From NCBI RefSeq assembly GCF_019801465.1, contig NZ_JAHVJA010000002.1, forward strand, positions 496,001-560,000: a stretch of 64,000 nt of DNA, given 5' to 3'. A program made the position numbers and the translations under genes. This DNA comes from Leisingera daeponensis (GTDB lineage: Bacteria > Pseudomonadota > Alphaproteobacteria > Rhodobacterales > Rhodobacteraceae). The notes under the pieces are model-generated. The model ran no database searches and had not been told where the DNA came from. It saw only the letters and a program-made list of their open reading frames with translations. Every line of letters starts with the position of its first letter. The first letter of the stretch is position 1. This document shows positions 1 through 64,000 of this stretch, piece after piece.

Positions 1-422
1 GCGCCGCCGCCTTTGTTCTGATCGGCAGTATCGGCGCGCACCTCGGCCTGCTTGCGGTTCTCCACGGTCAGGATGCCATTGCCGATGCACAGGCCCTGCA
101 GCCCCATCAGCTGGATCGCGCGGGAACTGTCGTTGCAGACCGTCTCGTAATGAGTGGTCTCTCCGCGGATCACGCAGCCCAGCGCCACGTAGCCGTCGAA
201 GTTCGAGGTCCGGTCAGCAATTGCAATTGCGGTCGGCACTTCCAGCGCGCCCGGCACTTCCACGATTTCGAAGGTTCCGCCTGCGGCTTCGATCTCGGCC
301 GCGGCACCCGCCACCAAGTTGTCGGCAATATCCTTGTAGTATGGCGCGACGACAATCAGCAGCTTTACCGGCTTGTCGAACTCAGCGCGCGGCAAGGTGT
401 AGTGGGTTTCGTGTCCAGCCAT
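1..422 (-). CDS. ribH: 6,7-dimethyl-8-ribityllumazine synthase (partial, C-terminus outside window)
   Basis: RibH condenses 5-amino-6-ribitylaminouracil with 3,4-dihydroxy-2-butanone-4-phosphate, the penultimate step of riboflavin synthesis. About 140 residues are visible, reading from MAGHETHYTL. They contain the lumazine synthase hallmarks: the VPGALEVPTA stretch, the GCVIRGETTHYE loop that binds substrate and phosphate, and the GILTVEN segment. The ATG lies one base after the ribB stop codon, so the two genes are almost certainly co-transcribed. The C-terminus runs off the left edge of the window. Family assignment is firm. Confidence 0.96.
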   Translation of the reverse strand, partial: MAGHETHYTLPRAEFDKPVKLLIVVAPYYKDIADNLVAGAAAEIEAAGGTFEIVEVPGALEVPTAIAIADRTSNFDGYVALGCVIRGETTHYETVCNDSSRAIQLMGLQGLCIGNGILTVENRKQAEVRADTADQNKGGG

Positions 423-423
423 A

Positions 424-1551
424 TCAGTCGTCCTTCAGAATGGGGCGGCTGCCGGTGATTGACAGCCCGTAGGCATCAAGCCCGACGTATTTGGTCGAGG
501 GCGAGTCGGTCAGCAGCACCAGTTCATGCAAGCCCAGGCTCGACAAAATCTGAGCACCGATGCCGGTCTGCTTGATGGTCACCGTGCGCGGGCCTTCGTC
601 CTCGTTGGCATAAAGCGCATTGCGCGGCTGACGGAACAGGGTCACCACACCGCGCCCCTCTTCAGCAATGATCTCCATCGCGCGCGGCAGCTGGCGGGCG
701 GACCTGGGGCCGAGGCCCAGCAGGTCGGTCGCCTCATGCAGCGCGTGGGTGCGCACCAGAACCGGCTCCGGAGTGGTGATGTCGCCTTTGATCATCACCA
801 CATGCTCGATACCGTGGGTCTGATCGGTGAACAGCCGCATTTCCCACTCGCCGCCGAATTCCGAAGTCACGGTTTCGCGCGAGGTTTCCACCACCAGGTT
901 GTCGTTGCGCGCCCGGTAGGTGATCAGGTCGGAAATGGTGCCAATCTTCAGCCCGTGCTTCTGCGCATACTCCACCAGGTCAGGCAGACGCGCCATGGTG
1001 CCGTCTTCCTTCATGATCTCGCAAATCACCGAGGACGGGTAGTGGCCGGCCAGCCGGGCCACATCGCAGCCGGCCTCGGTATGGCCTGCGCGGACCAGTA
1101 CCCCGCCCCTGCGCGCGCGCAGCGGAAAAACATGGCCGGGGGTGGCGATGTCGGCTGCGGTCTTCTCGGGGTCGATGGCAGTAGCCACGGTCAGCGCCCG
1201 GTCAGCGGCGGAAATGCCGGTGGAGACGCCCTCGCGTGCTTCGATGGAGACGGTAAAGGCAGTTTCATGGCGCGAGGAGTTGTGTAGCGCCATCATCGGA
1301 AGGCCCAGCTCCTCGATCCGCTCGGCTGGCATAGTCAGGCAGATCAGGCCGCGACCGTGGGTCGCCATGAAGTTGATCGCAGCCGCATCGGCGTGCTGGG
1401 CGGGAATCACCAGGTCGCCCTCGTTCTCGCGGTCCTCGTGGTCGACGAGGATGAACATGCGGCCCTGGCGGGCCTCTTCGATAATCTCTTCGATTGGGCT
1501 GATGGCATCGCGCAATTGCGCTTCAACCGGCCCCGGGGTTTCAAAGCTCAT
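424..1551 (-). CDS. ribB: 3,4-dihydroxy-2-butanone-4-phosphate synthase with degenerate GTP cyclohydrolase II-like domain (RibBX-type)
   Basis: A 375-residue protein. The N-terminal half (about 1-205) is DHBP synthase, which makes the four-carbon unit of riboflavin from ribulose-5-phosphate. It carries the acidic DHEDRENEGD motif near residue 37, STGISAADRA and RAGHTEAGCD. The C-terminal half (about 210-370) has the GTP cyclohydrolase II fold by sequence, but the zinc-binding Cys cluster is replaced by HALHEATDLLGLG and the RGHEGRGIGL-like catalytic segment by RQPRNALYANE. It is therefore very unlikely to cleave GTP. This matches the RibBX type known from Shewanella. The start is the ATG at 1551. 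A longer upstream reading frame exists but looks unconserved. ribH follows one base downstream. Confidence 0.93.
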   Translation of the reverse strand: MSFETPGPVEAQLRDAISPIEEIIEEARQGRMFILVDHEDRENEGDLVIPAQHADAAAINFMATHGRGLICLTMPAERIEELGLPMMALHNSSRHETAFTVSIEAREGVSTGISAADRALTVATAIDPEKTAADIATPGHVFPLRARRGGVLVRAGHTEAGCDVARLAGHYPSSVICEIMKEDGTMARLPDLVEYAQKHGLKIGTISDLITYRARNDNLVVETSRETVTSEFGGEWEMRLFTDQTHGIEHVVMIKGDITTPEPVLVRTHALHEATDLLGLGPRSARQLPRAMEIIAEEGRGVVTLFRQPRNALYANEDEGPRTVTIKQTGIGAQILSSLGLHELVLLTDSPSTKYVGLDAYGLSITGSRPILKDD

Positions 1552-1769
1552 ATGGCAGCCTTTCGATGCGCACGGGACGGCGCATGAAGGCGCCGCGGGT
1601 TCCTCACCAGCCAGATAGCCCAGGCCGGCGGCAAATGCCAGTCCTGCAAGCGGCAACTGGGGACCTGGACGCGCCCTGTGCACCTGCGCACAGGACACTG
1701 AGGGTCGCTGCCCCTCGGCCCACCGGCGTTCCCCAGAAGTTTTTGGAGAAAGATGAAGAGCTGGCCTGC
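1552..1769 (-). other. ribE-ribB spacer with a perfect hairpin; no recognisable FMN riboswitch
   Basis: About 220 bases separate the ribE stop from the ribB start on the transcribed strand. A perfect 7-bp stem with a 6-base loop lies at 1675-1694 (arms CCTGTGC/GCACAGG). I looked for the conserved RFN-element boxes of the FMN riboswitch and did not find them. The frame open on this strand has no similarity I recognise. This could be a leader with an unknown structure or simply non-coding DNA. Confidence 0.4.
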
Positions 1770-2357
1770 TCAGCCTGCTTCGTGCAGCCGTGCGACGTAG
1801 CGGGCCAAGGTGTCGATTTCCAAGTTGATGCGGTCGCCCAGCTTCACGTCGCCCCAAGTGGTGACTTCCTTGGTGTGCGGGATGAAGTTGATGCCGAAGT
1901 CGCAGCCATCCACATCATTCACGGTCAGGGAGGTGCCGTTCAACGCGACCGAACCCTTGGGCGCAATAAAGCGGGCCAGCGCCTCCGGCGCGCGCAGTGT
2001 GACACGAGTACTGCCCCCCTCATCGTGCAACTCCACCACCTCCGCAACGCCATCCACATGGCCGGAGACGATATGGCCGCCAAGCTCATCTCCCACTTTC
2101 AGGGCGCGCTCCAGGTTTACGCGCTTACCCACGGACCAATCGCCCAGGTTGGTTTTCGACACCGTCTCTGCCGAGATCTGCACATCGTACCAGTCGTCGC
2201 CCAGCGCGACGACTGTCAAGCAGACGCCATCGGACGCGATTGAGGCCCCCATATCGATGGTTGCCGTGTCATAACCGGTCTTGATGCGGGCGCGCAGGTC
2301 GCCTTGCTGTTCCAGTTCGGCAATGGTGCCTACATCGGTGATGATGCCAGTAAACAT
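1770..2357 (-). CDS. ribE: riboflavin synthase alpha subunit
   Basis: RibE dismutates two 6,7-dimethyl-8-ribityllumazine molecules to riboflavin plus the ribitylaminouracil precursor. The 195-residue protein begins MFTGIITDVG, the classic N-terminus of the family, and consists of two lumazine-binding repeats. The second starts around GHIVSGHVDG. The length is normal. The start is the ATG at 2357, with a purine-rich GGGGAG upstream. It is transcribed towards ribB/ribH and divergently from the capsule gene at 2521, so the roughly 160-bp gap must hold two promoters. Confidence 0.96.
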   Translation of the reverse strand: MFTGIITDVGTIAELEQQGDLRARIKTGYDTATIDMGASIASDGVCLTVVALGDDWYDVQISAETVSKTNLGDWSVGKRVNLERALKVGDELGGHIVSGHVDGVAEVVELHDEGGSTRVTLRAPEALARFIAPKGSVALNGTSLTVNDVDGCDFGINFIPHTKEVTTWGDVKLGDRINLEIDTLARYVARLHEAG

Positions 2358-2471
2358 GGGTGCGCTCCCCGCAGGTGATATGTCATTCCTGCCGCAGAGG
2401 TAGCCAAGCCGCGCAGCCTTCACAAGCCCCGGCTTGTCTTTGCGCTCATCGCGGCCATAGTTTCGCCCCAG

Positions 2472-2491
2472 TCAAATGCTAATCAAATGCT
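2472..2491. repeat. 9-bp direct repeat one helical turn apart, in the ribE/kpsS divergent promoter region
   Basis: TCAAATGCT occurs at 2472-2480 and again at 2483-2491, a period of 11 bp. It lies about 30 bp upstream of the kpsS-like start and about 115 bp upstream of ribE. Helically phased direct repeats of this size can be half-sites for a dimeric regulator. No regulator is identified. Confidence 0.35.
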
Positions 2492-2520
2492 GAAAACGCT
2501 CCTGAAAAAACGTCTTCGAG

Positions 2521-3813
2521 ATGGTGGACACCCCTTTGAAACACCGCAGCTTCCTGTTTCTGCAAGGCCCGCACGGGCCGTTTTTTGCGGCGCTTGGCCG
2601 AATGCTGCAGGCGGCCGGCTGCGAAGTGGCGCGGGTGGGTTTCAACGCCGGCGACCAGGCATTCTGGCGCGGCAAGGACAGCTACATTCCCTTTACCGGC
2701 TGTCAACGGGACTGGCCGGACGTGCTGTCCGGGCTGCTCGACAGCCGCGGCGTCACCGATATCGTGCTCTATGGCGATACCCGCCCCATACACGCAACCG
2801 CGGTTGCGGCGGCCCGGCAGCGCGGCATCACTGTGCATGTTTTCGAGGAAGGCTATCTGCGGCCTTATTGGGTGACTTACGAGCGCGGCGGCGCCAATGG
2901 CCATTCCCGGCTTATGGACATGACCGTGCCTGAGATGCAGCAGGCGCTGGCGCTTTCCGACATGGAGGCCCCGCTGCCGCCGGCACATTGGGGCGACATG
3001 CGCCAGCATGTGTTCTATGGCGCGCTCTACCATTGGTTCGTCATGTTCCGGAACCGCAAGTACCGCAATTTCCGCCCGCACCGGGCGCTGCCGGTGACCA
3101 AGGAATTCCAGCTATACCTCAAGCGCCTGCTTCTGATGCCGGCGCAGGCGATGGAGCGGCGGCTGGCGGAGCGGCGCATCCGCCATGGCGGTTTCCCCTA
3201 TCATCTTGCACTACTGCAGCTGGAACATGACAGCTCCTTCCAGATGCACTCGCCCTTCTCAACCATGGGGGATTTTCTGGCGGAAGTGCTCACAGGCTTT
3301 GCCGAAGGAGCGCCTCGCCATCACCATCTGGTGATCAAGGCGCATCCTCTGGAGGACGGACGGGCACAGGTGCGCCGCACCCTGCACCGTCTGGCACAAG
3401 AGCACGGAATTGCGCACCGGGTGCATTATGTGCGCGGCGGCAAGCTGGCGCAGCTGCTGAACGAGGCGCGCAGCGCGGTAACCGTGAACTCCACTGCCGG
3501 CCAGCAGGTGCTGTGGCGCGGCATTCCGCTGCGGGTGTTCGGCCGCGCGGTCTATGGCAAGCCGGAATTTGTCTCCGAACAGCCGCTGGCCCGGTTCTTT
3601 GCAGCCCCCAGCCGCCCCGACAGCCGCGCCTACAAGGATTACCGCCGGTTTCTTCTCGAGACCTCGCAGGTGCCGGGCGGATATTACTCCCGGGAGGGAC
3701 GGCGCCAGTTGCTGCGGCAGGTGGCCGACATGATGCTTGCGAACGAGGACCCCTACGATGCGCTGCGCCTGGGCACAGCGGCACCGAGGCAACAGTTGCG
3801 GCTGGTGACCTGA
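2521..3813 (+). CDS. kpsS: capsular polysaccharide export/beta-Kdo transferase, KpsS-like
   Basis: A 430-residue protein of the KpsS/LipB capsule family. Characterised KpsS proteins attach Kdo residues to phosphatidylglycerol to build the lipid-linked poly-Kdo primer for ABC-exported capsules, on the cytoplasmic face of the inner membrane. Visible family features are the FEEGYLRPYW block (about 108-117), KAHPLEDG (about 275) and a C-terminal VNSTAGQQVLWRGIP segment followed by FGRAVYGKPEF, the nucleotide-sugar binding half of a GT-B-like fold. The ATG at 2521 has only a weak Shine-Dalgarno sequence. It is the first gene of a plus-strand trio with a Wza-like exporter and kpsC. The exact acceptor is not deducible. 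Confidence 0.88.
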   Translation: MVDTPLKHRSFLFLQGPHGPFFAALGRMLQAAGCEVARVGFNAGDQAFWRGKDSYIPFTGCQRDWPDVLSGLLDSRGVTDIVLYGDTRPIHATAVAAARQRGITVHVFEEGYLRPYWVTYERGGANGHSRLMDMTVPEMQQALALSDMEAPLPPAHWGDMRQHVFYGALYHWFVMFRNRKYRNFRPHRALPVTKEFQLYLKRLLLMPAQAMERRLAERRIRHGGFPYHLALLQLEHDSSFQMHSPFSTMGDFLAEVLTGFAEGAPRHHHLVIKAHPLEDGRAQVRRTLHRLAQEHGIAHRVHYVRGGKLAQLLNEARSAVTVNSTAGQQVLWRGIPLRVFGRAVYGKPEFVSEQPLARFFAAPSRPDSRAYKDYRRFLLETSQVPGGYYSREGRRQLLRQVADMMLANEDPYDALRLGTAAPRQQLRLVT

Positions 3814-3908
3814 CGCGAATTTGCCCAATGACTGGATTTTTTCCAGCCAGCCGGTTAGGTTGCCCCTAAAACTTGAGGCAAACAATAAATGGTCGAGGAG
3901 ACCGAGCA

Positions 3909-5042
3909 GTGAAATCCGTCCCCCTTAGCTGGGCGCGCCCCGTGGCAATGCTGGCGGCATTGACCCTTGCTGCGTCCTGCGGCCTGCCGAAAGTCGGCCC
4001 CAACAAGCGCCAGATTTTTGCCGGCTCGGTGCAGCGCGAAGGCGATGCCTTCATCGTTTCGGTGAACGACCGTGTCGCCCGGGCCACCGCTGTAGTTCCG
4101 GCTCTTGGCTTCTCCTCAGGCTTTACCTCGGCTGGCAAGCTGACCTCCGACACCATCCGCCCCGGCGACGTGCTGGGGCTGACGGTCTGGGAGAACGTCG
4201 ATGACGGACTGCTGGCAGCCGAGGCCACCAACGCGACCGTGCTGGAAGAAGTGCAGGTGGACAGCGCCGGCTATATCTTTGTGCCCTATGCCGGCCGCCT
4301 GCGAGCATCCGGCAACACACCGGACCAGCTGCGGGAGACCATTACAAGGAAACTGGAAGACCAGACTCCCGACCCTCAGGTGCAGGTGCGCCGCCTCGCG
4401 GGTGACGGTGCCACCGTCAGCTTGACCGGAGCGGTGGGCGGCCAGGGCGTCTACCCGATCGAGCGTCCGACCCGCACCCTTTCGGCAATGCTGGCCCAGG
4501 CCGGCGGCGTGACTATCCAGCCGGAAATTGCGCAGATCACGGTGATACGCGGCCAGGAAAAGGGCAAAATCTGGTTTCAGGACCTTTTCGACCACCCCGA
4601 ACTGGACGTGGCGCTGCGCGGCGGTGACCGCATTCTGGTCGAGGAGGACACCCGATCCTTCACCGCATTGGGCGCCACTTCGGCCCAGGCCCGTGTTCCG
4701 TTTGAAAGCCAGGACCTGTCGGCGCTGGAGGCAATTGCCCAGGTCGGCGGCCTGATTTCCACCGCCGCCGACCCGACAGGCGTGTTTGTGCTGCGCAACG
4801 AGCCGGCCGAGATTGCCAACCAGGTGCTGGGCCGTGACGACCTGATCGGCGCCCAGCGGATGGTCTATGTGCTGAACCTGACCGAGCCGAACGGGTTGTT
4901 CATGGCACGCGACTTCGTGATCCGCGACGACGACACCCTTTATGTCACCGAGGCGCCTTACGCCCAATGGACCAAAACCATCTCGCTGCTGCTGGCGCCG
5001 GTGGGCTCGCTGGCGAGCACCTCCTCTGCGGTTAGCGGCTGA
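3909..5042 (+). CDS. polysaccharide export outer-membrane lipoprotein (Wza/KpsD family)
   Basis: A 377-residue secreted lipoprotein. It has a short basic N-terminus, a hydrophobic stretch, and a lipobox ending LAAS-C at about residue 27. After the signal comes a polysaccharide export (Poly_export) domain around the VLGLTVWENVD region, then SLBB-type soluble ligand-binding segments, including SLTGAVGGQGVYPI. Family members form the outer-membrane channel for capsule or exopolysaccharide. I chose the GTG at 3909 because GAGGAG sits eight bases upstream. An in-frame TTG at 3873 lacks such a site. kpsC follows after six bases. No kpsMT, kpsE or polymerase gene is in the window, so the rest of the export system must lie elsewhere. 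Confidence 0.88.
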   Translation: MKSVPLSWARPVAMLAALTLAASCGLPKVGPNKRQIFAGSVQREGDAFIVSVNDRVARATAVVPALGFSSGFTSAGKLTSDTIRPGDVLGLTVWENVDDGLLAAEATNATVLEEVQVDSAGYIFVPYAGRLRASGNTPDQLRETITRKLEDQTPDPQVQVRRLAGDGATVSLTGAVGGQGVYPIERPTRTLSAMLAQAGGVTIQPEIAQITVIRGQEKGKIWFQDLFDHPELDVALRGGDRILVEEDTRSFTALGATSAQARVPFESQDLSALEAIAQVGGLISTAADPTGVFVLRNEPAEIANQVLGRDDLIGAQRMVYVLNLTEPNGLFMARDFVIRDDDTLYVTEAPYAQWTKTISLLLAPVGSLASTSSAVSG

Positions 5043-5048
5043 AACAGA

Positions 5049-7061
5049 ATGCGCCTGACGACAGGCCGCCAGGAAGCCGGGAGCACTGCGTCCCGGCTTT
5101 TTGTTTACAACGGCGGGTTTATCACACAGCGCCGGGTGCGCCGGATCTTGGAGCTGTCCGGTTACAGCATACATCTTGGCCTGCCTCATCCGGATGATCT
5201 TGTGGGTATCTGGGGAGCCTCCCCCACGGCGCACCGCGGACTGGCAGTGGCGGAGAAGCGCGGCTGCGGGCTGCTGCGGGTAGAGGACGCCTTCCTGCGA
5301 TCGCTCCACCCCGGCCGGTCCGGCGAGCCGCCGGCGGGCTTGATGCTGGACCGCGCAGGGGTGCATTTCGATGCCGCCGCACCTTCGGAGCTTGAGCAAC
5401 TGCTGACCAGGCATCCACTGGACGACTCCAATCTGATGCGCCGTGCGCGTGATGCCATTGCCCGTCTCAAAAGCGCCCATCTCAGCAAGTACAACGCTTT
5501 TACCCCAACAGATCCGGTGCCGGAGCCCGGCTATGTACTGGTGGCGGATCAGGCACGCAACGACGCCTCTGTCACCGCTTCCCGTGCAGACCGGGCGCGT
5601 TTCCTCGAGATGCTGGCCTTCGCGCAGGAAGAAAACCCCGGCGCGCGGGTGCTGATCAAAGCCCACCCTGAAACCCTGCACAGCTACCGGACTGGATACT
5701 ACGGCGCCAGCGACGCACAAGGACGGGTCGAATTGTTCACCGGCAGAGCATCCCCCTGGGCGCTTCTGGACGGAGCGATCGGGGTCTATACAGTCTCCTC
5801 ACAGCTGGGCTTCGAAGCAATTCTGGCAGGCCACAGGCCACGGGTCTTCGGGCAGCCGTTTTACGCGGGCTGGGGGCTGACCAATGATGACGCGCCGCCC
5901 GCCCGCAGGGAGCGCCAACTGACGCGCGCTCAGATGTTTGCGGCTGCGATGATCCTTTACCCCAAATGGTACGACCCGTTCCGGGACGAGCTGTGCGGTC
6001 TGGAAACCGTGCTGGACAACCTGGAGGCCAGAGCCCGGGCCTGGCGGGAAGACCATTGCGGCTGGACTGCTTCTGGCATGCGGCTGTGGAAGCGGAAACC
6101 GCTGCAGGCGTTCTTTGGCGCGGAAAAGCGCGTGCTGTTCACCGAGGATCCCGGCAAGGTGCAGACTGGCTGCCGCAACCATATGATCTGGGCCGGCAAG
6201 GCCACGGACGCCCTGGCCGGGACAGTGCGGGTGGAGGACGGCTTTCTGCGCTCCCGCGGGCTGGGGGCTGAGCTGGTGCCGCCGCTGTCGCTGGTGACGG
6301 ACCGCAGGGGTATCTACTACGATCCACGCCGCCCCTCGGAACTCGACGCTCTGATTTCCCGGCGCGCGGAATTGTCCCAGGCTGAGGAACTGCGGGCGGA
6401 GCGCCTGGTGACGTCGCTGATCCGGGACGGCGTTTCAAAGTACAATCTCGGCGGTGACGCCCCCGCCCTGCCCGGAAGCCGCCGGATCCTGGTGCCGGGT
6501 CAGGTGGAGGACGACGCTTCGATCCTCTGCGGCGCCAGAGACGTCCGGACCAATCTTGACCTGTTGCGCGCTGTTCGGGCGGCGAACCCGGAAGCGGTGA
6601 TCGTCTACAAGCCGCATCCGGACGTTGAGGCGGGCCTGCGCAAGGGGCAGATTTCAGCAGAGGAATTGGCCGACGTTGTTGCCGCACATGCGGATCCGGC
6701 GGCGCTGCTGGGCAAGGTGCAGGAAGTCTGGACGATGACCTCTTTGATGGGCTTTGAAGCACTGCTGCGCGGTGTCAAGGTCACGACGCTCGGCACCCCG
6801 TTTTATGCGGGATGGGGGCTGACGAATGATCTCGCTCCGGTGCCGCCATGGAGGCAGGCGCGGGTTCCGCTCTTGGGCCTCGCCCATGCCGCCCTGATTG
6901 ATTATCCGCGTTATTTCGATCCGGTGACCGGCCAGCCATGCCCCGCAGAAGTAGCGGTGATGCGCCTGCGCGAAGGCAGCCTGCCGCACCCTGGCCTAGG
7001 CAACCGGCTTCTCTCAAAGCTGCAGGGTTTGTTTGCCACTTACGCCCGCCACTGGCGCTGA
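5049..7061 (+). CDS. kpsC: capsular polysaccharide export/beta-Kdo transferase KpsC (two tandem modules)
   Basis: A 670-residue protein with an internal duplication. The block VEDAFLRSLHPG near residue 80 recurs as VEDGFLRSRGLG near 394. YAGWGLTND occurs in both halves (about 275 and 590), as do KAHPE/KPHPD sugar-nucleotide segments. This two-module layout is that of KpsC, which elongates the poly-Kdo linker started by KpsS using two beta-Kdo transferase sites. The length matches the family. It starts six bases after the upstream exporter gene, so the trio is one transcription unit. It ends just before the convergent ribD. Confidence 0.93.
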   Translation: MRLTTGRQEAGSTASRLFVYNGGFITQRRVRRILELSGYSIHLGLPHPDDLVGIWGASPTAHRGLAVAEKRGCGLLRVEDAFLRSLHPGRSGEPPAGLMLDRAGVHFDAAAPSELEQLLTRHPLDDSNLMRRARDAIARLKSAHLSKYNAFTPTDPVPEPGYVLVADQARNDASVTASRADRARFLEMLAFAQEENPGARVLIKAHPETLHSYRTGYYGASDAQGRVELFTGRASPWALLDGAIGVYTVSSQLGFEAILAGHRPRVFGQPFYAGWGLTNDDAPPARRERQLTRAQMFAAAMILYPKWYDPFRDELCGLETVLDNLEARARAWREDHCGWTASGMRLWKRKPLQAFFGAEKRVLFTEDPGKVQTGCRNHMIWAGKATDALAGTVRVEDGFLRSRGLGAELVPPLSLVTDRRGIYYDPRRPSELDALISRRAELSQAEELRAERLVTSLIRDGVSKYNLGGDAPALPGSRRILVPGQVEDDASILCGARDVRTNLDLLRAVRAANPEAVIVYKPHPDVEAGLRKGQISAEELADVVAAHADPAALLGKVQEVWTMTSLMGFEALLRGVKVTTLGTPFYAGWGLTNDLAPVPPWRQARVPLLGLAHAALIDYPRYFDPVTGQPCPAEVAVMRLREGSLPHPGLGNRLLSKLQGLFATYARHWR

Positions 7062-7094
7062 AGCGCGCCAGATTGAAGTGTGTTAAAAAAGGAG

Positions 7095-8192
7095 TCAGCG
7101 CAACGCGCGGGTCCAGCGGTGCAGTACGTCCGGACCAATGGCGCGGGTCTCAACCAGTTCAAAACGCGGCGCTTCCTCGAGGTTGCCGATGCCCAGCGCG
7201 CCAATCGAAGGCAGCCCTTCAGCGCCTATGCCAAGCCCTGCCGTAAATCCAATCAGTTCATCCACCAGATCAAATGCCAGCAGGGACGCCGCCAAAGCGC
7301 TGCCGCCTTCGCAAAACACCCGCGTGAGTCCGGCTGACCCAAGCTGCTGCAGCACATCGCCGGCATCCAGCTGCACCCCATGCGATGCACAGGGGATCAG
7401 CTTTGCCCCCAGCCCTTCCCAGGCGCGGATGCGCTCCTGATCCGCACCGTGCCCGTGGCACAGCCAGACCGGCACATCCTTAGCGGTGCGTGCAAGCTGC
7501 CCCATCAGCGGCAAGTCCAGGTGGCGCGAAATCACCACCCGCACAGGCTGATGCGCCACCCCCAGATCCCGCACCGTCAGCGAGGGGTCATCCGACCGCG
7601 CAGTGCCGCCGCCGACCATAACTGCATCGTGTCGCGCGCGCATCGCATGCACCGCGCGGCGCGCTTCCGGACCGGTGATCCATTTGCTTTGCCCCGATCC
7701 GGTGGCGATGCGGCCGTCAAAACTGCCGGCCAGTTTCAGCGTCACAAGCGGACGGCCCTGTTCGGTTTTTAGAAAGAACCCCGCGTGGTCGCGTGCGGCC
7801 TGCGCACCCCAGATGCCGGTCTCGACCTCGATGCCCGCATCCCGCAACATCTGGAAACCATGGCCAGAAACACGGGGATCGCTGTCCTCGATCGCGGCCA
7901 CAACCCGCGCCACGCCAGCATCGATCAGCGCTTGGGAGCAAGGAGGCGTTTTGCCCTGATGCGCACAAGGTTCCAGCGTCACATAGGCGGTCGCGCCACG
8001 GGCGGCCTCATCGGCCTGCGCCAGCGCCTCGGTTTCTGCATGCGGCCGGCCACCCGGTTTGGTCCAGCCGCGGCCGACAACACGGCTGCCCTGCACTATG
8101 ACGCAGCCCACGGCCGGATTAGGCCAGCAATTGCCCTGCCCGCGCCGTCCCAGGGACAGCGCCAGCGCCATGTAACGGTGATCGGCGTCCAT
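7095..8192 (-). CDS. ribD: bifunctional diaminohydroxyphosphoribosylaminopyrimidine deaminase/5-amino-6-(5-phosphoribosylamino)uracil reductase
   Basis: A 365-residue two-domain enzyme for steps two and three of riboflavin synthesis. The N-terminal deaminase domain (about 1-145) has the zinc motif HAETEAL and EPCAHQGKTPPC. The C-terminal NADPH-dependent reductase (about 150-365) shows LKLAGSFDGRIA, VMVGGGTARSDDPSLTVR and the late CEGGSALAASLL. The length is standard. The ATG overlaps the nrdR stop codon by one base (TAATG), indicating translational coupling. Transcription heads towards the capsule genes, which separate it from ribE-ribB-ribH. Confidence 0.96.
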   Translation of the reverse strand: MDADHRYMALALSLGRRGQGNCWPNPAVGCVIVQGSRVVGRGWTKPGGRPHAETEALAQADEAARGATAYVTLEPCAHQGKTPPCSQALIDAGVARVVAAIEDSDPRVSGHGFQMLRDAGIEVETGIWGAQAARDHAGFFLKTEQGRPLVTLKLAGSFDGRIATGSGQSKWITGPEARRAVHAMRARHDAVMVGGGTARSDDPSLTVRDLGVAHQPVRVVISRHLDLPLMGQLARTAKDVPVWLCHGHGADQERIRAWEGLGAKLIPCASHGVQLDAGDVLQQLGSAGLTRVFCEGGSALAASLLAFDLVDELIGFTAGLGIGAEGLPSIGALGIGNLEEAPRFELVETRAIGPDVLHRWTRALR

Positions 8193-8659
8193 TATTCTTC
8201 CGGCGCCACCGGTGGGCGCAGCTCGTGCACGAAATCCTCGAAGTCATCCGCTGCCTGGAAGTTCTTGTACACACTGGCAAAACGCACATACGCCACAGTG
8301 TCGATCCGGGCCAGAGCCTCCATCACGATCTCGCCGATCTTCTTGGAGGCAATATCGGTCTCCCCCATGCTTTCCAGCCGCCGCACGATGCCGGAGATCA
8401 TCTGGTCGATACGCTCAGGCTCAATCGGGCGCTTCTGCATCGAGATGCGGATTGAGCGCTCCAGCTTGTCGCGGTCGAAATCCTCGCGCTTGCCATTGGT
8501 CTTGATCACCACGAGGTCGCGCAGCTGCACCCGTTCGTAAGTGGTGAAGCGGCCGCCGCAGGCCGGGCAGAACCGGCGCCGCCGGATCGAAACATGATCC
8601 TCGGCAGGGCGTGAATCCTTGACCTGAGTGTCGATATTTCCGCAAAATGGGCAGCGCAT
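8192..8659 (-). CDS. nrdR: transcriptional repressor NrdR
   Basis: A 155-residue regulator of ribonucleotide reductase genes that senses (d)ATP. It has an N-terminal zinc ribbon with CPFCG at 3-7 and CPACG at about 31-35, followed by an ATP-cone domain (about 45-140) beginning [13 protein letters not shown]. The length matches the family. It is directly upstream of ribD with a one-base overlap, an arrangement common in proteobacteria. A consensus DnaA box lies about 55 bp upstream. Confidence 0.97.
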
Positions 8660-8712
8660 CCGCCTGCTCCCTCAATCCTGTCAGCCTGTTTCTTGTGCCG
8701 GAGTTTCACCGG

Positions 8713-8721
8713 TTATCCACA
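8713..8721 (+). promoter_or_regulatory. perfect DnaA-box sequence upstream of nrdR
   Basis: TTATCCACA matches the strict DnaA box consensus. It lies between nrdR and yjbQ, upstream of nrdR. A single box can occur by chance, but its place before a nucleotide-metabolism regulator is suggestive, because DnaA controls nrd expression in some bacteria. Function is unproven. Confidence 0.45.
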
Positions 8722-8781
8722 ACTATAGGCTACCCTCCAGAATTTGGGTAGAGGGGATTTCCTGCCGCTAGATAAAGAGGT

Positions 8782-9198
8782 TCACATCATGTGCCCCGCT
8801 ACCCGGCGGCGGTGCGGCGCGTCACGGTGTTCGAACAGATAAATGCCCTGCCAAGTGCCCAGCACCAGCGCACCGCTGCGGACCGGCAGCGACAGGCTCA
8901 CCGGCATCATTGCAGCCTTAATGTGGCCGGGCATGTCGTCGGGTCCTTCATAGGTATGGCGCAGATAGGCCATCGACGGATCGGAGGATGGCGGGACAAG
9001 GCGGGAAAAGTATGCCCGCAAATCCCTTTGCACGTCAGGGTCAGCGTTTTCCTGAACCAGCAGGGAGCAGGACGTATGGCAGACGAACAGGGTCAGCAAT
9101 CCGTTTCCAAGGCCGCTGGCGCCCACCCAAGCCTGCACTTCATGGGTGAACTCGTAAAGCCCCTGCCCCCGCGTCTGAATAGTGAAGTCATGCTGCAT
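8782..9198 (-). CDS. YjbQ family (UPF0047) protein
   Basis: A 138-residue single-domain protein of the YjbQ/UPF0047 family. The LTLFVCHTSCSLLVQENAD segment and the C-terminal LVLGTWQGIYLFEHRD block are diagnostic. The family has been linked to a weak secondary thiamine-phosphate synthase activity, but its physiological role is unsettled. I chose the ATG at 9198 (MQHDFTIQTR) because the family starts there; a longer frame upstream is low-complexity. It lies downstream of three secreted-protein genes on the same strand, with no obvious link. Confidence 0.88.
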   Translation of the reverse strand: MQHDFTIQTRGQGLYEFTHEVQAWVGASGLGNGLLTLFVCHTSCSLLVQENADPDVQRDLRAYFSRLVPPSSDPSMAYLRHTYEGPDDMPGHIKAAMMPVSLSLPVRSGALVLGTWQGIYLFEHRDAPHRRRVAGHMM

Positions 9199-9257
9199 AG
9201 GGCCTTTGTGGCGCAAGCGAAGCGGTCCGGCAAGCCGGTGCCCGCAGCCGCCGCACG

Positions 9258-9683
9258 CTATGGCAGCCAGAGGTCCCGCCCGGGCAGCCGGTCGTAGCAA
9301 TAGCTCTGCGCTGACGTCACCCGCAGACTGTCGCCCGCCTCGCGCACGTTCAGGGACAGGCTGCCGGAGCGGTCAGGAACCCCTGGCGGCAGACCAAAGG
9401 CGAATTGAACAGCCTTGCGGCCGGGCCGGTTCACCGAAGGCCCTTCGCCGCGCCAGACATAGATCCGCTGGTTTGCCGGCGCCCGCAATTGGCGGATGGC
9501 GAAATCAGCAATGCTGCACCAGTAATCCTGTGCGCCGGAGCGGCTACGGGCCACCACCTCCCAAACGCCTTCGGATACCGGCAGCACTTCATTCCGGTTA
9601 ATCGCGCGCCACGCGGATGCGGGCACTGGAACAGCCAGAACCAATGCCAGCAGCCCCGACAGCCACAGTTTCTTGCGGGTCAT
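9258..9683 (-). CDS. secreted hypothetical protein, paralog 1 of a tandem family of three
   Basis: A 141-residue protein with a clear Sec signal peptide (MTRKKLWLSGLLALV, cleavage after about PASA) and a strong Shine-Dalgarno (GGAGGTTGAG) before the ATG. The mature part contains VSEGVWEVVARS, YWCSIADFA, a WRGEG turn and SYCYDR near the end. These features, including the two Cys residues, recur in the next two upstream genes. I recognise no named domain. The two conserved cysteines probably form a disulfide in the periplasm or outside the cell. Confidence 0.85.
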   Translation of the reverse strand: MTRKKLWLSGLLALVLAVPVPASAWRAINRNEVLPVSEGVWEVVARSRSGAQDYWCSIADFAIRQLRAPANQRIYVWRGEGPSVNRPGRKAVQFAFGLPPGVPDRSGSLSLNVREAGDSLRVTSAQSYCYDRLPGRDLWLP

Positions 9684-9732
9684 CTCAACCTCCTTTTACG
9701 CTGCTGCAGAAAGGCCGCGGATCCGATTGAAT

Positions 9733-10143
9733 TCACGGCCGCCCAAACGGCACAAAGCAGTAATCAAAAGCTCTCTGGACACTCATTGTATCACCAGCCT
9801 GCAAGCTGTTAACAGAGCCGTATCCACCTGCCGGAGGCGCCGCGGCCTGGTTTGCGTCGAGCGTGAACTGGACCGCCGACCGGCGCATTGTGGTTTCGCT
9901 TGGACCCAGCCCGCGCGAGATATGCAACCTGGCATTCCACGGCACCCCGATAACGCGGTGGGCATAGTCAGCGGCACCGCACCAGAACAGGTAGCCGTTT
10001 CCGGTTCCGGGTATCACTTCGAAAATGCTGTCCGACACCGGATTAACGCGAATATTGTGGCGGCTAGCATTGGCATCTGAACTGCCAGGCTGTGTCAATG
10101 TAAGGACCGCGGCGGCAAATGCTGCGGTGGCTACGGGCTTCAT
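9733..10143 (-). CDS. secreted hypothetical protein, paralog 2
   Basis: A 136-residue protein starting MKPVATAAFAAAV with a signal peptide. The start at 10143 has a GGGGGGAG ribosome-binding site; a longer frame exists but lacks a signal sequence. The mature part has RVNPVSDSIFEVIPG, FWCGAADYAHRVIG, SAVQFTLD and a late DYCFVPFG, matching paralogs 1 and 3 in order and spacing. No known domain is recognised. It is one of three same-strand neighbours that look like an expanded local family. Confidence 0.84.
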   Translation of the reverse strand: MKPVATAAFAAAVLTLTQPGSSDANASRHNIRVNPVSDSIFEVIPGTGNGYLFWCGAADYAHRVIGVPWNARLHISRGLGPSETTMRRSAVQFTLDANQAAAPPAGGYGSVNSLQAGDTMSVQRAFDYCFVPFGRP

Positions 10144-10463
10144 GGCTCCCCCCCTTTCTTCAGACAGGACGCAGAACGCTGCACCCTGCTCATAGGGTAG
10201 GGAAAAACGAAACACAGGCCATTCACACTGCCGTGCGGCCTAAACACGCCCATTGGCCTGCCCCCGAACTGCGCAACATGCGCGCTGCTCGCGCAAGAAA
10301 AACGATGCAGCGGGCACCCTTAAGGCATATCGGCGATCTTCATTATGGCAGCCACGGCGGAAGCGCCGCGTTGAAGGGAACCGTCTTGTCACTTCAGCAT
10401 TGGCAGCGAGCACAGTCTGCCCCGGACAGCCGTGAGCATTTCCAGGCTCTATTTCATCGGCAA
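10144..10463. other. intergenic region between secreted paralogs 2 and 3
   Basis: About 320 bases without a supportable gene. It should hold the promoter of paralog 2. I see no convincing hairpin terminator or repeat in it. Confidence 0.4.
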
Positions 10464-10865
10464 TTACAGCGTTGACGCCTGCACACAGTAGCCGTAACCC
10501 TGCTGCACCGACAGGCTGTCACCCGGGCGGAAGCCAAGCGACAGCCAGCCCGTCTTGGGCGGCACGCCCGCCCGCTCCGGATACAAGGTGAACTGAACCG
10601 AGGACCGGAGGCCTGTGGTGACGCTGACATCTCGGCCGCGCACAACATAAAACCGGTCGGTCCAGTTCGCGCCGAGCACCCGGCGGGCGTATTCTGCAGC
10701 CGCGCACCAATAGTCCCAAGTGCCGCCGGAGCGGCCCGGCACCACCTCGTAAATGATGTCATCTACCGGCAGAACCCGCACGCCGCGATTGGCAAGGAAA
10801 GTATCGGCCGCTGCGGGTGCAGCTGTTACGCAGGCCAGCGCAGCGGCAACTACAAAGTTTTTCAT
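10464..10865 (-). CDS. secreted hypothetical protein, paralog 3
   Basis: A 133-residue protein starting MKNFVVAAALACV with a signal peptide cleaved after about AAA. The mature part shows VLPVDDIIYEVVPG, YWCAAAEYARRVLG, SVQFTLYP and GYCVQAS, aligning throughout with paralogs 1 and 2. About 320 bases separate it from paralog 2 (10144-10463), in which I see no gene. Function is unknown. Conserved cysteine spacing suggests a small disulfide-stabilised exported fold. Confidence 0.84.
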   Translation of the reverse strand: MKNFVVAAALACVTAAPAAADTFLANRGVRVLPVDDIIYEVVPGRSGGTWDYWCAAAEYARRVLGANWTDRFYVVRGRDVSVTTGLRSSVQFTLYPERAGVPPKTGWLSLGFRPGDSLSVQQGYGYCVQASTL

Positions 10866-10971
10866 CGTGAAACATCCCTTAGTCCGCCTCAACATAGGGA
10901 CTGTCCGCGACGCCTCCAAGAGGCGATTGCGGGCTTGGCGCCCGCCGCTCGCAGATGTGCGGCGGCCAGGT

Positions 10972-11268
10972 TCAGGCGCGGACAGGAAAGGGAATGATTT
11001 CAGCACCCTCCTGCTGATGGCCCAGCACCTCCTCCAGGATGGTCAGCACAGCTGCGTCGGGGGCCGTTCCGGTTTCAGGATGGAACCGCGCCCGCGCCTG
11101 GCTGCGCAGCATGTCCTTGGTGCGGGAGCTGCTCATTCCCCTCAGCTCCCTGCCCTGCCTGGCCATTGCCTCGACCATGAACTGGTTGGCACGCACCAGA
11201 TCATTCAGCGACTTGAGCTTGACCTGCAGCGCATCCTGCGCCCCGTTCAGTTCACAATGTGCGGACAT
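10972..11268 (-). CDS. hypothetical protein
   Basis: A 98-residue soluble protein, MSAHCELNGAQDALQ. The first two thirds look helical (KLKSLNDLVRANQFMVEAMARQ), followed by an Arg/Ser-rich stretch and an acidic C-terminal helix. The ATG at 11268 is preceded by GAGGGGAAG. I recognise no family. It stands alone between the secreted paralogs and the DUF4166 gene, and a CtrA-like motif lies 70-85 bp upstream. Confidence 0.6.
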   Translation of the reverse strand: MSAHCELNGAQDALQVKLKSLNDLVRANQFMVEAMARQGRELRGMSSSRTKDMLRSQARARFHPETGTAPDAAVLTILEEVLGHQQEGAEIIPFPVRA

Positions 11269-11337
11269 CTTCCCCTCGGAAGGTAAATGCGGATGCCGCA
11301 AAAATAAGGACCGGCAAACCGGCGGGCAACGTCAGGG

Positions 11338-11353
11338 TTAGCAAATGGTTAAC
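11338..11353 (+). promoter_or_regulatory. candidate CtrA-type motif (TTAG-N7-TTAAC)
   Basis: TTAG, seven bases, TTAAC closely resembles the alphaproteobacterial CtrA consensus TTAA-N7-TTAA. It lies 70-85 bp upstream of the 98-residue hypothetical gene and overlaps the stop of the DUF4166 gene. It is a single weak-to-moderate match. Confidence 0.3.
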
Positions 11354-11894
11354 GCCGGACATCCAGCTCCGGCAGAACGAGGTGGCCGCTGTAGCGCACC
11401 AGCAGGCCGATCCGCGGCAGGCTGGCGGAGATGTCGAACCCCAGATGCCCCTCCGGCGTTTCATACTCCATCGACGCGCTTTGCGGGCACAGGGCACGGG
11501 GCAGCGGCAGGCCGAACAGCCGTGCCTTCTCGACCGTCACCACCAGCGCGCCCTGCTGAACCGAGGCCGCCAGCTCCAGTTCCACCGGCCCGAAGCGTTC
11601 CACCGCCCGCCCTTTTCGCGGATCAAACCGCAGGCGCGAGCGGGTCTGGTACTTGCCGAAGCTGCGCTGCCAGAGATGGCCCTTCCCGTGCTGCGCAACG
11701 TCCAGCCGGAACCGGGACTGCGGCATCGGCGGCGGAAACCCCGCCAGCCCGGCCAGAAGCCGCGCCCAGCGGTTGCCGCCCTTGACCGAAACCACGCCCT
11801 GGCTGCGCTCCGGCGGCTGCGCATGGAACCGCAACAGGGCTGGCGGCACCTCAAGCTTCTGCGCCGCGATGATCTCGCCAAAGGCGTCCCTCAT
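11349..11894 (-). CDS. DUF4166 domain-containing protein
   Basis: A 181-residue protein resembling the DUF4166 family: an early PPALLRFHA segment, a central RFRLDV...GHLWQRSFG stretch, and a C-terminal LPRIGLLVRYSGHL. Function is unknown. Its start overlaps the stop of the upstream DCC-family gene by four bases (ATGA), so the two are translationally coupled. DCC and DUF4166 domains are often neighbours or fused in proteobacteria, which suggests a shared role. Confidence 0.75.
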   Translation of the reverse strand: MRDAFGEIIAAQKLEVPPALLRFHAQPPERSQGVVSVKGGNRWARLLAGLAGFPPPMPQSRFRLDVAQHGKGHLWQRSFGKYQTRSRLRFDPRKGRAVERFGPVELELAASVQQGALVVTVEKARLFGLPLPRALCPQSASMEYETPEGHLGFDISASLPRIGLLVRYSGHLVLPELDVRR

Positions 11895-12310
11895 GCACCA
11901 AAGCCCCCTGCGGCAAAGCGGGCGCGGATTTCCGGGCCGGGGACCATGCAGCGGTCATACCGGCCGAACAGCCGGTAGCGGTTGCGGGCGATGCTGGAAT
12001 AGAGCGGATCCTTCAGCCATCCCGGCAGAAACCGGCAGACCGACAGCATTGGCCACGGCCAGGGCAGCGCCCGCATCGCCGCGGCAAAAGCATCGAGCCG
12101 CTGGTGGGAGCAGCCGTCGACGATCACCAGGTTGGTCTCGAACTCCTCCGCAGGCAGCCCGTGTTCGCGGTAAAGCTGCTGCCCCAGCGGCGATTGCGCG
12201 GTGGCAAAGGCAAACTGCTCCGCCCGGTCATGGCGCAGCATGAAGCGGAAGAAGCCAGAGCACAGCACGCATTCGCCGTCGAAGACGATGAGGTCACTGA
12301 ATTCCGACAT
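11891..12310 (-). CDS. DCC-family thiol-disulfide oxidoreductase-like protein (DUF393/YuxK)
   Basis: A 139-residue protein with the signature FDGECVLCSGF near residues 9-19. The DG-x-C-x-x-C motif defines the DCC family, thought to be thioredoxin-like oxidoreductases without firm substrates. The C-terminal YRLFGRYDRCMVP is also typical. It overlaps the DUF4166 gene by four bases. It is probably cytoplasmic, as no signal peptide is seen. Confidence 0.85.
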   Translation of the reverse strand: MSEFSDLIVFDGECVLCSGFFRFMLRHDRAEQFAFATAQSPLGQQLYREHGLPAEEFETNLVIVDGCSHQRLDAFAAAMRALPWPWPMLSVCRFLPGWLKDPLYSSIARNRYRLFGRYDRCMVPGPEIRARFAAGGFGA

Positions 12311-12368
12311 TAGCTATGCGCCTGTCTGTTCAAGTCGATGCCTCGACTGCTGTAAATCTGACCGCTGA

Positions 12369-12836
12369 CTAACGCGTCATGTTTGCAAACGGCAACTTTC
12401 CATACTCACCCAAAAAGGCCGAAATCAGGCATTTTTCAGCCAGACGCGGTTCTTCAGAAGTGCGTTTCCATTGAACCGTCAGATCCATTGCGCCAGCCAG
12501 TTGCCAGATCAGCCGCCCGCCATAATGTCCAACCGGTCGTCCCGCCCCGAACTTGGCATACAACAAAATACGGTCCTTCAATGTGGTTCTCAGACCGGTG
12601 CCACCTGCCTTGCCGAAGTACAGGATGTCAGCACCCTCGACCCATTTCTCTTGCAGCCTGCGGATCGGCACCGTCGGGTCTCTGCCCTTGAATCGGCCTC
12701 CGGTGCTGCAGGGTAAGAACGAAACCTTGAAGCAACGCGGTATCTCAACCGCATAGACCCCTTGTTCCAAGGGTAATTCCACCGCTCCTGACAACAGGCC
12801 CGCAAAGGAAGTTTTCCCCTCCCATCCATCAAGCAT
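12369..12836 (-). CDS. GIY-YIG nuclease-like protein
   Basis: A 155-residue protein. GVYAVEI (about 27-33) corresponds to the GIY strand and ILYFGKAG (about 72-79) to the YIG strand. An Arg in LKDRILLY, a Glu in LAEKCLISAF and an Asn in PFANMT then follow in the order of the GIY-YIG catalytic residues. The fold call is mine from motif order and is not a strong family hit. It has GAGG nine bases before the ATG and is next to the rpoD terminator. It could act on DNA, but no substrate can be inferred. Confidence 0.55.
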   Translation of the reverse strand: MLDGWEGKTSFAGLLSGAVELPLEQGVYAVEIPRCFKVSFLPCSTGGRFKGRDPTVPIRRLQEKWVEGADILYFGKAGGTGLRTTLKDRILLYAKFGAGRPVGHYGGRLIWQLAGAMDLTVQWKRTSEEPRLAEKCLISAFLGEYGKLPFANMTR

Positions 12837-12856
12837 GATGCACTGCCTCTAACAAG

Positions 12857-12883
12857 AAAAGGCGCCCCGCAGGGCGCCCTTTT
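12857..12883 (-). terminator. rho-independent terminator of rpoD
   Basis: Immediately after the rpoD stop codon, the transcribed strand forms a GC-rich hairpin (GCGCCC/GGGCGC core, extended by G-C and A-T pairs) followed by TTTTCTT. The layout fits an intrinsic terminator. Confidence 0.8.
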
Positions 12884-12884
12884 A

Positions 12885-14870
12885 TTACTGATCCAGGAAG
12901 CTGCGCAGCTTGCGCGAGCGGCTGGGGTGCTTGAGTTTCCTGAGCGCCTTTGCCTCGATCTGGCGGATACGTTCGCGGGTCACGCTGAACTGCTGGCCGA
13001 CTTCTTCCAGCGTGTGGTCGGTGTTCATGCCGATGCCGAACCGCATCCGCAGAACCCTTTCCTCACGCGGGGTGAGCGAGGCCAGAACCCGCGTGGTGGT
13101 TTCCTTGAGGTTTTCCTGAATGGCGCTGTCGAGCGGCAGCACGGCATTCTTGTCCTCGATGAAATCGCCCAGCTGCGAATCTTCTTCGTCCCCGATCGGG
13201 GTTTCGAGCGAGATCGGCTCCTTGGCGATCTTCATTACTTTGCGGACCTTCTCCAGCGGCATCTGCAGCTTGTCGGCCAGTTCCTCCGGGGTCGGCTCGC
13301 GGCCGATCTCGTGCAGCATCTGGCGGCCGGTGCGGACCAGCTTGTTGATTGTCTCGATCATGTGAACCGGAATACGGATGGTCCGGGCCTGGTCCGCGAT
13401 CGAGCGGGTGATGGCCTGACGGATCCACCAGGTCGCATAGGTCGAGAACTTGTAGCCGCGGCGGTATTCGAACTTGTCCACCGCCTTCATCAGGCCGATG
13501 TTGCCTTCCTGGATCAGGTCCAGGAACTGCAGGCCGCGGTTGGTGTATTTCTTGGCGATTGAAATCACCAGGCGCAGGTTGGCCTCGACCATTTCCTTCT
13601 TAGCCTGACGCGCCTCTTTTTCGCCCTTCTGGACCTGCTGCACGATGCGCCGGAATTCGGAGATGTCCAGACCGACGTACTGGCCGACCTGGGCCATGTC
13701 GGCGCGCAGCTCCTCGACCTTGTCGGTGGAGCGTTCGATAAACATCTGCCAGCCGCGGCCCGGCTTTTCGCCCATGTCGGCCAGCCAGTTGGGGTCCAGC
13801 TCGCGGCCGCGGTAGGCGTCCACGAATTCACGGCGGTTAATGCGGGCCTGGTCGGCCAGCTTCACCATCGAACTGTCGATCTGCATGACCCGGCGGTTGA
13901 TGCCGTAGAGCTGGTCGATCAGCGCTTCGATACGGTTGTTGTGCAAGTGCAGGCCGTTCACAAGCTCAACGATTTCAGAGCGCAGCGACTGGTAACGCGC
14001 TTCGTCCTCTGCGCTGAAGGAGCCGTCTTCGTTTAGGGTTGCAGAGATCCGGCTGTCCTGCATTTCGCTCAGTTCTGCAAAGTCGGTGGAGATCCGCTCC
14101 AGCGTATCCAGAACCCGGTCTTTCAGCGCGGCTTCCATCGCAGCCAGCGACATGTTGGCCTGATCGTCCTCGTCTTCGTCGTCATCGCTGGCAATCGGGT
14201 TGCCGTCCGCGTCCAGTTCCGGACCTTCGTCCTTGGCGGGCTTGGCGGCTGCCACCGCGGAGGTGTCGACAACCGGCTCTTCTTCTTCGCCATCCTCGTC
14301 CAGCTGATTGCCGAAGGTCGCCTCGAGGTCGATGACGTCACGCAGGAGGATGTCCTCGGACAGGAGTTCGTCGTGCCAGATGGTGATCGCCTGAAAGGTC
14401 AGCGGGCTTTCACACAAACCGGCGATCATGGTATTGCGGCCTGCTTCGATGCGTTTCGCAATGGCGATCTCGCCTTCGCGGCTGAGCAGTTCAACCGAAC
14501 CCATTTCGCGCAGATACATGCGGACCGGGTCATCGGTACGGTCCAGCTTCTCAGTCTGAGCGCCGGCCAGCGCAACCTCGCGCGGGCCCTCGGTGGTCAC
14601 CAGTTCGGTGGCCCCCTTGTTTTCCTCTTCCTCGGCCTCTTCGTCCTCGATGATGTTGATGCCCATCTCGCTGAGCATCGACATCACGTCTTCAATCTGT
14701 TCCGAGCTGACCTGATCCGGCGGCAGAACCTGATTGAGCTGATCGTAGGTGATGTAGCCTTTCTCCCGGGCCTCCGCGATCATCTTCTTGACCTGAGCCT
14801 GGCTCATGTCGAGGGAGATTTCGGCGTCCTGATCGTCAGGTTTGCGGTCGTCGGTGTCTTTGGCGGCCAT
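12885..14870 (-). CDS. rpoD: RNA polymerase primary sigma factor (sigma-70)
   Basis: A 661-residue housekeeping sigma factor. Region 1.1 is at the N-terminus. An acidic non-conserved insert follows (about 190-250, rich in D/E). Region 2 has [14 protein letters not shown] and [15 protein letters not shown] for -10 recognition. Region 3 follows, and region 4.2 has [20 protein letters not shown] for -35 recognition and activator contact. The length is normal for alphaproteobacteria. It lies downstream of dnaG, part of the macromolecular-synthesis gene pair found across bacteria, and ends at a strong hairpin. Confidence 0.98.
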
Positions 14871-15002
14871 TAAATGCTCCTACTCAGGGGCTGCGGGGCG
14901 GTTCGAATCACGCGAATCATTAGCGCGATCATCTGATTCGTCACCCCGTTTACCCAATTTTCCTGTGCTCTTCCTTAGCAAAACGCAGAATCACCCCGCG
15001 TG

Positions 15003-17000
15003 TTACTTCTCGGAAAAGCCGATCCGGTCCAAAAGGGCGCCGAAGGCATCACGCTCATCCCGGTTGAGCCGTGCGCCGTTCTTACCCACATCATACGTTG
15101 CCTTGTCCTCGTTTTCGCTGCGCAAGGCTTTGTTCTTGGCCTCTGCTGCCTGCCGCAACCGCCAGGTCAGCGCCTCATCCGCCAGGCCATGCAAATCCTC
15201 TTCGGCTTCTGCCAGTTCCGCATCCAGCCCGCGCCGCGCTTCGAGTTTTGCGAGCTCTTCGGCCAGGGTCATGCTGGCCAGTTCGGTATCGCCAGGTTTC
15301 CGCAGGCAGGGGATAATTGCAACGTGGCGAAGGCCAAAGAGGTTTTCAAGGGCATGCGGCCCCAAAGCCCAATCGATTTCCTCGCGCAGCCGTTCCGGCG
15401 CGTCGATACCGTGGCGCAGCACCATATCGCGCAGCGCCGCGAGGTCGGGATCGGCGCATTGCAGCCGTTCCAGGCTGGTTTCGAATTCCGGGATCACTTC
15501 CGGCGTGGTGATGGCCGTGGCCAGGATCACCGCCTCGCGCATTGCGGCAAAGGATTCATCATCGGCGCCTGCCACCAGAGAGGCCCGGGTGGTTGCGCGC
15601 GGCTGCGGCAGCGGGCCAAAGCTCTTACCCGGCTTCCAAGGCGCGCGGGCGCCATCGCGGAAGCCGCCGCCCTTGCTGCCGCGCTGCTGGAACCCGCCCT
15701 TGCCGCCGCCCCGGCTGCCGCGGAACAGCTGCCAGCGCATTTCCTTGACGTCTTCGCCATAGTGCTTGCGGATTGACGGGTCGCGGATCAGCTTGATCTT
15801 TTCCCGCAGCGCCTTATCCAGAGCCGCCTTGCGTTCGGGGCTGTCGAAAACCTTGCCCTCGGTCTCCCGCTGCCACAGCAGCTTGACCATCGGCATCGCC
15901 TGATCCAGCACCGCCCGCACCGCTTCCGGGCCTTCGCTTCGTATCATGTCGTCGGGATCCTTGCCCTCTGGCATGATGGCAAAGCGCAGGGATTTGCCCG
16001 CCTCCAGCAAGGGCAGCGCCAAGTCGATCAGCCGCATGGCCGCACGGATGCCCGCAGTGTCGCCGTCCAATGCGATGATCGGTTCATCCGACATCCGCCA
16101 CAGCATCTGCAGTTGGTTTTCGGTGATTGCGGTGCCTAGCGGCGCGACCGAGGACTGAAAACCGCCCTCCGACAGCGCAATCACATCCATATAGCCTTCG
16201 GCAACCACCAGCGTGGAGCCGCGCCCTGAGGCCGCCCGCGCAGGACCGTGATTGAAAAGGCTGCGGCCCTTGTCGAACAACTCGGTCTCGGGCGAGTTCA
16301 GGTATTTGGCGTTATCATTCGGGTCCATTGCCCGGCCGCCAAAGGCAATCGCCCGGCCACGCGCGTCGCGGATCGGGAACATGATCCGGTTACGGAAGGT
16401 GTCATACGGCTTGCCGCCCTTGCTCGAAGGCTTAGCAAGGCCTGCGCCGATAATCAGATCCTCGGACACGTTCTTGCCGCGTAATGCATCCCACAGGTTC
16501 TGCCAGCCATCCGGGGCAAAGCCGATCTCCCAGCGGTCCAGCGCCTGCGCCGTCATGCCCCGCCGCTGCAGATAGGCGCGGGCGTCCCGAGCGGCGCTGG
16601 TCTTGAGCTGCAGGCGGAAGAACTGCACTGCCTGCTCCATCACATCTGCCAGCAGCGTCCGGCGGTCCTGCTTTTCCTGCGCGCGCGGGTCGCGCTTGGG
16701 CATTTCCATGCCCGCTTCGCCCGCCAGGATCTCAACCGCCTCCATAAAACCGACGTTCTCAGTCTCCTGGACAAATTTCAGCGCGTCGCCCTTGGCGTGG
16801 CAGCCGAAGCAGTAATAGAACCCCTTGCGGTCCTCGACATGGAAGGACGCGGTCTTTTCATGGTGAAACGGACAAGGTCCCCAATAATCGCCCTTGCCCG
16901 GCTGAGACTTGCGCTGGTCCCACATGACCTTGCGCCCGACAACATCAGAAATGCTGATGCGGGTGCGCAGTTCATCCAGAAAGCCGGGCGGCAGGGACAT
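15003..17000 (-). CDS. dnaG: DNA primase
   Basis: A 665-residue primase that synthesises RNA primers at the replication fork. The N-terminal CHC2 zinc domain has CPFHHEK and CFGCHAKGD (about 42-72). The catalytic core has the TOPRIM motifs VVAEGYMDVIAL and LDGDTAGIRAA. A Gly/Arg-rich linker (GGGKGGFQQRG, about residue 430) precedes the C-terminal helicase-binding domain. It lies upstream of rpoD on the same strand with about 130 bp between them. A small secreted-protein gene abuts its start. Confidence 0.98.
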   Translation of the reverse strand: MSLPPGFLDELRTRISISDVVGRKVMWDQRKSQPGKGDYWGPCPFHHEKTASFHVEDRKGFYYCFGCHAKGDALKFVQETENVGFMEAVEILAGEAGMEMPKRDPRAQEKQDRRTLLADVMEQAVQFFRLQLKTSAARDARAYLQRRGMTAQALDRWEIGFAPDGWQNLWDALRGKNVSEDLIIGAGLAKPSSKGGKPYDTFRNRIMFPIRDARGRAIAFGGRAMDPNDNAKYLNSPETELFDKGRSLFNHGPARAASGRGSTLVVAEGYMDVIALSEGGFQSSVAPLGTAITENQLQMLWRMSDEPIIALDGDTAGIRAAMRLIDLALPLLEAGKSLRFAIMPEGKDPDDMIRSEGPEAVRAVLDQAMPMVKLLWQRETEGKVFDSPERKAALDKALREKIKLIRDPSIRKHYGEDVKEMRWQLFRGSRGGGKGGFQQRGSKGGGFRDGARAPWKPGKSFGPLPQPRATTRASLVAGADDESFAAMREAVILATAITTPEVIPEFETSLERLQCADPDLAALRDMVLRHGIDAPERLREEIDWALGPHALENLFGLRHVAIIPCLRKPGDTELASMTLAEELAKLEARRGLDAELAEAEEDLHGLADEALTWRLRQAAEAKNKALRSENEDKATYDVGKNGARLNRDERDAFGALLDRIGFSEK

Positions 17001-17001
17001 A

Positions 17002-17340
17002 TCAATTCGACTTCAGCTGTTTCTGCATCGCCTGGATTTGATCCCAGTTCTGCAAGCACTGCTGTTCGAACAGCGCGCCGAGGTCTGCCTCCTTCAGGTC
17101 GCGCCGCTTCATGGCGTAGACGTGCTGCGTCAGCTGCGGGATCGCGTTGGAATAGGCCGCAGGCCAGTCCGGGTTGCTGTCCAGAATCACCTGCTGCACC
17201 TCTTCCTGCTTCACCCGGTCCAGCCGCGCCTGCTGCACCGCGGCCATGACCTGCCCCTGGTGTTTGCAGCTTTCTTCTTTGCTTTCAGAAGCATAGGCCG
17301 GAGCCGCCAGCAAGGCGGCTGCGAGGGCGATGCGGATCAT
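17002..17340 (-). CDS. small secreted hypothetical protein
   Basis: A 112-residue protein with a signal peptide (MIRIALAAALLAAPAYA). The mature part is helical and charged, with one Cys near its N-terminus (SCKHQGQ) and one near the end (FEQQCLQNW), so a single disulfide is possible. The stop lies one base before the dnaG start on the same strand, suggesting shared transcription or a promoter inside the gene. I recognise no family. Confidence 0.7.
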   Translation of the reverse strand: MIRIALAAALLAAPAYASESKEESCKHQGQVMAAVQQARLDRVKQEEVQQVILDSNPDWPAAYSNAIPQLTQHVYAMKRRDLKEADLGALFEQQCLQNWDQIQAMQKQLKSN

Positions 17341-17377
17341 AGACGCGCTCCGGGAATCAGTTGGTGATTCCAGAAGA

Positions 17378-17923
17378 TTACCCGCGTGCCGCGACAGCTT
17401 CCATGGCTGTTTTCAAGTCATGCACAAGCGTTTTCGCCATCGAGCGGAACACCATGATCTGAAACGACTGCGGGCCAGTGCGGGTCACCGAGGCCATCAT
17501 GTGCTTAAGTTCCGTGCGCGCGGTATGGCCGCGTTTGAAGACTTGAGGCCGCAAGTCCACTGGCACCAGCCGCGCCAGCACGTCCTCCGCTCCCTGTCCT
17601 TCCAGCCGAACCACTGCCCAGGCATCGCTCTGGTCCGTCAGGGCGGCGTGCTTTGCCAGCCCCGCATCGGGTGCAGGCCCCATCAGCAGGGCCATATCCC
17701 GGCCGAACCAGACTGCCCGGCTGCCTGCCTTGCCAGTGGCGCGGTTCGGCGCCGGGAACGCCATGCCATGGGCTGCCTCCAGCGCCTTGCCCAGCACCTT
17801 CAGCTGTCCATTGAAGGGCGCAATGGCCCACATTGCTCCAGGATGCTCCTCGGTCAGGCTCATGCCGCCGATGGTTGCCGGAAGCAGCCCGTCACAGGGG
17901 CTTTTTGCAATCAGTTCAGCCAC
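17378..17923 (-). CDS. soxG: sarcosine oxidase gamma subunit
   Basis: A 181-residue protein matching the SoxG family, the small non-catalytic subunit of heterotetrameric sarcosine oxidase. Typical segments are PATIGGMSLTEEHPG near the N-terminus, VRLEGQGAEDVLARLVPVDLRP in the middle and a C-terminal MVFRSMAKTLVHDL. I chose the GTG at 17923, with AGGAG nine bases upstream. It overlaps the soxA stop by eight bases. A second GTG two codons upstream is the alternative. It is the last gene of soxBDAG. Confidence 0.92.
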   Translation of the reverse strand: MAELIAKSPCDGLLPATIGGMSLTEEHPGAMWAIAPFNGQLKVLGKALEAAHGMAFPAPNRATGKAGSRAVWFGRDMALLMGPAPDAGLAKHAALTDQSDAWAVVRLEGQGAEDVLARLVPVDLRPQVFKRGHTARTELKHMMASVTRTGPQSFQIMVFRSMAKTLVHDLKTAMEAVAARG

Positions 17924-20861
17924 GGGCACGGTCTCCTTCGGGGTCAAAGAACACAGGGGAAACAACCTCGCAAAGGGTATCAACACCACGCATGTGGTCG
18001 ACCAGGCGCACGGTTTCGCCGATCCGGTCCGGCCCTTCCTTGAGGAACGCAAGCCCAATCGGAAGCCCCAAGGCCGGCGAATAACCGGCCGAGGTCACAT
18101 AACCCTGATCATAGATCCGCTCCACCGGGTCGCCGGGTGTGAACAGATGCGCGCCGGCGGTGATTTCCTTGGCGGCACCGGCGGGTTTCAGGCCTACCAT
18201 ACGCATCCGGTCCTCCGCCATCAGGCCCTCGCGGGCGGCCATGGCCTTGCCCAGGAAATCCTTCTTCTTGGACATCATCCCCTGAAGCCCGAGGTCGAAG
18301 GCTGTCACGGTGCCGTTGATCTCCGCGTGGGTAATCAGACCCTTCTCGATCCTGAGCACGTTCAGCGCTTCCATGCCATAAGCGCCGCCGCCCATCGCCT
18401 CCGCACGCTTCAGCAGCTCGCGGTACAGGCTCTCGCCATAGCGCGCGGGCACCGCCACCTCATAGGCATGCTCGCCCGAGAAAGAGATCCGGAACAGCCG
18501 CCCCTTAACGCCCAGCACGGTCGCCTCGCCGCAGCCCATGAAGGGCCAGGTCTCGCCGTTCACATCATCGTCCAGGAGCCCGTCCAGAAGCTGCCGCGAC
18601 TTGGGTCCGGCAACAGCAAACTGAGCCCATTGCTCAGTCACCGACGTAAAGCGCACGTCCCATTCCGGGTAGAGCGCTTGGGAGACAAATTCCATATGCG
18701 CCATCACCTGCCCCGCAGCGGCGGTGGTGGTGGTCATGACAAAATGGTTCTCGCCCAGCCGTGCGGTGGTGCCGTCGTCCATAACAAAGCCGTCTTCGCG
18801 CAGCATCAGACCATAGCGCACCTTGCCAACCTTGAGCGTGCTGAAGGTGTTGGTGTAGAGGAAATCGAGGAACTTGCCTGCATCCGGCCCCTGAATGTCG
18901 ATCTTGCCCAAGGTGGAGACATCGCAGATGCCCACGGCCTTGCGCACCGTTGTTACTTCCCGGTCGCAGGACTGGCGCCAATTGGTCTCGCCCTGTTTCG
19001 GGAAATAGGCAGCGCGGTACCACAGGCCGACCTCCAGCTGATGCGCCCCACGGGTGTGGCTCTCGCCATGCGAGGTCAGGAAACGCTGCGGTTTGAAACC
19101 CTCATCCGTGGCCCCTGCCCCCATTGCGCCGATGGAGACCGGTACAAACGGCGGGCGGAAGGTGGTGGTGCCTGTTTCGGGGATTGTCCGTCCGGTGGCA
19201 TCCGCCAGCACCGCCAGCGCCGCTACGTTGGAATTCTTGCCCTGATCGGTCGCCATGCCTTGGGTGGTGTAGCGCTTCATGTGCTCGACCGAGCGGAAGT
19301 TTTCGGTGGCCGCTTGTTTCACATCCTTCACGGTCACGTCGTTCTGGAAATCGAGCCAGGCCCGGCCCTTGCCCGGCACCGCCCACAGCGCGGCGATGCG
19401 GTAGGGATCGTCCTCCGCCTCCGGCAGATCGGCAGCGGCGGGTTTCAGGTCCAGCGCCTCCAGCACTTTGCCAGCAGCCTCCGCGCCTTCGCGCAATGCG
19501 CCTGCGGTGGAGAAGATGCCGTTGCAGGCGCCCGCTGTGACCATGCCCGGCACCGCGCCTACGGAGGGCACAAAGGCCAGCGCCTCGCGATTCCAAACTG
19601 GCCGGCTGTTCAAATGGCAGGTCAGATGCACAGACGGGTTCCAGCCGCCGGACATTGCCAGGCAATCGGTCTGGATCTTTTCCTCGCCCTTGACCGAGCG
19701 CACGGTGATGCTCTCGACCCGCTGACGGCCCGCGGAGCCGCAAACCTGCGCGCCCTTGATCACCTGGTACGGCCCGCCATCCGGCGCCTCGTGGCGGCTG
19801 TCGATCACCGCTGCGATATGCACGCCCGCGTCATGCAAATCGCGCGCTGTGCGGTGGGCCTGGTCGTTGTTGGCAAAAACGGTGACCCGCTCGCCGGGTG
19901 CCACGCCCCAGCGGTTCAGGTAAGCGCGCACGGCGCCGGCCATCATGATGCCGGGCCGGTCGTTGTTGCGGAACGCCACCGGTCGCTCAATCGCGCCGGC
20001 CGCCAGCACCGCGTGCTTAGCTGCAATCCGCCAGAAGCATTCGCGCGGCAGATGGCTGCTCTTCAGCGAATGGCGGCGCGGCAAGTGGTGCGAGACCCGC
20101 TCCAGAGCGCCGTAAGTGCCCTGGTCATAGGCGCCGGTGACGGCGGTCCGGGTCATCAGCCGCACGTTGTCCATCGCCTCGAGCTCAGCCAGCACTTCTG
20201 CCGCCCATTCATGGCCCGGCTTGCCGCCGATCTCCTCGCGTTCTGCCAGCAGGCGGCCGCCCATGCGGCTGTCTTCCTCACACAGGATCACATCCGCCCC
20301 GGCCCGGCCCGCGGTCAGCGCCGCCATCAGCCCGGCAGGGCCGGAACCGATCACCAGCACATCGCAGAAGGCAAAGGCCTTTTCATAGCGGTCCTGATCC
20401 GCCTCGCCCGACAGCGCACCAAGGCCTGCCGCATTGCGGATCATCGGTTCGTAGACTTTCTCCCAAAACGCTGCGGGCCACATGAAGGTCTTGTAGTAGA
20501 ACCCGGCACCAAAGAATGGTGCTGCCAGATCGTTCACCGCCATCACGTCGCGCTCGACCGAGGGCCAGCAGTTCTGACTGCGCGCCTCAAGCCCCTCGAA
20601 CAGCTCCTGCTGGGTGGCCCGCACGTTCGGGTCCTGCTGGCCGCCGGTACCGATGGTCACCAGCGCATTCGGCTCCTCGCTGCCCGCGGTCAGCACCCCG
20701 CGCGGACGGTGGTATTTAAACGACCGCCCTACCAGATGCACGTCATTGGCCAGCAGCGCCGCGGCCAGCGTGTCGCCCTCCAGCCCCATCATGTGGCGGC
20801 CGTTGAAGGCAAAAGTGATCGGTTTCGCGCCCTGGTTCAGGCCCTTTCCGGGAAGTCTCAT
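17916..20861 (-). CDS. soxA: sarcosine oxidase alpha subunit
   Basis: A 981-residue catalytic subunit of heterotetrameric sarcosine oxidase, which oxidatively demethylates sarcosine to glycine, passing the methyl to tetrahydrofolate and making peroxide. An N-terminal ferredoxin-like region (ITFAFNGR, then VHLVGRSFKYHRPRG) precedes an NAD-binding Rossmann segment, IGSGPAGLMAALTAGRAG (about 172-190). The C-terminal third has the GcvT-like aminomethyltransferase fold that binds folate (QGPDAGKFLDF onward). The length is normal. It overlaps soxD by four bases and soxG by eight. Confidence 0.97.
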   Translation of the reverse strand: MRLPGKGLNQGAKPITFAFNGRHMMGLEGDTLAAALLANDVHLVGRSFKYHRPRGVLTAGSEEPNALVTIGTGGQQDPNVRATQQELFEGLEARSQNCWPSVERDVMAVNDLAAPFFGAGFYYKTFMWPAAFWEKVYEPMIRNAAGLGALSGEADQDRYEKAFAFCDVLVIGSGPAGLMAALTAGRAGADVILCEEDSRMGGRLLAEREEIGGKPGHEWAAEVLAELEAMDNVRLMTRTAVTGAYDQGTYGALERVSHHLPRRHSLKSSHLPRECFWRIAAKHAVLAAGAIERPVAFRNNDRPGIMMAGAVRAYLNRWGVAPGERVTVFANNDQAHRTARDLHDAGVHIAAVIDSRHEAPDGGPYQVIKGAQVCGSAGRQRVESITVRSVKGEEKIQTDCLAMSGGWNPSVHLTCHLNSRPVWNREALAFVPSVGAVPGMVTAGACNGIFSTAGALREGAEAAGKVLEALDLKPAAADLPEAEDDPYRIAALWAVPGKGRAWLDFQNDVTVKDVKQAATENFRSVEHMKRYTTQGMATDQGKNSNVAALAVLADATGRTIPETGTTTFRPPFVPVSIGAMGAGATDEGFKPQRFLTSHGESHTRGAHQLEVGLWYRAAYFPKQGETNWRQSCDREVTTVRKAVGICDVSTLGKIDIQGPDAGKFLDFLYTNTFSTLKVGKVRYGLMLREDGFVMDDGTTARLGENHFVMTTTTAAAGQVMAHMEFVSQALYPEWDVRFTSVTEQWAQFAVAGPKSRQLLDGLLDDDVNGETWPFMGCGEATVLGVKGRLFRISFSGEHAYEVAVPARYGESLYRELLKRAEAMGGGAYGMEALNVLRIEKGLITHAEINGTVTAFDLGLQGMMSKKKDFLGKAMAAREGLMAEDRMRMVGLKPAGAAKEITAGAHLFTPGDPVERIYDQGYVTSAGYSPALGLPIGLAFLKEGPDRIGETVRLVDHMRGVDTLCEVVSPVFFDPEGDRARG

Positions 20862-21127
20862 TTCTCACCTCCCAGCCCGGCCTCGGAGGCCAGCTGCACC
20901 GCCAATATCTCATGCGTCGCGGTATCACGGGTCACCTTAAGCCAGGAATTGCAGCCCATCTCGTGATACCAAAGCTCGTCCAGCGGCCCCGCCGGGTTCT
21001 CCCGCAGGTTCACATATTCGTGCCAGGCATCCAGATCCGCGCCCTCAGCCGGACGCACCAGCGCGGCACCTTTGTAATAGAATTCGCGGCGGTCCCTCTC
21101 ACCGCAGAGCGGACAGGTAATTCTCAT
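20858..21127 (-). CDS. soxD: sarcosine oxidase delta subunit
   Basis: An 89-residue zinc-ribbon subunit beginning MRITCPLCGERDRREF. CPLCG supplies two zinc ligands and a later HEMGCNSW region the others. The family length is about 90-100 residues. The chosen ATG at 21127 matches the family N-terminus. Its stop overlaps the soxA start by four bases (ATGA), and soxB ends about 65 bp upstream. The whole set is one operon. Confidence 0.95.
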   Translation of the reverse strand: MRITCPLCGERDRREFYYKGAALVRPAEGADLDAWHEYVNLRENPAGPLDELWYHEMGCNSWLKVTRDTATHEILAVQLASEAGLGGEK

Positions 21128-21193
21128 GACCGGCGCCCTTTCATCTTTCTGAAAATACTCCCGCCGGAGGCATACCCGGCGCACCCCAAACGC

Positions 21194-22447
21194 TTAGTGC
21201 AGGTTATGCTGCGCACCGGCCCCCTCCTCATCCATCAGGCCAACCCCGCTGCGGAAGCGGTCAAGCTTGAACCTCGTGGCTGCCCCATGCGGACGGTCCG
21301 TGGCGATCAGATGCGCGTAAACGCTGCCCGAACCCGGCGTTGCCTTGAATCCGCCGTAGCACCAGCCGCAGTTCAAATAGAGGCCATCGATCGGCGAATG
21401 GTCGATGATCGGGGAGCCGTCCGGGGTCATGTCCATGATGCCGCCCCAGCTGCGCAACAACCGTGCCTTGCTGACCGCAGGCACCATCGCCACGAAACTC
21501 TCCATCGTGTGCTCCGCCATCGGCAGATTCCCCCGCGCCGCATAAGAGCTGTAAAAGTCCAGGTAGCTGCCAAAGACCAGCCCGCCCTTGTCCGACTGGC
21601 TGATGTACAGGTGCCCCTCGGCAAAGGTGATCACGTGGTCCACGATGGGCTTCAGCCCTTCGGAGACAAAGGCCTGCAGCACGTGGCTTTCGATCGGCAG
21701 GGTCAGCCCCGCCATCGCCGCCACCTGGCCGGAGCGGCCCGCGGCAGCCAGCGCCACCTTCTTGGCGCGGATCGGGCCGCGGGCGGTCTGCACGCCCACG
21801 ACCTTGCCGTTCTCGACATCGATACCGGTCACTTCGCAATTCTGGATCAGATCCACCCCGCGCATGTCGGCGCCGCGGGCAAAACCCCAAGCCACCGCAT
21901 CGTGGCGCGCGGTGCCCGCCCGGCGTTGCATCAGCCCGCCCATGATCGGAAAGCGGTTGTTTTCGAAGTTCAGGAACGGCGCCAGTTCGCGCACCTGCTC
22001 GCGGCTCAGGATCTCTGCGTCATCCCCCTGGTTGACGATGGAGTTGCCCCGGCGCACGGCGGCGTCGCGCTGGCCGTCGTTGTGGAACAGATTGATAATG
22101 CCGCGCTGGGACATCATTGCGTTGTAGTTGAGATCCTGCTCCATCCCTTCCCAGAGCCGCAAGGAATGGGAATAGAACTCCGAGTTGCCAGGCAGGTAAT
22201 AGTTTGCCCGGACAATGGTGGTATTGCGCCCAACGTTGCCGCCGCCAAGGTAGCCCTTTTCCAGCACCGCGACATTGGTGATGCCGTGCTCCTTGGCCAG
22301 GTAATAGGCCGTTGCCAACCCATGGCCGCCGCCGCCGATGATCACCACGTCATATTCAGATTTGGGTTCAGGATCCCGCCAATGGGGCCTCCACCCCTTG
22401 TTTCCGGTGAGCCCCTCCCGGAGCACACGCCAGCCCGAAAACCGCAT
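21194..22447 (-). CDS. soxB: sarcosine oxidase beta subunit
   Basis: A 417-residue flavoprotein subunit carrying the sarcosine dehydrogenation site. It has an N-terminal Rossmann motif, VVIIGGGGHGLATAYYL (about 34-50), a GRNTTIVRANYY segment and a C-terminal YLNCGWCYGGFKATPGSG that closes the flavin site. The length matches the family. The ATG at 22447 has GAGGAGGGA upstream. It is the first gene of soxBDAG. The operon fits demethylation of sarcosine derived from glycine betaine, which the carnitine cluster further along would supply. Confidence 0.96.
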   Translation of the reverse strand: MRFSGWRVLREGLTGNKGWRPHWRDPEPKSEYDVVIIGGGGHGLATAYYLAKEHGITNVAVLEKGYLGGGNVGRNTTIVRANYYLPGNSEFYSHSLRLWEGMEQDLNYNAMMSQRGIINLFHNDGQRDAAVRRGNSIVNQGDDAEILSREQVRELAPFLNFENNRFPIMGGLMQRRAGTARHDAVAWGFARGADMRGVDLIQNCEVTGIDVENGKVVGVQTARGPIRAKKVALAAAGRSGQVAAMAGLTLPIESHVLQAFVSEGLKPIVDHVITFAEGHLYISQSDKGGLVFGSYLDFYSSYAARGNLPMAEHTMESFVAMVPAVSKARLLRSWGGIMDMTPDGSPIIDHSPIDGLYLNCGWCYGGFKATPGSGSVYAHLIATDRPHGAATRFKLDRFRSGVGLMDEEGAGAQHNLH

Positions 22448-22663
22448 GTCGTCCCTCCTCGTCAAATCGCTTGTCCGCACCCGGAAAATCACTGACCCGG
22501 GCCTTGGCAGCATTGCTACCTGCTTTCGCCTGCCGCTCCTAGCCCCAAGGCTCAGCGCGCGGTACTTCAGCATCGCTTTGCCGCAAATCACACGAACTAT
22601 TCACTTGTGTCTAGTGCTAATTGCGACGGCAGGCGACGCATTGCGGGTCCAGTGCAAGAAAAC

Positions 22664-22689
22664 GGGGCGGAGAGTTGCCTCTCCGCCCC
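22664..22689 (-). terminator. rho-independent terminator of gdh
   Basis: A perfect 11-bp stem (arms GGGGCGGAGAG/CTCTCCGCCCC, four-base loop), followed on the minus strand by GTTTTCTT. It lies 29 bases after the gdh stop codon and between gdh and soxB, both on the minus strand. Confidence 0.85.
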
Positions 22690-22717
22690 TGTTAACCCTG
22701 TCAGGTGTTGCCCGCGC

Positions 22718-24148
22718 TCAAAGACCCTTGGCGTGGTAACTTTTGGCGACCTTGTCGATCGACACCAAGTAGGCAGCGGTGCGCAGGTCGGTCACGTCGT
22801 CACGGCTGTGCCAGACTTCGCGCATCGACTGGTAGGCCGCCCGCATTGTGTCATCCAGGCCGGAGCGCACCAGTTCCAGCTCACCTGCGCCCTTCAGGTA
22901 TTTATCCTTGAAGTCCGGAGACATCGACCAGGTGTTCCCCATCACGTCGTCCAGACGCTGAAGCTCGTCAATCACCAGCTGGTGGCGCGCCTCTTCCTGG
23001 CGGCGCTGCATGCGGCCGAACCGGATATGGCTGAGGTTCTTCACCCACTCGAAATAAGAGACCGTCACACCGCCCGCGTTGGCGTACATGTCAGGAATAA
23101 TCACGCAGCCCTTCTTGCGCAAAATTTCATCCGCCCCGGCAGTCACCGGACCGTTTGCCGCCTCGATGATCAGCGGTGCCTTGATACGGTCGGCATTGGA
23201 GAGATTGATCACCCCCTCCAAAGCCGCGGGTATCAGGATGTCGCACTCTTCCTCGAGCAGCGCCGTACCGTCCTCGACAAATTGCGCATCCGGATAGCCC
23301 GACACGCCGCCGTGCTTCACGATCCAGTTGCGTACGGCCTCCACGTCCAGGCCGTCATCACTGAAAAGCCCGCCGTCCCGTTCAATGATGCCGGTAATAC
23401 GCGCGCCATCCTCCTCGGAGAGGAATTTCGCCGCGTGATAGCCCACATTGCCGAGCCCCTGAACAATGATCCGTTTGCCATCCAGCTTCCCGGACAGCCC
23501 GGCTGCGGCCATATCCTCTTCGTAGCGGAAGAATTCGCGCAGCGCGTATTGCACACCCCGGCCAGTCGCCTCAACGCGGCCGGAAATGCCGCCCGCATTC
23601 AGCGGCTTGCCCGTGACGCAGGCCTTGGCGTTAATATCGGTCGTATTCATCCGCGCGTACTGGTCGGCAATCCAGGCCATCTCGCGTTCGCCGGTGCCCA
23701 TGTCGGGCGCGGGCACGTTCTGCGACGGGTTGATCAGGTCGCGCTTGGCTAGTTCGTAGGCAAAGCGGCGGGTGATCAGCTCCAGTTCATGCTCTTCATA
23801 CTCGCGCGGGTCGATGCACAAGCCGCCTTTGGAGCCGCCGAACGGTGCTTCTACCAGAGCGCATTTGTAAGTCATCAGCGCCGCCAGCGCCTCCACCTCA
23901 TCCTGGTTCACACCGGTGGCATAGCGGATCCCGCCCTTCACCGGCTCCATATGCTCGGAATGCACCGACCGGTAGCCGGTAAACGTGTGCATGGCTCCGC
24001 GCAGACGCACCCCGAAGCGCACCGTGTAGGTTGCGTTGCAGACCCGGATCTTCTCCTCAAGCCCTGGCGGCAGGTCCATCAGCTTGACGGCCCGGTTAAA
24101 CATCAGGTCCACGCTCTCGCGGAAGCTCGGCTCTGTGCGGCTGCTCAT
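22718..24148 (-). CDS. Glu/Leu/Phe/Val family glutamate dehydrogenase
   Basis: A 476-residue dehydrogenase interconverting glutamate and 2-oxoglutarate plus ammonium. The substrate-binding domain has KGGIRYATGVNQDE, then MTYKCALVEAPFGGSKGG with the catalytic Lys, and PAPDMGTGEREMAW. The Rossmann domain begins around VQGLGNVGYHAAKFL (about 220). The length and motifs fit the NAD-type enzymes common in roseobacters. A strong terminator follows. Its position beside sarcosine oxidase suggests nitrogen handling during amine use, which is an inference. Confidence 0.93.
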   Translation of the reverse strand: MSSRTEPSFRESVDLMFNRAVKLMDLPPGLEEKIRVCNATYTVRFGVRLRGAMHTFTGYRSVHSEHMEPVKGGIRYATGVNQDEVEALAALMTYKCALVEAPFGGSKGGLCIDPREYEEHELELITRRFAYELAKRDLINPSQNVPAPDMGTGEREMAWIADQYARMNTTDINAKACVTGKPLNAGGISGRVEATGRGVQYALREFFRYEEDMAAAGLSGKLDGKRIIVQGLGNVGYHAAKFLSEEDGARITGIIERDGGLFSDDGLDVEAVRNWIVKHGGVSGYPDAQFVEDGTALLEEECDILIPAALEGVINLSNADRIKAPLIIEAANGPVTAGADEILRKKGCVIIPDMYANAGGVTVSYFEWVKNLSHIRFGRMQRRQEEARHQLVIDELQRLDDVMGNTWSMSPDFKDKYLKGAGELELVRSGLDDTMRAAYQSMREVWHSRDDVTDLRTAAYLVSIDKVAKSYHAKGL

Positions 24149-24484
24149 TGAAAATTCTCTCCGTGCTCAAACATCGACTCGCTGCCGATGATGCCCTCAC
24201 TCTATCCAGAGACGCCAGGAGAGTGCGACCTTTTTGACCCTTTCCGTTCAAAAAGAATCGCATCTCAGGAAGCGCCGCGCGATTCGCTATTTATGGGGAG
24301 CGATTGTCTCCGCCCGAGCTACAACCCGCAGAAAACGCGAAAGATTGGAATTTCCACTCAATACAATCGCGGGGAATTCGGCAAAATCCCGCCGCAATTC
24401 CGCCAACTTTACAAAGCAATAATTAATGGAAATCCGCTGCAGAAGCCGAGCTGGCCCGTTCCCCAGCCGGAAGGGGGTATTTAG
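24149..24484. other. AT-richer intergenic region between divergent gdh and tadG-like genes
   Basis: About 336 bases with no supportable gene; the short frames here have no recognisable similarity. The second half (about 24330-24450) is clearly richer in A/T than its surroundings and probably holds the promoters of the two divergent units. It ends in a strong ribosome-binding site (GGAAGGGGG) for the downstream gene. Confidence 0.5.
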
Positions 24485-26110
24485 ATGAGTATGCACTATA
24501 AGAATTCCACTGCACTGGGCAATCCGCTCGTGCTGCGCTGCTTAGGCAAGGTTAAGTCCTTCCTCAGGGAAGAGGATGGCGTCCTGGCAAAGCCCATGAT
24601 CGCCACGCTGTTTCTCATGCTTGCCATCGGCGGCATCGGCGTCGACCTGATGCGGATGGAGCGCGACCGCACCAACCTGCAATACACGCTGGACCGCGCA
24701 GTGCTGGCCGCTGCCGACCTTGACCAGCAGCAGGAACCGGCGGCGGTGGTGCAGGACTACCTCACAAAAGCCGGGCTTGCCGACTACTACCAGACACCGG
24801 ATGTGCAGCAATCCCTCGGCTACAAGAGTGTGGAAAGCACGATTAACGCCACATTCCCCGCGCATCTGCTGAAGTTTGCGGGAATCGGCGATCTTCCAGT
24901 CTATGCAAATTCACGGGCCGAAGAAACCATCGGATCCGTGGAAATCTCCATGGTGCTCGACATCTCCGGATCGATGGCCTCCAACAACCGCCTGACCAAC
25001 CTCAAGGCAGCGGCACACACTTTCGTGGACCAGATCACCCAGAACACGGACACGAGCAATCTGTCCATCTCGATCATTCCCTACGCCACCCAAGTGAATG
25101 CGGGGCAGGCCCTGCTCAGCAAGTATACCAATGTCACACAGGAACACGACTATTCCTATTGCGTGAACTTCATCAAGGACCAGTTCAGCAAGCACACGCT
25201 GGACCGGAATGAGAACCTTGAGCGCACTGCGCATTTCGACACGTTCACCTACTCGGAGAACATGATTTCCTCGCCGGTTTGCCCCACGAGGGAAGGGTCG
25301 GAAATCCTGCCCTTCACCAATGACGCCACACGGCTTCACGATTACATTGACCTCCTCACGGCAGGCGGCAACACGTCTATCGACATCGGCATGAAGTGGG
25401 GCAGCGCCCTTCTGGATCCGACCGCCCGCAGTGTCGTGAACGACCTGATCACCGACGGTGTGATCGACGCATCTTTTGCAGACCGGCCCACAGACTATGG
25501 CAGCGGTGATACGCTGAAGATCATCGTCCTGATGTCTGATGGCCAGAACACCAATCAATACATGGTGAACCCGTCACGGCGCGAAGGCCTGTCGGATGTC
25601 TGGTACAATCCAACTTCCGACTCCTATTCCGTCTATCACTCAAACGGGACCAAGAATTACTACTGGGAGCACATGAACCGCTGGGAAGACCACCCCTACG
25701 GCGACGGCACCTATCAAACCTGCAACTATTATGGCTGCACTACCCATACGGAAGAAGGGTCTTCAACCCGCCTGACTTACCCGGAGCTGCACGCCCGCGC
25801 CTCTCTGGCCTGGATTGCCCGCTACATCTACGAATTCAGCAGCAGCGCCTGGGCCGACTGGTTTACGGCAGGCCGGTATTTCCACAACCGGACCGCTAAG
25901 GACCAGCACACCAAGCACATTTGCGACATCACCAAGGACCAGGGCGTGATCGTCTATTCTGTCGGCTTCGAGGCTCCTTCCGGCGGCATCAAGGTGCTGG
26001 AGGACTGCGCCAGCTCGCCCGCACATTTCTTTGATGTGGAAGGCTTGGAAATCACCGACGCCTTCTCATCAATCGCGACTTCCATCCGTCAGCTGAGGCT
26101 CACCCAATGA
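24485..26110 (+). CDS. TadG-like VWA-domain protein
   Basis: A 541-residue protein with an N-terminal TadE/TadG-type membrane segment (MIATLFLMLAIGGIGVDLMRM, about residues 38-58) and a von Willebrand A domain starting near 155. The MIDAS motif DISGSMA and a later LMSDGQNTN are intact, so metal-dependent adhesion is plausible. The insert between about 340 and 440 is Tyr/Asn/His-rich. TadG proteins are minor pseudopilin or adhesin components of Tad/Flp pili. The next gene overlaps by four bases. No tad secretion ATPase or Flp pilin is nearby. Confidence 0.88.
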   Translation: MSMHYKNSTALGNPLVLRCLGKVKSFLREEDGVLAKPMIATLFLMLAIGGIGVDLMRMERDRTNLQYTLDRAVLAAADLDQQQEPAAVVQDYLTKAGLADYYQTPDVQQSLGYKSVESTINATFPAHLLKFAGIGDLPVYANSRAEETIGSVEISMVLDISGSMASNNRLTNLKAAAHTFVDQITQNTDTSNLSISIIPYATQVNAGQALLSKYTNVTQEHDYSYCVNFIKDQFSKHTLDRNENLERTAHFDTFTYSENMISSPVCPTREGSEILPFTNDATRLHDYIDLLTAGGNTSIDIGMKWGSALLDPTARSVVNDLITDGVIDASFADRPTDYGSGDTLKIIVLMSDGQNTNQYMVNPSRREGLSDVWYNPTSDSYSVYHSNGTKNYYWEHMNRWEDHPYGDGTYQTCNYYGCTTHTEEGSSTRLTYPELHARASLAWIARYIYEFSSSAWADWFTAGRYFHNRTAKDQHTKHICDITKDQGVIVYSVGFEAPSGGIKVLEDCASSPAHFFDVEGLEITDAFSSIATSIRQLRLTQ

Positions 26111-26643
26111 CACACCGCATCCAAACCGCTCTGCGCCGGTTCCGGCACCGTGAGGATGGCAATGCTTCGCTGGAGTTTGCCCTCATCATCCCCGCTTTCC
26201 TCCTGATCCTGATGTCCACAGTAGAACTGGGCATGATCAACCTTCGCCACTCGCAGCTTGAACGCGCCTTGGACCAGACTGTCCGCGACATCCGTCTGAA
26301 CACCGGTGCTGGCCTGCAGCACGACCAGCTGCGCAATGCGATCTGCGAACGTTCCGGCTTCATCCAGGAATGCTCATCGTCCCTGCGCCTGGAAATGATC
26401 CGCCTCGACCCGTTCAACATGGCGGCGATCGATCAGACGCCGGATTGCTTAAACCTTGTCGAAGAGGTCCAGCCGGTCCGCTCCTTCGAAAACGGCCAAT
26501 CCAACGAGCTGATGTTCGTCAGGGCCTGCATGAAGTTTGACCCGCTGTTTCCCACCTGGGGGCTTGGCGCAAATCTTCACAAAGATGCAGACGGCCGTGT
26601 CCAGTTGATCGCATCTTCCGCATTCGTTCAGGAACCGAGGTAA
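26107..26643 (+). CDS. TadE-family pseudopilin-like protein
   Basis: A 178-residue protein with the TadE signature: a short basic N-terminus, DGNASLEFALIIPAFLLILMS (about 16-36) as the single membrane helix with its conserved Glu, then a periplasmic part with three or four cysteines (ICERSG, CSSSLR, DCLN, RACM). It overlaps the VWA gene by four bases and is followed after four bases by a second TadE-like gene. It probably assembles with the other two proteins at the inner membrane. Confidence 0.85.
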   Translation: MTHRIQTALRRFRHREDGNASLEFALIIPAFLLILMSTVELGMINLRHSQLERALDQTVRDIRLNTGAGLQHDQLRNAICERSGFIQECSSSLRLEMIRLDPFNMAAIDQTPDCLNLVEEVQPVRSFENGQSNELMFVRACMKFDPLFPTWGLGANLHKDADGRVQLIASSAFVQEPR

Positions 26644-26647
26644 CGCC

Positions 26648-27280
26648 ATGCTGACACTCTTGTCCCGCCGCCTGCCCGGCCGCACACCCCGTCCGCTGCG
26701 CAGGTTCGCCGAAAACACCCAAGGCAACGTCTCCATCGAGTTCGCCATCTACGCACCATTGCTTCTGGGTCTGTTCGCCGCCATCTACACGTTCTTTGAC
26801 GCCTTCCGGCAAGAGAGCATCAATCTCAAGGCCGCCTACACGATCTCGGACCTCATTTCGCGTGAGACCAATTACGTGAACGAAACCTACATCGACAGCA
26901 TGCACACGCTTGCCGCCGAACTGGTTCGAGCCGACTCGCAGTTTTCAACGCGGATCTCGGTGGTCCGCTGGGATGAAGGCGATCAGCGCTACTACGTCGA
27001 CTGGTCCAAAGTCCGCGGCGCTGCCTTTTCCGAATGGGACGACGGTTCGATCAGCAATGTCGAAGAGCATCTGCCGACCATGCCTGACCAGGAACGCGTG
27101 ATCCTTGTGGAGACCTGGAACGAGGTTGATCCAGTGTTCAACGTCGGCTTGCCCAAACTGGATGTCCAGAACTTCGTTTTCACCCGGCCGCGCTTTGCGC
27201 CCCAGGTAGTCTTTGTCGAGGATAAGGGCAACGGCAAGAACCACAACGACAATGCCGAGAAAGCCGGGCCGCCCGCCTGA
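26648..27280 (+). CDS. TadE/TadF-like protein
   Basis: A 210-residue protein with the same architecture as its neighbour: a basic N-terminus, then TQGNVSIEFAIYAPLLLGLFAAIYTFF (about 27-53) as the membrane helix with the conserved Glu, and a periplasmic domain with repeated aromatic/acidic segments. It has no cysteines in the mature region. It is the last gene of the trio and is convergent with the next gene. Paralogous TadE-type pairs with a VWA protein are typical accessory parts of Tad pili. Confidence 0.82.
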   Translation: MLTLLSRRLPGRTPRPLRRFAENTQGNVSIEFAIYAPLLLGLFAAIYTFFDAFRQESINLKAAYTISDLISRETNYVNETYIDSMHTLAAELVRADSQFSTRISVVRWDEGDQRYYVDWSKVRGAAFSEWDDGSISNVEEHLPTMPDQERVILVETWNEVDPVFNVGLPKLDVQNFVFTRPRFAPQVVFVEDKGNGKNHNDNAEKAGPPA

Positions 27281-27286
27281 TTGAGA

Positions 27287-27763
27287 TCATCCTTGGCCGC
27301 GCTGCATCAGCATCGCGGCCAGGATTTCCGACATCGCCTTGCCCTGCGAGCCCGGTGTCACACCGCCGATGCCGATACGGCGGCCGGACCGCCACCAGAG
27401 CCCCGGCATCCAGGCGCGCCCGCCCGGCACACTGCTGCGGATCAGAAATCCGTTTGACGGTTTGAAGGCAAAAAAGCCCCGGTCGATCGCCTCGATGTCC
27501 TCAACCCGTACAATAACCTGACCGTCCGAGCTGCGCAGTTCCTCCGCCGTCAGCTCGATACGGTGGACAGTGGCCTGCCACATCCGCACCGCCAGCCAGA
27601 GCGCCCCAGCCCCAACAGCCAGCAGAAACACCAGCCAAGCCGGCGAAGGCGGCGCGGCGAAGGCGACATAGACGAGCAGGCAACCGGTCACCCCCAGCAT
27701 CAACGTGCCCATGACACGCCGCCCCGCCGAGGCCTCGATCGTGGCCAGAACTTCCTTGCTCAT
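27287..27763 (-). CDS. hypothetical membrane protein
   Basis: A 158-residue protein with two adjacent membrane helices (about 18-36 and 42-60), followed by a basic/hydrophobic cytoplasmic PH-like region (VHRIELTAEELRSSDGQVIVRVEDIEAI). The ATG at 27763 has GGGGAG upstream. Two helices followed by this kind of domain recall bacterial PH-domain-like membrane proteins, but I do not recognise a specific family. It converges with the Tad-like trio. Confidence 0.7.
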   Translation of the reverse strand: MSKEVLATIEASAGRRVMGTLMLGVTGCLLVYVAFAAPPSPAWLVFLLAVGAGALWLAVRMWQATVHRIELTAEELRSSDGQVIVRVEDIEAIDRGFFAFKPSNGFLIRSSVPGGRAWMPGLWWRSGRRIGIGGVTPGSQGKAMSEILAAMLMQRGQG

Positions 27764-27866
27764 CCGCTGCTCCCCTTTGCTGTCCTGACGGGCATAGACC
27801 GGATCAGCAAAAGAAAACAGCCCCCGGCGCACCAGAGGCTGAATACAGCCGCGTTGACCCGCAACC

Positions 27867-28835
27867 TTACCCGGCAGCAGCGCGGCGCACGATTACCTCG
27901 TAACCCGGCTCCTCCGGTTCGTCATCGATCAACTCCTGCGGGAAACCCGGTGCGGTTATCGACAGGCCGGTGGCCTCTTCCAGCCGTTCGATCATGCGAT
28001 CGGACTGCGCCCGCTCACCGTAGCGGCGCTGACCGTCCTTCATCATCTCAATCATCAGCGGTGACAGCTCCAGCGGCACGTTGTGGCGGTCAGCCAATGT
28101 CTGAAACAGGCCGATGTCCTTCATCACCAGATCCATGGTGAAATTCACATCGCGCGAGCCGGACAGGATCAGCTGGCTTTCGGTTTCATGCGCAAAAGAC
28201 GTGCCCGAGGACATCGAGATCGCCTCAAAGGTCATGCCCAGGTCCATGCCGCAGGCCTTCATCACCGTCAGCGCCTCGCAGACCGCCAGCAGGTTCATGT
28301 TGGCCAGGTAGTTGGTCATCACCTTCAGGGTCGAGGAATTGCCGATCTCCCCCACATGCAGAATACGGCGGCCCATGGTGGTCAGGATCGGCAGGATGCG
28401 GTCGAAGGTAGCCCGCTCGCAGCCCGCATAGATCGAGATGTTGCCGGTGTCTGCCCGGTGGCATCCACCGGAGACCGGGCAGTCAACCGGCTCGCCGCCG
28501 CGTTCGACTATCAGGGCACCCAAGCGTTTGACTTCCTCCACATCGGTGGTGGACATCTCCATCCAGATTTTTCCGGGCTGCACATGCGGCAGCATTTCGG
28601 TGACGACGGCGTCCGAGGCCGCCGGGCTCGGCAGGCAGGTGATCACCGCATCGCAGTCCTGCATCATCTGCGCCGGGCTGCCGCCTGCCTTGGCCCCGCG
28701 TGCCACGAATTTTTCAACCAATTCCGCGTCCAGATCGTGCACCGCCACTTTCAGACCATTGCGCACCAGGCTGCCTGCCAGCTTGCCGCCGACATTGCCG
28801 AGGCCGATGAAACCGATCCTCATATCCGTTTTCAT
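27867..28835 (-). CDS. NAD(P)-dependent oxidoreductase, 3-hydroxyisobutyrate dehydrogenase family
   Basis: A 322-residue beta-hydroxyacid dehydrogenase. It has an N-terminal Rossmann motif IGFIGLGNVGGKLA (about 7-20), the substrate signature VDCPVSGGCHRADTGN (about 119-134) and the catalytic-Lys region STLKVMTNYLANMN (about 170-183). The substrate is uncertain: 3-hydroxyisobutyrate, tartronate semialdehyde and 2-(hydroxymethyl)glutarate enzymes share these motifs. It is transcribed divergently from a LysR regulator 109 bp away, which probably controls it. Confidence 0.88.
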   Translation of the reverse strand: MKTDMRIGFIGLGNVGGKLAGSLVRNGLKVAVHDLDAELVEKFVARGAKAGGSPAQMMQDCDAVITCLPSPAASDAVVTEMLPHVQPGKIWMEMSTTDVEEVKRLGALIVERGGEPVDCPVSGGCHRADTGNISIYAGCERATFDRILPILTTMGRRILHVGEIGNSSTLKVMTNYLANMNLLAVCEALTVMKACGMDLGMTFEAISMSSGTSFAHETESQLILSGSRDVNFTMDLVMKDIGLFQTLADRHNVPLELSPLMIEMMKDGQRRYGERAQSDRMIERLEEATGLSITAPGFPQELIDDEPEEPGYEVIVRRAAAG

Positions 28836-28944
28836 GTCCCGTTTCTCCTCCCGGGGTATCCGCTTGCGATATGGCTAGCTTGACCCGCGCCAAAACTAAA
28901 ACGAATAATAAGCCGATCTGGCCCTAAGAATTTTTGCAGCACAA

Positions 28945-29820
28945 ATGTCCGATTTACCCAATCTTGTCTGGCTTCGCGCCTTTGAGGCCGCGGCCCGCCT
29001 GCAAAGCTTCACCGCCGCTGCCGAGGAGCTCGGGCTGACCCAGGCTGCGGTCAGCCACCAGGTGCGCAGCCTGGAAAATAGCTTTGGCATCACCCTGTTC
29101 ATCCGCCGGTCGCGGCATCTGGAGCTGACGCAGCTGGGCCACGCATACTACCCTTCAGTTGCGCAAGCACTGACCGATATCGCTTATTCTACCCGCGGGC
29201 TGCTGGGGCATGCACAGACCCGGACAGTGACCCTGCGGGCACCGGTATCTACTGCAGTCCTGTGGGTGGCACCGCGGCTGGGAGTGTTTCACGCGGCCCA
29301 CCCGCATGTCCGCATCCGGCTGATCTCCGCTGTCTGGGCCGACAGCACCCAGGATGAGGATGTCGATATCGATCTGCGTCTCGGCCCGTCCGGCTGGTTC
29401 GACCGCCGGGCGCATCTATTGGCCACCGAGAGCGTCATTCCCGTGGCCAAGCCGCAGCTGGCAGCAGAGCTGCGCTCTGTAGACCAGCTGCTCGGCCAGA
29501 CACTGATTCACATCCACGGCTACCAGGACCATTGGCTGCGCCTGTCGGAGCAGGAGGGCGTGCCGCTGAAAGACCGTACTGCGGCGCTCTATGTCGACAC
29601 ATCGCTGGCAGCAATTGAGATGGCGGCCTCCGGTGCCGGGGCCGCTATGCTGATGCGCCGCTATGCTGAACTGCCCTTATCTCTGAACCGGCTGGCGCCA
29701 GTCCTGGACGCGGAAATTCCGATGGGCCAGGGCCATTATCTGATGCCTGCCGCCGGCGAGGCACCCAACAGCGCCGAGGTTGCTCTGGTGCGGGACTGGG
29801 TCGTGTCTTTGTTCAATTAG
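28945..29820 (+). CDS. LysR-family transcriptional regulator (GcvA-like)
   Basis: A 291-residue regulator with an N-terminal winged HTH (LVWLRAFEAAARLQSFTAAAEEL, then LTQAAVSHQVRSLE) and a C-terminal effector-binding domain. The ALxxFxxAAR-like N-terminus and the DVDIDLRLG segment resemble GcvA-type members. It is divergent from the 3-hydroxyisobutyrate dehydrogenase-like gene, the usual LysR arrangement for regulating a neighbour. The Shine-Dalgarno sequence is weak. The effector cannot be deduced. Confidence 0.9.
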   Translation: MSDLPNLVWLRAFEAAARLQSFTAAAEELGLTQAAVSHQVRSLENSFGITLFIRRSRHLELTQLGHAYYPSVAQALTDIAYSTRGLLGHAQTRTVTLRAPVSTAVLWVAPRLGVFHAAHPHVRIRLISAVWADSTQDEDVDIDLRLGPSGWFDRRAHLLATESVIPVAKPQLAAELRSVDQLLGQTLIHIHGYQDHWLRLSEQEGVPLKDRTAALYVDTSLAAIEMAASGAGAAMLMRRYAELPLSLNRLAPVLDAEIPMGQGHYLMPAAGEAPNSAEVALVRDWVVSLFN

Positions 29821-29898
29821 GCAGAAATGCCGGCGCGCCCCTCCCGGCGCTTCAGCTCGACGGCAGTTCGCAGCGGGGAGCGGGCGCGGCCTCCAGCG

Positions 29899-31086
29899 TC
29901 ACTTCAGCGGAACCGCAAACACCTCTTCCTGCGACCGCAGCCCCTTCAGGCTGATCGCCCCCAGAGACCGCCCCTCCAACCCTGCCCTGGCCCGGAACTC
30001 GGACGACACCAGCAGGGGCTCATCCTTGGCACCGCACAGTTCGGCAACCCGCGCGGCCAGATTCACGTCCCGGCCAATCACCGTGTAATCCAGCCGCATC
30101 CCCGACCCCACGTTGCCAAAGGCGGCCTCACCAAAATGCAGTGCAATTCCGGCCTCGAACCGCGGCTGTCCCGCACGGGCGGCAACCCGCGCCAGGCCAT
30201 CGCGGGCAGCGGCAAGCGCCTGGGCACAGGTCTGCGACCAGTCCTCCCCGGCGCGGAAAACCGCGAGGATGCCATCGCCGATCAGTTTCAGCACCTCGCC
30301 TCCCGCCGCCTCGACCGGCGGCACGATGCAGTCGTAGTAGGCATTGAGCAGACCGGTCGCCTGTTCCGCGCTCATGCCCGCGGTCAATTCGGTAAAGCGG
30401 CGCATGTCGGCAAACAGGATGGCGGAGCGGATCCGCATCACCTCGCCCCGGTGCACGTCGCCCGAAAGGATCCGCCGCTGCGGCTCCTCACCGACGTAGA
30501 TTCGCAGTACTTCCTTCATGGTGCGGGCGGTGGACAGGACTTCCTGGCAGGCCGCCAGCGCCGGAAACACCGCGCGCAGAAAGCGGATGTCCTCGTCAGA
30601 GAACCCCTCGGCCGACTGAGTGGAAAAACTGAAGATACCCGCCGTGCCGATCCCCATGAACACCGGCGCCATGATATAATGGGTGTACCCCTCCGCCTTC
30701 AGATCCGGGACGATGCCGTATCGGTCGTCCGGCGTTTCCGGCAGCCACAGGACCACCCATTCACCGGTCCGGTGCACGTCAGCTGCCGGCGAGCGGGCAT
30801 AGCCATCGCCGCTCCCCTCGTTGAACGGGAACAGCTCGCTCCGACTGCCTTTCCCGTGCTCCCAGAAGCGAGCACTGGCCACCGCCTCAGCATGCAACAG
30901 CTGCACGATGGAAGCCGCCCGCTGCAGCGGCACCCCGGACGCCCGGATCAGGCTGCACATCTTCTCCAGCACCTGATCCGGATCCGCGGCAGTGCGCCCC
31001 TCCTCCAGCATGTAGGAGATCAGCCGCAGAGCGACCTGCAGGCGGGCCGGCGGCAGTTGCAGCAGGAGGTCGGGTGTCTGCGTCAT
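29899..31086 (-). CDS. class III adenylate cyclase with N-terminal sensor region
   Basis: A 395-residue protein. The first 200 residues form a GAF-like sensor region with no membrane helix. The C-terminal class III cyclase domain (about 220-390) keeps its catalytic set: metal Asp in FADMRRFT, second Asp in KLIGDG, the adenine-specifying Lys just before it, Asp in DYTVIGRD, and the Asn/Arg pair in VNLAARV. This pattern predicts ATP rather than GTP as substrate. It is monocistronic as far as can be seen, and divergent from pirin. Confidence 0.9.
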   Translation of the reverse strand: MTQTPDLLLQLPPARLQVALRLISYMLEEGRTAADPDQVLEKMCSLIRASGVPLQRAASIVQLLHAEAVASARFWEHGKGSRSELFPFNEGSGDGYARSPAADVHRTGEWVVLWLPETPDDRYGIVPDLKAEGYTHYIMAPVFMGIGTAGIFSFSTQSAEGFSDEDIRFLRAVFPALAACQEVLSTARTMKEVLRIYVGEEPQRRILSGDVHRGEVMRIRSAILFADMRRFTELTAGMSAEQATGLLNAYYDCIVPPVEAAGGEVLKLIGDGILAVFRAGEDWSQTCAQALAAARDGLARVAARAGQPRFEAGIALHFGEAAFGNVGSGMRLDYTVIGRDVNLAARVAELCGAKDEPLLVSSEFRARAGLEGRSLGAISLKGLRSQEEVFAVPLK

Positions 31087-31284
31087 TTGCTCAGGCTACT
31101 CCGCAGCGCCTGCGCCCGGCAACGGCAATGCTCCCGCCCGCCCTTGGCGCCTGCGCCACTGCGGCCCGCCGCCTGCAGGGAGCGTTTGTTCGCGTCCGCA
31201 CAGCACCCGTGTCCGGCGGCAGGTTTCACGGTGGCAGCGCACCCCCTATCTTAGCCGCAGTCAACGTTTACAGGAGGCATTGAG

Positions 31285-32196
31285 ATGTCCCTCAGACCCA
31301 TTCTCGAAACCCGCGCCGCCCAGCCCCACACCGAGGGCGCCGGCGTCAAGCTGCACCGCGCCTTCGGCTTCCAGGACCCGTCGGAACTGGACCCGTTCCT
31401 GCTGTTCGACGACTTCCGCAATAACAACCCCGAGGACTACTTGCGCGGCTTTCCCTGGCATCCGCACCGCGGCATCGAGACCATCACCTATGTGCTGGCC
31501 GGTTCTGTGGAACATGGCGACTCGCTGGGCAATGCGGGCACCCTGGGTGCGGGCGACGTGCAGTGGATGAACGCCGGGTCGGGCATCCTGCATCAGGAGA
31601 TGCCCTTGGGTAATGCCAAGGGTCAGATGCACGGGTTCCAGCTGTGGGGCAACTTGCCTGCCAGCCAGAAAATGACCGCGCCGCGCTACCAGGACGTGAA
31701 GGGCGCCGACATCCCCGAGATCATTGATGATGACGGCACCCGGGTGAAGGTGATCGCCGGCGGATTCTGGGGCAAACGCGGGCTGGTGGACGGCATTGCC
31801 GCAGACCCGCAGTACTTGGATGTCTTTGTCCCGGCTGGCGTCAGGAAGACCCTGCCGATCGACACCTACCGACGGGCGTTCGCCTATGTGTTCGAAGGCG
31901 AGGCCGCCTTTGCCGATGCCTCCCCCCCGCAAGGGGTGCTGCTGGAGAAGGAGGTCGCAGGCCAGGAGGTCAACATCCGCGACCTGTCCGGCGACCGCAC
32001 CTTGATCCGCTTTGGCACCGGCGACGAAATCACCGTGCAGGCAGGCCCCGAAGGCGTGCGCTTCCTGCTGATCTCCGGCGCGCCGTTCAATGAGCCGGTC
32101 GCCTGGCACGGGCCGATCGTGATGAACACCCAGGCCGAACTGCACCAGGCCTTCCGCGACCTGCGCAACGGGACGTTCATCAAACCCGCACACTGA
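31285..32196 (+). CDS. pirin family protein
   Basis: A 303-residue bicupin of the pirin family. The iron ligands are visible in the N-terminal cupin: PWHPHRGIETI gives two His, and later H in NAGSGILHQEM with the Glu. The C-terminal cupin starts around residue 190. Pirins act as quercetinases or redox-sensitive regulators; which applies here is unknown. AGGAGG lies ahead of the ATG. The length is normal. Confidence 0.9.
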   Translation: MSLRPILETRAAQPHTEGAGVKLHRAFGFQDPSELDPFLLFDDFRNNNPEDYLRGFPWHPHRGIETITYVLAGSVEHGDSLGNAGTLGAGDVQWMNAGSGILHQEMPLGNAKGQMHGFQLWGNLPASQKMTAPRYQDVKGADIPEIIDDDGTRVKVIAGGFWGKRGLVDGIAADPQYLDVFVPAGVRKTLPIDTYRRAFAYVFEGEAAFADASPPQGVLLEKEVAGQEVNIRDLSGDRTLIRFGTGDEITVQAGPEGVRFLLISGAPFNEPVAWHGPIVMNTQAELHQAFRDLRNGTFIKPAH

Positions 32197-32269
32197 CCGG
32201 TTGCGGCCCCGCCATTCGGACCCTTGATGTGCTATACTCCCCTCATCCAAAGCTCAGATGGGGGGAGAC

Positions 32270-32572
32270 ATGATAATCCGCGTGTTCCGCGCTACCGTCC
32301 GCGACGACAAGATAAAGGAATTCAAGGACTTTCTGACAAAAACCGCTGTGCCGCATGTGCGCCGCCAGCCAGGTCTGGTGTCCGTCACCGCCGGGCTGCC
32401 CCGGCCCGAATCTCCCGCCACATTCTGTGTGGTCATGGTCTGGGAAAGCATCGAGGCTCTGCAGGCTTTTGCTGGGGAGGACTGGGAGCAGCCGCATGTG
32501 CTGCCCGAAGAAGACCCGATGGTGCTGAGCCGCCAAATCGACCACTATGACATGATCGGCCTTTTGAGCTGA
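32270..32572 (+). CDS. antibiotic biosynthesis monooxygenase (ABM) domain protein
   Basis: A 100-residue protein with a dimeric ferredoxin-like ABM fold: MIIRVFRATV at the start, GLVSVTAGLP, then CVVMVWESIEALQAF. I chose the ATG at 32270 because GGGGGAG directly precedes it; an in-frame ATG twelve bases upstream would put that site inside the gene. The family includes small monooxygenases and heme-degrading enzymes, and no substrate is inferred. Confidence 0.78.
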   Translation: MIIRVFRATVRDDKIKEFKDFLTKTAVPHVRRQPGLVSVTAGLPRPESPATFCVVMVWESIEALQAFAGEDWEQPHVLPEEDPMVLSRQIDHYDMIGLLS

Positions 32573-32580
32573 GCCGACCG

Positions 32581-33060
32581 TCAGCTGCCGGAATGCCAGC
32601 TATAGACAATCTCCGCGCCCGCAGGCTCCGGTGTGAATCCGGCTTTCTCCAAGACCCGGGACGAGGCTGCATTTTCCCGCATGACGCCCCCGGACAGGAT
32701 GACGCCGCTGCCTTGAAAATGCGTCTGCAGACCGCAAATCATTTCGCTGGCCAGCCCCTGCCCCCAGACTGTTTCGGCGAAGAGGTATCCAAGGTTCCGG
32801 GTGCTGCCGGTTTCTTCCGGCAAGGACAGGATGATCAGCCCGGTTCCCGCCCCCGCAGCATTGCGCAATGCCACAACCTCCGCCTGCTGAGACACGCGGC
32901 TCAGGAAGCCCCGGCGCGCCTGATCGCCGTCCGGCGATTGAAACCCTTCGGGTAGCCATTGCACCACTGCCGGAGCGAACAAAGCCGCAAGTTCGTGGCT
33001 TGCCAAGTCCTGCCAAGGCAGGGCCTGCAGGCGGCGGGTTCTTAAATTCAGCAGGCTCAC
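32581..33060 (-). CDS. GNAT family N-acetyltransferase
   Basis: A 159-residue GNAT protein. The segment LGYLFAETVWGQGLASEMICG resembles motif A, which binds acetyl-CoA, and RENAASSRVLEKAGF is the classic motif B of RimJ-like members. I chose the GTG at 33060 (VSLLNLRTRR) because its first four bases overlap the TetR stop codon (GTGA), giving coupling. A longer frame is unconserved. The acceptor is unknown, and co-expression with the TetR gene suggests a stress or export function. Confidence 0.82.
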   Translation of the reverse strand: MSLLNLRTRRLQALPWQDLASHELAALFAPAVVQWLPEGFQSPDGDQARRGFLSRVSQQAEVVALRNAAGAGTGLIILSLPEETGSTRNLGYLFAETVWGQGLASEMICGLQTHFQGSGVILSGGVMRENAASSRVLEKAGFTPEPAGAEIVYSWHSGS

Positions 33061-33644
33061 GCGCTGACCGCCTTCTGCACCATGCCCCAATAAACCCGCT
33101 CCACCTCATCCAGCGAGAGACGCCCCTCCGAGCGGTACCAGGTGTTGACGCCGTTCAGCATCGCAATCACCGCAAGCGTTGCGATCTTGGTGTCGGGGAT
33201 GGAGAACACCCCCTGCTCCACGCCTTCCTTCAGAATGCCCTCCACCCCGTTCTCATAGACACGGCGCAGCGATTCGATGACGGTGAAATTCTCCTCCGTC
33301 AGGTTGCGCAGTTCCATGTAGGCGATGAACACCGCATCCGGACGCTCCAGGTGAAAGCGAATGTGAAAGCCCGTAAAGGCGCGCAGACGGTCCATCGCGT
33401 ACGCCGCCCGCGGCACCGAATCCCAGGCGGCCTGCAGTTCTTCCATGTGGCTGGACATCAGGCTGAACAGCAGGCTCTGCTTGTCCGGCGTGTAATTATA
33501 CAGCGCCCCAGCCTGCACCCCGACCTCCTTAGCGATCTGGCGCATCGATACCGCAGCATATCCATGCTGCGCAAACAGCCGCAAAGCCGCCTCGCGGATG
33601 CGGGGGCCGGTGATGTCGGAATGGGAACCTTGGGTGCGTGCCAT
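33057..33644 (-). CDS. TetR-family transcriptional regulator
   Basis: A 195-residue repressor with an N-terminal HTH: IREAALRLFAQHGYAAVSMRQIAKEVGVQAGALYNY, Tyr-Asn-Tyr and Lys of helix 4. The C-terminal ligand domain has no assigned ligand. A perfect 16-bp palindrome (33658-33673) starts 14 bases upstream of the ATG and is a likely autoregulatory operator. The downstream GNAT gene overlaps by four bases. Confidence 0.93.
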   Translation of the reverse strand: MARTQGSHSDITGPRIREAALRLFAQHGYAAVSMRQIAKEVGVQAGALYNYTPDKQSLLFSLMSSHMEELQAAWDSVPRAAYAMDRLRAFTGFHIRFHLERPDAVFIAYMELRNLTEENFTVIESLRRVYENGVEGILKEGVEQGVFSIPDTKIATLAVIAMLNGVNTWYRSEGRLSLDEVERVYWGMVQKAVSA

Positions 33645-33657
33645 GGCCTGACAATAA

Positions 33658-33673
33658 CTGAACAGATGTTCAG
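33658..33673. promoter_or_regulatory. perfect palindrome, candidate TetR operator
   Basis: CTGAACA-GA-TGTTCAG is a perfect 16-bp palindrome with two central bases, 14 bases upstream of the tetR start codon. The size and symmetry are those of TetR-family operators. Binding here would block the tetR-GNAT promoter. Confidence 0.6.
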
Positions 33674-33811
33674 AAAAAAGAGCGAATGCCGCTGACAGCG
33701 ACTTCCGCCTGGCCGCTCCTGCGCGACCATCGGCCGTTTGCTGCGGGAAATCAATTGTACCCGTCCGCCGGACATCCTAAAACCGGACCGGCAGAGCATA
33801 GGGATTGGGCA

Positions 33812-34063
33812 ATGCAGGTTTTGACGCCGATCGCACTTCTTCTGGCCGTGGCCGCCGCGGCCTGCACCCGTGTGCCTGAGCTGGAAGACCGGCTGACGCC
33901 TGACCTGCGCAGCGCGGATTATCCCCGCCTGCTGCCGCTCGATGACGCCCTGGAGCCGCTGGACCCGCCGCAGCAGGCCAGCCAGGAACTCAAGAATGAG
34001 CTCGACGCCCGCAGCGACCGCCTGAAACGCCGCGCCGAAGCCGTCAAAAAGGCCGAAATCTGA
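33812..34063 (+). CDS. small lipoprotein, function unknown
   Basis: An 83-residue protein beginning MQVLTPIALLLAVAAAAC, a lipoprotein signal with the lipobox AAA-C at residue 18. The remaining about 65 residues are acidic and proline-rich, ending in a charged helix (KNELDARSDRLKRRAEAVKK). The ATG at 33812 was chosen because it gives the signal peptide. It lies upstream of hom with a 115-bp gap. Small lipoproteins of this layout are common before hom in roseobacters, but I cannot name a family. Confidence 0.65.
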   Translation: MQVLTPIALLLAVAAAACTRVPELEDRLTPDLRSADYPRLLPLDDALEPLDPPQQASQELKNELDARSDRLKRRAEAVKKAEI

Positions 34064-34178
34064 CCGCTTCGCGGCATTCCTGCCCGCATCCTTCAGCCTT
34101 GTTCCGCAGCGGCGTTGCACGCTTGCGCCGAACCCGCTAAGGCGGGGCGGACAAGTTTCGGACAAAGGACCCGCAGCC

Positions 34179-35465
<1,287 letters not shown>

Positions 35466-35621
35466 TCCGCGCCAAGGGGGCAATTTTGAGCTGATTTAGG
35501 CACCACGGCAGGGATTTCCTGCCGCCCCAGCCCCTATCGCCCCTTGCGAGCCTGCCCCGCGCCGCGCTATTCGGCTTGAAACGCCCATTCACATCTTTTC
35601 CGTTGAGACAGGATTTCCGGT

Positions 35622-36608
35622 ATGACATCGAACACCTCTGACGCGCCCTTTCATGACCGCATGCTGTCGCTGGGCCTCGCCCGCGTTGCCGAGCAGGCCG
35701 CACTGGCCTCTGCCTCGCTGATCGGCCGCGGCGACGAGAAAGCCGCCGATCAGGCCGCCGTCAATGCGATGCGCGAGCAGCTGAACCTGCTGGATATCGC
35801 CGGCGTGGTGGTGATCGGCGAGGGCGAGCGCGACGAGGCGCCGATGCTGTATATCGGCGAGGAAGTCGGCACCGGCAACGGTCCCGGCGTCGACATCGCT
35901 CTGGACCCGCTGGAAGGTACCACCCTGACCGCCAAGGACATGCCGAACGCGCTGACCGTGATTGCCATGGGCCCGCGCGGCTCCATGTTGCATGCGCCTG
36001 ACACTTATATGGACAAGCTGGCCATCGGCCCGGGCTTTGAGGAAGGCGTCGTGTCGCTGGACATGTCCCCGCGCGAGCGTGTCGAGGCACTGGCTGCGGC
36101 CAAAGGCTGCGCGCCTTCCGACATTACTGTTTGCATTCTGGAGCGTCCGCGCCACGAAGCAATGATCGCTGAAGTCCGCGAGACCGGTGCCGCCATCCGC
36201 CTGATCACCGACGGTGACGTGGCCGGCGTCATGCACTGCGCCGAAAGCGATGTGACCGGCATCGACATGTACATGGGCCAGGGCGGCGCGCCTGAGGGCG
36301 TGCTGGCTGCGGCAGCATTGAAATGCATGGGCGGCCAGATTTTCGGCCGCCTGCTGTTCCGCAACGACGACGAAAAGGCGCGCGCATCCAAAGCCGGCAT
36401 CACCGACCTGGACCGGATCTATTCCCGCGATGAAATGGTGACCCAGGACGTGATCTTCGCCGCCACCGGCGTCACCGGCGGATCGCTTCTGCCGTCCATC
36501 AAGCGCACCCCGGGCTGGGTTGAAACCACAACCCTTCTGATGCGTTCCAAGACCGGCTCGGTGCGCCGCATGTCCTACCGTACTCCGCTGGCGCCGCATC
36601 AGAAGTAA
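35622..36608 (+). CDS. glpX: class II fructose-1,6-bisphosphatase
   Basis: A 328-residue phosphatase of the GlpX type for gluconeogenesis. Metal and phosphate site motifs are GEGERDEAPMLYIGEE (about 67) and DPLEGTTLTAKDMPNAL (about 91-107), with later GVTGGSLL. The length is normal. AGGA lies before the ATG. A hairpin follows the stop before recJ. Confidence 0.96.
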   Translation: MTSNTSDAPFHDRMLSLGLARVAEQAALASASLIGRGDEKAADQAAVNAMREQLNLLDIAGVVVIGEGERDEAPMLYIGEEVGTGNGPGVDIALDPLEGTTLTAKDMPNALTVIAMGPRGSMLHAPDTYMDKLAIGPGFEEGVVSLDMSPRERVEALAAAKGCAPSDITVCILERPRHEAMIAEVRETGAAIRLITDGDVAGVMHCAESDVTGIDMYMGQGGAPEGVLAAAALKCMGGQIFGRLLFRNDDEKARASKAGITDLDRIYSRDEMVTQDVIFAATGVTGGSLLPSIKRTPGWVETTTLLMRSKTGSVRRMSYRTPLAPHQK

Positions 36609-36673
36609 TCCGGCCTCAAAGCCGGGAAGCGGCTTGCGCCGCGGCCTCCGGCGGGAGTATTCGACCAACGAAG

Positions 36674-36704
36674 AAGGGCCGGATCCATTGGGGGTCCGGC
36701 CTTT
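36674..36704 (+). terminator. hairpin terminator after glpX
   Basis: A 10-bp stem with one G-T pair (arms AAGGGCCGGA/TCCGGCCTTT) and a short TTT end, 66 bases after the glpX stop and just before recJ. It is probably a partial terminator, since recJ begins about 17 bases later and may be read through or have its own start site. Confidence 0.6.
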
Positions 36705-36720
36705 GCATATGGGGCAGATG

Positions 36721-38460
36721 ATGAGCTTTTTGGGTGTTGAGCAGTCCTTGACCGGACGCCGCTGGGTCGGCCCCGGGGTTGAGGTGGACCGGGCGTCCGA
36801 GATGATGGCGCAGCAGACCGGCCTGCCCCGTTCCGTCTGTCAGGTGCTGGCCCGGCGGGGCGTGCCAGCAATGGAAGCGAAAGGGTTTCTGGAACCGAAG
36901 CTGAAAGAGCTGCTGCCCGACCCTCGCGAGATGAAGGACATGGAAGCGGCGGCCACTCGGTTTCTTGAAGCGGTACGGCGGAAGCAGCGCATTGCGGTCT
37001 TTGCAGACTATGACGTCGATGGCGGCAGCTCTGCCGCGCTTCTCCTGGTATGGCTGCGGCAGATGGGACTGGAGGCGACGCTCTACATCCCGGACCGCAT
37101 CGACGAGGGCTATGGCCCCAATGTCCCTGCAATGCAGGAATTGGCTGCTGCCCACGAACTGATAATTTGTGTCGACTGCGGCACCCTAAGCCATGAACCG
37201 ATTGCCGCCGCCAAAGGCGCTGACGTGATCGTGCTGGACCACCACCTGGGCGGCGAAACATTGCCGGACTGCGTGGCCGTGGTGAACCCCAACCGGCAGG
37301 ACGAAAGCGGTGATCTCGGCTATTTCTGCGCGGCGGGCGTGGTGTTCCTGATGCTGGTCGAAGCGGGCCGTCAACTGCGAGAAACAGGCGCCAAAGGCCC
37401 GGACCTTATGGCACTGCTCGACCTAGTGGCGCTGGCCACTGTGGCGGATGTTGCGCCCCTGATCGGCGCCAACCGGGCGCTGGTGCGCCAGGGACTCAAG
37501 GTGATGGGCGCCCGCAACCGCCCGGGGCTGGTGGCGCTCTCTGACGTCTCCCGCATGGATTCGGCGCCCTCTACCTATCACTTGGGTTTCCTTCTAGGTC
37601 CGCGGGTGAACGCTGGGGGACGGATCGGCAAGGCCGATCTCGGTGCCCGTTTGCTATCCACGGACAACCCGCATGAGGCAGCGGCCTTGGCCGAACGGCT
37701 GGATGAACTGAACACAGAGCGCCGCGACATTGAAGGCGCGGTGCGCGCGGCGGCGCTGGAGCAGGCGGAGGAGCGCGGGCTGGAATCCCCTCTGGTCTGG
37801 GCTGCAGGCGAGGGGTGGCATCCCGGTGTCGTTGGCATCGTCGCCTCGCGCCTGAAGGAAGCCGCAAACCGGCCCGCCATCGTGATCGGCTTTGATGGCG
37901 AAGAGGGCAAAGGCTCCGGCCGCTCCGTCTCCGGTGTCGACCTGGGCGCCTCGATTCAGCGGCTGGCGGCCGAAGGGTTGCTGGTCAAGGGCGGCGGCCA
38001 CAAGATGGCGGCTGGCCTCACCGTGATGCGGGACAAACTGGAACCTGCAATGGAACGGCTGAGCGAGCTGCTGGCCAAACAGGGCGCAGGCCAAGGCGGG
38101 CCCGCAGACCTGAAGCTGGACGGGGCACTGATGCCCGGTGCCGCAACTGTGAAGCTGATCGGACAGATCGAACAGGCCGGGCCCTTTGGCGCCGGCGCCC
38201 CTGCCCCGCGCTATGCGTTGCCGGACCTGCAAGTGCGCTTTGCCAAGAGGGTGGGCGAAAGCCACCTGAAGCTTTCCCTCAGCGACGGCATGGGCGGCGG
38301 CGTCGATGCAATCTGTTTTGGCGCCTTTGACACAGCGCTTGGCCCGCGGCTGCTGGAGCATGGCGGCGCGCGTTTCCATTTTGCCGGGCGGCTGGAAATC
38401 AACACTTGGGGCGGCCGCCAAAGCCCGCAGTTGCGCCTGGAAGACGCTGCCGAGGCCTGA
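36721..38460 (+). CDS. recJ: single-stranded-DNA-specific exonuclease RecJ
   Basis: A 579-residue 5'-3' ssDNA exonuclease of the DHH family, used in recombination and repair. The catalytic motifs are FADYDVDGGSSAALLL (about 96-111), CVDCGT, VLDHHLGG (about 169-176) and a C-terminal DHHA1/OB region with VKGGGHKMAAGLT. I chose the ATG at 36721, giving MSFLGVEQSL; a preceding ATG and a far-upstream start are alternatives. The length is close to that of E. coli RecJ. Confidence 0.95.
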   Translation: MSFLGVEQSLTGRRWVGPGVEVDRASEMMAQQTGLPRSVCQVLARRGVPAMEAKGFLEPKLKELLPDPREMKDMEAAATRFLEAVRRKQRIAVFADYDVDGGSSAALLLVWLRQMGLEATLYIPDRIDEGYGPNVPAMQELAAAHELIICVDCGTLSHEPIAAAKGADVIVLDHHLGGETLPDCVAVVNPNRQDESGDLGYFCAAGVVFLMLVEAGRQLRETGAKGPDLMALLDLVALATVADVAPLIGANRALVRQGLKVMGARNRPGLVALSDVSRMDSAPSTYHLGFLLGPRVNAGGRIGKADLGARLLSTDNPHEAAALAERLDELNTERRDIEGAVRAAALEQAEERGLESPLVWAAGEGWHPGVVGIVASRLKEAANRPAIVIGFDGEEGKGSGRSVSGVDLGASIQRLAAEGLLVKGGGHKMAAGLTVMRDKLEPAMERLSELLAKQGAGQGGPADLKLDGALMPGAATVKLIGQIEQAGPFGAGAPAPRYALPDLQVRFAKRVGESHLKLSLSDGMGGGVDAICFGAFDTALGPRLLEHGGARFHFAGRLEINTWGGRQSPQLRLEDAAEA

Positions 38461-38480
38461 GTTTTCAAAGACTTGCCGCC

Positions 38481-38489
38481 TGTGGATAA
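38481..38489 (-). promoter_or_regulatory. perfect DnaA-box sequence between recJ and tRNA-Glu
   Basis: TGTGGATAA on the plus strand is the exact reverse of TTATCCACA. It lies 21 bases after recJ. It may be a chance match or a DnaA titration site. Confidence 0.4.
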
Positions 38490-38564
38490 GAAATTTCACA
38501 AAGGCGCATTTTTTCTCTTGCGGGTGTCCGCGCTTGCAACTAAACACCCGCTCACGCACAGAGT

Positions 38565-38639
38565 GGCCCGTTCGTCTATCGGTTAGGACGCCAGGTTTTC
38601 AACCTGGAAAGAGGGGTTCGATTCCCCTACGGGCTGCCA
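38565..38639 (+). tRNA. tRNA-Glu (anticodon TTC), copy 1
   Basis: A 75-nt cloverleaf. The acceptor GGCCCGT pairs with ACGGGCT (one G-T), the anticodon arm is CCAGG-TTTTCAA-CCTGG with anticodon TTC, the T arm is AGGGG-TTCGATT-CCCCT, and the CCA end is encoded. It reads glutamate codons GAA/GAG. An identical copy lies 245 bases downstream. Confidence 0.97.
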
Positions 38640-38809
38640 CTTTACCCGCAAATCAGTACCCGCAAGCGCGCAAAGATGACGCGATTTTTTCCGTTTCAGG
38701 CCGGTCATTTAAGGGGAATTCGGGGCCGCTAAAAAAAACTTCACATTCCTGCAAATACCCTCTTGCGCCCAGCTGGAGCAATCAGTAAACACCGCCTCAC
38801 AGACAGAGT

Positions 38810-38884
38810 GGCCCGTTCGTCTATCGGTTAGGACGCCAGGTTTTCAACCTGGAAAGAGGGGTTCGATTCCCCTACGGGCTGCCA
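38810..38884 (+). tRNA. tRNA-Glu (anticodon TTC), copy 2
   Basis: Identical over all 75 nt to the copy at 38565. The preceding bases (TAAACACC...CTCAC...ACAGAGTG) also resemble those before copy 1, so the duplication included a leader. The CCA end is encoded. Confidence 0.97.
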
Positions 38885-39040
38885 CTTTCCCAATCTAAAA
38901 TGTGAACTTATTGTCCACTCCCCTACGTGGCTTTGGCTTCGCACGCTGCCATGCAAAGACAGGCCGTGCTGCTGAAATGCAAGCGGCAGCCCTTCGGCCG
39001 CCGGAACATTTTCGCACATTGCTTGCAAGGGTACATTGCC

Positions 39041-40093
39041 TCAGGACGGGCTGCCACGCACCTCAGCTGGCCGGGAAGACGCGGGTGGGCTGTCATCGGC
39101 TCCGCCTGTTTTGTCCATGCCTTCCCGGTAGAAGCAGTGCTGCGCCCGCCCAGCACGCTTGGCGGCATAAAGCGCCACGTCCGCCTGGTTCAGCAGTTCC
39201 TGAGCATCCGGCACTTTTTGCCAGGTCGACAGCGTGGTGCCGGCGCTAGCGGAAATCCGGCAAGTCTGGCCAGCAAAGGGAACCGGCTCCTCCAGACGCT
39301 GAATCAGCCGTTTGGCAATCGCCGCCAGCCTAGCGGTATCCAGCACGCCCTCGAGTATCATCACGAATTCATCGCCGCCGACACGGGCAACCGTGTCCGA
39401 CTGGCGGGTGCACTCCACCATAACCCTCGCCGCCTGCTGCAGCACCGCATCACCGGCCGCATGGCCGAGCGTGTCATTCACCTGTTTGAAGAAGTCCAGA
39501 TCCAGGTGCATCAGAGCAAACTCGCGGCCACTGTTGATGAGCCGCGCCAGCACATGATCCATGGCACGGCGGTTCTTCAGACCTGTCAGCGTGTCGGTGA
39601 ATGCTTGCTCCTCCGCCGCGATCTTGGCCCCCTGAAGCCGCAGGTTCAGCTGTCGCGACGCCTCCATCGCGGCCGATTTCGCCTCCACCAGATACAGCAT
39701 CTCGATGGTCAGGTCGGTGGGCGAAAAATCGGCGCTGGTCAAATCGTAGTCGCGCACCGCTTCCAGAACGGAAATCCCGAATGAGAGGTTAATAAATGCT
39801 CCTTGCCCGTCAGGCAGCGGGGTGCACACTCCCTTTAGCCCCGTCTGCGGCGTATCACGGAATTGCAGGTGCAGCTTGCTGCCCGCTGTGCGTTCGAGAT
39901 CCTCAACCGAGCGCACTGAGCGCGGGCGGGACAAATCGAAAACCCGGAAGAACCGCCGCCCTTCCCACGTCAGCCGCGGGCGCAGCTTTTTCAAGGTCGG
40001 CCCCGCGGAGACTATCCGCCCTTTGGCATCGACTATGGCATACATCGGGCAAATCACGCCTGCCATCTGCGTCAGCTGCTGCAATGTCATCAT
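39041..40093 (-). CDS. diguanylate cyclase with N-terminal HNOBA domain
   Basis: A 350-residue protein. Residues about 1-150 fit the HNOBA (heme NO-binding associated) domain that partners H-NOX proteins, ending in the SFGISVLEAVRDYDLTSADFSPTDL region. A short coiled coil follows (about 130-165). A GGDEF domain (about 165-320) follows, with TDTLTGLKNRR, VGGDEF and the inhibitory I-site RQSD five residues upstream of it. Its start overlaps the H-NOX-like gene by four bases. It should make c-di-GMP under control of that partner. Confidence 0.92.
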   Translation of the reverse strand: MMTLQQLTQMAGVICPMYAIVDAKGRIVSAGPTLKKLRPRLTWEGRRFFRVFDLSRPRSVRSVEDLERTAGSKLHLQFRDTPQTGLKGVCTPLPDGQGAFINLSFGISVLEAVRDYDLTSADFSPTDLTIEMLYLVEAKSAAMEASRQLNLRLQGAKIAAEEQAFTDTLTGLKNRRAMDHVLARLINSGREFALMHLDLDFFKQVNDTLGHAAGDAVLQQAARVMVECTRQSDTVARVGGDEFVMILEGVLDTARLAAIAKRLIQRLEEPVPFAGQTCRISASAGTTLSTWQKVPDAQELLNQADVALYAAKRAGRAQHCFYREGMDKTGGADDSPPASSRPAEVRGSPS

Positions 40094-40677
40094 AGGGAAT
40101 GCGCTCCCAAATCAAATTCGCGCCCGGCGGCAAATTTGGTTTCCACCAGGGTGATAGAAATCACTTCGGCACCGCCATGGGTGCCGCTGTGGTCCAGGAA
40201 AACCAGATCCCCGTAATCATCCGCCATCGCCCGCAGCACCCCCATCAGCACAGAGGCATATCCGGGCAACCCCGGCTGGCAAATAAGCTCAAACTGATCC
40301 GGGGCCTGCTCCAGCAGTTCCAGACCAGGCAGGTGCAGATCGGATACCGCCAGTCGCGCCCGGTCCGGCAGGTCGTCCAATGAGTGCAGGAATTCAACAT
40401 AATTCACGCCGCCGAACCGCAGCAGCCGACGCAGCGCCTCGACCTGCGGGTTGGACACCAGGAATGTTCCCATGTCCTCCAGCATTTCCGGCAGCGGCCG
40501 GGCCAGGACCTTTTCCATCGCAGCCAGCATGCTGCCGGACTGCTCTTCGGTATAAAAAAGCATCGCTTCGAACTCAGTAAAGCCGAGTCCGGCCTCATCC
40601 ATGACCTCTTCCCAGCGGTCTGCCCCGTAGGTACTTGTCACAAAAGCCTGAATCGCTCTGTTGATCAGACCGTGCAT
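40090..40677 (-). CDS. H-NOX (HNOB)-like sensor lacking the canonical heme-ligand His
   Basis: A 195-residue protein aligning end to end with H-NOX domains: MHGLINRAIQAFV at the N-terminus, YGADRWEEVMDEAGL, FGGVNYVEFLHSLDDLP and a long C-terminal half. In known H-NOX proteins the segment reads NLDALH with the heme-ligating His; here Pro104 sits at that place. The YxSxR heme-propionate motif is likewise absent (CQPGLPG at the equivalent site). Binding of heme by the usual contacts is therefore doubtful. The stop overlaps the start of the HNOBA-GGDEF gene. Confidence 0.85.
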   Translation of the reverse strand: MHGLINRAIQAFVTSTYGADRWEEVMDEAGLGFTEFEAMLFYTEEQSGSMLAAMEKVLARPLPEMLEDMGTFLVSNPQVEALRRLLRFGGVNYVEFLHSLDDLPDRARLAVSDLHLPGLELLEQAPDQFELICQPGLPGYASVLMGVLRAMADDYGDLVFLDHSGTHGGAEVISITLVETKFAAGREFDLGAHSL

Positions 40678-41071
40678 GCAATGGTCCCTCTTTGCCCATG
40701 CCACAGTCTTGACGCCTGCAGGTTAAGAAAGGCCCAACAAAGCAAACTTACAGGGAAATACGCGCACAATTTTCCCGCTTTCTCATACTCCAGCACGAAA
40801 CCTGCACCTTCAAAATCGACAACCGCGCATCCGCGCGGCCCTGTCATTATATGGCAACCGGCCCCGAGGCCAATCACTTCCGGGGCAATCGCGCAATGTC
40901 GGCACCCGCCCGCTGTCAATCCGGGACGTACGCCATTGCTTTGCGTTGCATGCCCACGCCGGAGGCAGCAAGCCGGCAGGCCCCCGCCAGAACAGAGCGG
41001 ACTCTATCCGGTTTTCGCCAGGCACAAAGAAGCGGAGGCAGGGCCTCCGCTGTCATTTCTGCTATCAAGAC
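40678..41071. other. intergenic region between mttB and the H-NOX gene
   Basis: About 390 bases without a supportable gene. It holds the mttB terminator at its right end and, nearer the H-NOX start, should contain the promoter of the H-NOX/GGDEF unit. Confidence 0.5.
41031..41051 (-). terminator. terminator of the mttB-like gene
   Basis: A perfect 9-bp stem with a 3-base loop (arms AGCGGAGGC/GCCTCCGCT), followed on the minus strand by TTCTTTG. It lies about 20 bases after the mttB stop codon. Confidence 0.7.
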
Positions 41072-42631
41072 TCAGAAATCTGTGGGAGCGCCGCCTTCCG
41101 CCTTCCTCCGAGCCACAAAATCCGCCAGTTCATCCCGGATCCCGGCATCAATCGGCGGTTCCTCGAAACTGCCAATGATCTCTTTATAAATCTTGTGCGC
41201 GCGCTCCGCGGTCCAGGTGGCACCCGCAGCCTCCCAAGCCTCATAATTTCGCCAGTCGCTCAGGAACGGCTGATAGAAGGCCGTGGCATAGCGGTCCTGG
41301 GTGTGCTGGATGCCGAAAAAATGGCCGTCGTTGCCGACCTCGCGGATCGCGTCCAGGGCGATCTCTTCCGGCCCGGTGGCGGAAATCTGTGGCTGCATGT
41401 AGCGTTCGATCTGCTGCAGGATCTCGCAGTCCATGATGAACTTCTCAGGGGACGCGATCAGCCCGCCCTCGAGCCAGCCGGCCGCGTGGTAAACCATGTT
41501 GGTTCCCGACTGCACCGCAGCCCAGAGAGAATTGGAGGTCTCCCAGATCGCCTGCCCGTCCGGCACATTGGCCGCACAGACGCCGGAAGAACGCATCGGC
41601 AAGCCGTAAAACCGCGCCATCTGTCCGGTCATCTGGGTCGAGCGCATGTACTCCGGCGTACCGAAGGCCGGCGCGCCCGATTTCATGTCCACGTTCGAGG
41701 TGAAGGTGCCGATCACGCAGGGCGTGCCGGGGCGCACGTACTGGAACAGCGCAATCGCGCACAGGCTTTCGGCAATCGACTGCGCCACTGCGCCCGCCAT
41801 GGTCACCGGCGCCATTGCCCCCGCCAGGGTGAAGGGCGACACCACGATCGCCTGGCCGCGCCGGGCCAACCGCAGGCAGCCGTCGATCATCGGGAAATCG
41901 TGCTTCAACGGCGAAGTGGAGTTGATGTTTGTGTACATCCGCGGTTTGGCTTCGAATTCCTCGTGGCTGAGCCCGCCTGCAATCCGCACCATCTCCATCA
42001 CATCTTCGACCCGCTCCTTGCCCAGCGAATAGGCATGCATAGCCTTGTCGGTGAGGGTCAGCTTGTCATAGAGCACATCCAGGTGGCGGATCGAGGCATG
42101 AATGTCCACCGGCTCAACCGGGTAGCCGCCGGCAAAGTGGATGCAATTGAAGTACTGCGTCAGCTTCAAGAGGTTGCGGCACTGCTCGCGGTTGCCTGCC
42201 ACTTTGCGGTTGAGCTCCATGTCCCAGTAATTCGGCGGCGAGGACACGTTGCCGAACAGAATGTGGTTGCCGCCCAGCGGAATGGTGCGGTCCGGGTTGC
42301 GCGGGGTGATGGAGAATTCGCGGGGGGCCTTGCCCACCATCTCCATCACGAAATCGCGATCCATCCTGACCAATTCGCCGTCTACCTTCACACCGGCCTG
42401 CTTGAATATCTCCAGCGCTTCAGGGTTCAGGAACACGACCCCGATCTCCTCCAGGATCCGCATGGCGCCTTCGTGGATCGCCTGTATGCCCTCTTCGCTT
42501 AAAGGCTCGGTCGGCCGGTCGATATTGACTGGGATCTGCCAGGGCATCTGCTCCAGCACCGCACTGCCGCGCCGGGCCGCTGCGCCAGCCCTGCCCCCGC
42601 CCCGCCGCTTGCGTGTGCCTGTCTCTGCCAT
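41072..42631 (-). CDS. trimethylamine methyltransferase family protein (MttB, non-pyrrolysine type)
   Basis: A 519-residue member of the MttB superfamily of corrinoid-dependent methylamine methyltransferases. The N-terminus (about 1-25) is Arg/Gly/Ala-rich. The barrel follows, with PSIR-like DIHASIRHLD, then TSPLKHDFPMIDG, and SGAPAFGTPEYMRSTQM. There is no in-frame amber codon, so this is not the pyrrolysine enzyme; characterised relatives of this kind demethylate glycine betaine or other quaternary amines. The ATG at 42631 follows GGGAGG. The substrate here is unproven, and no corrinoid protein is beside it. Confidence 0.88.
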   Translation of the reverse strand: MAETGTRKRRGGGRAGAAARRGSAVLEQMPWQIPVNIDRPTEPLSEEGIQAIHEGAMRILEEIGVVFLNPEALEIFKQAGVKVDGELVRMDRDFVMEMVGKAPREFSITPRNPDRTIPLGGNHILFGNVSSPPNYWDMELNRKVAGNREQCRNLLKLTQYFNCIHFAGGYPVEPVDIHASIRHLDVLYDKLTLTDKAMHAYSLGKERVEDVMEMVRIAGGLSHEEFEAKPRMYTNINSTSPLKHDFPMIDGCLRLARRGQAIVVSPFTLAGAMAPVTMAGAVAQSIAESLCAIALFQYVRPGTPCVIGTFTSNVDMKSGAPAFGTPEYMRSTQMTGQMARFYGLPMRSSGVCAANVPDGQAIWETSNSLWAAVQSGTNMVYHAAGWLEGGLIASPEKFIMDCEILQQIERYMQPQISATGPEEIALDAIREVGNDGHFFGIQHTQDRYATAFYQPFLSDWRNYEAWEAAGATWTAERAHKIYKEIIGSFEEPPIDAGIRDELADFVARRKAEGGAPTDF

Positions 42632-42878
42632 GTTGGCCTCCCGTGAATTCGCGTTTCTCAAGTGCTGATAGGTAATCAATGCGCCAACCCTGTCCGCCCG
42701 GACCTGTCCGTTCCCGACCCAGCATGTCGCTTTTATCGCATCACCTGCCGTGGCAGGCTATTTCTGTACACATATGCCCAGTCAGCCGCAAAGAAATGCC
42801 GGCACACTAATCAGATGCGCCGGCGGATTCGCCTGGGACCGGGCGAAATTTGGGGAATCAGTCGGGATCACGTCCCAT

Positions 42879-43568
42879 TCAGCGATCCAGCCAGCCGGGG
42901 ATATGGCCAATGTCCGGCAACACGATATCCGCATGCGGCAGCAGTTCCTCACGCAGGGCCATGCCGGTCAGAACCCCGATCCGCTGCATTCCTGCCGCGG
43001 CGCCTGCCTCCAGATCATGCAGGCTGTCGCCCACCATGGCAGTCCGGTCCGGAGAAACCCCAGCCGCCTTGCAAAACGCCAGCAGCGGATCCGGGTCAGG
43101 CTTGGCCCCATGGCCGCTGTCGCAGCCGGCGACGAAGACAAACCGGTCCAGCACCCCGGCCCTGTGAAGCTGGCTTTTGGCAGAAACCTCGGCGTCGTTG
43201 GTCATGACCCCCAGCACTTTGCCGCGGGCCAGCAACCCGTCGAGAAAAGCCGCCAGCGGCACTGCCGGCGCCAGCTCCGCTTCTGCCGCGCTCTCCGCCA
43301 GGAACTCCGCCAGCTCCCCGGCATCCATATCCGGCACAAACGGCGCCAGCACCTCAGCCACCTCATCGTTGGACCCGGCAATCACAAGGCTGTCGGGGTT
43401 GAACGCTTCACGTTCAAGGTCATAGCTGATGACGGCGGCCATCGCCCGCTTGGCGTCCAGGTCGCCCTTTGACAACGCCTCCAGAACCCGGGCCGCCCAG
43501 CCGTCCCAGGTAGCAGCAAAGTCGAACAGGGTTCCGTCCTTGTCGAACAGGAATGCATCAACCGTCAT
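42879..43568 (-). CDS. HAD-superfamily phosphatase (phosphoglycolate phosphatase-like)
   Basis: A 229-residue HAD hydrolase. Motif I is FDKDGTLFD (about 7-15), motif II lies in VMTNDAEVS, motif III is near KPDPDPLLAF, and motif IV is MVGDSLHDLEAGAAAGM. The first Asp is the nucleophile. Cap insertion fits type Cof/Gph-like phosphatases; the substrate is not clear. The ATG at 43568 was chosen; an in-frame ATG six codons upstream is possible. It is on the same strand as the following DUF3572 gene. Confidence 0.88.
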   Translation of the reverse strand: MTVDAFLFDKDGTLFDFAATWDGWAARVLEALSKGDLDAKRAMAAVISYDLEREAFNPDSLVIAGSNDEVAEVLAPFVPDMDAGELAEFLAESAAEAELAPAVPLAAFLDGLLARGKVLGVMTNDAEVSAKSQLHRAGVLDRFVFVAGCDSGHGAKPDPDPLLAFCKAAGVSPDRTAMVGDSLHDLEAGAAAGMQRIGVLTGMALREELLPHADIVLPDIGHIPGWLDR

Positions 43569-43625
43569 GGCACGTCCTTTTTGCACAGGTTCCGGACAGG
43601 ACCCTAGGGCCGGCCTGCCCCGTTC

Positions 43626-43919
43626 TCAAGTCCAGTTCACCTGAGCACCGCCCGGAAGCGACATCCGTGCCTGCATAGGCAACTGGTAGGCCAGCCCCTC
43701 GGAATCGCAGAACTGCATCACCCAGGCATCATCCATCGTTAAGAAATCGAGCACTGCCCCGAGAAACGCGGGATCTGACGCCTGCGCGCGCAAATCCGCC
43801 TCGCTTGCGCCGGTGGCGCCCAGAAACACCGGCAGAAGCTCATCATTTCCGGCCAGCCAGGCCAAAGCCTTGAGTGACAGCGTTTCAGCTACATCAGCGG
43901 AAATCCGCATGTTCTCCAT
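43626..43919 (-). CDS. DUF3572 family protein
   Basis: A 97-residue protein, ALAWLAGNDELLPVFLGATGAS followed by the FLGAVLDFLTMDDAWVMQF block that identifies DUF3572. The family is alphaproteobacterial and lies next to pleD in many genomes, as here (divergent by about 100 bp). Function is unknown. Confidence 0.85.
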   Translation of the reverse strand: MENMRISADVAETLSLKALAWLAGNDELLPVFLGATGASEADLRAQASDPAFLGAVLDFLTMDDAWVMQFCDSEGLAYQLPMQARMSLPGGAQVNWT

Positions 43920-44025
43920 ACTCCTGCCGCATTGCGGTCAATTTAGTAAAAATCCGAAAGGGTTTCTTAACCAGTCTCAGCAAAACTTCCAGACATAGGA
44001 TTTGCAAGGGGCGAAAGGATACCGC

Positions 44026-45420
44026 GTGCAAGGCACTATCCTGGTCATCGACGGCGTCGCCACCAACCGCATTATGCTGAAGGTGCAGCTGGCGGCTGCC
44101 TACTACGACGCCGTTCCGGCCGGCAGCGTGGCAGAGGTGCTGCAGGCCGCGCGCAGCTGCCGCCCCGACCTTGTGCTTACCGCCATGTCGCTGCCCGACG
44201 GCACCGCCGCAGATGTCAAACGCGCGCTGGCAGGGGATGAGGCGCTGGCTGACCTGCCGGTGATCGCGGTCTCAGACTGGGAAGGGCACAAGGCCCGGCT
44301 GCAGGCACTGGCTGCGGGCATTGACGACGTGCTGCAGCAGCCGGTGGACGACGTTATCCTGCAGGCCCGTATCCGCAGCCTGCTGCGCGCCCGCAGCGCC
44401 AGCGAGGAGCTGAACCTGCAGCGCGACGCCTCGCATGGTTTCATTCTGCCGCTGTGCGACCGCGCCTGCGCCGAGGATCTGCGCAACGCCACTGTCGCCC
44501 TGGTGGCCGAGGATCCGCGCACCGCTGCGGCCTGGCGCGACCTTCTCTCGGCCCGCCTGCCCTTTGCCCTTCGCACCCATGCCATCGGCGACATCCAGGG
44601 GCTGATGCAGGCACCGGTAGCCGACGCCATCGTCATTGAGTTGAATGAGGCTTCGGCCGGCCCCGGCCTGCGCCTGCTGGCAGATCTGCGCGCCCGCGCG
44701 GCCACCCGTAAATCCGTGGTCATCGCGGTGCCGAACCCGGCTGATCCCCTGATTGCCGCCGAAGCACTGGACCGCGGCGCCCATGACGTTCTGCAAACCG
44801 GCTTCGATGTGGAGGAGCTTGAACTCCGTCTCACCGCCCAACTTCAGCACAAATTCCGCAACGACCAGCTGCGCGACAGTGTCCGAAACGGGTTGCGAGC
44901 GGCAAATCTGGACCCGATGACCGGGCTGTACAACCGCCGCTATGCCAAACCTTTTCTGGACCGGGTGGCGCATTCCGCAGCCGAAACTGGCGAAAAATAT
45001 GCCGTCATGCTGGCTGACCTCGATCATTTCAAGCGGATCAACGATCTCTACGGCCATCCGGCCGGCGATGCCGTGCTGATTGAGGCGGCCCGCCGCATGC
45101 AAGCAGTGCTGCGCCCGGCGGATCTTCTCGCCCGCGTCGGCGGAGAAGAGTTCATGGCAGTGCTGCCGGGTGCTGACGAGGCGGAGGCGGGCCGGACCGC
45201 CATTTCTCTTTGCAACGCCATCAACGGCACTCCTTTTCAGCTGCCGGGCTCCAGCGAGCCGGTCAAGGTCACCATCAGCATCGGTGCGGTGATGGGCGGT
45301 GCCGGCAAGGACGTCAGCACTGCTGCGCTGGTCGAAAAAGCCGACCAAGCCCTCTATGATGCCAAGAACGCAGGCCGAAATCAGGTCACCCTGCCCTCAG
45401 AATGCACTCAGGCGGCCTGA
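44026..45420 (+). CDS. pleD: PleD-like diguanylate cyclase with two degenerate receiver domains
   Basis: A 464-residue protein with PleD architecture: REC1 (about 1-120), REC2 (about 145-270) and GGDEF (about 295-455). The cyclase is intact (MTGLYNRR, LADLDHFKRIND, VGGEEF and I-site RPAD). REC1 has lost the acidic pair (DG), the phospho-Asp (Ala in LVLTAMSLP) and the conserved Lys (Gln in VLQQPVDD). REC2 has no acceptor either. Phosphorylation control therefore looks absent. I chose the GTG at 44026, after AAAGGA; a TTG upstream is an alternative. Confidence 0.9.
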   Translation: MQGTILVIDGVATNRIMLKVQLAAAYYDAVPAGSVAEVLQAARSCRPDLVLTAMSLPDGTAADVKRALAGDEALADLPVIAVSDWEGHKARLQALAAGIDDVLQQPVDDVILQARIRSLLRARSASEELNLQRDASHGFILPLCDRACAEDLRNATVALVAEDPRTAAAWRDLLSARLPFALRTHAIGDIQGLMQAPVADAIVIELNEASAGPGLRLLADLRARAATRKSVVIAVPNPADPLIAAEALDRGAHDVLQTGFDVEELELRLTAQLQHKFRNDQLRDSVRNGLRAANLDPMTGLYNRRYAKPFLDRVAHSAAETGEKYAVMLADLDHFKRINDLYGHPAGDAVLIEAARRMQAVLRPADLLARVGGEEFMAVLPGADEAEAGRTAISLCNAINGTPFQLPGSSEPVKVTISIGAVMGGAGKDVSTAALVEKADQALYDAKNAGRNQVTLPSECTQAA

Positions 45421-45899
45421 CCGGCGGCCACCAGCTCCCTGCCGACCGCCTCGCTCAGCGCCGCCATCGCCTGCAGATCCTGCGGCGCAAACGGCTCCCG
45501 CGCCTCAATTGCGGAAAAGTTCACCGTTCCCCATGCCGTGCCGCCAATTTTGATCGGCGCTCCGATGTAAGTTTCCAGACGGAACATTTCATAGCAGGGG
45601 TGCCCGGCAATCTCGGAACTGCTCGCCTTGTGGAAGGCCAATGGTGCTTTCGCATTGAGGGTATGGACACAATAGGTGTCCCCCAGTCCGAATTCAGTGC
45701 CGGGGTCGACTTCAACCTCGTCCGAAACGCAATACATGACAACATACCTGCTGCCCCTGACATTGCTCACCAGGGCCGACGCTGTTTTGAACAGGTCATT
45801 CCCGCAAGCCAACAGGCGTTTGATCTTTTCTTGCGGCTCCAAATCCAGACGCTCTGAAATCGCCTGAACGCCAGCTGCTGCCTTTGCACTTCCTTCCAT
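45408..45899 (-). CDS. GAF domain-containing protein
   Basis: A 163-residue cytoplasmic GAF-type sensor. SAKAAAGVQAISERL precedes the fold and a DTYCVHTLNAKAPLAFHKASS segment gives the ligand pocket; a later AWGTVNFSA is typical. Several Cys residues lie in the core. The start codon is uncertain (ATG at 45899 chosen; a longer frame is unlikely). Its 3' end overlaps the end of pleD by 13 bases on the opposite strand. No output domain is fused. Confidence 0.72.
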   Translation of the reverse strand: MEGSAKAAAGVQAISERLDLEPQEKIKRLLACGNDLFKTASALVSNVRGSRYVVMYCVSDEVEVDPGTEFGLGDTYCVHTLNAKAPLAFHKASSSEIAGHPCYEMFRLETYIGAPIKIGGTAWGTVNFSAIEAREPFAPQDLQAMAALSEAVGRELVAAGQAA

Positions 45900-46198
45900 A
45901 CCGGAGCGTTTCCCCTTTTTCCTGATGGCCTGACACTTGGTTTGGCAGAACCGGTGCGTCCCGGTTCGCCAGCGCCTGAAGTGCACGTGGCCGCGCCTCC
46001 TCCAGGCCGATCCTTCTGCAGGAATTCCACCAAGGCAACCGGGGATAACCGCCTCAGCGCCCATATCGGCAATTTGCAATCCAAGGGCGCAGCCCAAATC
46101 AACCTCAAGGCGCATTGATCGCCTCCTAAGCGAGGCCGCTCCGCATTGCTCACGCCAAGTACAGCAGTCAGGAACGGCGCTCAGAAGATTCTGCCGGG
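45900..46198. other. intergenic region between the GAF gene and the periplasmic sensor gene
   Basis: About 300 bases with no gene I can support. It must contain the promoter of the GAF gene and the end of the ECF-sigma operon. No clear terminator hairpin was seen. Confidence 0.35.
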
Positions 46199-46690
46199 CT
46201 AATCGGCGCCAGGGCCGCGGTGCTGTTTAGCTTTGCCGCGCCATTGCAAACGCTCTTCCAGCCGGTCAGCCAGCGCCGCGCGCTCGCGCGGTGTCATGCC
46301 CTCCAGCTTACGGACCCAGGCCTCTTGCACTTTGGTATGAAAATGTTGGCGGGCATCAGCCTGCGCCCGCATCAGCGCAAGCAGGGACTCGGAGTCAAAA
46401 GGATCGCTGCGCAAAGCAATCACCACAGCCGCGCCTTCTGCATGGCGGCGCTTATAAAAGCTGCCGTGTCGGCCGCCGGCTTCCTGCCGCAGAGCCCTGC
46501 GGGTGTCCGGGTCCAGTTCGCGGAAGATCATTGCTCCGATATCCGGCGGCCTGCGCCAGTGCTTGTCCTTGCCTGAAAACCGCCAGGCCGCCCCTGCAGC
46601 AATGCCGGCCACCGCCAGGTTCAGAGCCAGGGAGCCCGCCAGCAGCAGCTTCAGCCACAATTTCATTCCCGGCTTGTTCTCCGAACTCAT
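46199..46690 (-). CDS. periplasmic heavy-metal-sensor-like protein
   Basis: A 163-residue protein with an N-terminal membrane anchor (LWLKLLLAGSLALNLAVAGIAAG, about 11-33) and a helical, His/Arg-rich periplasmic part (about 40-150: KDKHWRRPPDIG, FHTKVQEAW). It resembles the CnrX/ZraP-type 'periplasmic heavy-metal sensor' family. It overlaps the upstream membrane-protein gene by four bases and sits in an ECF-sigma operon. The metal, if any, is unknown. Confidence 0.72.
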   Translation of the reverse strand: MSSENKPGMKLWLKLLLAGSLALNLAVAGIAAGAAWRFSGKDKHWRRPPDIGAMIFRELDPDTRRALRQEAGGRHGSFYKRRHAEGAAVVIALRSDPFDSESLLALMRAQADARQHFHTKVQEAWVRKLEGMTPRERAALADRLEERLQWRGKAKQHRGPGAD

Positions 46691-47061
46691 TGCAGATCCT
46701 CGCTCAGCACCATCGCCATGTCATAGCTGTCATATGGCACAGCGGTGCCGTTTTCCTCATAGCCTGCCAGAGCTGCCGGGTCCGGCACGAAGGACGGCGG
46801 CGCCATACCGATCCACAAACCCGCCGCGCAGGCAGCCGTCAGCCCGCCCAGTGCAGGCCATCCGCCCACCGCCTCAATCAGTTGCCGCCACATCGGCTGA
46901 CGCTCCGCACGGACATTTGCCGCAGTCTGTCCTCCCGGCTGCACACGCGCAGCATCAGCAAGTATGGCCGTATTCAGATGCAGCGGCAGCGCAGGCGGAT
47001 CTGCACGCGCTGCCGCAAACATATCCTCCAGCTCCTGCAGTGCCTTGCTCTCGTCAGCCAT
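46687..47061 (-). CDS. putative anti-sigma/membrane partner of the ECF sigma factor
   Basis: A 124-residue protein with an acidic soluble N-terminus (SKALQELEDMFAAARADPP), one membrane segment (WPALGGLTAACAAGLWIGM, about 69-87) and a short periplasmic tail. The architecture fits a membrane-bound anti-sigma factor, though I recognise no standard zinc anti-sigma motif. It starts eight bases inside the sigma gene and its end overlaps the sensor gene by four bases. Confidence 0.6.
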   Translation of the reverse strand: MADESKALQELEDMFAAARADPPALPLHLNTAILADAARVQPGGQTAANVRAERQPMWRQLIEAVGGWPALGGLTAACAAGLWIGMAPPSFVPDPAALAGYEENGTAVPYDSYDMAMVLSEDLQ

Positions 47062-47641
47062 CGCTATACCCCAACTCTTCGCGCCGCCCGGCCAAAGCCG
47101 CGGCCAGCGCCCGCTTGCCCCGGGCGGTGAGACTTTCCACCGCCTCAACGCTGATGTCCATGATCCCGGCAATTTCCGGGTTGGAGAGTTCCTCCAAATG
47201 CCGCAGCACCACAGCCTGCCGCTGCCGCTCCGGCAACTGCATCAGCGCCGCCTGCAATGCATCCTGCCGCGCCCCCTCCTGCATCTGCTCCGCCGCCGAG
47301 CGGCCCGGGTCCGGCGGCTCCGGCACCGCGTCCAGATCCACATACCCGCCGCGGGCGCGCCGCTTGCGGTCGATGCACAGGTTCATCGCCACCCGGTAGA
47401 GCCAGGTCGAGACCTGTGCCTCCCCCGGCCGCCAGTCCGGCGCCATTTTCCACAGGCGAAGCATCGCGTCCTGGGTCACATCCTCGGCCTCGGCGCGGCC
47501 CCCCATCACCCGCATCGCAATGCCAAAGACCCGCGGTCCCAGCCGCGCGGTCAGCTCCGCCGCGGCCCGCCCGTCGCCATTGGCATAGAGCACCAGAAGC
47601 GCATCGTCAGAGACCGCTTCCGCTGCCGCCGCTGGGCTCAT
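47054..47641 (-). CDS. ECF-family RNA polymerase sigma factor
   Basis: A 195-residue sigma factor. Region 2 shows VFGIAMRVMGGRAEAEDVTQDAML and STWLYRVAMNLCIDRKRR, and region 4 LQAALMQLPERQRQAVVLRHLEELSNPEIAGIMDISVEAVES. It belongs to the RpoE/ECF class. The ATG at 47641 is chosen, with a GTG at 47698 as the alternative start; neither has an obvious ribosome-binding site. It overlaps the membrane partner by eight bases. An EF-hand protein gene lies immediately upstream. Confidence 0.88.
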   Translation of the reverse strand: MSPAAAAEAVSDDALLVLYANGDGRAAAELTARLGPRVFGIAMRVMGGRAEAEDVTQDAMLRLWKMAPDWRPGEAQVSTWLYRVAMNLCIDRKRRARGGYVDLDAVPEPPDPGRSAAEQMQEGARQDALQAALMQLPERQRQAVVLRHLEELSNPEIAGIMDISVEAVESLTARGKRALAAALAGRREELGYSDG

Positions 47642-47708
47642 GGCCGCCGGACCCGCTTTGGAGGCCCGGCGCCGCGATATCTCCGACTTATGCAGCACGC
47701 GTCAGCGA

Positions 47709-48179
47709 TCAGTTTTGCTCCGTTTCATCCCCGTGCCCGTGCCGGTGCTTGCCGCTGTGGCGCATCCGGGCCTCCTCGAACTCTTCTTTCGAGATCCCGC
47801 CGCTGCCATCGGCATCCATGCGGTCGAACATCTTGCCGGCCCGGCGCGGTTGTGGCAGCTCGTCCTTACTCAACGCGCCATCGCCGTCCTTGTCAAAGCG
47901 TTCCAGCATATGCGCCGCGCGTTCAGAAGCCCGCTGCTGTACATGCGCTTGGATCTCGGCCAGCGTCAGCTTGCCGTCACCGTCCGTATCCGCCTGGGAA
48001 TAATGCGCCTCTTTCATGGCCTCGATCTCGGCCTTGCTGATTTCACCGCTGCCATCGGCGTCAATCTCCTCAAAAGACATTTTGGCCCCATGGTGGCCGA
48101 ACCCTTTAGCCAGCGCCGCACCGCCTGCGGCCATGCCTGCTGCGGCCACGATCAGGGCGATGAACTTGACGTGTTTCAT
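47709..48179 (-). CDS. exported EF-hand calcium-binding protein
   Basis: A 156-residue protein with a signal peptide (KHVKFIALIVAAAGMAAGGAALA) and four EF-hand loops: DADGSGEISKAE, DTDGDGKLTLAE, DKDGDGALSKDE and DADGSGGISKEE. Each has the acidic DxDGxG pattern for calcium. His/Gly-rich ends (KGFGHHGAKM, HSGKHRHGHGD) could bind other metals. The ATG at 48179 has AAAGGAAAG upstream. It ends just upstream of the ECF sigma gene and may share its transcript. Confidence 0.9.
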   Translation of the reverse strand: MKHVKFIALIVAAAGMAAGGAALAKGFGHHGAKMSFEEIDADGSGEISKAEIEAMKEAHYSQADTDGDGKLTLAEIQAHVQQRASERAAHMLERFDKDGDGALSKDELPQPRRAGKMFDRMDADGSGGISKEEFEEARMRHSGKHRHGHGDETEQN

Positions 48180-48379
48180 GTCGTCTTTCCTTTGTCCTGC
48201 GGCAGCCTCTTGCTGCCCGATGCACAGGAAAAACGCCCCAGCCCCGCATATCCGTCGGAGAATTCCGAAAAAAGTTTCAACCGCGGTCCCGTTGCGGCAA
48301 ACCGGCGCACAGACAGGGCTTTCCCCTTTCGCCCCAAACTGAAGCGCGCAAAGATACCTGCAGCACACAGGATATTGCC

Positions 48380-48796
48380 ATGACCGACTCCCCTGCCGCC
48401 ACGATCCCGGAAGGCGACCGCCCCACCATGCCCGCCTTGGCCAAGGGCTGGCGCTGCCGCTGCCCCGAGTGCGGCAAAGGCAAGATCCTGCACTCCTATC
48501 TCAAGGTGAACAGCAACTGCAGCCACTGCGGCTTGGACCTGACCCACGCCCGCGCTGATGACGGGCCGGCTTACCTGACGATCCTGATCGTCGGACATAT
48601 CATGGCGCCGTTGATGCACGTGGTCTATTTTTCCTGGCGGCCGGAGCCTTTGGTGATGTTCACGGTTTTCACGATTGGCTGCATCGCCTCTTCCCTCTAT
48701 CTTCTGCCGCGGATGAAGGGGATCGTCATCGCCTACCAATGGGCGCGGCGGATGCATGGCTTCGGCAAAGACACCCCGGCAGGACAAGGGCAGTAA
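48380..48796 (+). CDS. DUF983 family membrane protein
   Basis: A 138-residue protein. Near its N-terminus are two CxxC pairs, CPECGKGK and CSHCG, which suggest a zinc ribbon. Two membrane helices follow (about 66-88 and 92-112). The family is conserved in alphaproteobacteria without an established function. The downstream NUDIX gene starts within a few bases. Confidence 0.85.
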   Translation: MTDSPAATIPEGDRPTMPALAKGWRCRCPECGKGKILHSYLKVNSNCSHCGLDLTHARADDGPAYLTILIVGHIMAPLMHVVYFSWRPEPLVMFTVFTIGCIASSLYLLPRMKGIVIAYQWARRMHGFGKDTPAGQGQ

Positions 48797-48800
48797 AATC

Positions 48801-49532
48801 ATGAGCAAGACGTTTCTCTGCGGCGAGACCACCACAGACAAGACCGCGATCCGTAATGCGGCAACAGTCATTGCCATGCGCGGCCGGATGTCATCGGACC
48901 CGCAGGTTCTGATGGGCCAGCGCGGAGCCAAGGCGGCTTTCATGCCCAACAAATTCGTTTTTCCCGGCGGCGCGGTGGATATGGCCGACGCTGAAATACC
49001 GCTGGCCTCGCCGATCTCCAATGTCTGTCAGGAGCGTCTGGCGGACAAAGCGCCTGCAGACCTGCACCACGCCCTCGCCGTCGCCGCGGTGCGCGAACTG
49101 TGGGAGGAAACCGGCCTGATCCTCGGTGAGCCTGGCAGCTGGAGCGGAGACATTCCCGAAGACTGGCAGCGCTTTGCTGCCACCGGCCATATCCCCTCTG
49201 CCCGCGCCATGCAGTTCGTGTTCCGCGCCCTGACCCCGCCGGGCCGCCCCCGCCGGTTTGACGCGCGCTTCTTCCTGGTGGATGCAGATCAGATCACCGG
49301 CGACCTGGATGACTTCTCCCGCGCCGCGGATGAGCTGTCGCATCTGCAGTGGATCCCGCTCAGCCGGGTGCGCAGTTTTGACCTGCCCTTTATTACCGAG
49401 GTAGTGCTGGCCGAGGTCACCGCCCGTGTCCGCGATGTTGAACCGCCGCAAAGCGTGCCCTATTTCCACAACAGCGACGAGGCCAGCCTATTCCTGCGCC
49501 TCAAGGGCTATCCGATGCCCGCCGACGGGTAA
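48801..49532 (+). CDS. NUDIX hydrolase
   Basis: A 243-residue NUDIX protein. The Nudix-box signature is atypical but evident: FPGGAVDMAD, then AVAAVRELWEETGLILGE with the RE-x2-EE metal-binding core. The C-terminal half is helix-rich. Members hydrolyse nucleoside diphosphate derivatives; the substrate is unknown here. The start ATG at 48801 is four bases after the DUF983 stop. Confidence 0.88.
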   Translation: MSKTFLCGETTTDKTAIRNAATVIAMRGRMSSDPQVLMGQRGAKAAFMPNKFVFPGGAVDMADAEIPLASPISNVCQERLADKAPADLHHALAVAAVRELWEETGLILGEPGSWSGDIPEDWQRFAATGHIPSARAMQFVFRALTPPGRPRRFDARFFLVDADQITGDLDDFSRAADELSHLQWIPLSRVRSFDLPFITEVVLAEVTARVRDVEPPQSVPYFHNSDEASLFLRLKGYPMPADG

Positions 49533-49580
49533 CGTTTCCCGGCGCGGCAATTCCGGCCGCCCTGCCGCGGACGCCGTGCC

Positions 49581-50483
49581 TCAAAGGGCCAGAACCAGCA
49601 CCAGGATTGACACCACCAGCAGGCCCATGCCTGCCAGCTCGCGCGCCGTGACTTTCTCCTTGAAGAACAGCACCGAGGCCAGCAGCGACAGCAGCAGCTC
49701 CACCTGCCCCACTGCCTTCACATAGGCCGCGTTCTGCAGGGTGAAGGCCCAGAACCAGCAGAACGAGCCGCCCATGCTGGTGAGCCCCACCCAGACGGCC
49801 ACTTTGCGCGCCTGCCAGACCCGGGCGATCTCGCCCTTGTCGCGCAGGCCGAGCCAGACCAGCATGAACAGGGTTTGCAGACCGACAACCGCCGCCAGCG
49901 TCACCGCCGCGCGGAATGCGGGCTCCAGCTCGCTGAGCTGCAGGGAGGCCCCCCGGTAGCTGACAGCCGAGATGGCAAACAGCACCCCCGACCCCAGCCC
50001 CAGCTGCGACGCGCGGTTGGTCAGATGCCGCCACCAGGGGCCTGCCGTGTCCGGCGTCCTGGACAGCACCAGCACCGCCGTCAGCCCGATCAGGATCGCC
50101 GCCCAGCCGCCAAAGCTGACCGGATCGCCCAGAACGGCCAAGCCGACGATGGCGGTTTGGATCACTTCGGTCTTCTTGAAGGTGATGCCAACCGCAAAAT
50201 TGCGCTGCTTGAACAGGGCCACGACGCAGACGGTGGCCAGGATCTGCGCGGTGCCGCCGATGGCTGCGAACATCCAGAATTTCGCGCCCAGTTCCGGCAG
50301 GCTCCGCCCCGACACCGCCAGATAGGCGGCCAGCCCGGCCAGGATGAAGGGCGCGGAATAAACAAACCGGGCGAAGGTGGCTCCGCCCGGCGACAGCGTC
50401 ACGCTGCTGAGGACCTTCTGCAGCATGAAGCGCACGGTCTGAAAGCTGGCAGCGGCTATGGAAACGGGGATCCAGGCAAACAT
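49581..50483 (-). CDS. EamA-family (DMT) transporter
   Basis: A 300-residue membrane protein with about ten hydrophobic helices in two EamA repeats (about 7-140 and 150-290), the second ending ELAGMGLLVVSILVLVLAL. The drug/metabolite transporter family exports diverse small molecules. The substrate cannot be inferred. It lies downstream of a desaturase gene on the same strand with an 18-bp gap. Confidence 0.88.
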   Translation of the reverse strand: MFAWIPVSIAAASFQTVRFMLQKVLSSVTLSPGGATFARFVYSAPFILAGLAAYLAVSGRSLPELGAKFWMFAAIGGTAQILATVCVVALFKQRNFAVGITFKKTEVIQTAIVGLAVLGDPVSFGGWAAILIGLTAVLVLSRTPDTAGPWWRHLTNRASQLGLGSGVLFAISAVSYRGASLQLSELEPAFRAAVTLAAVVGLQTLFMLVWLGLRDKGEIARVWQARKVAVWVGLTSMGGSFCWFWAFTLQNAAYVKAVGQVELLLSLLASVLFFKEKVTARELAGMGLLVVSILVLVLAL

Positions 50484-50501
50484 GCCCCCGCTTATGCGGG
50501 T

Positions 50502-51416
50502 TTATTCCCGCTGCTGCCAGAGCGGATGCGGCACCGGGTCCTTGGCGCGCAGCAGGTAGTTGCGGAAAATCTGCAGGTAGTTGCGGTAGAAGTACCCGTC
50601 ATTGGCGGCCAGGAACTCCGCCCGGCGCGTCTGGTACAGCCGCGGCAGCGCATACCAGGGCACGCCCGGATGCATGTGATGCACGATATGCAGATTGTTG
50701 TTGAGGAACAGGAAGGCCAGCGGCCCCCTGTCCTCGATCACCACGGTGCGGCCGCGGGCGGTCTCATGCGCCCGGTGCTCCAGGAAGGTGCGGATCTTCA
50801 ACAGGCCAAGCCCCAGATAGGCCCCGGCAACCGCCGCCCACAGCGGCGCCGGCGACTGCAGCACCACCCAGATCACAACCGCCAGGCCAACGGCATGCAG
50901 CCCCCAGTCGCGGACAATGCCCGGCTGCCCCTGGCGCGCCAGCCGCCAGTCGCCAGCCATGAAGCAGAGCTGCCCCATCAGCGGCCCCAGCACCACCCGG
51001 CCCAGCAGGGTATTGTTGACCCGCAAGAGCATCTTGCGCCAGCCGGGCAACCGGGCCCAGACGCCCGGGTCCTGGAAATTGCTTTCCGGATCGTCATAGG
51101 GATCGGTCAACGCCTCATCCTCGTGATGCGCCAGATGGGTGTCACGGAACCGACCATAGGGAATCGCCAGGCTGAGCGGAAAGAACATCAGCGCCTCATT
51201 GAGCCAGCGGCTGCGGAACGGGTGCCCGTGCAGCGCCTCGTGGGTCAGCGAGGAATGCAGTGCCGCCATCAGGCCCAGCGCCAGAACCGTCAGCAACAGG
51301 CTGTCCTGCGGCAGCAGCCACAGCGCCGCCAGCCAGCCAGCGTGGCAGGCAATGATCAGCGCCAGGGTGCCCCATTCGACGCCGCGCGGCAGGTAGTCCC
51401 GCCCCCCCTCAGACAT
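50502..51416 (-). CDS. fatty acid desaturase family protein
   Basis: A 304-residue integral-membrane di-iron oxygenase. The histidine boxes are HEALHGH (about 74-80), HLAHHEDE (about 113-120) and HIVHHMHPG near the C-terminal third, separated by membrane helices. Such enzymes desaturate lipids or hydroxylate carotenoids; the box pattern does not settle which. Its start overlaps the end of the DUF2061 gene by eight bases. Confidence 0.9.
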   Translation of the reverse strand: MSEGGRDYLPRGVEWGTLALIIACHAGWLAALWLLPQDSLLLTVLALGLMAALHSSLTHEALHGHPFRSRWLNEALMFFPLSLAIPYGRFRDTHLAHHEDEALTDPYDDPESNFQDPGVWARLPGWRKMLLRVNNTLLGRVVLGPLMGQLCFMAGDWRLARQGQPGIVRDWGLHAVGLAVVIWVVLQSPAPLWAAVAGAYLGLGLLKIRTFLEHRAHETARGRTVVIEDRGPLAFLFLNNNLHIVHHMHPGVPWYALPRLYQTRRAEFLAANDGYFYRNYLQIFRNYLLRAKDPVPHPLWQQRE

Positions 51417-51615
51417 GGCTGCGCCCCCAGCTGATTTTTGCCCAGACGCGCTCGTAGAACAGATACACGGTGAACCCGATGCCGGTGTTGACCAGCGCCA
51501 TCATGCCGCCCGCCTTGACCGAACCGGTGGCGATCAGCCCCACCAGCGTCATCGAGACCAGCCCGAGAACGTTCCAAATCACCGCCTTTACAATGGAGCG
51601 CCTGCGCGTTTCCAT
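51409..51615 (-). CDS. DUF2061 family membrane protein
   Basis: A 68-residue protein starting METRRRSIVKAVIWNVLG, with two hydrophobic helices and a C-terminal YLFYERVWAKISWGR typical of DUF2061. The ATG at 51615 follows a strong CAGGAGG; a longer frame has no site. It is upstream of and overlaps the desaturase gene. Function is unknown. Confidence 0.82.
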   Translation of the reverse strand: METRRRSIVKAVIWNVLGLVSMTLVGLIATGSVKAGGMMALVNTGIGFTVYLFYERVWAKISWGRSHV

Positions 51616-51729
51616 CTTACCTCCTGAAATTCTTCGATAAGTGCTTGTTTCCAAACTACCGCGGCAGGCACCTGTGCAGAATTCCGAATGCAGTTAACAA
51701 AATCCACCAGCCGTGATATTTCAAAACAC

Positions 51730-52590
51730 ATGATAGAAAATATCGACAAACGGGTGCGAGCTGAGCAGTTCCGGCAAAGACTGAACAAGGCCCTGCGCGA
51801 CAGCGGCCTCAGTCAAAGCGCCCTGGCCCGCGCCATCGGCGTTGACCGCTCCACCATCTCGCAGCTCTTGACGGATGAGGGCGCACGGCTGCCCAACGCC
51901 CACGTGGTCGGTGCCTGCGCCGGGGCGCTCGGGGTTTCCGCCGACTGGCTCCTCAGCCTGTCGGACCGCCCTGAAAGCGCCGCCGAGCTGCTGGCCTCCA
52001 GCCTCACCCTCTCCGAAGCCCCGCGCGCGCTGGTGGATGAAAAGATCTTCGACTGGCACCAGGAGGCCGAGGGCTACAAGATCCGCCACGTTCCCGCTGC
52101 GCTCCCCGACATGCTGAAAACACGAGCGCTGCTGGAGTGGGAATATTCCCCCCATCTGGGCCGCACTGCAGGCCAGGCCATCGGCGCCTCAGAGGACCGC
52201 CTCACCTGGATGCGCCAGTCGCCCTCCGATTACGAAATCGCCCTGCCGCTTTATGAGCTCGACAGCTTTGCCCATGCCGTCGGCTACTACGAGGGCTTGC
52301 CGCTGGAGATCCGGCTGGAACAGCTTGACCAGTTCGAACGCCTCTGCGAACAGCTCTACCCCCGCCTGCGCATCTACCTGTTTGATGCCAAGCGGCTTTA
52401 TTCGTCACCAATCACAATTTTCGGCCCGCTCCTGTGCGTGTTCTACGCGGGCACCCATTACCTCGCCTTCCGCGACAAGGAGCGGATCGCCACCTTCACC
52501 AGCCATTTCGACAATCTGGTGCGCGAAGCGGACATCACTGCCCGGCAATTGCCCGGACGGCTCAGGGCGCTCAGGGCGGCGATTTCCTGA
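51730..52590 (+). CDS. XRE-family helix-turn-helix transcriptional regulator
   Basis: A 286-residue regulator with an N-terminal HTH (RQRLNKALRDSGLSQSALARAIGVDRSTISQLL, about 12-48) and a large C-terminal domain with no recognised family. The HTH precedes a GVSADWLLSLSD segment typical of SinR/phage-repressor relatives. The start is uncertain: ATG at 51730 is chosen, with an ATG at 51688 in frame. It is convergent with the carnitine operon across a repeat-rich gap. Confidence 0.8.
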   Translation: MIENIDKRVRAEQFRQRLNKALRDSGLSQSALARAIGVDRSTISQLLTDEGARLPNAHVVGACAGALGVSADWLLSLSDRPESAAELLASSLTLSEAPRALVDEKIFDWHQEAEGYKIRHVPAALPDMLKTRALLEWEYSPHLGRTAGQAIGASEDRLTWMRQSPSDYEIALPLYELDSFAHAVGYYEGLPLEIRLEQLDQFERLCEQLYPRLRIYLFDAKRLYSSPITIFGPLLCVFYAGTHYLAFRDKERIATFTSHFDNLVREADITARQLPGRLRALRAAIS

Positions 52591-52601
52591 CACGCCCAGT
52601 T

Positions 52602-52735
52602 GGTGGGCAAATTGCCCACCCTACGCCGCAAAGGCACTAAGGGCAGCGCCCGCCCCCCACGGGGCGGGCGCTGCCCGGCCTGTCGGCCGTGCGAAACAGT
52701 TTTCAGTAGGGTGGGCGATTTCGTTCACCACCCAG
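52602..52735. repeat. stacked inverted-repeat element between convergent genes
   Basis: Three nested or adjacent palindromes lie between the XRE and SDR genes. A 19-bp palindrome (GGTGGGCAA-A-TTGCCCACC) is at 52602-52620. A perfect 16-bp stem with a 4-base loop, arms GGGCAGCGCCCGCCCC/GGGGCGGGCGCTGCCC, is at 52641-52676. An outer 10-bp pair CCCACCCTAC (52615-52624) and GTAGGGTGGG (52706-52715) spans it. It probably serves as a bidirectional terminator and looks like a dispersed intergenic repeat. Confidence 0.7.
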
Positions 52736-52738
52736 ACT

Positions 52739-53497
52739 TCACACTTTCGGGTCCGGGTTCTCTGTATGGCCGTCGACGGCAATCACCTGCCCGGACACCA
52801 GCCGTGCCGCGTCCGAGCCGAGGAACACCGCCAAATTGGCAATGTCGCTTGCCTCGACAAACCGCCCCATCGAGGTGCCCGACGCATAGCCCGCATAGAC
52901 CTCATCCCGGGTCATGCCCTTGGCCGCCGCCTCGCGCTCTAACACCCCTTCCATCCGCGGGCCTTCCACCGCGCCGGGGCAGATCACATTGGCGCGGATG
53001 CCAAAGGGGCCCAGTTCCATCGCCAGCGTCTTCATCAGCCCGATAACGGCCCATTTAGCGGAACAATAAGGCGCCCGGTTCGGGTAGCCGTACTGCCCGG
53101 CGGTCGAAGAGGTCACGATGATCGACCCGGCCCTGGCCGCCTTCATCATGGGGGCGGCGTGTTTGGCGGCCAGAAAGCAGCCCTCCAGATTGACGCTCAC
53201 GCATTTGCGCCAGTCCTCCAGCGCAATATCCTCGATCAGCGCCGTGGGCCCCGCGATGCCCGCATTGGCACACAGCACATCGAGCCCGCCCCAAACGTCA
53301 GCGATCTCCGCAAACAACGCCTTCACGCCCGCCTCATCGGTGGCATCCACCGCCGTCGTGCGCCAGCCCTCCGGCACGTCTGCCAGCGCAACCGCGCTGA
53401 CATCCGTGACCCAGACCTGATGCCCGGCGGCGGCAAAGCCCTCGGCCATCGCCCGTCCGATGCCGGAACCGCCGGCGGTGATCAGAACCCGGCTCAA
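52739..53497 (-). CDS. SDR family oxidoreductase in the carnitine operon
   Basis: A 252-residue short-chain dehydrogenase. The cofactor motif is ITAGGSGIGRAMAEGF (Thr-x3-Gly-x-Gly, about 6-21), the LCANAGIAG motif is at about 80 and the catalytic YCSAK is at about 152. The C-terminal VIAVDGHTEN is typical. It overlaps the carnitine dehydrogenase gene by four bases and is the last gene of the cluster. The substrate is unknown; reducing acetoacetate to 3-hydroxybutyrate would fit, but this is inference. Confidence 0.9.
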   Translation of the reverse strand: MSRVLITAGGSGIGRAMAEGFAAAGHQVWVTDVSAVALADVPEGWRTTAVDATDEAGVKALFAEIADVWGGLDVLCANAGIAGPTALIEDIALEDWRKCVSVNLEGCFLAAKHAAPMMKAARAGSIIVTSSTAGQYGYPNRAPYCSAKWAVIGLMKTLAMELGPFGIRANVICPGAVEGPRMEGVLEREAAAKGMTRDEVYAGYASGTSMGRFVEASDIANLAVFLGSDAARLVSGQVIAVDGHTENPDPKV

Positions 53498-54966
53498 CGC
53501 GGCGCTCCAATCGCACGGCCCAGCCCCTCCGGCGCCGCCAGTGCCGCATGGGCCTCTGCCAGCTTCACCAGGTTGGCCTCGATATGCGGCGCGGGCGGCG
53601 CCGAGCGGCGGGTCGCAAGGTCCACATGCAGCAGCATATGCTCGCCGGTCGCCAGCAGCCGCTCGCCCGAATACATCTCATGCCACAGGTGCATCTTCTT
53701 GCCCGCGCCCATGATCACCCGGGTCCGCACCTGGATCGGGTCGCCCGCATTCACCTCGTCGATGTGGCGGATATGGGTCTCGGCGGTGAAATAGCTGCCG
53801 CCATTGGCGATATACTCCGCATCGCAGCCGATGATCATCATCAGCCGGTCGGTGGATTGCGCAAAGGCATCCAGATAGCGGCTCTCGGTCATGTGACCGT
53901 TGTAGTCGGTCCAATCCAGCGGCACCACGCGGCTCTGGGTCAGCACCGGCTGGCTCAGGTCGTCCAGACCGTCCATAGAGCGTACCAGCCCGGCTTCACC
54001 CTCGCGGTTCAGGTCATGCGCATTCTGCAACGCACCCGCGCCCCAGTCATTGGCGCCCAGCGCCCGCATCATGCCCACCAGGTTGTTATCCCGGTGACGT
54101 TCCAACTCGCGGATCGAATACTGGCCGGACTGTTCATCCGACTGGCCCGCAATCAGGTCCACCAGCTCATCGGTGAACTCCGGCACATCCATCAGCTTGG
54201 TCCAGGGCCAGCTGAGGCAGGGGCCGAACTGCGCCATGAAATGCTTCATGCCCGCCTCGCCGCCAGCCACCCGGTAGGTCTCGAACAGACCCATCTGCGC
54301 CCAGCGGATGCCAAAGCCGTAACGGATCGCGTTGTCGATCTCCTCGGTGGTGGCAATGCCGTCCTTCACCAGCCACAGCGCCTCGCGCCAGACCGCCTCC
54401 AGGAACCGGTCGGCCACATGGGCGTCGATCTCTTTCTTGAGGTGGAGGGGATACATACCGATGGCAGTGATGATCTCCTTGGCCCGGTCGATGACGCCTG
54501 CCGGGTTCGCCTCAGTGGTGACCAGCTCGGCCAGCGGCAGCAGGTAGACCGGGTTGAACGGATGCGCGACCACAATCTGGCCCGGATTTTCCCGGCCGTC
54601 CTGCAACTGCGACGGTTTGAAGCCCGAGGTGGAGGAGCCGATCACCGCATCCGGCGCGCAGTGCGCCTGCAGCTCGGCATAGACTTTCTGTTTCAGGTCC
54701 AGCCGTTCCGGCACACTCTCCTGCACCCACTCGGCGCACTCAACGGCTTCCGCGATGGTTTCGTGAAAGGTCAGGCTGCCCTCCGCAGGCAGTGCCACAT
54801 TGCCAAGGCCGGGCAGCGAGCGGCGGGCGTTGGCCAGCACTTCGCCGATCTTGCGCTCCGCTTCCGGGTCCGGGTCGAACACCCGCACGTTCCAGCCGTT
54901 CAGAAGGAACCGCGCGGCCCAGCCGCCGCCGATAACCCCGCCGCCGATGATTGCTGCTGTTTTCAT
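53494..54966 (-). CDS. L-carnitine 3-dehydrogenase fused to a thioesterase domain
   Basis: A 490-residue fusion. Residues 1-320 match carnitine dehydrogenase (3-hydroxyacyl-CoA-dehydrogenase fold, IGGGVIGGGWAARFLLNGW Rossmann motif, VQESVPERLDLKQ, SSTSGFKPSQL, HPFNPVYLLPL). Residues about 340-490 are a hotdog thioesterase (DWTDYNGHMTESRYLDAF). The first domain oxidises L-carnitine to 3-dehydrocarnitine. The second should release glycine betaine from betainyl-CoA made by the neighbouring cleavage enzyme. It overlaps the SDR gene by four bases. The C-terminus lacks other features. Confidence 0.92.
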   Translation of the reverse strand: MKTAAIIGGGVIGGGWAARFLLNGWNVRVFDPDPEAERKIGEVLANARRSLPGLGNVALPAEGSLTFHETIAEAVECAEWVQESVPERLDLKQKVYAELQAHCAPDAVIGSSTSGFKPSQLQDGRENPGQIVVAHPFNPVYLLPLAELVTTEANPAGVIDRAKEIITAIGMYPLHLKKEIDAHVADRFLEAVWREALWLVKDGIATTEEIDNAIRYGFGIRWAQMGLFETYRVAGGEAGMKHFMAQFGPCLSWPWTKLMDVPEFTDELVDLIAGQSDEQSGQYSIRELERHRDNNLVGMMRALGANDWGAGALQNAHDLNREGEAGLVRSMDGLDDLSQPVLTQSRVVPLDWTDYNGHMTESRYLDAFAQSTDRLMMIIGCDAEYIANGGSYFTAETHIRHIDEVNAGDPIQVRTRVIMGAGKKMHLWHEMYSGERLLATGEHMLLHVDLATRRSAPPAPHIEANLVKLAEAHAALAAPEGLGRAIGAPR

Positions 54967-55077
54967 GACGTATCCTTTGAGAGGGCCAGCCGGCCCCGAG
55001 TTGGCCGCCCCGGCGCACCGCCCGGTGCACAGGAGTTGTACAGGGGGTGCACGCGTGGCACCCCCTCGAAAATCCGT

Positions 55078-55995
55078 TTACTTCGCCACCGGCGCGCGCT
55101 TGTTCAGCCCCAGCTTCTCGCGCACTTCGGCGGGGCCGATCACCCGCGCGCCCATGTTCGACACGATGGTATTGGCGCGCTCGACCAGCTGCCAGTTCTC
55201 CGCCAGCACCCCCTTGTCGAGCCACAGGTTGTCCTCCAGGCCCACGCGCACGTTGCCGCCCGCCAGAACAGAGGCCGAGGCATAGGCCATCTGATTGCGG
55301 CCCAGCGAGAAGGCGGAGAAGGTCCAGTCATCCGGCACGTTGTTGACCATCGCCATGAAAGTATTGAAGTCATCCGGCGCCCCCCACGGCACCCCCATGC
55401 ACAGCTGAACCAGCGCGTTCGGCTCCAGAACCCCCTCTTTTACCAATTGCTTGGCAAACCACAGGTGGCCGGTGTCGAACGCCTCGATCTCCGGCTTCAC
55501 GCCCAGATCGGTCATCATCTGGCCCATCGCCCGCAGCATGCCGGGTGTGTTGGTCATGACGTAATCCGCCTCGGCAAAATTCATGGTGCCGCAGTCGAGC
55601 GTGCAGATTTCCGGCAGGCATTCCGCCACATGGGCTACGCGCTCGGTGGCGCCAACCATGTCGGTGCCTGCCTCCTTCAGCGGCAGCGGGTTCTCGGTGT
55701 CACCGAACACCATGTCGCCGCCCATGCCCGCGGTCAGGTTCAGCACCACATCCACCTCGGCATCGCGGATCCGGTCGGTCACTTCGCGGTACAGATCCAG
55801 CCGGCGCGACGGCACGCCGGTCTCTGGATCGCGCACGTGGCAGTGCACCACGGCAGCACCGGCCTTGGCCGCGGCGATGGCGCTGTCGGCGATCTGCCGG
55901 GGCGAGCGCGGCACATGCGGGCTGCGGTCCTGGGTGCCGCCGGAGCCGGTCACGGCACAGGTGATGAAGACGTCCCGGTTCATTTCCAGAGGCAT
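55078..55995 (-). CDS. BKACE family dehydrocarnitine cleavage enzyme
   Basis: A 305-residue enzyme of the beta-keto acid cleavage (BKACE, DUF849) family. The zinc and substrate site is signalled by FITCAVTGSGGT, AAAVVHCHVRDPETG (two His near 50) and ETGHLWFAK. In carnitine clusters these proteins react dehydrocarnitine with acetyl-CoA to give betainyl-CoA and acetoacetate. It lies upstream of the dehydrogenase/thioesterase on the same strand and is divergent from the CdhR-like regulator. Confidence 0.92.
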   Translation of the reverse strand: MPLEMNRDVFITCAVTGSGGTQDRSPHVPRSPRQIADSAIAAAKAGAAVVHCHVRDPETGVPSRRLDLYREVTDRIRDAEVDVVLNLTAGMGGDMVFGDTENPLPLKEAGTDMVGATERVAHVAECLPEICTLDCGTMNFAEADYVMTNTPGMLRAMGQMMTDLGVKPEIEAFDTGHLWFAKQLVKEGVLEPNALVQLCMGVPWGAPDDFNTFMAMVNNVPDDWTFSAFSLGRNQMAYASASVLAGGNVRVGLEDNLWLDKGVLAENWQLVERANTIVSNMGARVIGPAEVREKLGLNKRAPVAK

Positions 55996-56128
55996 TTTTC
56001 TTTTCCCTTCGATGTACAGGGTTTTGCCTTAGGTTATCCCCAGGCTCCTCCCCAGATTCTGATTTGCGTTGCTGACGACTCTGCCGCAGCCTTTTGCGGC
56101 ACAGTTTACACCAGGCGAATCGAAGTTG

Positions 56129-57112
56129 ATGAAATCCGCAAAAAACATCCTGCAGCCCGAGAACCGGCCGCTGAAAACAGCGGTTCTGGTTCTGGACGAA
56201 TGCAACACGCTGTCCTTTGCCGCCGCAGTGGACCCGATGCGCGCCGCCAACCGGCTGGCCGGGCGGGCCGCGTTCGACTGGGATTACGTCAGCGCCACAG
56301 CCGAGCCACCGATGCTGACCAGCGGCCTCACCGTGCCCAGTTTCCCGCTGGCCCGGCTGCAGGGCTGCGAATTGCTGATCGTCGTCGCAGGCTTCCAGCT
56401 TGCGCGCCATGCCACCCCCAGCCTGCTGGCAGGCCTGCGCCGCATCGCGGCCACCGGCGCCACGATTGCCGGCATCGACGGCGGCCCCTGGCTGATGGCT
56501 GAGGCCGGGCTGCTGGACGGCCATCCCGCCACCACCCATTGGGAAGACCTGGAGAACTTCTCCGCCCGTTTCCCGGAGGTGGATGCCCGCAATGACCGCT
56601 TCACCGTGTCTGACGCGCGCCTGACTTCCGGCGGCGCCACACCAGCGATCGAGATGATGCTGCACATCATCAGCGCCCGCCACGGCGCAGGCTTTGCCTC
56701 CCGCGTTGCCGGTCTGTTTCTGTTCGACGGGCCTGCCGCGCTGCCGCGCCCGCAAAGCCGCCTTGGCGGCCGCACCCACAGTGCGCTGACGGCTAAGGCC
56801 AACGCGCTGATGGAAGCCTCGCTGGACGAGCCGCTGCCGCTGGCGCAGATTGCCGAAACGCTTGGCACCAGCCCGCGCAGCCTGCAGCAGCAGTTCCGGC
56901 TCAAACTCAACACCACGCCGCAGGATCACTACCTGCAGCTGCGCCTGGCAGAGGCCCGCCGCCTGGTGACCGACACCGCGATGCCGCTAATGGATGTGGC
57001 AATCGCCACCGGCTTTACCTCGCAATCGAGCTTCGCCCGTGCCTTCCGCACCGCTCACGGCACCTCCGCCCGCGACCTGCGCCAGGAGCAGGCCCGCCCG
57101 ACCGCGCATTGA
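56129..57112 (+). CDS. GlxA/CdhR-like AraC-family transcriptional activator of carnitine catabolism
   Basis: A 327-residue regulator with an N-terminal DJ-1/PfpI-like (GATase1) domain (about 15-190: AVLVLDECNTLSFAAAVDPM, GIDGGPWLMAEAG) and a C-terminal AraC HTH (LAQIAETLGTSPRSLQQQF, then DVAIATGFTSQSSFARAFR). This is the domain pair of CdhR, which activates carnitine genes in Pseudomonas. It is divergent from the carnitine operon. The start is the ATG at 56129; the upstream extension is not conserved. Confidence 0.9.
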   Translation: MKSAKNILQPENRPLKTAVLVLDECNTLSFAAAVDPMRAANRLAGRAAFDWDYVSATAEPPMLTSGLTVPSFPLARLQGCELLIVVAGFQLARHATPSLLAGLRRIAATGATIAGIDGGPWLMAEAGLLDGHPATTHWEDLENFSARFPEVDARNDRFTVSDARLTSGGATPAIEMMLHIISARHGAGFASRVAGLFLFDGPAALPRPQSRLGGRTHSALTAKANALMEASLDEPLPLAQIAETLGTSPRSLQQQFRLKLNTTPQDHYLQLRLAEARRLVTDTAMPLMDVAIATGFTSQSSFARAFRTAHGTSARDLRQEQARPTAH

Positions 57113-57132
57113 CCGGCCGCCCGGCCCCGCGG

Positions 57133-57178
57133 GTCAAGGGCCGCGCAGCGGCGGTGCGCAGCACCGTTCACCCTTGAC
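57133..57178. repeat. inverted repeat downstream of cdhR
   Basis: GTCAAGGG (57133-57140) and CCCTTGAC (57171-57178) flank a GC-rich core that can itself fold. It lies about 20 bases after the CdhR-like stop codon, where a terminator is expected. Confidence 0.5.
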
Positions 57179-57203
57179 GCGCAATCCTTGAATACACTCG
57201 CAA

Positions 57204-57238
57204 AGGCGCTTCAGGGCAGACCTGCCCCTGAAGCGCCT
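57204..57238. terminator. bidirectional hairpin terminator between cdhR and the aldo/keto reductase
   Basis: A 12-bp perfect outer stem (AGGCGCTTCAGG/CCTGAAGCGCCT), extended by an inner GCA/TGC pairing, lies between two convergent genes. It is likely to end transcripts from both sides. Confidence 0.7.
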
Positions 57239-57340
57239 CACAGCAAAATCTTCCGCGCTGCGCCAGCAGCGCCCGGCCCAACCGGCCCAGGGCATGTCAA
57301 TGCCCGAAGGACGGGCGGGAGCTTCCCGCTCCGGATGCGA

Positions 57341-58384
57341 TCAATACGGCATCGGATGCGCCCGGTGCGCAGCATTGATCTCGTCCAGCACCTGCTGGCT
57401 CAACTCCAGCTCCACCGACTTGAGCAGATGCTCCAGCTGCGGCAGATGGGTGGCGCCAAAGATCGCCGCAGCCATGAACGGCCGGGTCCGGCACCAGGCC
57501 AGCGCCATATGCACCGGGTCCAGTCCGTGCCGCTTGGCAATCTCCAGATAGGCCGCCACCGCATCATAGACCCGCGGGCTGTGGCGCCCGCCCAGTTCCG
57601 GATTGATGGCCTTGCGCGAACCTTCCGGCACCGCCCCGTCCTGGTATTTCCCGGTCAGAAGCCCGGTGCCCAGCGGCGAAAACGCCATCAGGCCCACATC
57701 CTCGTTCACGCTCAGTTCCGCCAGGTCGGTGTCATACATCCGGCAGACCAGCGAGTATTCGTTCTGGATCGAGGCCACCCTCGGCCAGCCGCGTTCTTCC
57801 GCGATCCGCAGCCATTGCGCGGTGCCCCAGGCGCTTTCGTTTGACAGGCCAAAGGCCCGGATGGTGCCGCGCTCCACCTCGCGCTGCAGCGCCTCCAGGC
57901 AATCCTCCATATTGGCCATGGTCTCCTCGCGGTTCTGGCTGGAGGGGTCATAGGTCCAGTTCTGCCGGAACATGTAGCTGCCCCGGTTCGGCCAGTGAAA
58001 CTGGTAGAGGTCGATGTAATCCGTCTTCAGCCGCTTCAGCGACGCCTCGATGGTGGGCGCGATGGTCTTCGACGAGATCGGCGCCCCGTCGCGCACATGG
58101 CGCATCCCCTCACCGGAATGCTTGGTCGCCAGGATATAGTCACCGCGCCGCCCGGTCCGTTCGTTCCAGTTGCCGATGATGCGCTCGCTGTTGCCCAGGG
58201 TCTCTGCACTGACCGGGTTCACCGGGTACATCTCGGCGGTGTCGACAAAGTTCACCCCTGCCGCCAGGGCCATATCGATCTGCGCATGCGTCTCTGCCTC
58301 CGGCGTCTGTGTGCCGAATGTCATCGTGCCCAGGCACAGTTCGGACACCATCATGCCGGTGCGGCCCAACGGGTTCATCTTCAT
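57341..58384 (-). CDS. aldo/keto reductase
   Basis: A 347-residue NADPH-dependent aldo/keto reductase, most like the Tas/YajO type. It starts MKMNPLGRTGMMVSELCLGTM. The catalytic Asp and Tyr are in NFVDTAEMYP (about 46-54), Lys in ILATKHSG and His in QFHWPNRG. The nucleotide-binding segment is near the C-terminus. It is monocistronic, convergent with the CdhR-like gene. The substrate is unknown. Confidence 0.92.
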   Translation of the reverse strand: MKMNPLGRTGMMVSELCLGTMTFGTQTPEAETHAQIDMALAAGVNFVDTAEMYPVNPVSAETLGNSERIIGNWNERTGRRGDYILATKHSGEGMRHVRDGAPISSKTIAPTIEASLKRLKTDYIDLYQFHWPNRGSYMFRQNWTYDPSSQNREETMANMEDCLEALQREVERGTIRAFGLSNESAWGTAQWLRIAEERGWPRVASIQNEYSLVCRMYDTDLAELSVNEDVGLMAFSPLGTGLLTGKYQDGAVPEGSRKAINPELGGRHSPRVYDAVAAYLEIAKRHGLDPVHMALAWCRTRPFMAAAIFGATHLPQLEHLLKSVELELSQQVLDEINAAHRAHPMPY

Positions 58385-58569
58385 ATCGCTGTTCTCCTGT
58401 GCTCTGGTCCGGCGCGAACCCTAACCGCCAGAGCGGCAGGCGCAACCCGCAGCGGCATGCCTGCGGACAGGCGTTAACCATCAGGAAACAACTGCAAAGC
58501 GATTCGCCTAATTTGTGATAGCTTCAAATTTGCGGCAAATTGTGTTTCAACGAGTTACAGGAGTGAGCC

Positions 58570-58983
58570 ATGTCGATCACGCTGCATGAAGACGGTGGAA
58601 ATCCCGCGTTTGATAGTGAAGCGCCGGCTCCGCGATTGCCGCTTCCGGAGGCACGCGTGGCCCATGCCCGCGGCGGCGCTGTATTTGTCGATCTGCGCAT
58701 GGCACAGGAAACGAAACGAACAGGGATTATTCCGGGCGCCATTTCCTGCCCCCATGGTCTTTTGGATCTCTGGATCGACCCCGGCAGCCCCATCAGCGGC
58801 AGCGTCCCTGCCAATGATAAGGTGTTTGTCTTCTACTGCAGCAACGGTTTGCACGCATCTCAGGCCGCCCAAAGCGCAAAGCACATGGGCCTGCGGCAGG
58901 TTTTCTTTCTGGACGGCGGGATGGATGCCTGGCTCGCCGCCGGCGGTGGAGTAGCAGCGCTTGATCCGCTGCAGGTTCACTGA
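58570..58983 (+). CDS. rhodanese-like protein (1)
   Basis: A 137-residue single rhodanese domain. DLRMAQETKRTGIIPGAISCP matches the family's first motif and FYCSNGLHASQAA is the active-site loop with Cys at about 91. The catalytic loop is non-canonical (CSNGLHA). It resembles the next gene over most of its length, implying duplication. There is no signal peptide. It is separated from the next gene by 72 bases, so they may form an operon. Confidence 0.9.
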   Translation: MSITLHEDGGNPAFDSEAPAPRLPLPEARVAHARGGAVFVDLRMAQETKRTGIIPGAISCPHGLLDLWIDPGSPISGSVPANDKVFVFYCSNGLHASQAAQSAKHMGLRQVFFLDGGMDAWLAAGGGVAALDPLQVH

Positions 58984-59055
58984 ACAGCCTCTCAGCTTGC
59001 ACTTGGCTGCAAAACTCTGCAGCCTGTCTCCCGCAACACTCCGGGAGAACGTGGA

Positions 59056-59457
59056 ATGCCGCAACAGATCACCAAAGGCGTCAAGACGCTGCTGGCGGAG
59101 GCCAACAGCCTCGTCGACACCATGACTGTCGAGGAAGCCAAGCAGAAGGTGCTGGACGAGAACTTCGTCTTTATCGACCTGCGCGACATCCGTGAACTGC
59201 AGCGCAGCGGCATGATCCCCGGCGCGTTTTCCTGCCCGCGGGGCATGCTGGAGTTCTGGATCGACCCGGACAGCCCCTATCACAAGCCAGTGTTCAACCA
59301 AGACAAAACTTATGTGTTCTACTGCGCCAGCGCCTGGCGCTCGGCGCTGAGTGCGAAGGCCGCACTGGAGATGGGGCTCAATCCGGTGGTGCATCTGGAA
59401 GGCGGCTTTACCGAATGGGTCAAACAGGGCGGTCCGGTGGTGCCGCGCGAGGGCTGA
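59056..59457 (+). CDS. rhodanese-like protein (2)
   Basis: A 133-residue rhodanese-like protein starting MPQQITKGVKTLL. It carries FVFIDLRDIRELQRSGMIPGAFSCP and active-site Cys in FYCASAWRSALSA (about 96). It shares the IDLRD..R.GMIPGA.SCP...LEFWIDPDSP layout with its upstream neighbour. Sulfur transfer is the family role; the acceptor is not known. Confidence 0.93.
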   Translation: MPQQITKGVKTLLAEANSLVDTMTVEEAKQKVLDENFVFIDLRDIRELQRSGMIPGAFSCPRGMLEFWIDPDSPYHKPVFNQDKTYVFYCASAWRSALSAKAALEMGLNPVVHLEGGFTEWVKQGGPVVPREG

Positions 59458-59543
59458 GGCCCGGTACGCAGCGCGAAATCCAGAGGCGGCATCGGCCGCC
59501 CGGATCGATTGAGAACAAATGGCGAACATGGTAATCTGGCGGC

Positions 59544-60281
59544 ATGCCGACTCACCTGCTTGCCCGCCGCAGCCACAAGCCCCGCCCCGCGCTGCCCCTG
59601 ACAGAAGGGATCGCGCTGGAGCAGGCCCGAGTGCATGAGGCCTGCGGTCCCGCCCGGCACAGTTTTGCACTGTGGCTGGCTGCTGCGGCCCAAAGCCCTG
59701 TGCTGTGGCTGTCCCTGCCTCAGGCCGGCAAGCCGCTGAACCCCGAGGGGGTAGCAGCATGCGCCACCCCTGCCCGGTTCCTGTTCGTTCAAACCGCCCG
59801 GGCGGAGGATCTGCTCTGGGCGATGGAGGAGGCCCTGCGCAGCGGCGCGGCAGCGCTGGTTGTGGCAGAACTGGCAGAGCCGCCCGCCATGACCCCGGTG
59901 CGGCGGCTGCATCTGGCCGCAGAGGCCGGCGGCCGCTTCGGCCCGGCGCCGCTGGGCCTGCTGCTGACCCCCGGCACCGGCGGCGCCCAAGGCATCGAAA
60001 GCCGCTGGCACCTGGCCCATGCGCCCCGGCCGAGCAGCAGCCTGACCGGCAGCAGTCCGGCCGGCCGCGCCCCCGCGGGCAAAGGCTGCTGGACATTGCA
60101 GCGCCTGCGCGCCCGCACCCTGCCGCCCCGCGGCTGGCAGATCACCCGGACCCGCACAGGCGGCCCGCTGCAGGCCGCCCCGTTGCCACCCGCCCCCTCG
60201 GATCAGCAGACATCGCGCCCCGCCTCCTCCGGGGGGCTCCCACTGGCGCCGGAAACCCTGGCGGCGCCAGCGCTGCCATAG
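59544..60281 (+). CDS. orphan ImuA-like protein
   Basis: A 245-residue protein with a RecA-like ImuA (SulA) segment: FALWLAAAAQSPVLWLSLPQAG, ARFLFVQTARAEDLLWAMEEAL and ALVVAELAEPPAMTPVRRLHLAAEAGG. This is the conserved core of ImuA, the partner of ImuB and DnaE2 in SOS mutagenesis. The usual N-terminal RecA-like opening and Gly-rich region look shortened, and the last 60 residues are Pro/Ser-rich. imuB and dnaE2 are not present downstream. Confidence 0.75.
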   Translation: MPTHLLARRSHKPRPALPLTEGIALEQARVHEACGPARHSFALWLAAAAQSPVLWLSLPQAGKPLNPEGVAACATPARFLFVQTARAEDLLWAMEEALRSGAAALVVAELAEPPAMTPVRRLHLAAEAGGRFGPAPLGLLLTPGTGGAQGIESRWHLAHAPRPSSSLTGSSPAGRAPAGKGCWTLQRLRARTLPPRGWQITRTRTGGPLQAAPLPPAPSDQQTSRPASSGGLPLAPETLAAPALP

Positions 60282-60449
60282 CGGCATCGGGCCAGACCAG
60301 GGCTGTGCCCGTAACCGCAGCCTGGCGGGTGTACTCCGCAGCCTCACAGGCGCGCAAGCAAAAGTGAGCGGGCCGCTGCAGAAAATCCGGTTAAACTCAT
60401 CCGGCAGTGCAGAAAACACGGACCAGCAGACACAAAAGGAAACGCACGC

Positions 60450-61055
60450 ATGGGCAGATCCAGGATGCCGCGCCGCCGCCTTCTGGCCGGCCTCGGTGCC
60501 GCCTTGCTGGCACCGCAGGCATTGCTGGCCGCACTCCTGCCCTACCGCCTGATCCACGAAGCTACCGATGTGCGCTTCACCTTCCTGCTCAGAGGACAGC
60601 CACAGCACGGGCGGATCCCGGTCTCCGCCGCCCGTATCCTGATCGACCCGCAGAACCTCTCCCGCAGCCACGCCGGCATCAGCCTGGACGCGCGCCGGGC
60701 CCGCACCGGGCTGATCTTTGCCACCGAAGCACTGAAAGGTCCCGGCATCCTGCATACCGAGCGGTTTCCGCAGATCCATTTCCGCTCCACCCGAATCCGG
60801 CTCGGTCCGGACGGGCGGCTGTCCGGCGGCGCAGCCGTCGAGGGTGATCTGACCCTGCGCGGCACCACCCGGCCGATCACCCTGCAAGCCGCGCTCTACC
60901 GCCGCCCCGGCAGCGCGCCGGATGACCTCGGCGAATTGGACGTGCATCTGGGCGGCCAGCTCAGCCGCGCCGCGTTCGGCGCAACCGGATATTCGGATCT
61001 AGTAGCGGACCGGATCAGCCTGGCGATCCGCGCGCGCATCCGCCACAGCAGCTGA
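60450..61055 (+). CDS. YceI family protein
   Basis: A 201-residue exported protein with a signal peptide (basic RRRLLAGLG, then hydrophobic stretch) and a YceI beta-barrel domain: ATDVRFTFLLRG, RARTGLIFATEALKGPGIL, FPQIHFRSTRIRL and LTLRGTTRPITL. YceI proteins bind isoprenoid-type lipids in the periplasm. AAAGGA lies eight bases before the ATG. It follows the ImuA-like gene by 168 bp. Confidence 0.9.
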   Translation: MGRSRMPRRRLLAGLGAALLAPQALLAALLPYRLIHEATDVRFTFLLRGQPQHGRIPVSAARILIDPQNLSRSHAGISLDARRARTGLIFATEALKGPGILHTERFPQIHFRSTRIRLGPDGRLSGGAAVEGDLTLRGTTRPITLQAALYRRPGSAPDDLGELDVHLGGQLSRAAFGATGYSDLVADRISLAIRARIRHSS

Positions 61056-61164
61056 GCCTGCCGCCAGCCCCGGTGCCGAAAAGACACCGCCCCGCAAAAA
61101 TACGACACGCAGGTGACGGAAACCGGCTGGCAATGCCGCCCCAGCCTGTCATGGTCGCACCGTT

Positions 61165-62388
61165 ATGCGCCTGATTGTCTCCCTTGCCGCCCTGTTCCTT
61201 TCCGTCATAATGCTGCAGCTGTCGACCGGAGGCGTCGGCCCGCTCGATGCCATCTCCGGCCTAACCCTGAATTTCAGCAAGGAACAGATCGGCCTCCTCG
61301 GGTCAGGACATTTTTTCGGCTTCTTCATTGGCTGCTGGTGGGCGCCCCGGCTGATGGGCAATGTCGGCCATTCCCGCGCCTATGCCGCCTTCACCGCCCT
61401 TGGCGCGATCGGCCTTCTGGGCCACACGCTGACTGAAAACCCCTATGCCTGGGCGGCGATGCGGATAGCCTCCGGCCTCTGCGTCGCGGGCTGCTACACC
61501 GTGATCGAGGCCTGGCTCAATGCCAAGGTCACCAACGAGACCCGCGGCCGTGCCATGGGCACCTACCGGTTGGCGGACATGGGGGCCTCGCTGACGGCGC
61601 AGCTGATTATCGCCGTGCTGCCGCCCGCAGCTTATGTCTCCTATAATCTATTGGCGATTCTCTGCTGCGCGGCGCTCCTGCCGCTAACCCTGACTAAGGC
61701 CAGCCAGCCGGAAACACCCGATGCCCCCCGCCTGCGCCCGAAACTGGCCTGGCGCTGTTCGCCGCTGGCCGTGGCCGGCGTTATCGTCTCGGCGCTCAGC
61801 TCCGCCTCATTCCGGATGGTCGGTCCGGTCTACGGCCAGGAAGTCGGGCTGGAAGTCGGCCAGATCGCCTTCTTCCTGGCAGCCTTCGTGCTGGGCGGTG
61901 CGCTGGCGCAGTACCCGCTCGGCTGGCTGGCCGACAAATACGACCGCCGCTGGGTGCTGATCTGGCTTTCGGCCGCGGCCATTGTCAGCAGCACCGTGAC
62001 CATCGCGGCCAGCGGCACAGGCACTCTGGGGGTGATGCTGGCGGCCGGCTTCTTCGGCTTTACGACCTTCCCGATCTTTTCGGTCTCCGCCGCCCACGCC
62101 AACGACTTCGCCACCTCCGCCGAGCGGGTCGAGCTGTCGGCAGCGCTGATGTTCTGGTACGCGCTTGGCGCCATCGCCTCGCCCTATGTCTCCTCGGCGC
62201 TGATCGACAGCTTCGGTCCGCCAGCGCTGTTCGCCTATGTCGCTTTCGGCCACTTGCTGCTGATCGTCTTCGGCCTCAGCAGAATGCGCGCTCGCCCGGT
62301 GCCGGAAGAGCGCACGCACTATGTCTATGCGCCGCGCACCTCCTTCACCATCGGCCGCCTGCTGAAACGCTCGCGCGAAGAGCGGTAG
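61165..62388 (+). CDS. MFS transporter (YcaD-like)
   Basis: A 407-residue major facilitator superfamily protein with about 12 hydrophobic helices. The first begins MRLIVSLAALFLSVIML. The motif-A-like LADKYDRRWVLIW occurs in the second half, and GRAMGTYRLADMG in the first. It resembles YcaD-like permeases. The substrate is unknown. It is followed after 100 bp by metG. Confidence 0.9.
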   Translation: MRLIVSLAALFLSVIMLQLSTGGVGPLDAISGLTLNFSKEQIGLLGSGHFFGFFIGCWWAPRLMGNVGHSRAYAAFTALGAIGLLGHTLTENPYAWAAMRIASGLCVAGCYTVIEAWLNAKVTNETRGRAMGTYRLADMGASLTAQLIIAVLPPAAYVSYNLLAILCCAALLPLTLTKASQPETPDAPRLRPKLAWRCSPLAVAGVIVSALSSASFRMVGPVYGQEVGLEVGQIAFFLAAFVLGGALAQYPLGWLADKYDRRWVLIWLSAAAIVSSTVTIAASGTGTLGVMLAAGFFGFTTFPIFSVSAAHANDFATSAERVELSAALMFWYALGAIASPYVSSALIDSFGPPALFAYVAFGHLLLIVFGLSRMRARPVPEERTHYVYAPRTSFTIGRLLKRSREER

Positions 62389-62488
62389 CGCCGCCGCCCC
62401 CCAATTTTCAACGAAATACGCACACGGGGTTCCCGCCGCCCGCCGCATAGGCTAGACGGGCCTCTGACGCATTACCTGGATGGACGGC

Positions 62489-64000
62489 ATGGCACGCATT
62501 CTGATCACTTCGGCGCTTCCCTACATCAACGGGATCAAGCATCTGGGCAACCTGATCGGCAGCCAGCTGCCTGCTGATCTTTACGCCCGCTACAACCGCG
62601 GCCGCGGGCATGAAGTCATGTTCCTTTGCGCCACCGACGAACACGGCACACCGGCAGAACTGGCTGCGGCCAAGGCCGGCAAGCCGGTGGCGGACTACTG
62701 CGCCGAAATGCACGAGGTGCAAACCGACATCGCGCAGCGCTTTGGCCTGTCGTTCGACCATTACGGCCGCTCCTCCAGCCCGCAGAACCATGCGCTGACC
62801 CAGCATTTCGCGGGCAAGTTGGCCGATGCGGGACTGATCTCGGAAGTCAGCGAAAAGCAGGTCTACTCCAACGCGGATGGCCGGTTCCTGCCCGACCGCT
62901 ATATCGAGGGCACCTGCCCCAACTGCGGTTACGAGAAGGCGCGCGGCGACCAGTGCGAGGAATGCACCAAGCAGCTCGACCCCACCGACCTGATCAATCC
63001 GCGCTCCGCGATCTCCGGCTCCACCGACTTGGAAGTGCGTGAAACCAAGCACCTGTTCCTGCGCCAGTCCGCGATGCGCGATCAGCTCGACGCCTGGATC
63101 GACACCAAGAAAGACTGGCCGGTGCTGACCACCTCCATCGCAAAGAAATGGCTGCATGACGGCGACGGCCTGCAGGACCGCGGCATCACCCGCGATCTGG
63201 ACTGGGGCGTGCCGGTCAAGAAGGGCGGCGCGGACTGGCCGGGTATGGAGGGCAAGGTCTTCTATGTCTGGTTCGATGCGCCGATCGAATATATTGCCGC
63301 TGCAAGCGAGTGGGCCGAAAAGAATGGGCTTGCGGACGCCGACTGGCAGCGCTGGTGGCGCACCGACAAGGGCGCCGAAGACGTCAAATACGTCCAGTTC
63401 ATGGGCAAGGACAACGTCCCCTTCCACACCCTTTCGTTCCCAGCCACCATTCTGGGTTCGGGTGAGCCGTGGAAGATGGTCGACCACCTGAAGAGCTTCA
63501 ACTATCTGAACTATGACGGCGGCCAGTTCTCCACCTCGCAGGGCCGCGGCGTCTTCATGGATCAGGCGCTGGAAATCCTGCCCGCCGATTACTGGCGCTG
63601 GTGGCTGCTGAGCCACGCGCCGGAAAGCTCGGACTCCGAATTCACCTGGGAGAACTTCCAGCAGTCGGTGAACAAGGATCTGGCGGACGTGCTGGGCAAC
63701 TTCGTCAGCCGCATCACCAAGTTCTGCCGTTCCAAGTTCGGCGAGGAAGTGCCCTCGGCTGGCGAATACGGCGAGCAGGAACAGGTGCTGATCGCAGAAC
63801 TCACCACCCGCATCCGCGCCTATGAGGGCCACATGGAAGCGATGGAGGTCCGCAAGTCGGCGCAGGAACTGCGGGCGATCTGGGTTGCGGGCAATGAATA
63901 CCTGCAGTCCGCCGCGCCCTGGTCGGTGTTCAAGGAAGACCCTGAGCGCGCTGCTGCGCAGGTGCGCCTGGGCCTCAATCTGATCCGCCTTTACGCGGTG
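62489..64000 (+). CDS. metG: methionyl-tRNA synthetase (partial, C-terminus outside window)
   Basis: 504 residues are present. The class I signature HLGN is in [14 protein letters not shown] (about 12-25), the zinc-binding knuckle is CPNC...CEEC (about 145-162), and the KMSKS site appears as FSTSQGRG near residue 345, a variant known in this type. The enzyme charges tRNA-Met. An in-frame ATG nine bases upstream is an alternative start. The gene runs off the right edge. Confidence 0.97.

Follow-up and report, generated by a model that had tools for sequence, protein, structure and literature searches.

H-NOX proteins without the usual heme ligand have been described before. Lee-Lopez and Yukl (2022; PMC8738867) took the P. 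denitrificans protein as the centre of their group 5 and reported that fewer than 10% of its members have the proximal His, which is mostly replaced by Pro; in their account of the group, there is no conserved Cys, and they ask what its members sense. Kumar and Spiro (PMC5588039) described the P. denitrificans and R. sphaeroides H-NOX proteins as lacking this His (with reference to Iyer et al. 2003 in the case of R. sphaeroides) and reported that in P. denitrificans a GGDEF gene adjoins the H-NOX gene. According to the same study, the P. denitrificans hnoX mutant is partially biofilm-deficient and without BapA, and the dgcAB mutant overproduces both biofilm and BapA; in their model, NO remains the signal for the His-less protein. 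The c-di-GMP of P. denitrificans is reported to lie under the detection limit (PMC12582929). The portions of PMC8738867 and PMC5588039 that deal with the group do not mention YxSxR, the motif for the heme propionates. A literature search, with many journals outside its reach, found no heme measurement for a His-less group 5 H-NOX; PMC9143464, in the portion relevant here, covers the R. capsulatus cyclase gene and not its H-NOX, and PMC9756655 mentions neither H-NOX nor HNOB.

Other H-NOX systems offer further points of comparison. In Dinoroseobacter shibae, the NO-bound HNOX is reported to inhibit the diguanylate cyclase Dgc1 (PMC7232146, PMC8846402), and HNOX is counted as a heme sensor (PMC8846402). 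The H-NOX domain of the alpha subunit of soluble guanylate cyclase (sGC), which lacks the His in human and YxSxR in the moth, is described as binding no heme, and the absence of heme is explained there by an N-terminal extension in addition to the missing residues (PMC8196705). A heme-free redox role is reported for the V. cholerae H-NOX (PMC7108781). As to how NO acts on H-NOX proteins, rupture of the Fe-His bond is given as the likely activating step (PMC12329717).

The locus considered here lies in a window of 64,000 nt from Leisingera daeponensis (contig NZ_JAHVJA010000002.1, positions 496,001-560,000, forward strand). An H-NOX-like protein of the group 5 type (195 aa) is encoded on the minus strand at 40090..40677, with its ATG at 40677, and begins with MHG, as is common to its relatives. 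It matches PF07700 (HNOB) with 73.8 bits against a curated cut-off of 25.5, from position 1 to position 156 of the 163 in the profile, and its computed fold is that of H-NOX in three dimensions, which bears out the likeness along the whole sequence that a first-pass annotation of this DNA had claimed. An NCBIfam search returned no family. Where helix F would carry the proximal His, the protein has Pro104 (codon at 40366..40368), which aligns with His105 of Nostoc Alr2278 and with the His of the D. shibae orthologue, and at the place of YxSxR it has CQPGL (codons 133-137, 40267..40281), both positions being counted on the minus strand from the start at 40677 and from the alignment. The loss of both heme anchors, also claimed in that annotation, is therefore real. 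A shift in the alignment that hides a His was rejected, since the D. shibae His falls in the identical register and 103 of the 260 His-less orthologues have no His whatever in residues 93-110.

The window genome has a single HNOB gene, as has each of the 20 other Leisingera genomes searched. In these 21 genomes, codon 104 is CCG in 19, CCC in one, and TCG in one, which gives Pro in 20, Ser in one, and His in none. The dN/dS of the gene is 0.044 (summed dN over summed dS, 210 pairs from the 21 genomes), and that of the cyclase gene, taken over its first 900 nt, is 0.061 for the same number of pairs and genomes. Purifying selection on the H-NOX gene is strong in Leisingera, and the gene is indeed kept despite its losses, as had been said of it. 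A sequencing error or a pseudogene was rejected on the basis of the absence of His from all 21 genomes and of this dN/dS.

The partner is a diguanylate cyclase of 350 aa encoded at 39041..40093 on the minus strand, with a 4-nt overlap with the H-NOX gene; it consists of an HNOBA/PAS-like N-terminus, a long helix (model residues 127-164), and a GGDEF domain (148.5 bits) with both the GGDEF motif and the RxxD I-site. The first-pass annotation had noted an overlap with an HNOBA-GGDEF partner; the overlap is upheld, with a GGDEF partner that is HNOBA-like. The HNOBA match of the window protein itself is 21.0 bits, under the cut-off of 23.4; in its support, HNOBA is matched by 42 of 42 members at E<=0.1, and a profile of the cyclase N-terminus finds sGC beta1 (E=0.0014). 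Given this HNOBA-like N-terminus, the module is ordered as in soluble guanylate cyclase: H-NOX, HNOBA/PAS, helix, cyclase. A same-strand GGDEF gene lies downstream in 278 of 283 orthologous loci, the remaining five holding too little downstream sequence, so that it follows in 278 of the 278 loci that can be judged; its start lies between -38 and +105 nt from the H-NOX stop, and, when the first start codon in range is taken, the 4-nt overlap is found in 187 loci. The GGDEF motif is present in 278 of 278 partner cyclases and the RxxD inhibitory site in 274. When the lists for 394 genomes were compared by eye, the H-NOX profile and the HNOBA N-terminus occurred together in 284 (two of which, G024 and G313, are canonical-type hits), one alone in three and the other alone in two, and neither in 105. 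The H-NOX is near-obligately paired with an HNOBA-GGDEF cyclase.

How does this locus relate to the described systems? Group 5, including the P. denitrificans protein Pden_3719, shares with the window protein the Pro in place of the proximal His, the lack of a conserved Cys, and the adjacent GGDEF gene. The P. denitrificans H-NOX scores 177 bits against the profile of the group and 67 against the canonical one, is 38% identical to the window protein, and has Pro at the ligand site and Ala at position 133. By these profile scores and this identity, the window protein is a member of the published group 5; no essential difference between them was found, and the window gene is a Leisingera member. 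The first-pass annotation had presented it as a lone oddity: the protein is real, but the group, which extends across the family, was already in print.

The D. shibae HNOX (Dshi_2815) is an orthologue as well (46% identity), in the same gene pair with the same kind of partner, but it still has the His, in GLDDLH, and, of YxSxR, the Arg (CxWxR, in full C-I-W-H-R). The sGC alpha pseudo-H-NOX resembles the Leisingera protein as an H-NOX without heme anchors that goes with a cyclase with a PAS/HNOBA domain; however, the alpha domain is fused within a guanylate cyclase and has an N-terminal plug in its pocket, whereas the Leisingera protein is a separate chain, is paired with a GGDEF enzyme, and starts directly with its MHG, with no pocket-filling extension before it. 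It is hence an analogue of the sGC alpha pseudo-H-NOX and not a member of that class. Canonical H-NOX proteins (Nostoc Alr2278, that of S. oneidensis, and the paralogues in the family) have in common with it the fold, Pro117, and a similar length, but they keep the His and YxSxR; moreover, among the 29 canonical family paralogues examined, a histidine kinase is next in 24, a GGDEF gene in one, and neither motif in four. The V. cholerae H-NOX also differs, in that it has the His and a three-Cys zinc site, both absent from the Leisingera protein; it is reported to be able to act without heme (PMC7108781), as is proposed below for the Leisingera protein.

To what extent is the loss a property of the family? 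Among 394 family genomes, nearly one per genus, Pfam HNOB matches 296 and the profile of the window protein 287. The census takes 282 of these 287 genomes (omitted were the canonical-type G024 and G313, the weak G050 and G240, and an 80-aa fragment in G363) and comprises 283 orthologues from 280 genera, some of the loci being fragments at contig ends. One genome, G265, contributes two census loci (L168 and L234), both of them group 5 H-NOX genes, with two HNOBA N-terminus matches beside them. The ligand column of the 283 orthologues has Pro in 204, His in 22, Gln in 13, Arg in 12, Asn in 8, Ala in 6, Ser in 5, Gly in 4, Glu in 3, Thr in 2, Asp, Tyr, and Lys in one each, and one gap; the heme ligand of the D. 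shibae type is thus absent from 260 relatives, and His is found in 22 of the 280 genera. At the YxSxR positions, Tyr is present in one protein, Ser in 51, and Arg in 12; none has the full motif, and one has two of its three residues. All of the 22 His-bearing orthologues also lack the full motif, and D. shibae is the only one among them to keep the Arg. The control was selected for likeness to the Pfam profile and consists of canonical paralogues, namely, the 30 HNOB loci with the best scores in the family; in it, His, Tyr, and Ser are each present in 30 and Arg in 29, with His and the full YxSxR together in 29. The H-NOX without the heme ligand is a family trait and not a local oddity. The group itself was known; what is new here is the completeness of the YxSxR loss (283 of 283), the rate and selection data, and the status of D. 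shibae as an exception.

The profile of the window protein matches seven of 289 genomes of the class: three are family members (about 300 bits), one is a canonical-type hit in the family (109 bits), and three belong to other families (52 to 103 bits). The ligand site drifts inside genera: the loci named Ruegeria have Ser in 10, Ala in three, and Pro in three, and both Pro and His are found within genus g211. A FastTree tree of 277 of the 283 rows (six were too short) with the window protein and Alr2278 has at least 16 changes between His and non-His, a count that has no direction and comes from a short protein. The named loci are the best 80 of 299 confirmed ones and stand outside the census counts (alignment A2 uses 72 of them and A4 uses 41); in these best 80, the closest relatives are mostly Leisingera. 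One contig, JAHVJD010000007.1 (L099), is titled Nocardioides marinus and carries an H-NOX that is 89% identical to the query; it is probably a mislabelled Rhodobacteraceae genome. Nocardioides marinus is an actinobacterium.

The site rates tell where constraint now lies. On a scale of 188 ranks on which 1 is the fastest, the old ligand site has rank 81, although most of its helix is slow; of the former YxSxR sites, that of Ser has rank 45 and that of Arg rank 18. The 45 slowest sites include RRLLRF (83-88), MADDYG (151-156), E67, D68, G70, Trp22, R186, and F188, and the RRLLRF and MADDYG blocks are nearly invariant across the family. Constraint has moved away from the old heme sites.

A replacement ligand was sought in the heme-bearing helix, and no conserved one was found among the 283 orthologues. 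His98 and His115, through either of which the first-pass annotation had suggested that heme might be held, find no support as axial ligands and were rejected: both vary, and neither compensates for the lost His104. His98 is present in all 21 Leisingera genomes but in only 161 of the 283 orthologues, at a similar frequency with His104 (13 of 22) and without it (148 of 260; Fisher p 1.0). His115 varies even inside Leisingera (17 of 21) and is present in 19 of 283 (0 of 22 with His104 versus 19 of 260 without it; p 0.38). Another residue stands out for its conservation: residue 2 (40672-40674) is His in 250 of the 283 group 5 proteins, whereas the 30 canonical loci have Lys in 26, Tyr in three, and Leu in one, and it is a slow site (rank 146 of 188).

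It could be that His2, at the start of helix A, is the most plausible new axial ligand, so that heme would still be bound and NO or another gas sensed. The conservation of this residue speaks for such a reading, as does the D. shibae protein, which has His2 and no full YxSxR and is counted as a heme sensor (PMC8846402), although it also keeps the normal His; the loss of YxSxR alone, therefore, need not abolish heme. However, His2 is about as frequent with His104 (18 of 22) as without it (232 of 260; p 0.29), which is not the pattern expected of a replacement; moreover, 12 of the 283 proteins have none of His2, His98, His104, and Cys133, and the complete propionate clamp is missing from all. 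We regard a retained heme as unlikely. Still less likely is redox sensing through cysteine, after the manner of the heme-free V. cholerae H-NOX with its zinc-bound Cys cluster, for which such a role is documented (PMC7108781). At the position that Tyr once occupied, no residue is more frequent than Cys133 (150 of 283), and it is found more often in His-less proteins (142 of 260 versus 8 of 22), a difference that is not significant (p 0.12). The window protein, however, holds a single Cys, so that one chain cannot form a three-Cys zinc site; of the 283 orthologues, 28 are free of Cys and another 74 contain just one, grounds on which a Cys/zinc site was rejected, and the Ala at position 133 in P. 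denitrificans and the lack of a conserved Cys reported for group 5 (PMC8738867) point the same way.

The other suggestion of the first-pass annotation was that the fold senses something else; it may do so, or it may sense nothing. The former heme pocket might bind some other small or hydrophobic ligand, such as a lipid or a metabolite, and the cyclase would then be under the control of that ligand. This idea is doubtful, to about the same degree as a retained heme: it has no known ligand, and the matches that would support it fall in the unspecific range of the tool. The last alternative is that the protein is the decaying remnant of a heme sensor, retained only through its linkage to the cyclase gene; the erosion of both heme features would fit with this, as would the single internal stop in each of three loci (G196, G290, and G216). 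Yet decay is contradicted by the Leisingera selection data, by the near-invariance of RRLLRF and MADDYG throughout the family, and by the phenotype of the P. denitrificans deletion (PMC5588039), and we find it barely credible.

The explanation that we favour, and consider fairly probable, is that the protein acts as a pseudo-H-NOX subunit without heme, bound to the HNOBA of the adjacent cyclase and restraining it, like an H-NOX that is permanently His-off. From the computed features, namely, the fold, the loss of the axial His and YxSxR, purifying selection, pairing, and the lack of a replacement in the heme helix, we infer that the Leisingera protein would hold no heme b in the normal way, that, as in soluble guanylate cyclase, its binding partner would be the HNOBA/PAS domain of the cyclase, with the conserved R83, R84, R87, D153, and D154 predicted to form part of the contact, and that it would lower c-di-GMP synthesis. 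If activation by NO lies in the breaking of the Fe-His bond, as is likely, an H-NOX without the His should rest in an active-like state; a protein without it would sit permanently in a His-off, NO-activated-like state. In the S. oneidensis H-NOX, the structure of the His103Gly variant reportedly mimics the active state; this structure exists as 2kil. Going by D. shibae, that state would inhibit the cyclase, and going by P. denitrificans, the loss of H-NOX acts as the loss of an inhibitor; therefore, a heme-free brake is the favoured explanation. Such a brake would be constitutive, with its strength set by the expression of the operon or by a non-heme ligand or partner. Also in its favour is that a His-less orthologue works in vivo, since the hnoX mutant of P. 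denitrificans, with Pro at the site, is reported to have a phenotype (PMC5588039). On the other side, judging from residue conservation, His2 could be a new heme ligand, and the His in 22 of 280 genera, together with the changes between His and non-His on the tree, could mean the occasional use of heme. Further points against it are the model of Kumar and Spiro, with NO as the signal for the His-less P. denitrificans protein, the c-di-GMP level under the detection limit in that species (PMC12582929), the part that the N-terminal extension plays in keeping heme out of sGC alpha (PMC8196705), and the non-significant lean of Cys133 towards His-less proteins. A broader proposal, to which we give an even chance, is that in most of the family the H-NOX is a heme-free, His-off-locked subunit that regulates the cyclase by contact alone, with a minority, such as D. 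shibae, that keeps or regains the His.

These considerations bear on how the family is described. Reviews cast the D. shibae protein as the NO sensor of the family for c-di-GMP, but D. shibae is one of 22 His-bearing exceptions among 283, so its NO sensing is not simply transferable to Leisingera; 260 of the 283 relatives lack its heme ligand. If the broader proposal is right, the label of NO sensor would be wrong for more than 90% of the genera that carry this H-NOX, and the sGC alpha pseudo-H-NOX would have its bacterial counterpart in this group, whose input would be new (another ligand or the expression level only). With its partner enzyme known, an H-NOX of this heme-less kind offers direct access to the role of the H-NOX fold without heme, a question that extends to soluble guanylate cyclase, where the alpha H-NOX is likewise unexplained.

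The pair is reported to be under quorum sensing in D. shibae (PMC6473078) and, both there and in Phaeobacter inhibens, to be controlled by the CtrA phosphorelay (PMC11974857); c-di-GMP is, therefore, tied to the decision whether cells swim or attach. In the window, the region upstream of the H-NOX gene (40678..40770, minus strand) contains the element TTAACC, which precedes the ATG by about 49 nt and is present in 21 of 21 Leisingera genomes. We take TTAACC to resemble a CtrA half-site. Of 281 orthologues, 254 have a TTAA within 120 nt upstream of H-NOX, compared with 18 of 276 in control stretches 150-270 nt upstream and 12 of 275 in those 300-420 nt upstream, stretches that may be coding and higher in G+C than a promoter. 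A complete CtrA-like site, TTAA-N7-TTAA, was looked for upstream of H-NOX and was not found. The TTAA pattern fits with the CtrA control reported for relatives.

The neighbourhood contains a second diguanylate cyclase at 44002-45420, on the opposite strand; it lies upstream of the H-NOX gene at a distance of about 3.3 kb, combines GGDEF with two response-regulator stretches, and is presumably PleD-like. A gene of the trimethylamine methyltransferase (MTTB) family lies at 41072-42679, upstream of the pair, and an MTTB homologue is near the pair in 68 of the 80 named loci (the best 80 of 299). MTTB and HAD are listed as neighbour families in the legend of figure 6 of PMC8738867. In Phaeobacter sp. 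G2 (CP104104.1), which comes from an Emiliania huxleyi culture, a HAD-MTTB-H-NOX-GGDEF block (L455) is carried on a 120-kb plasmid.
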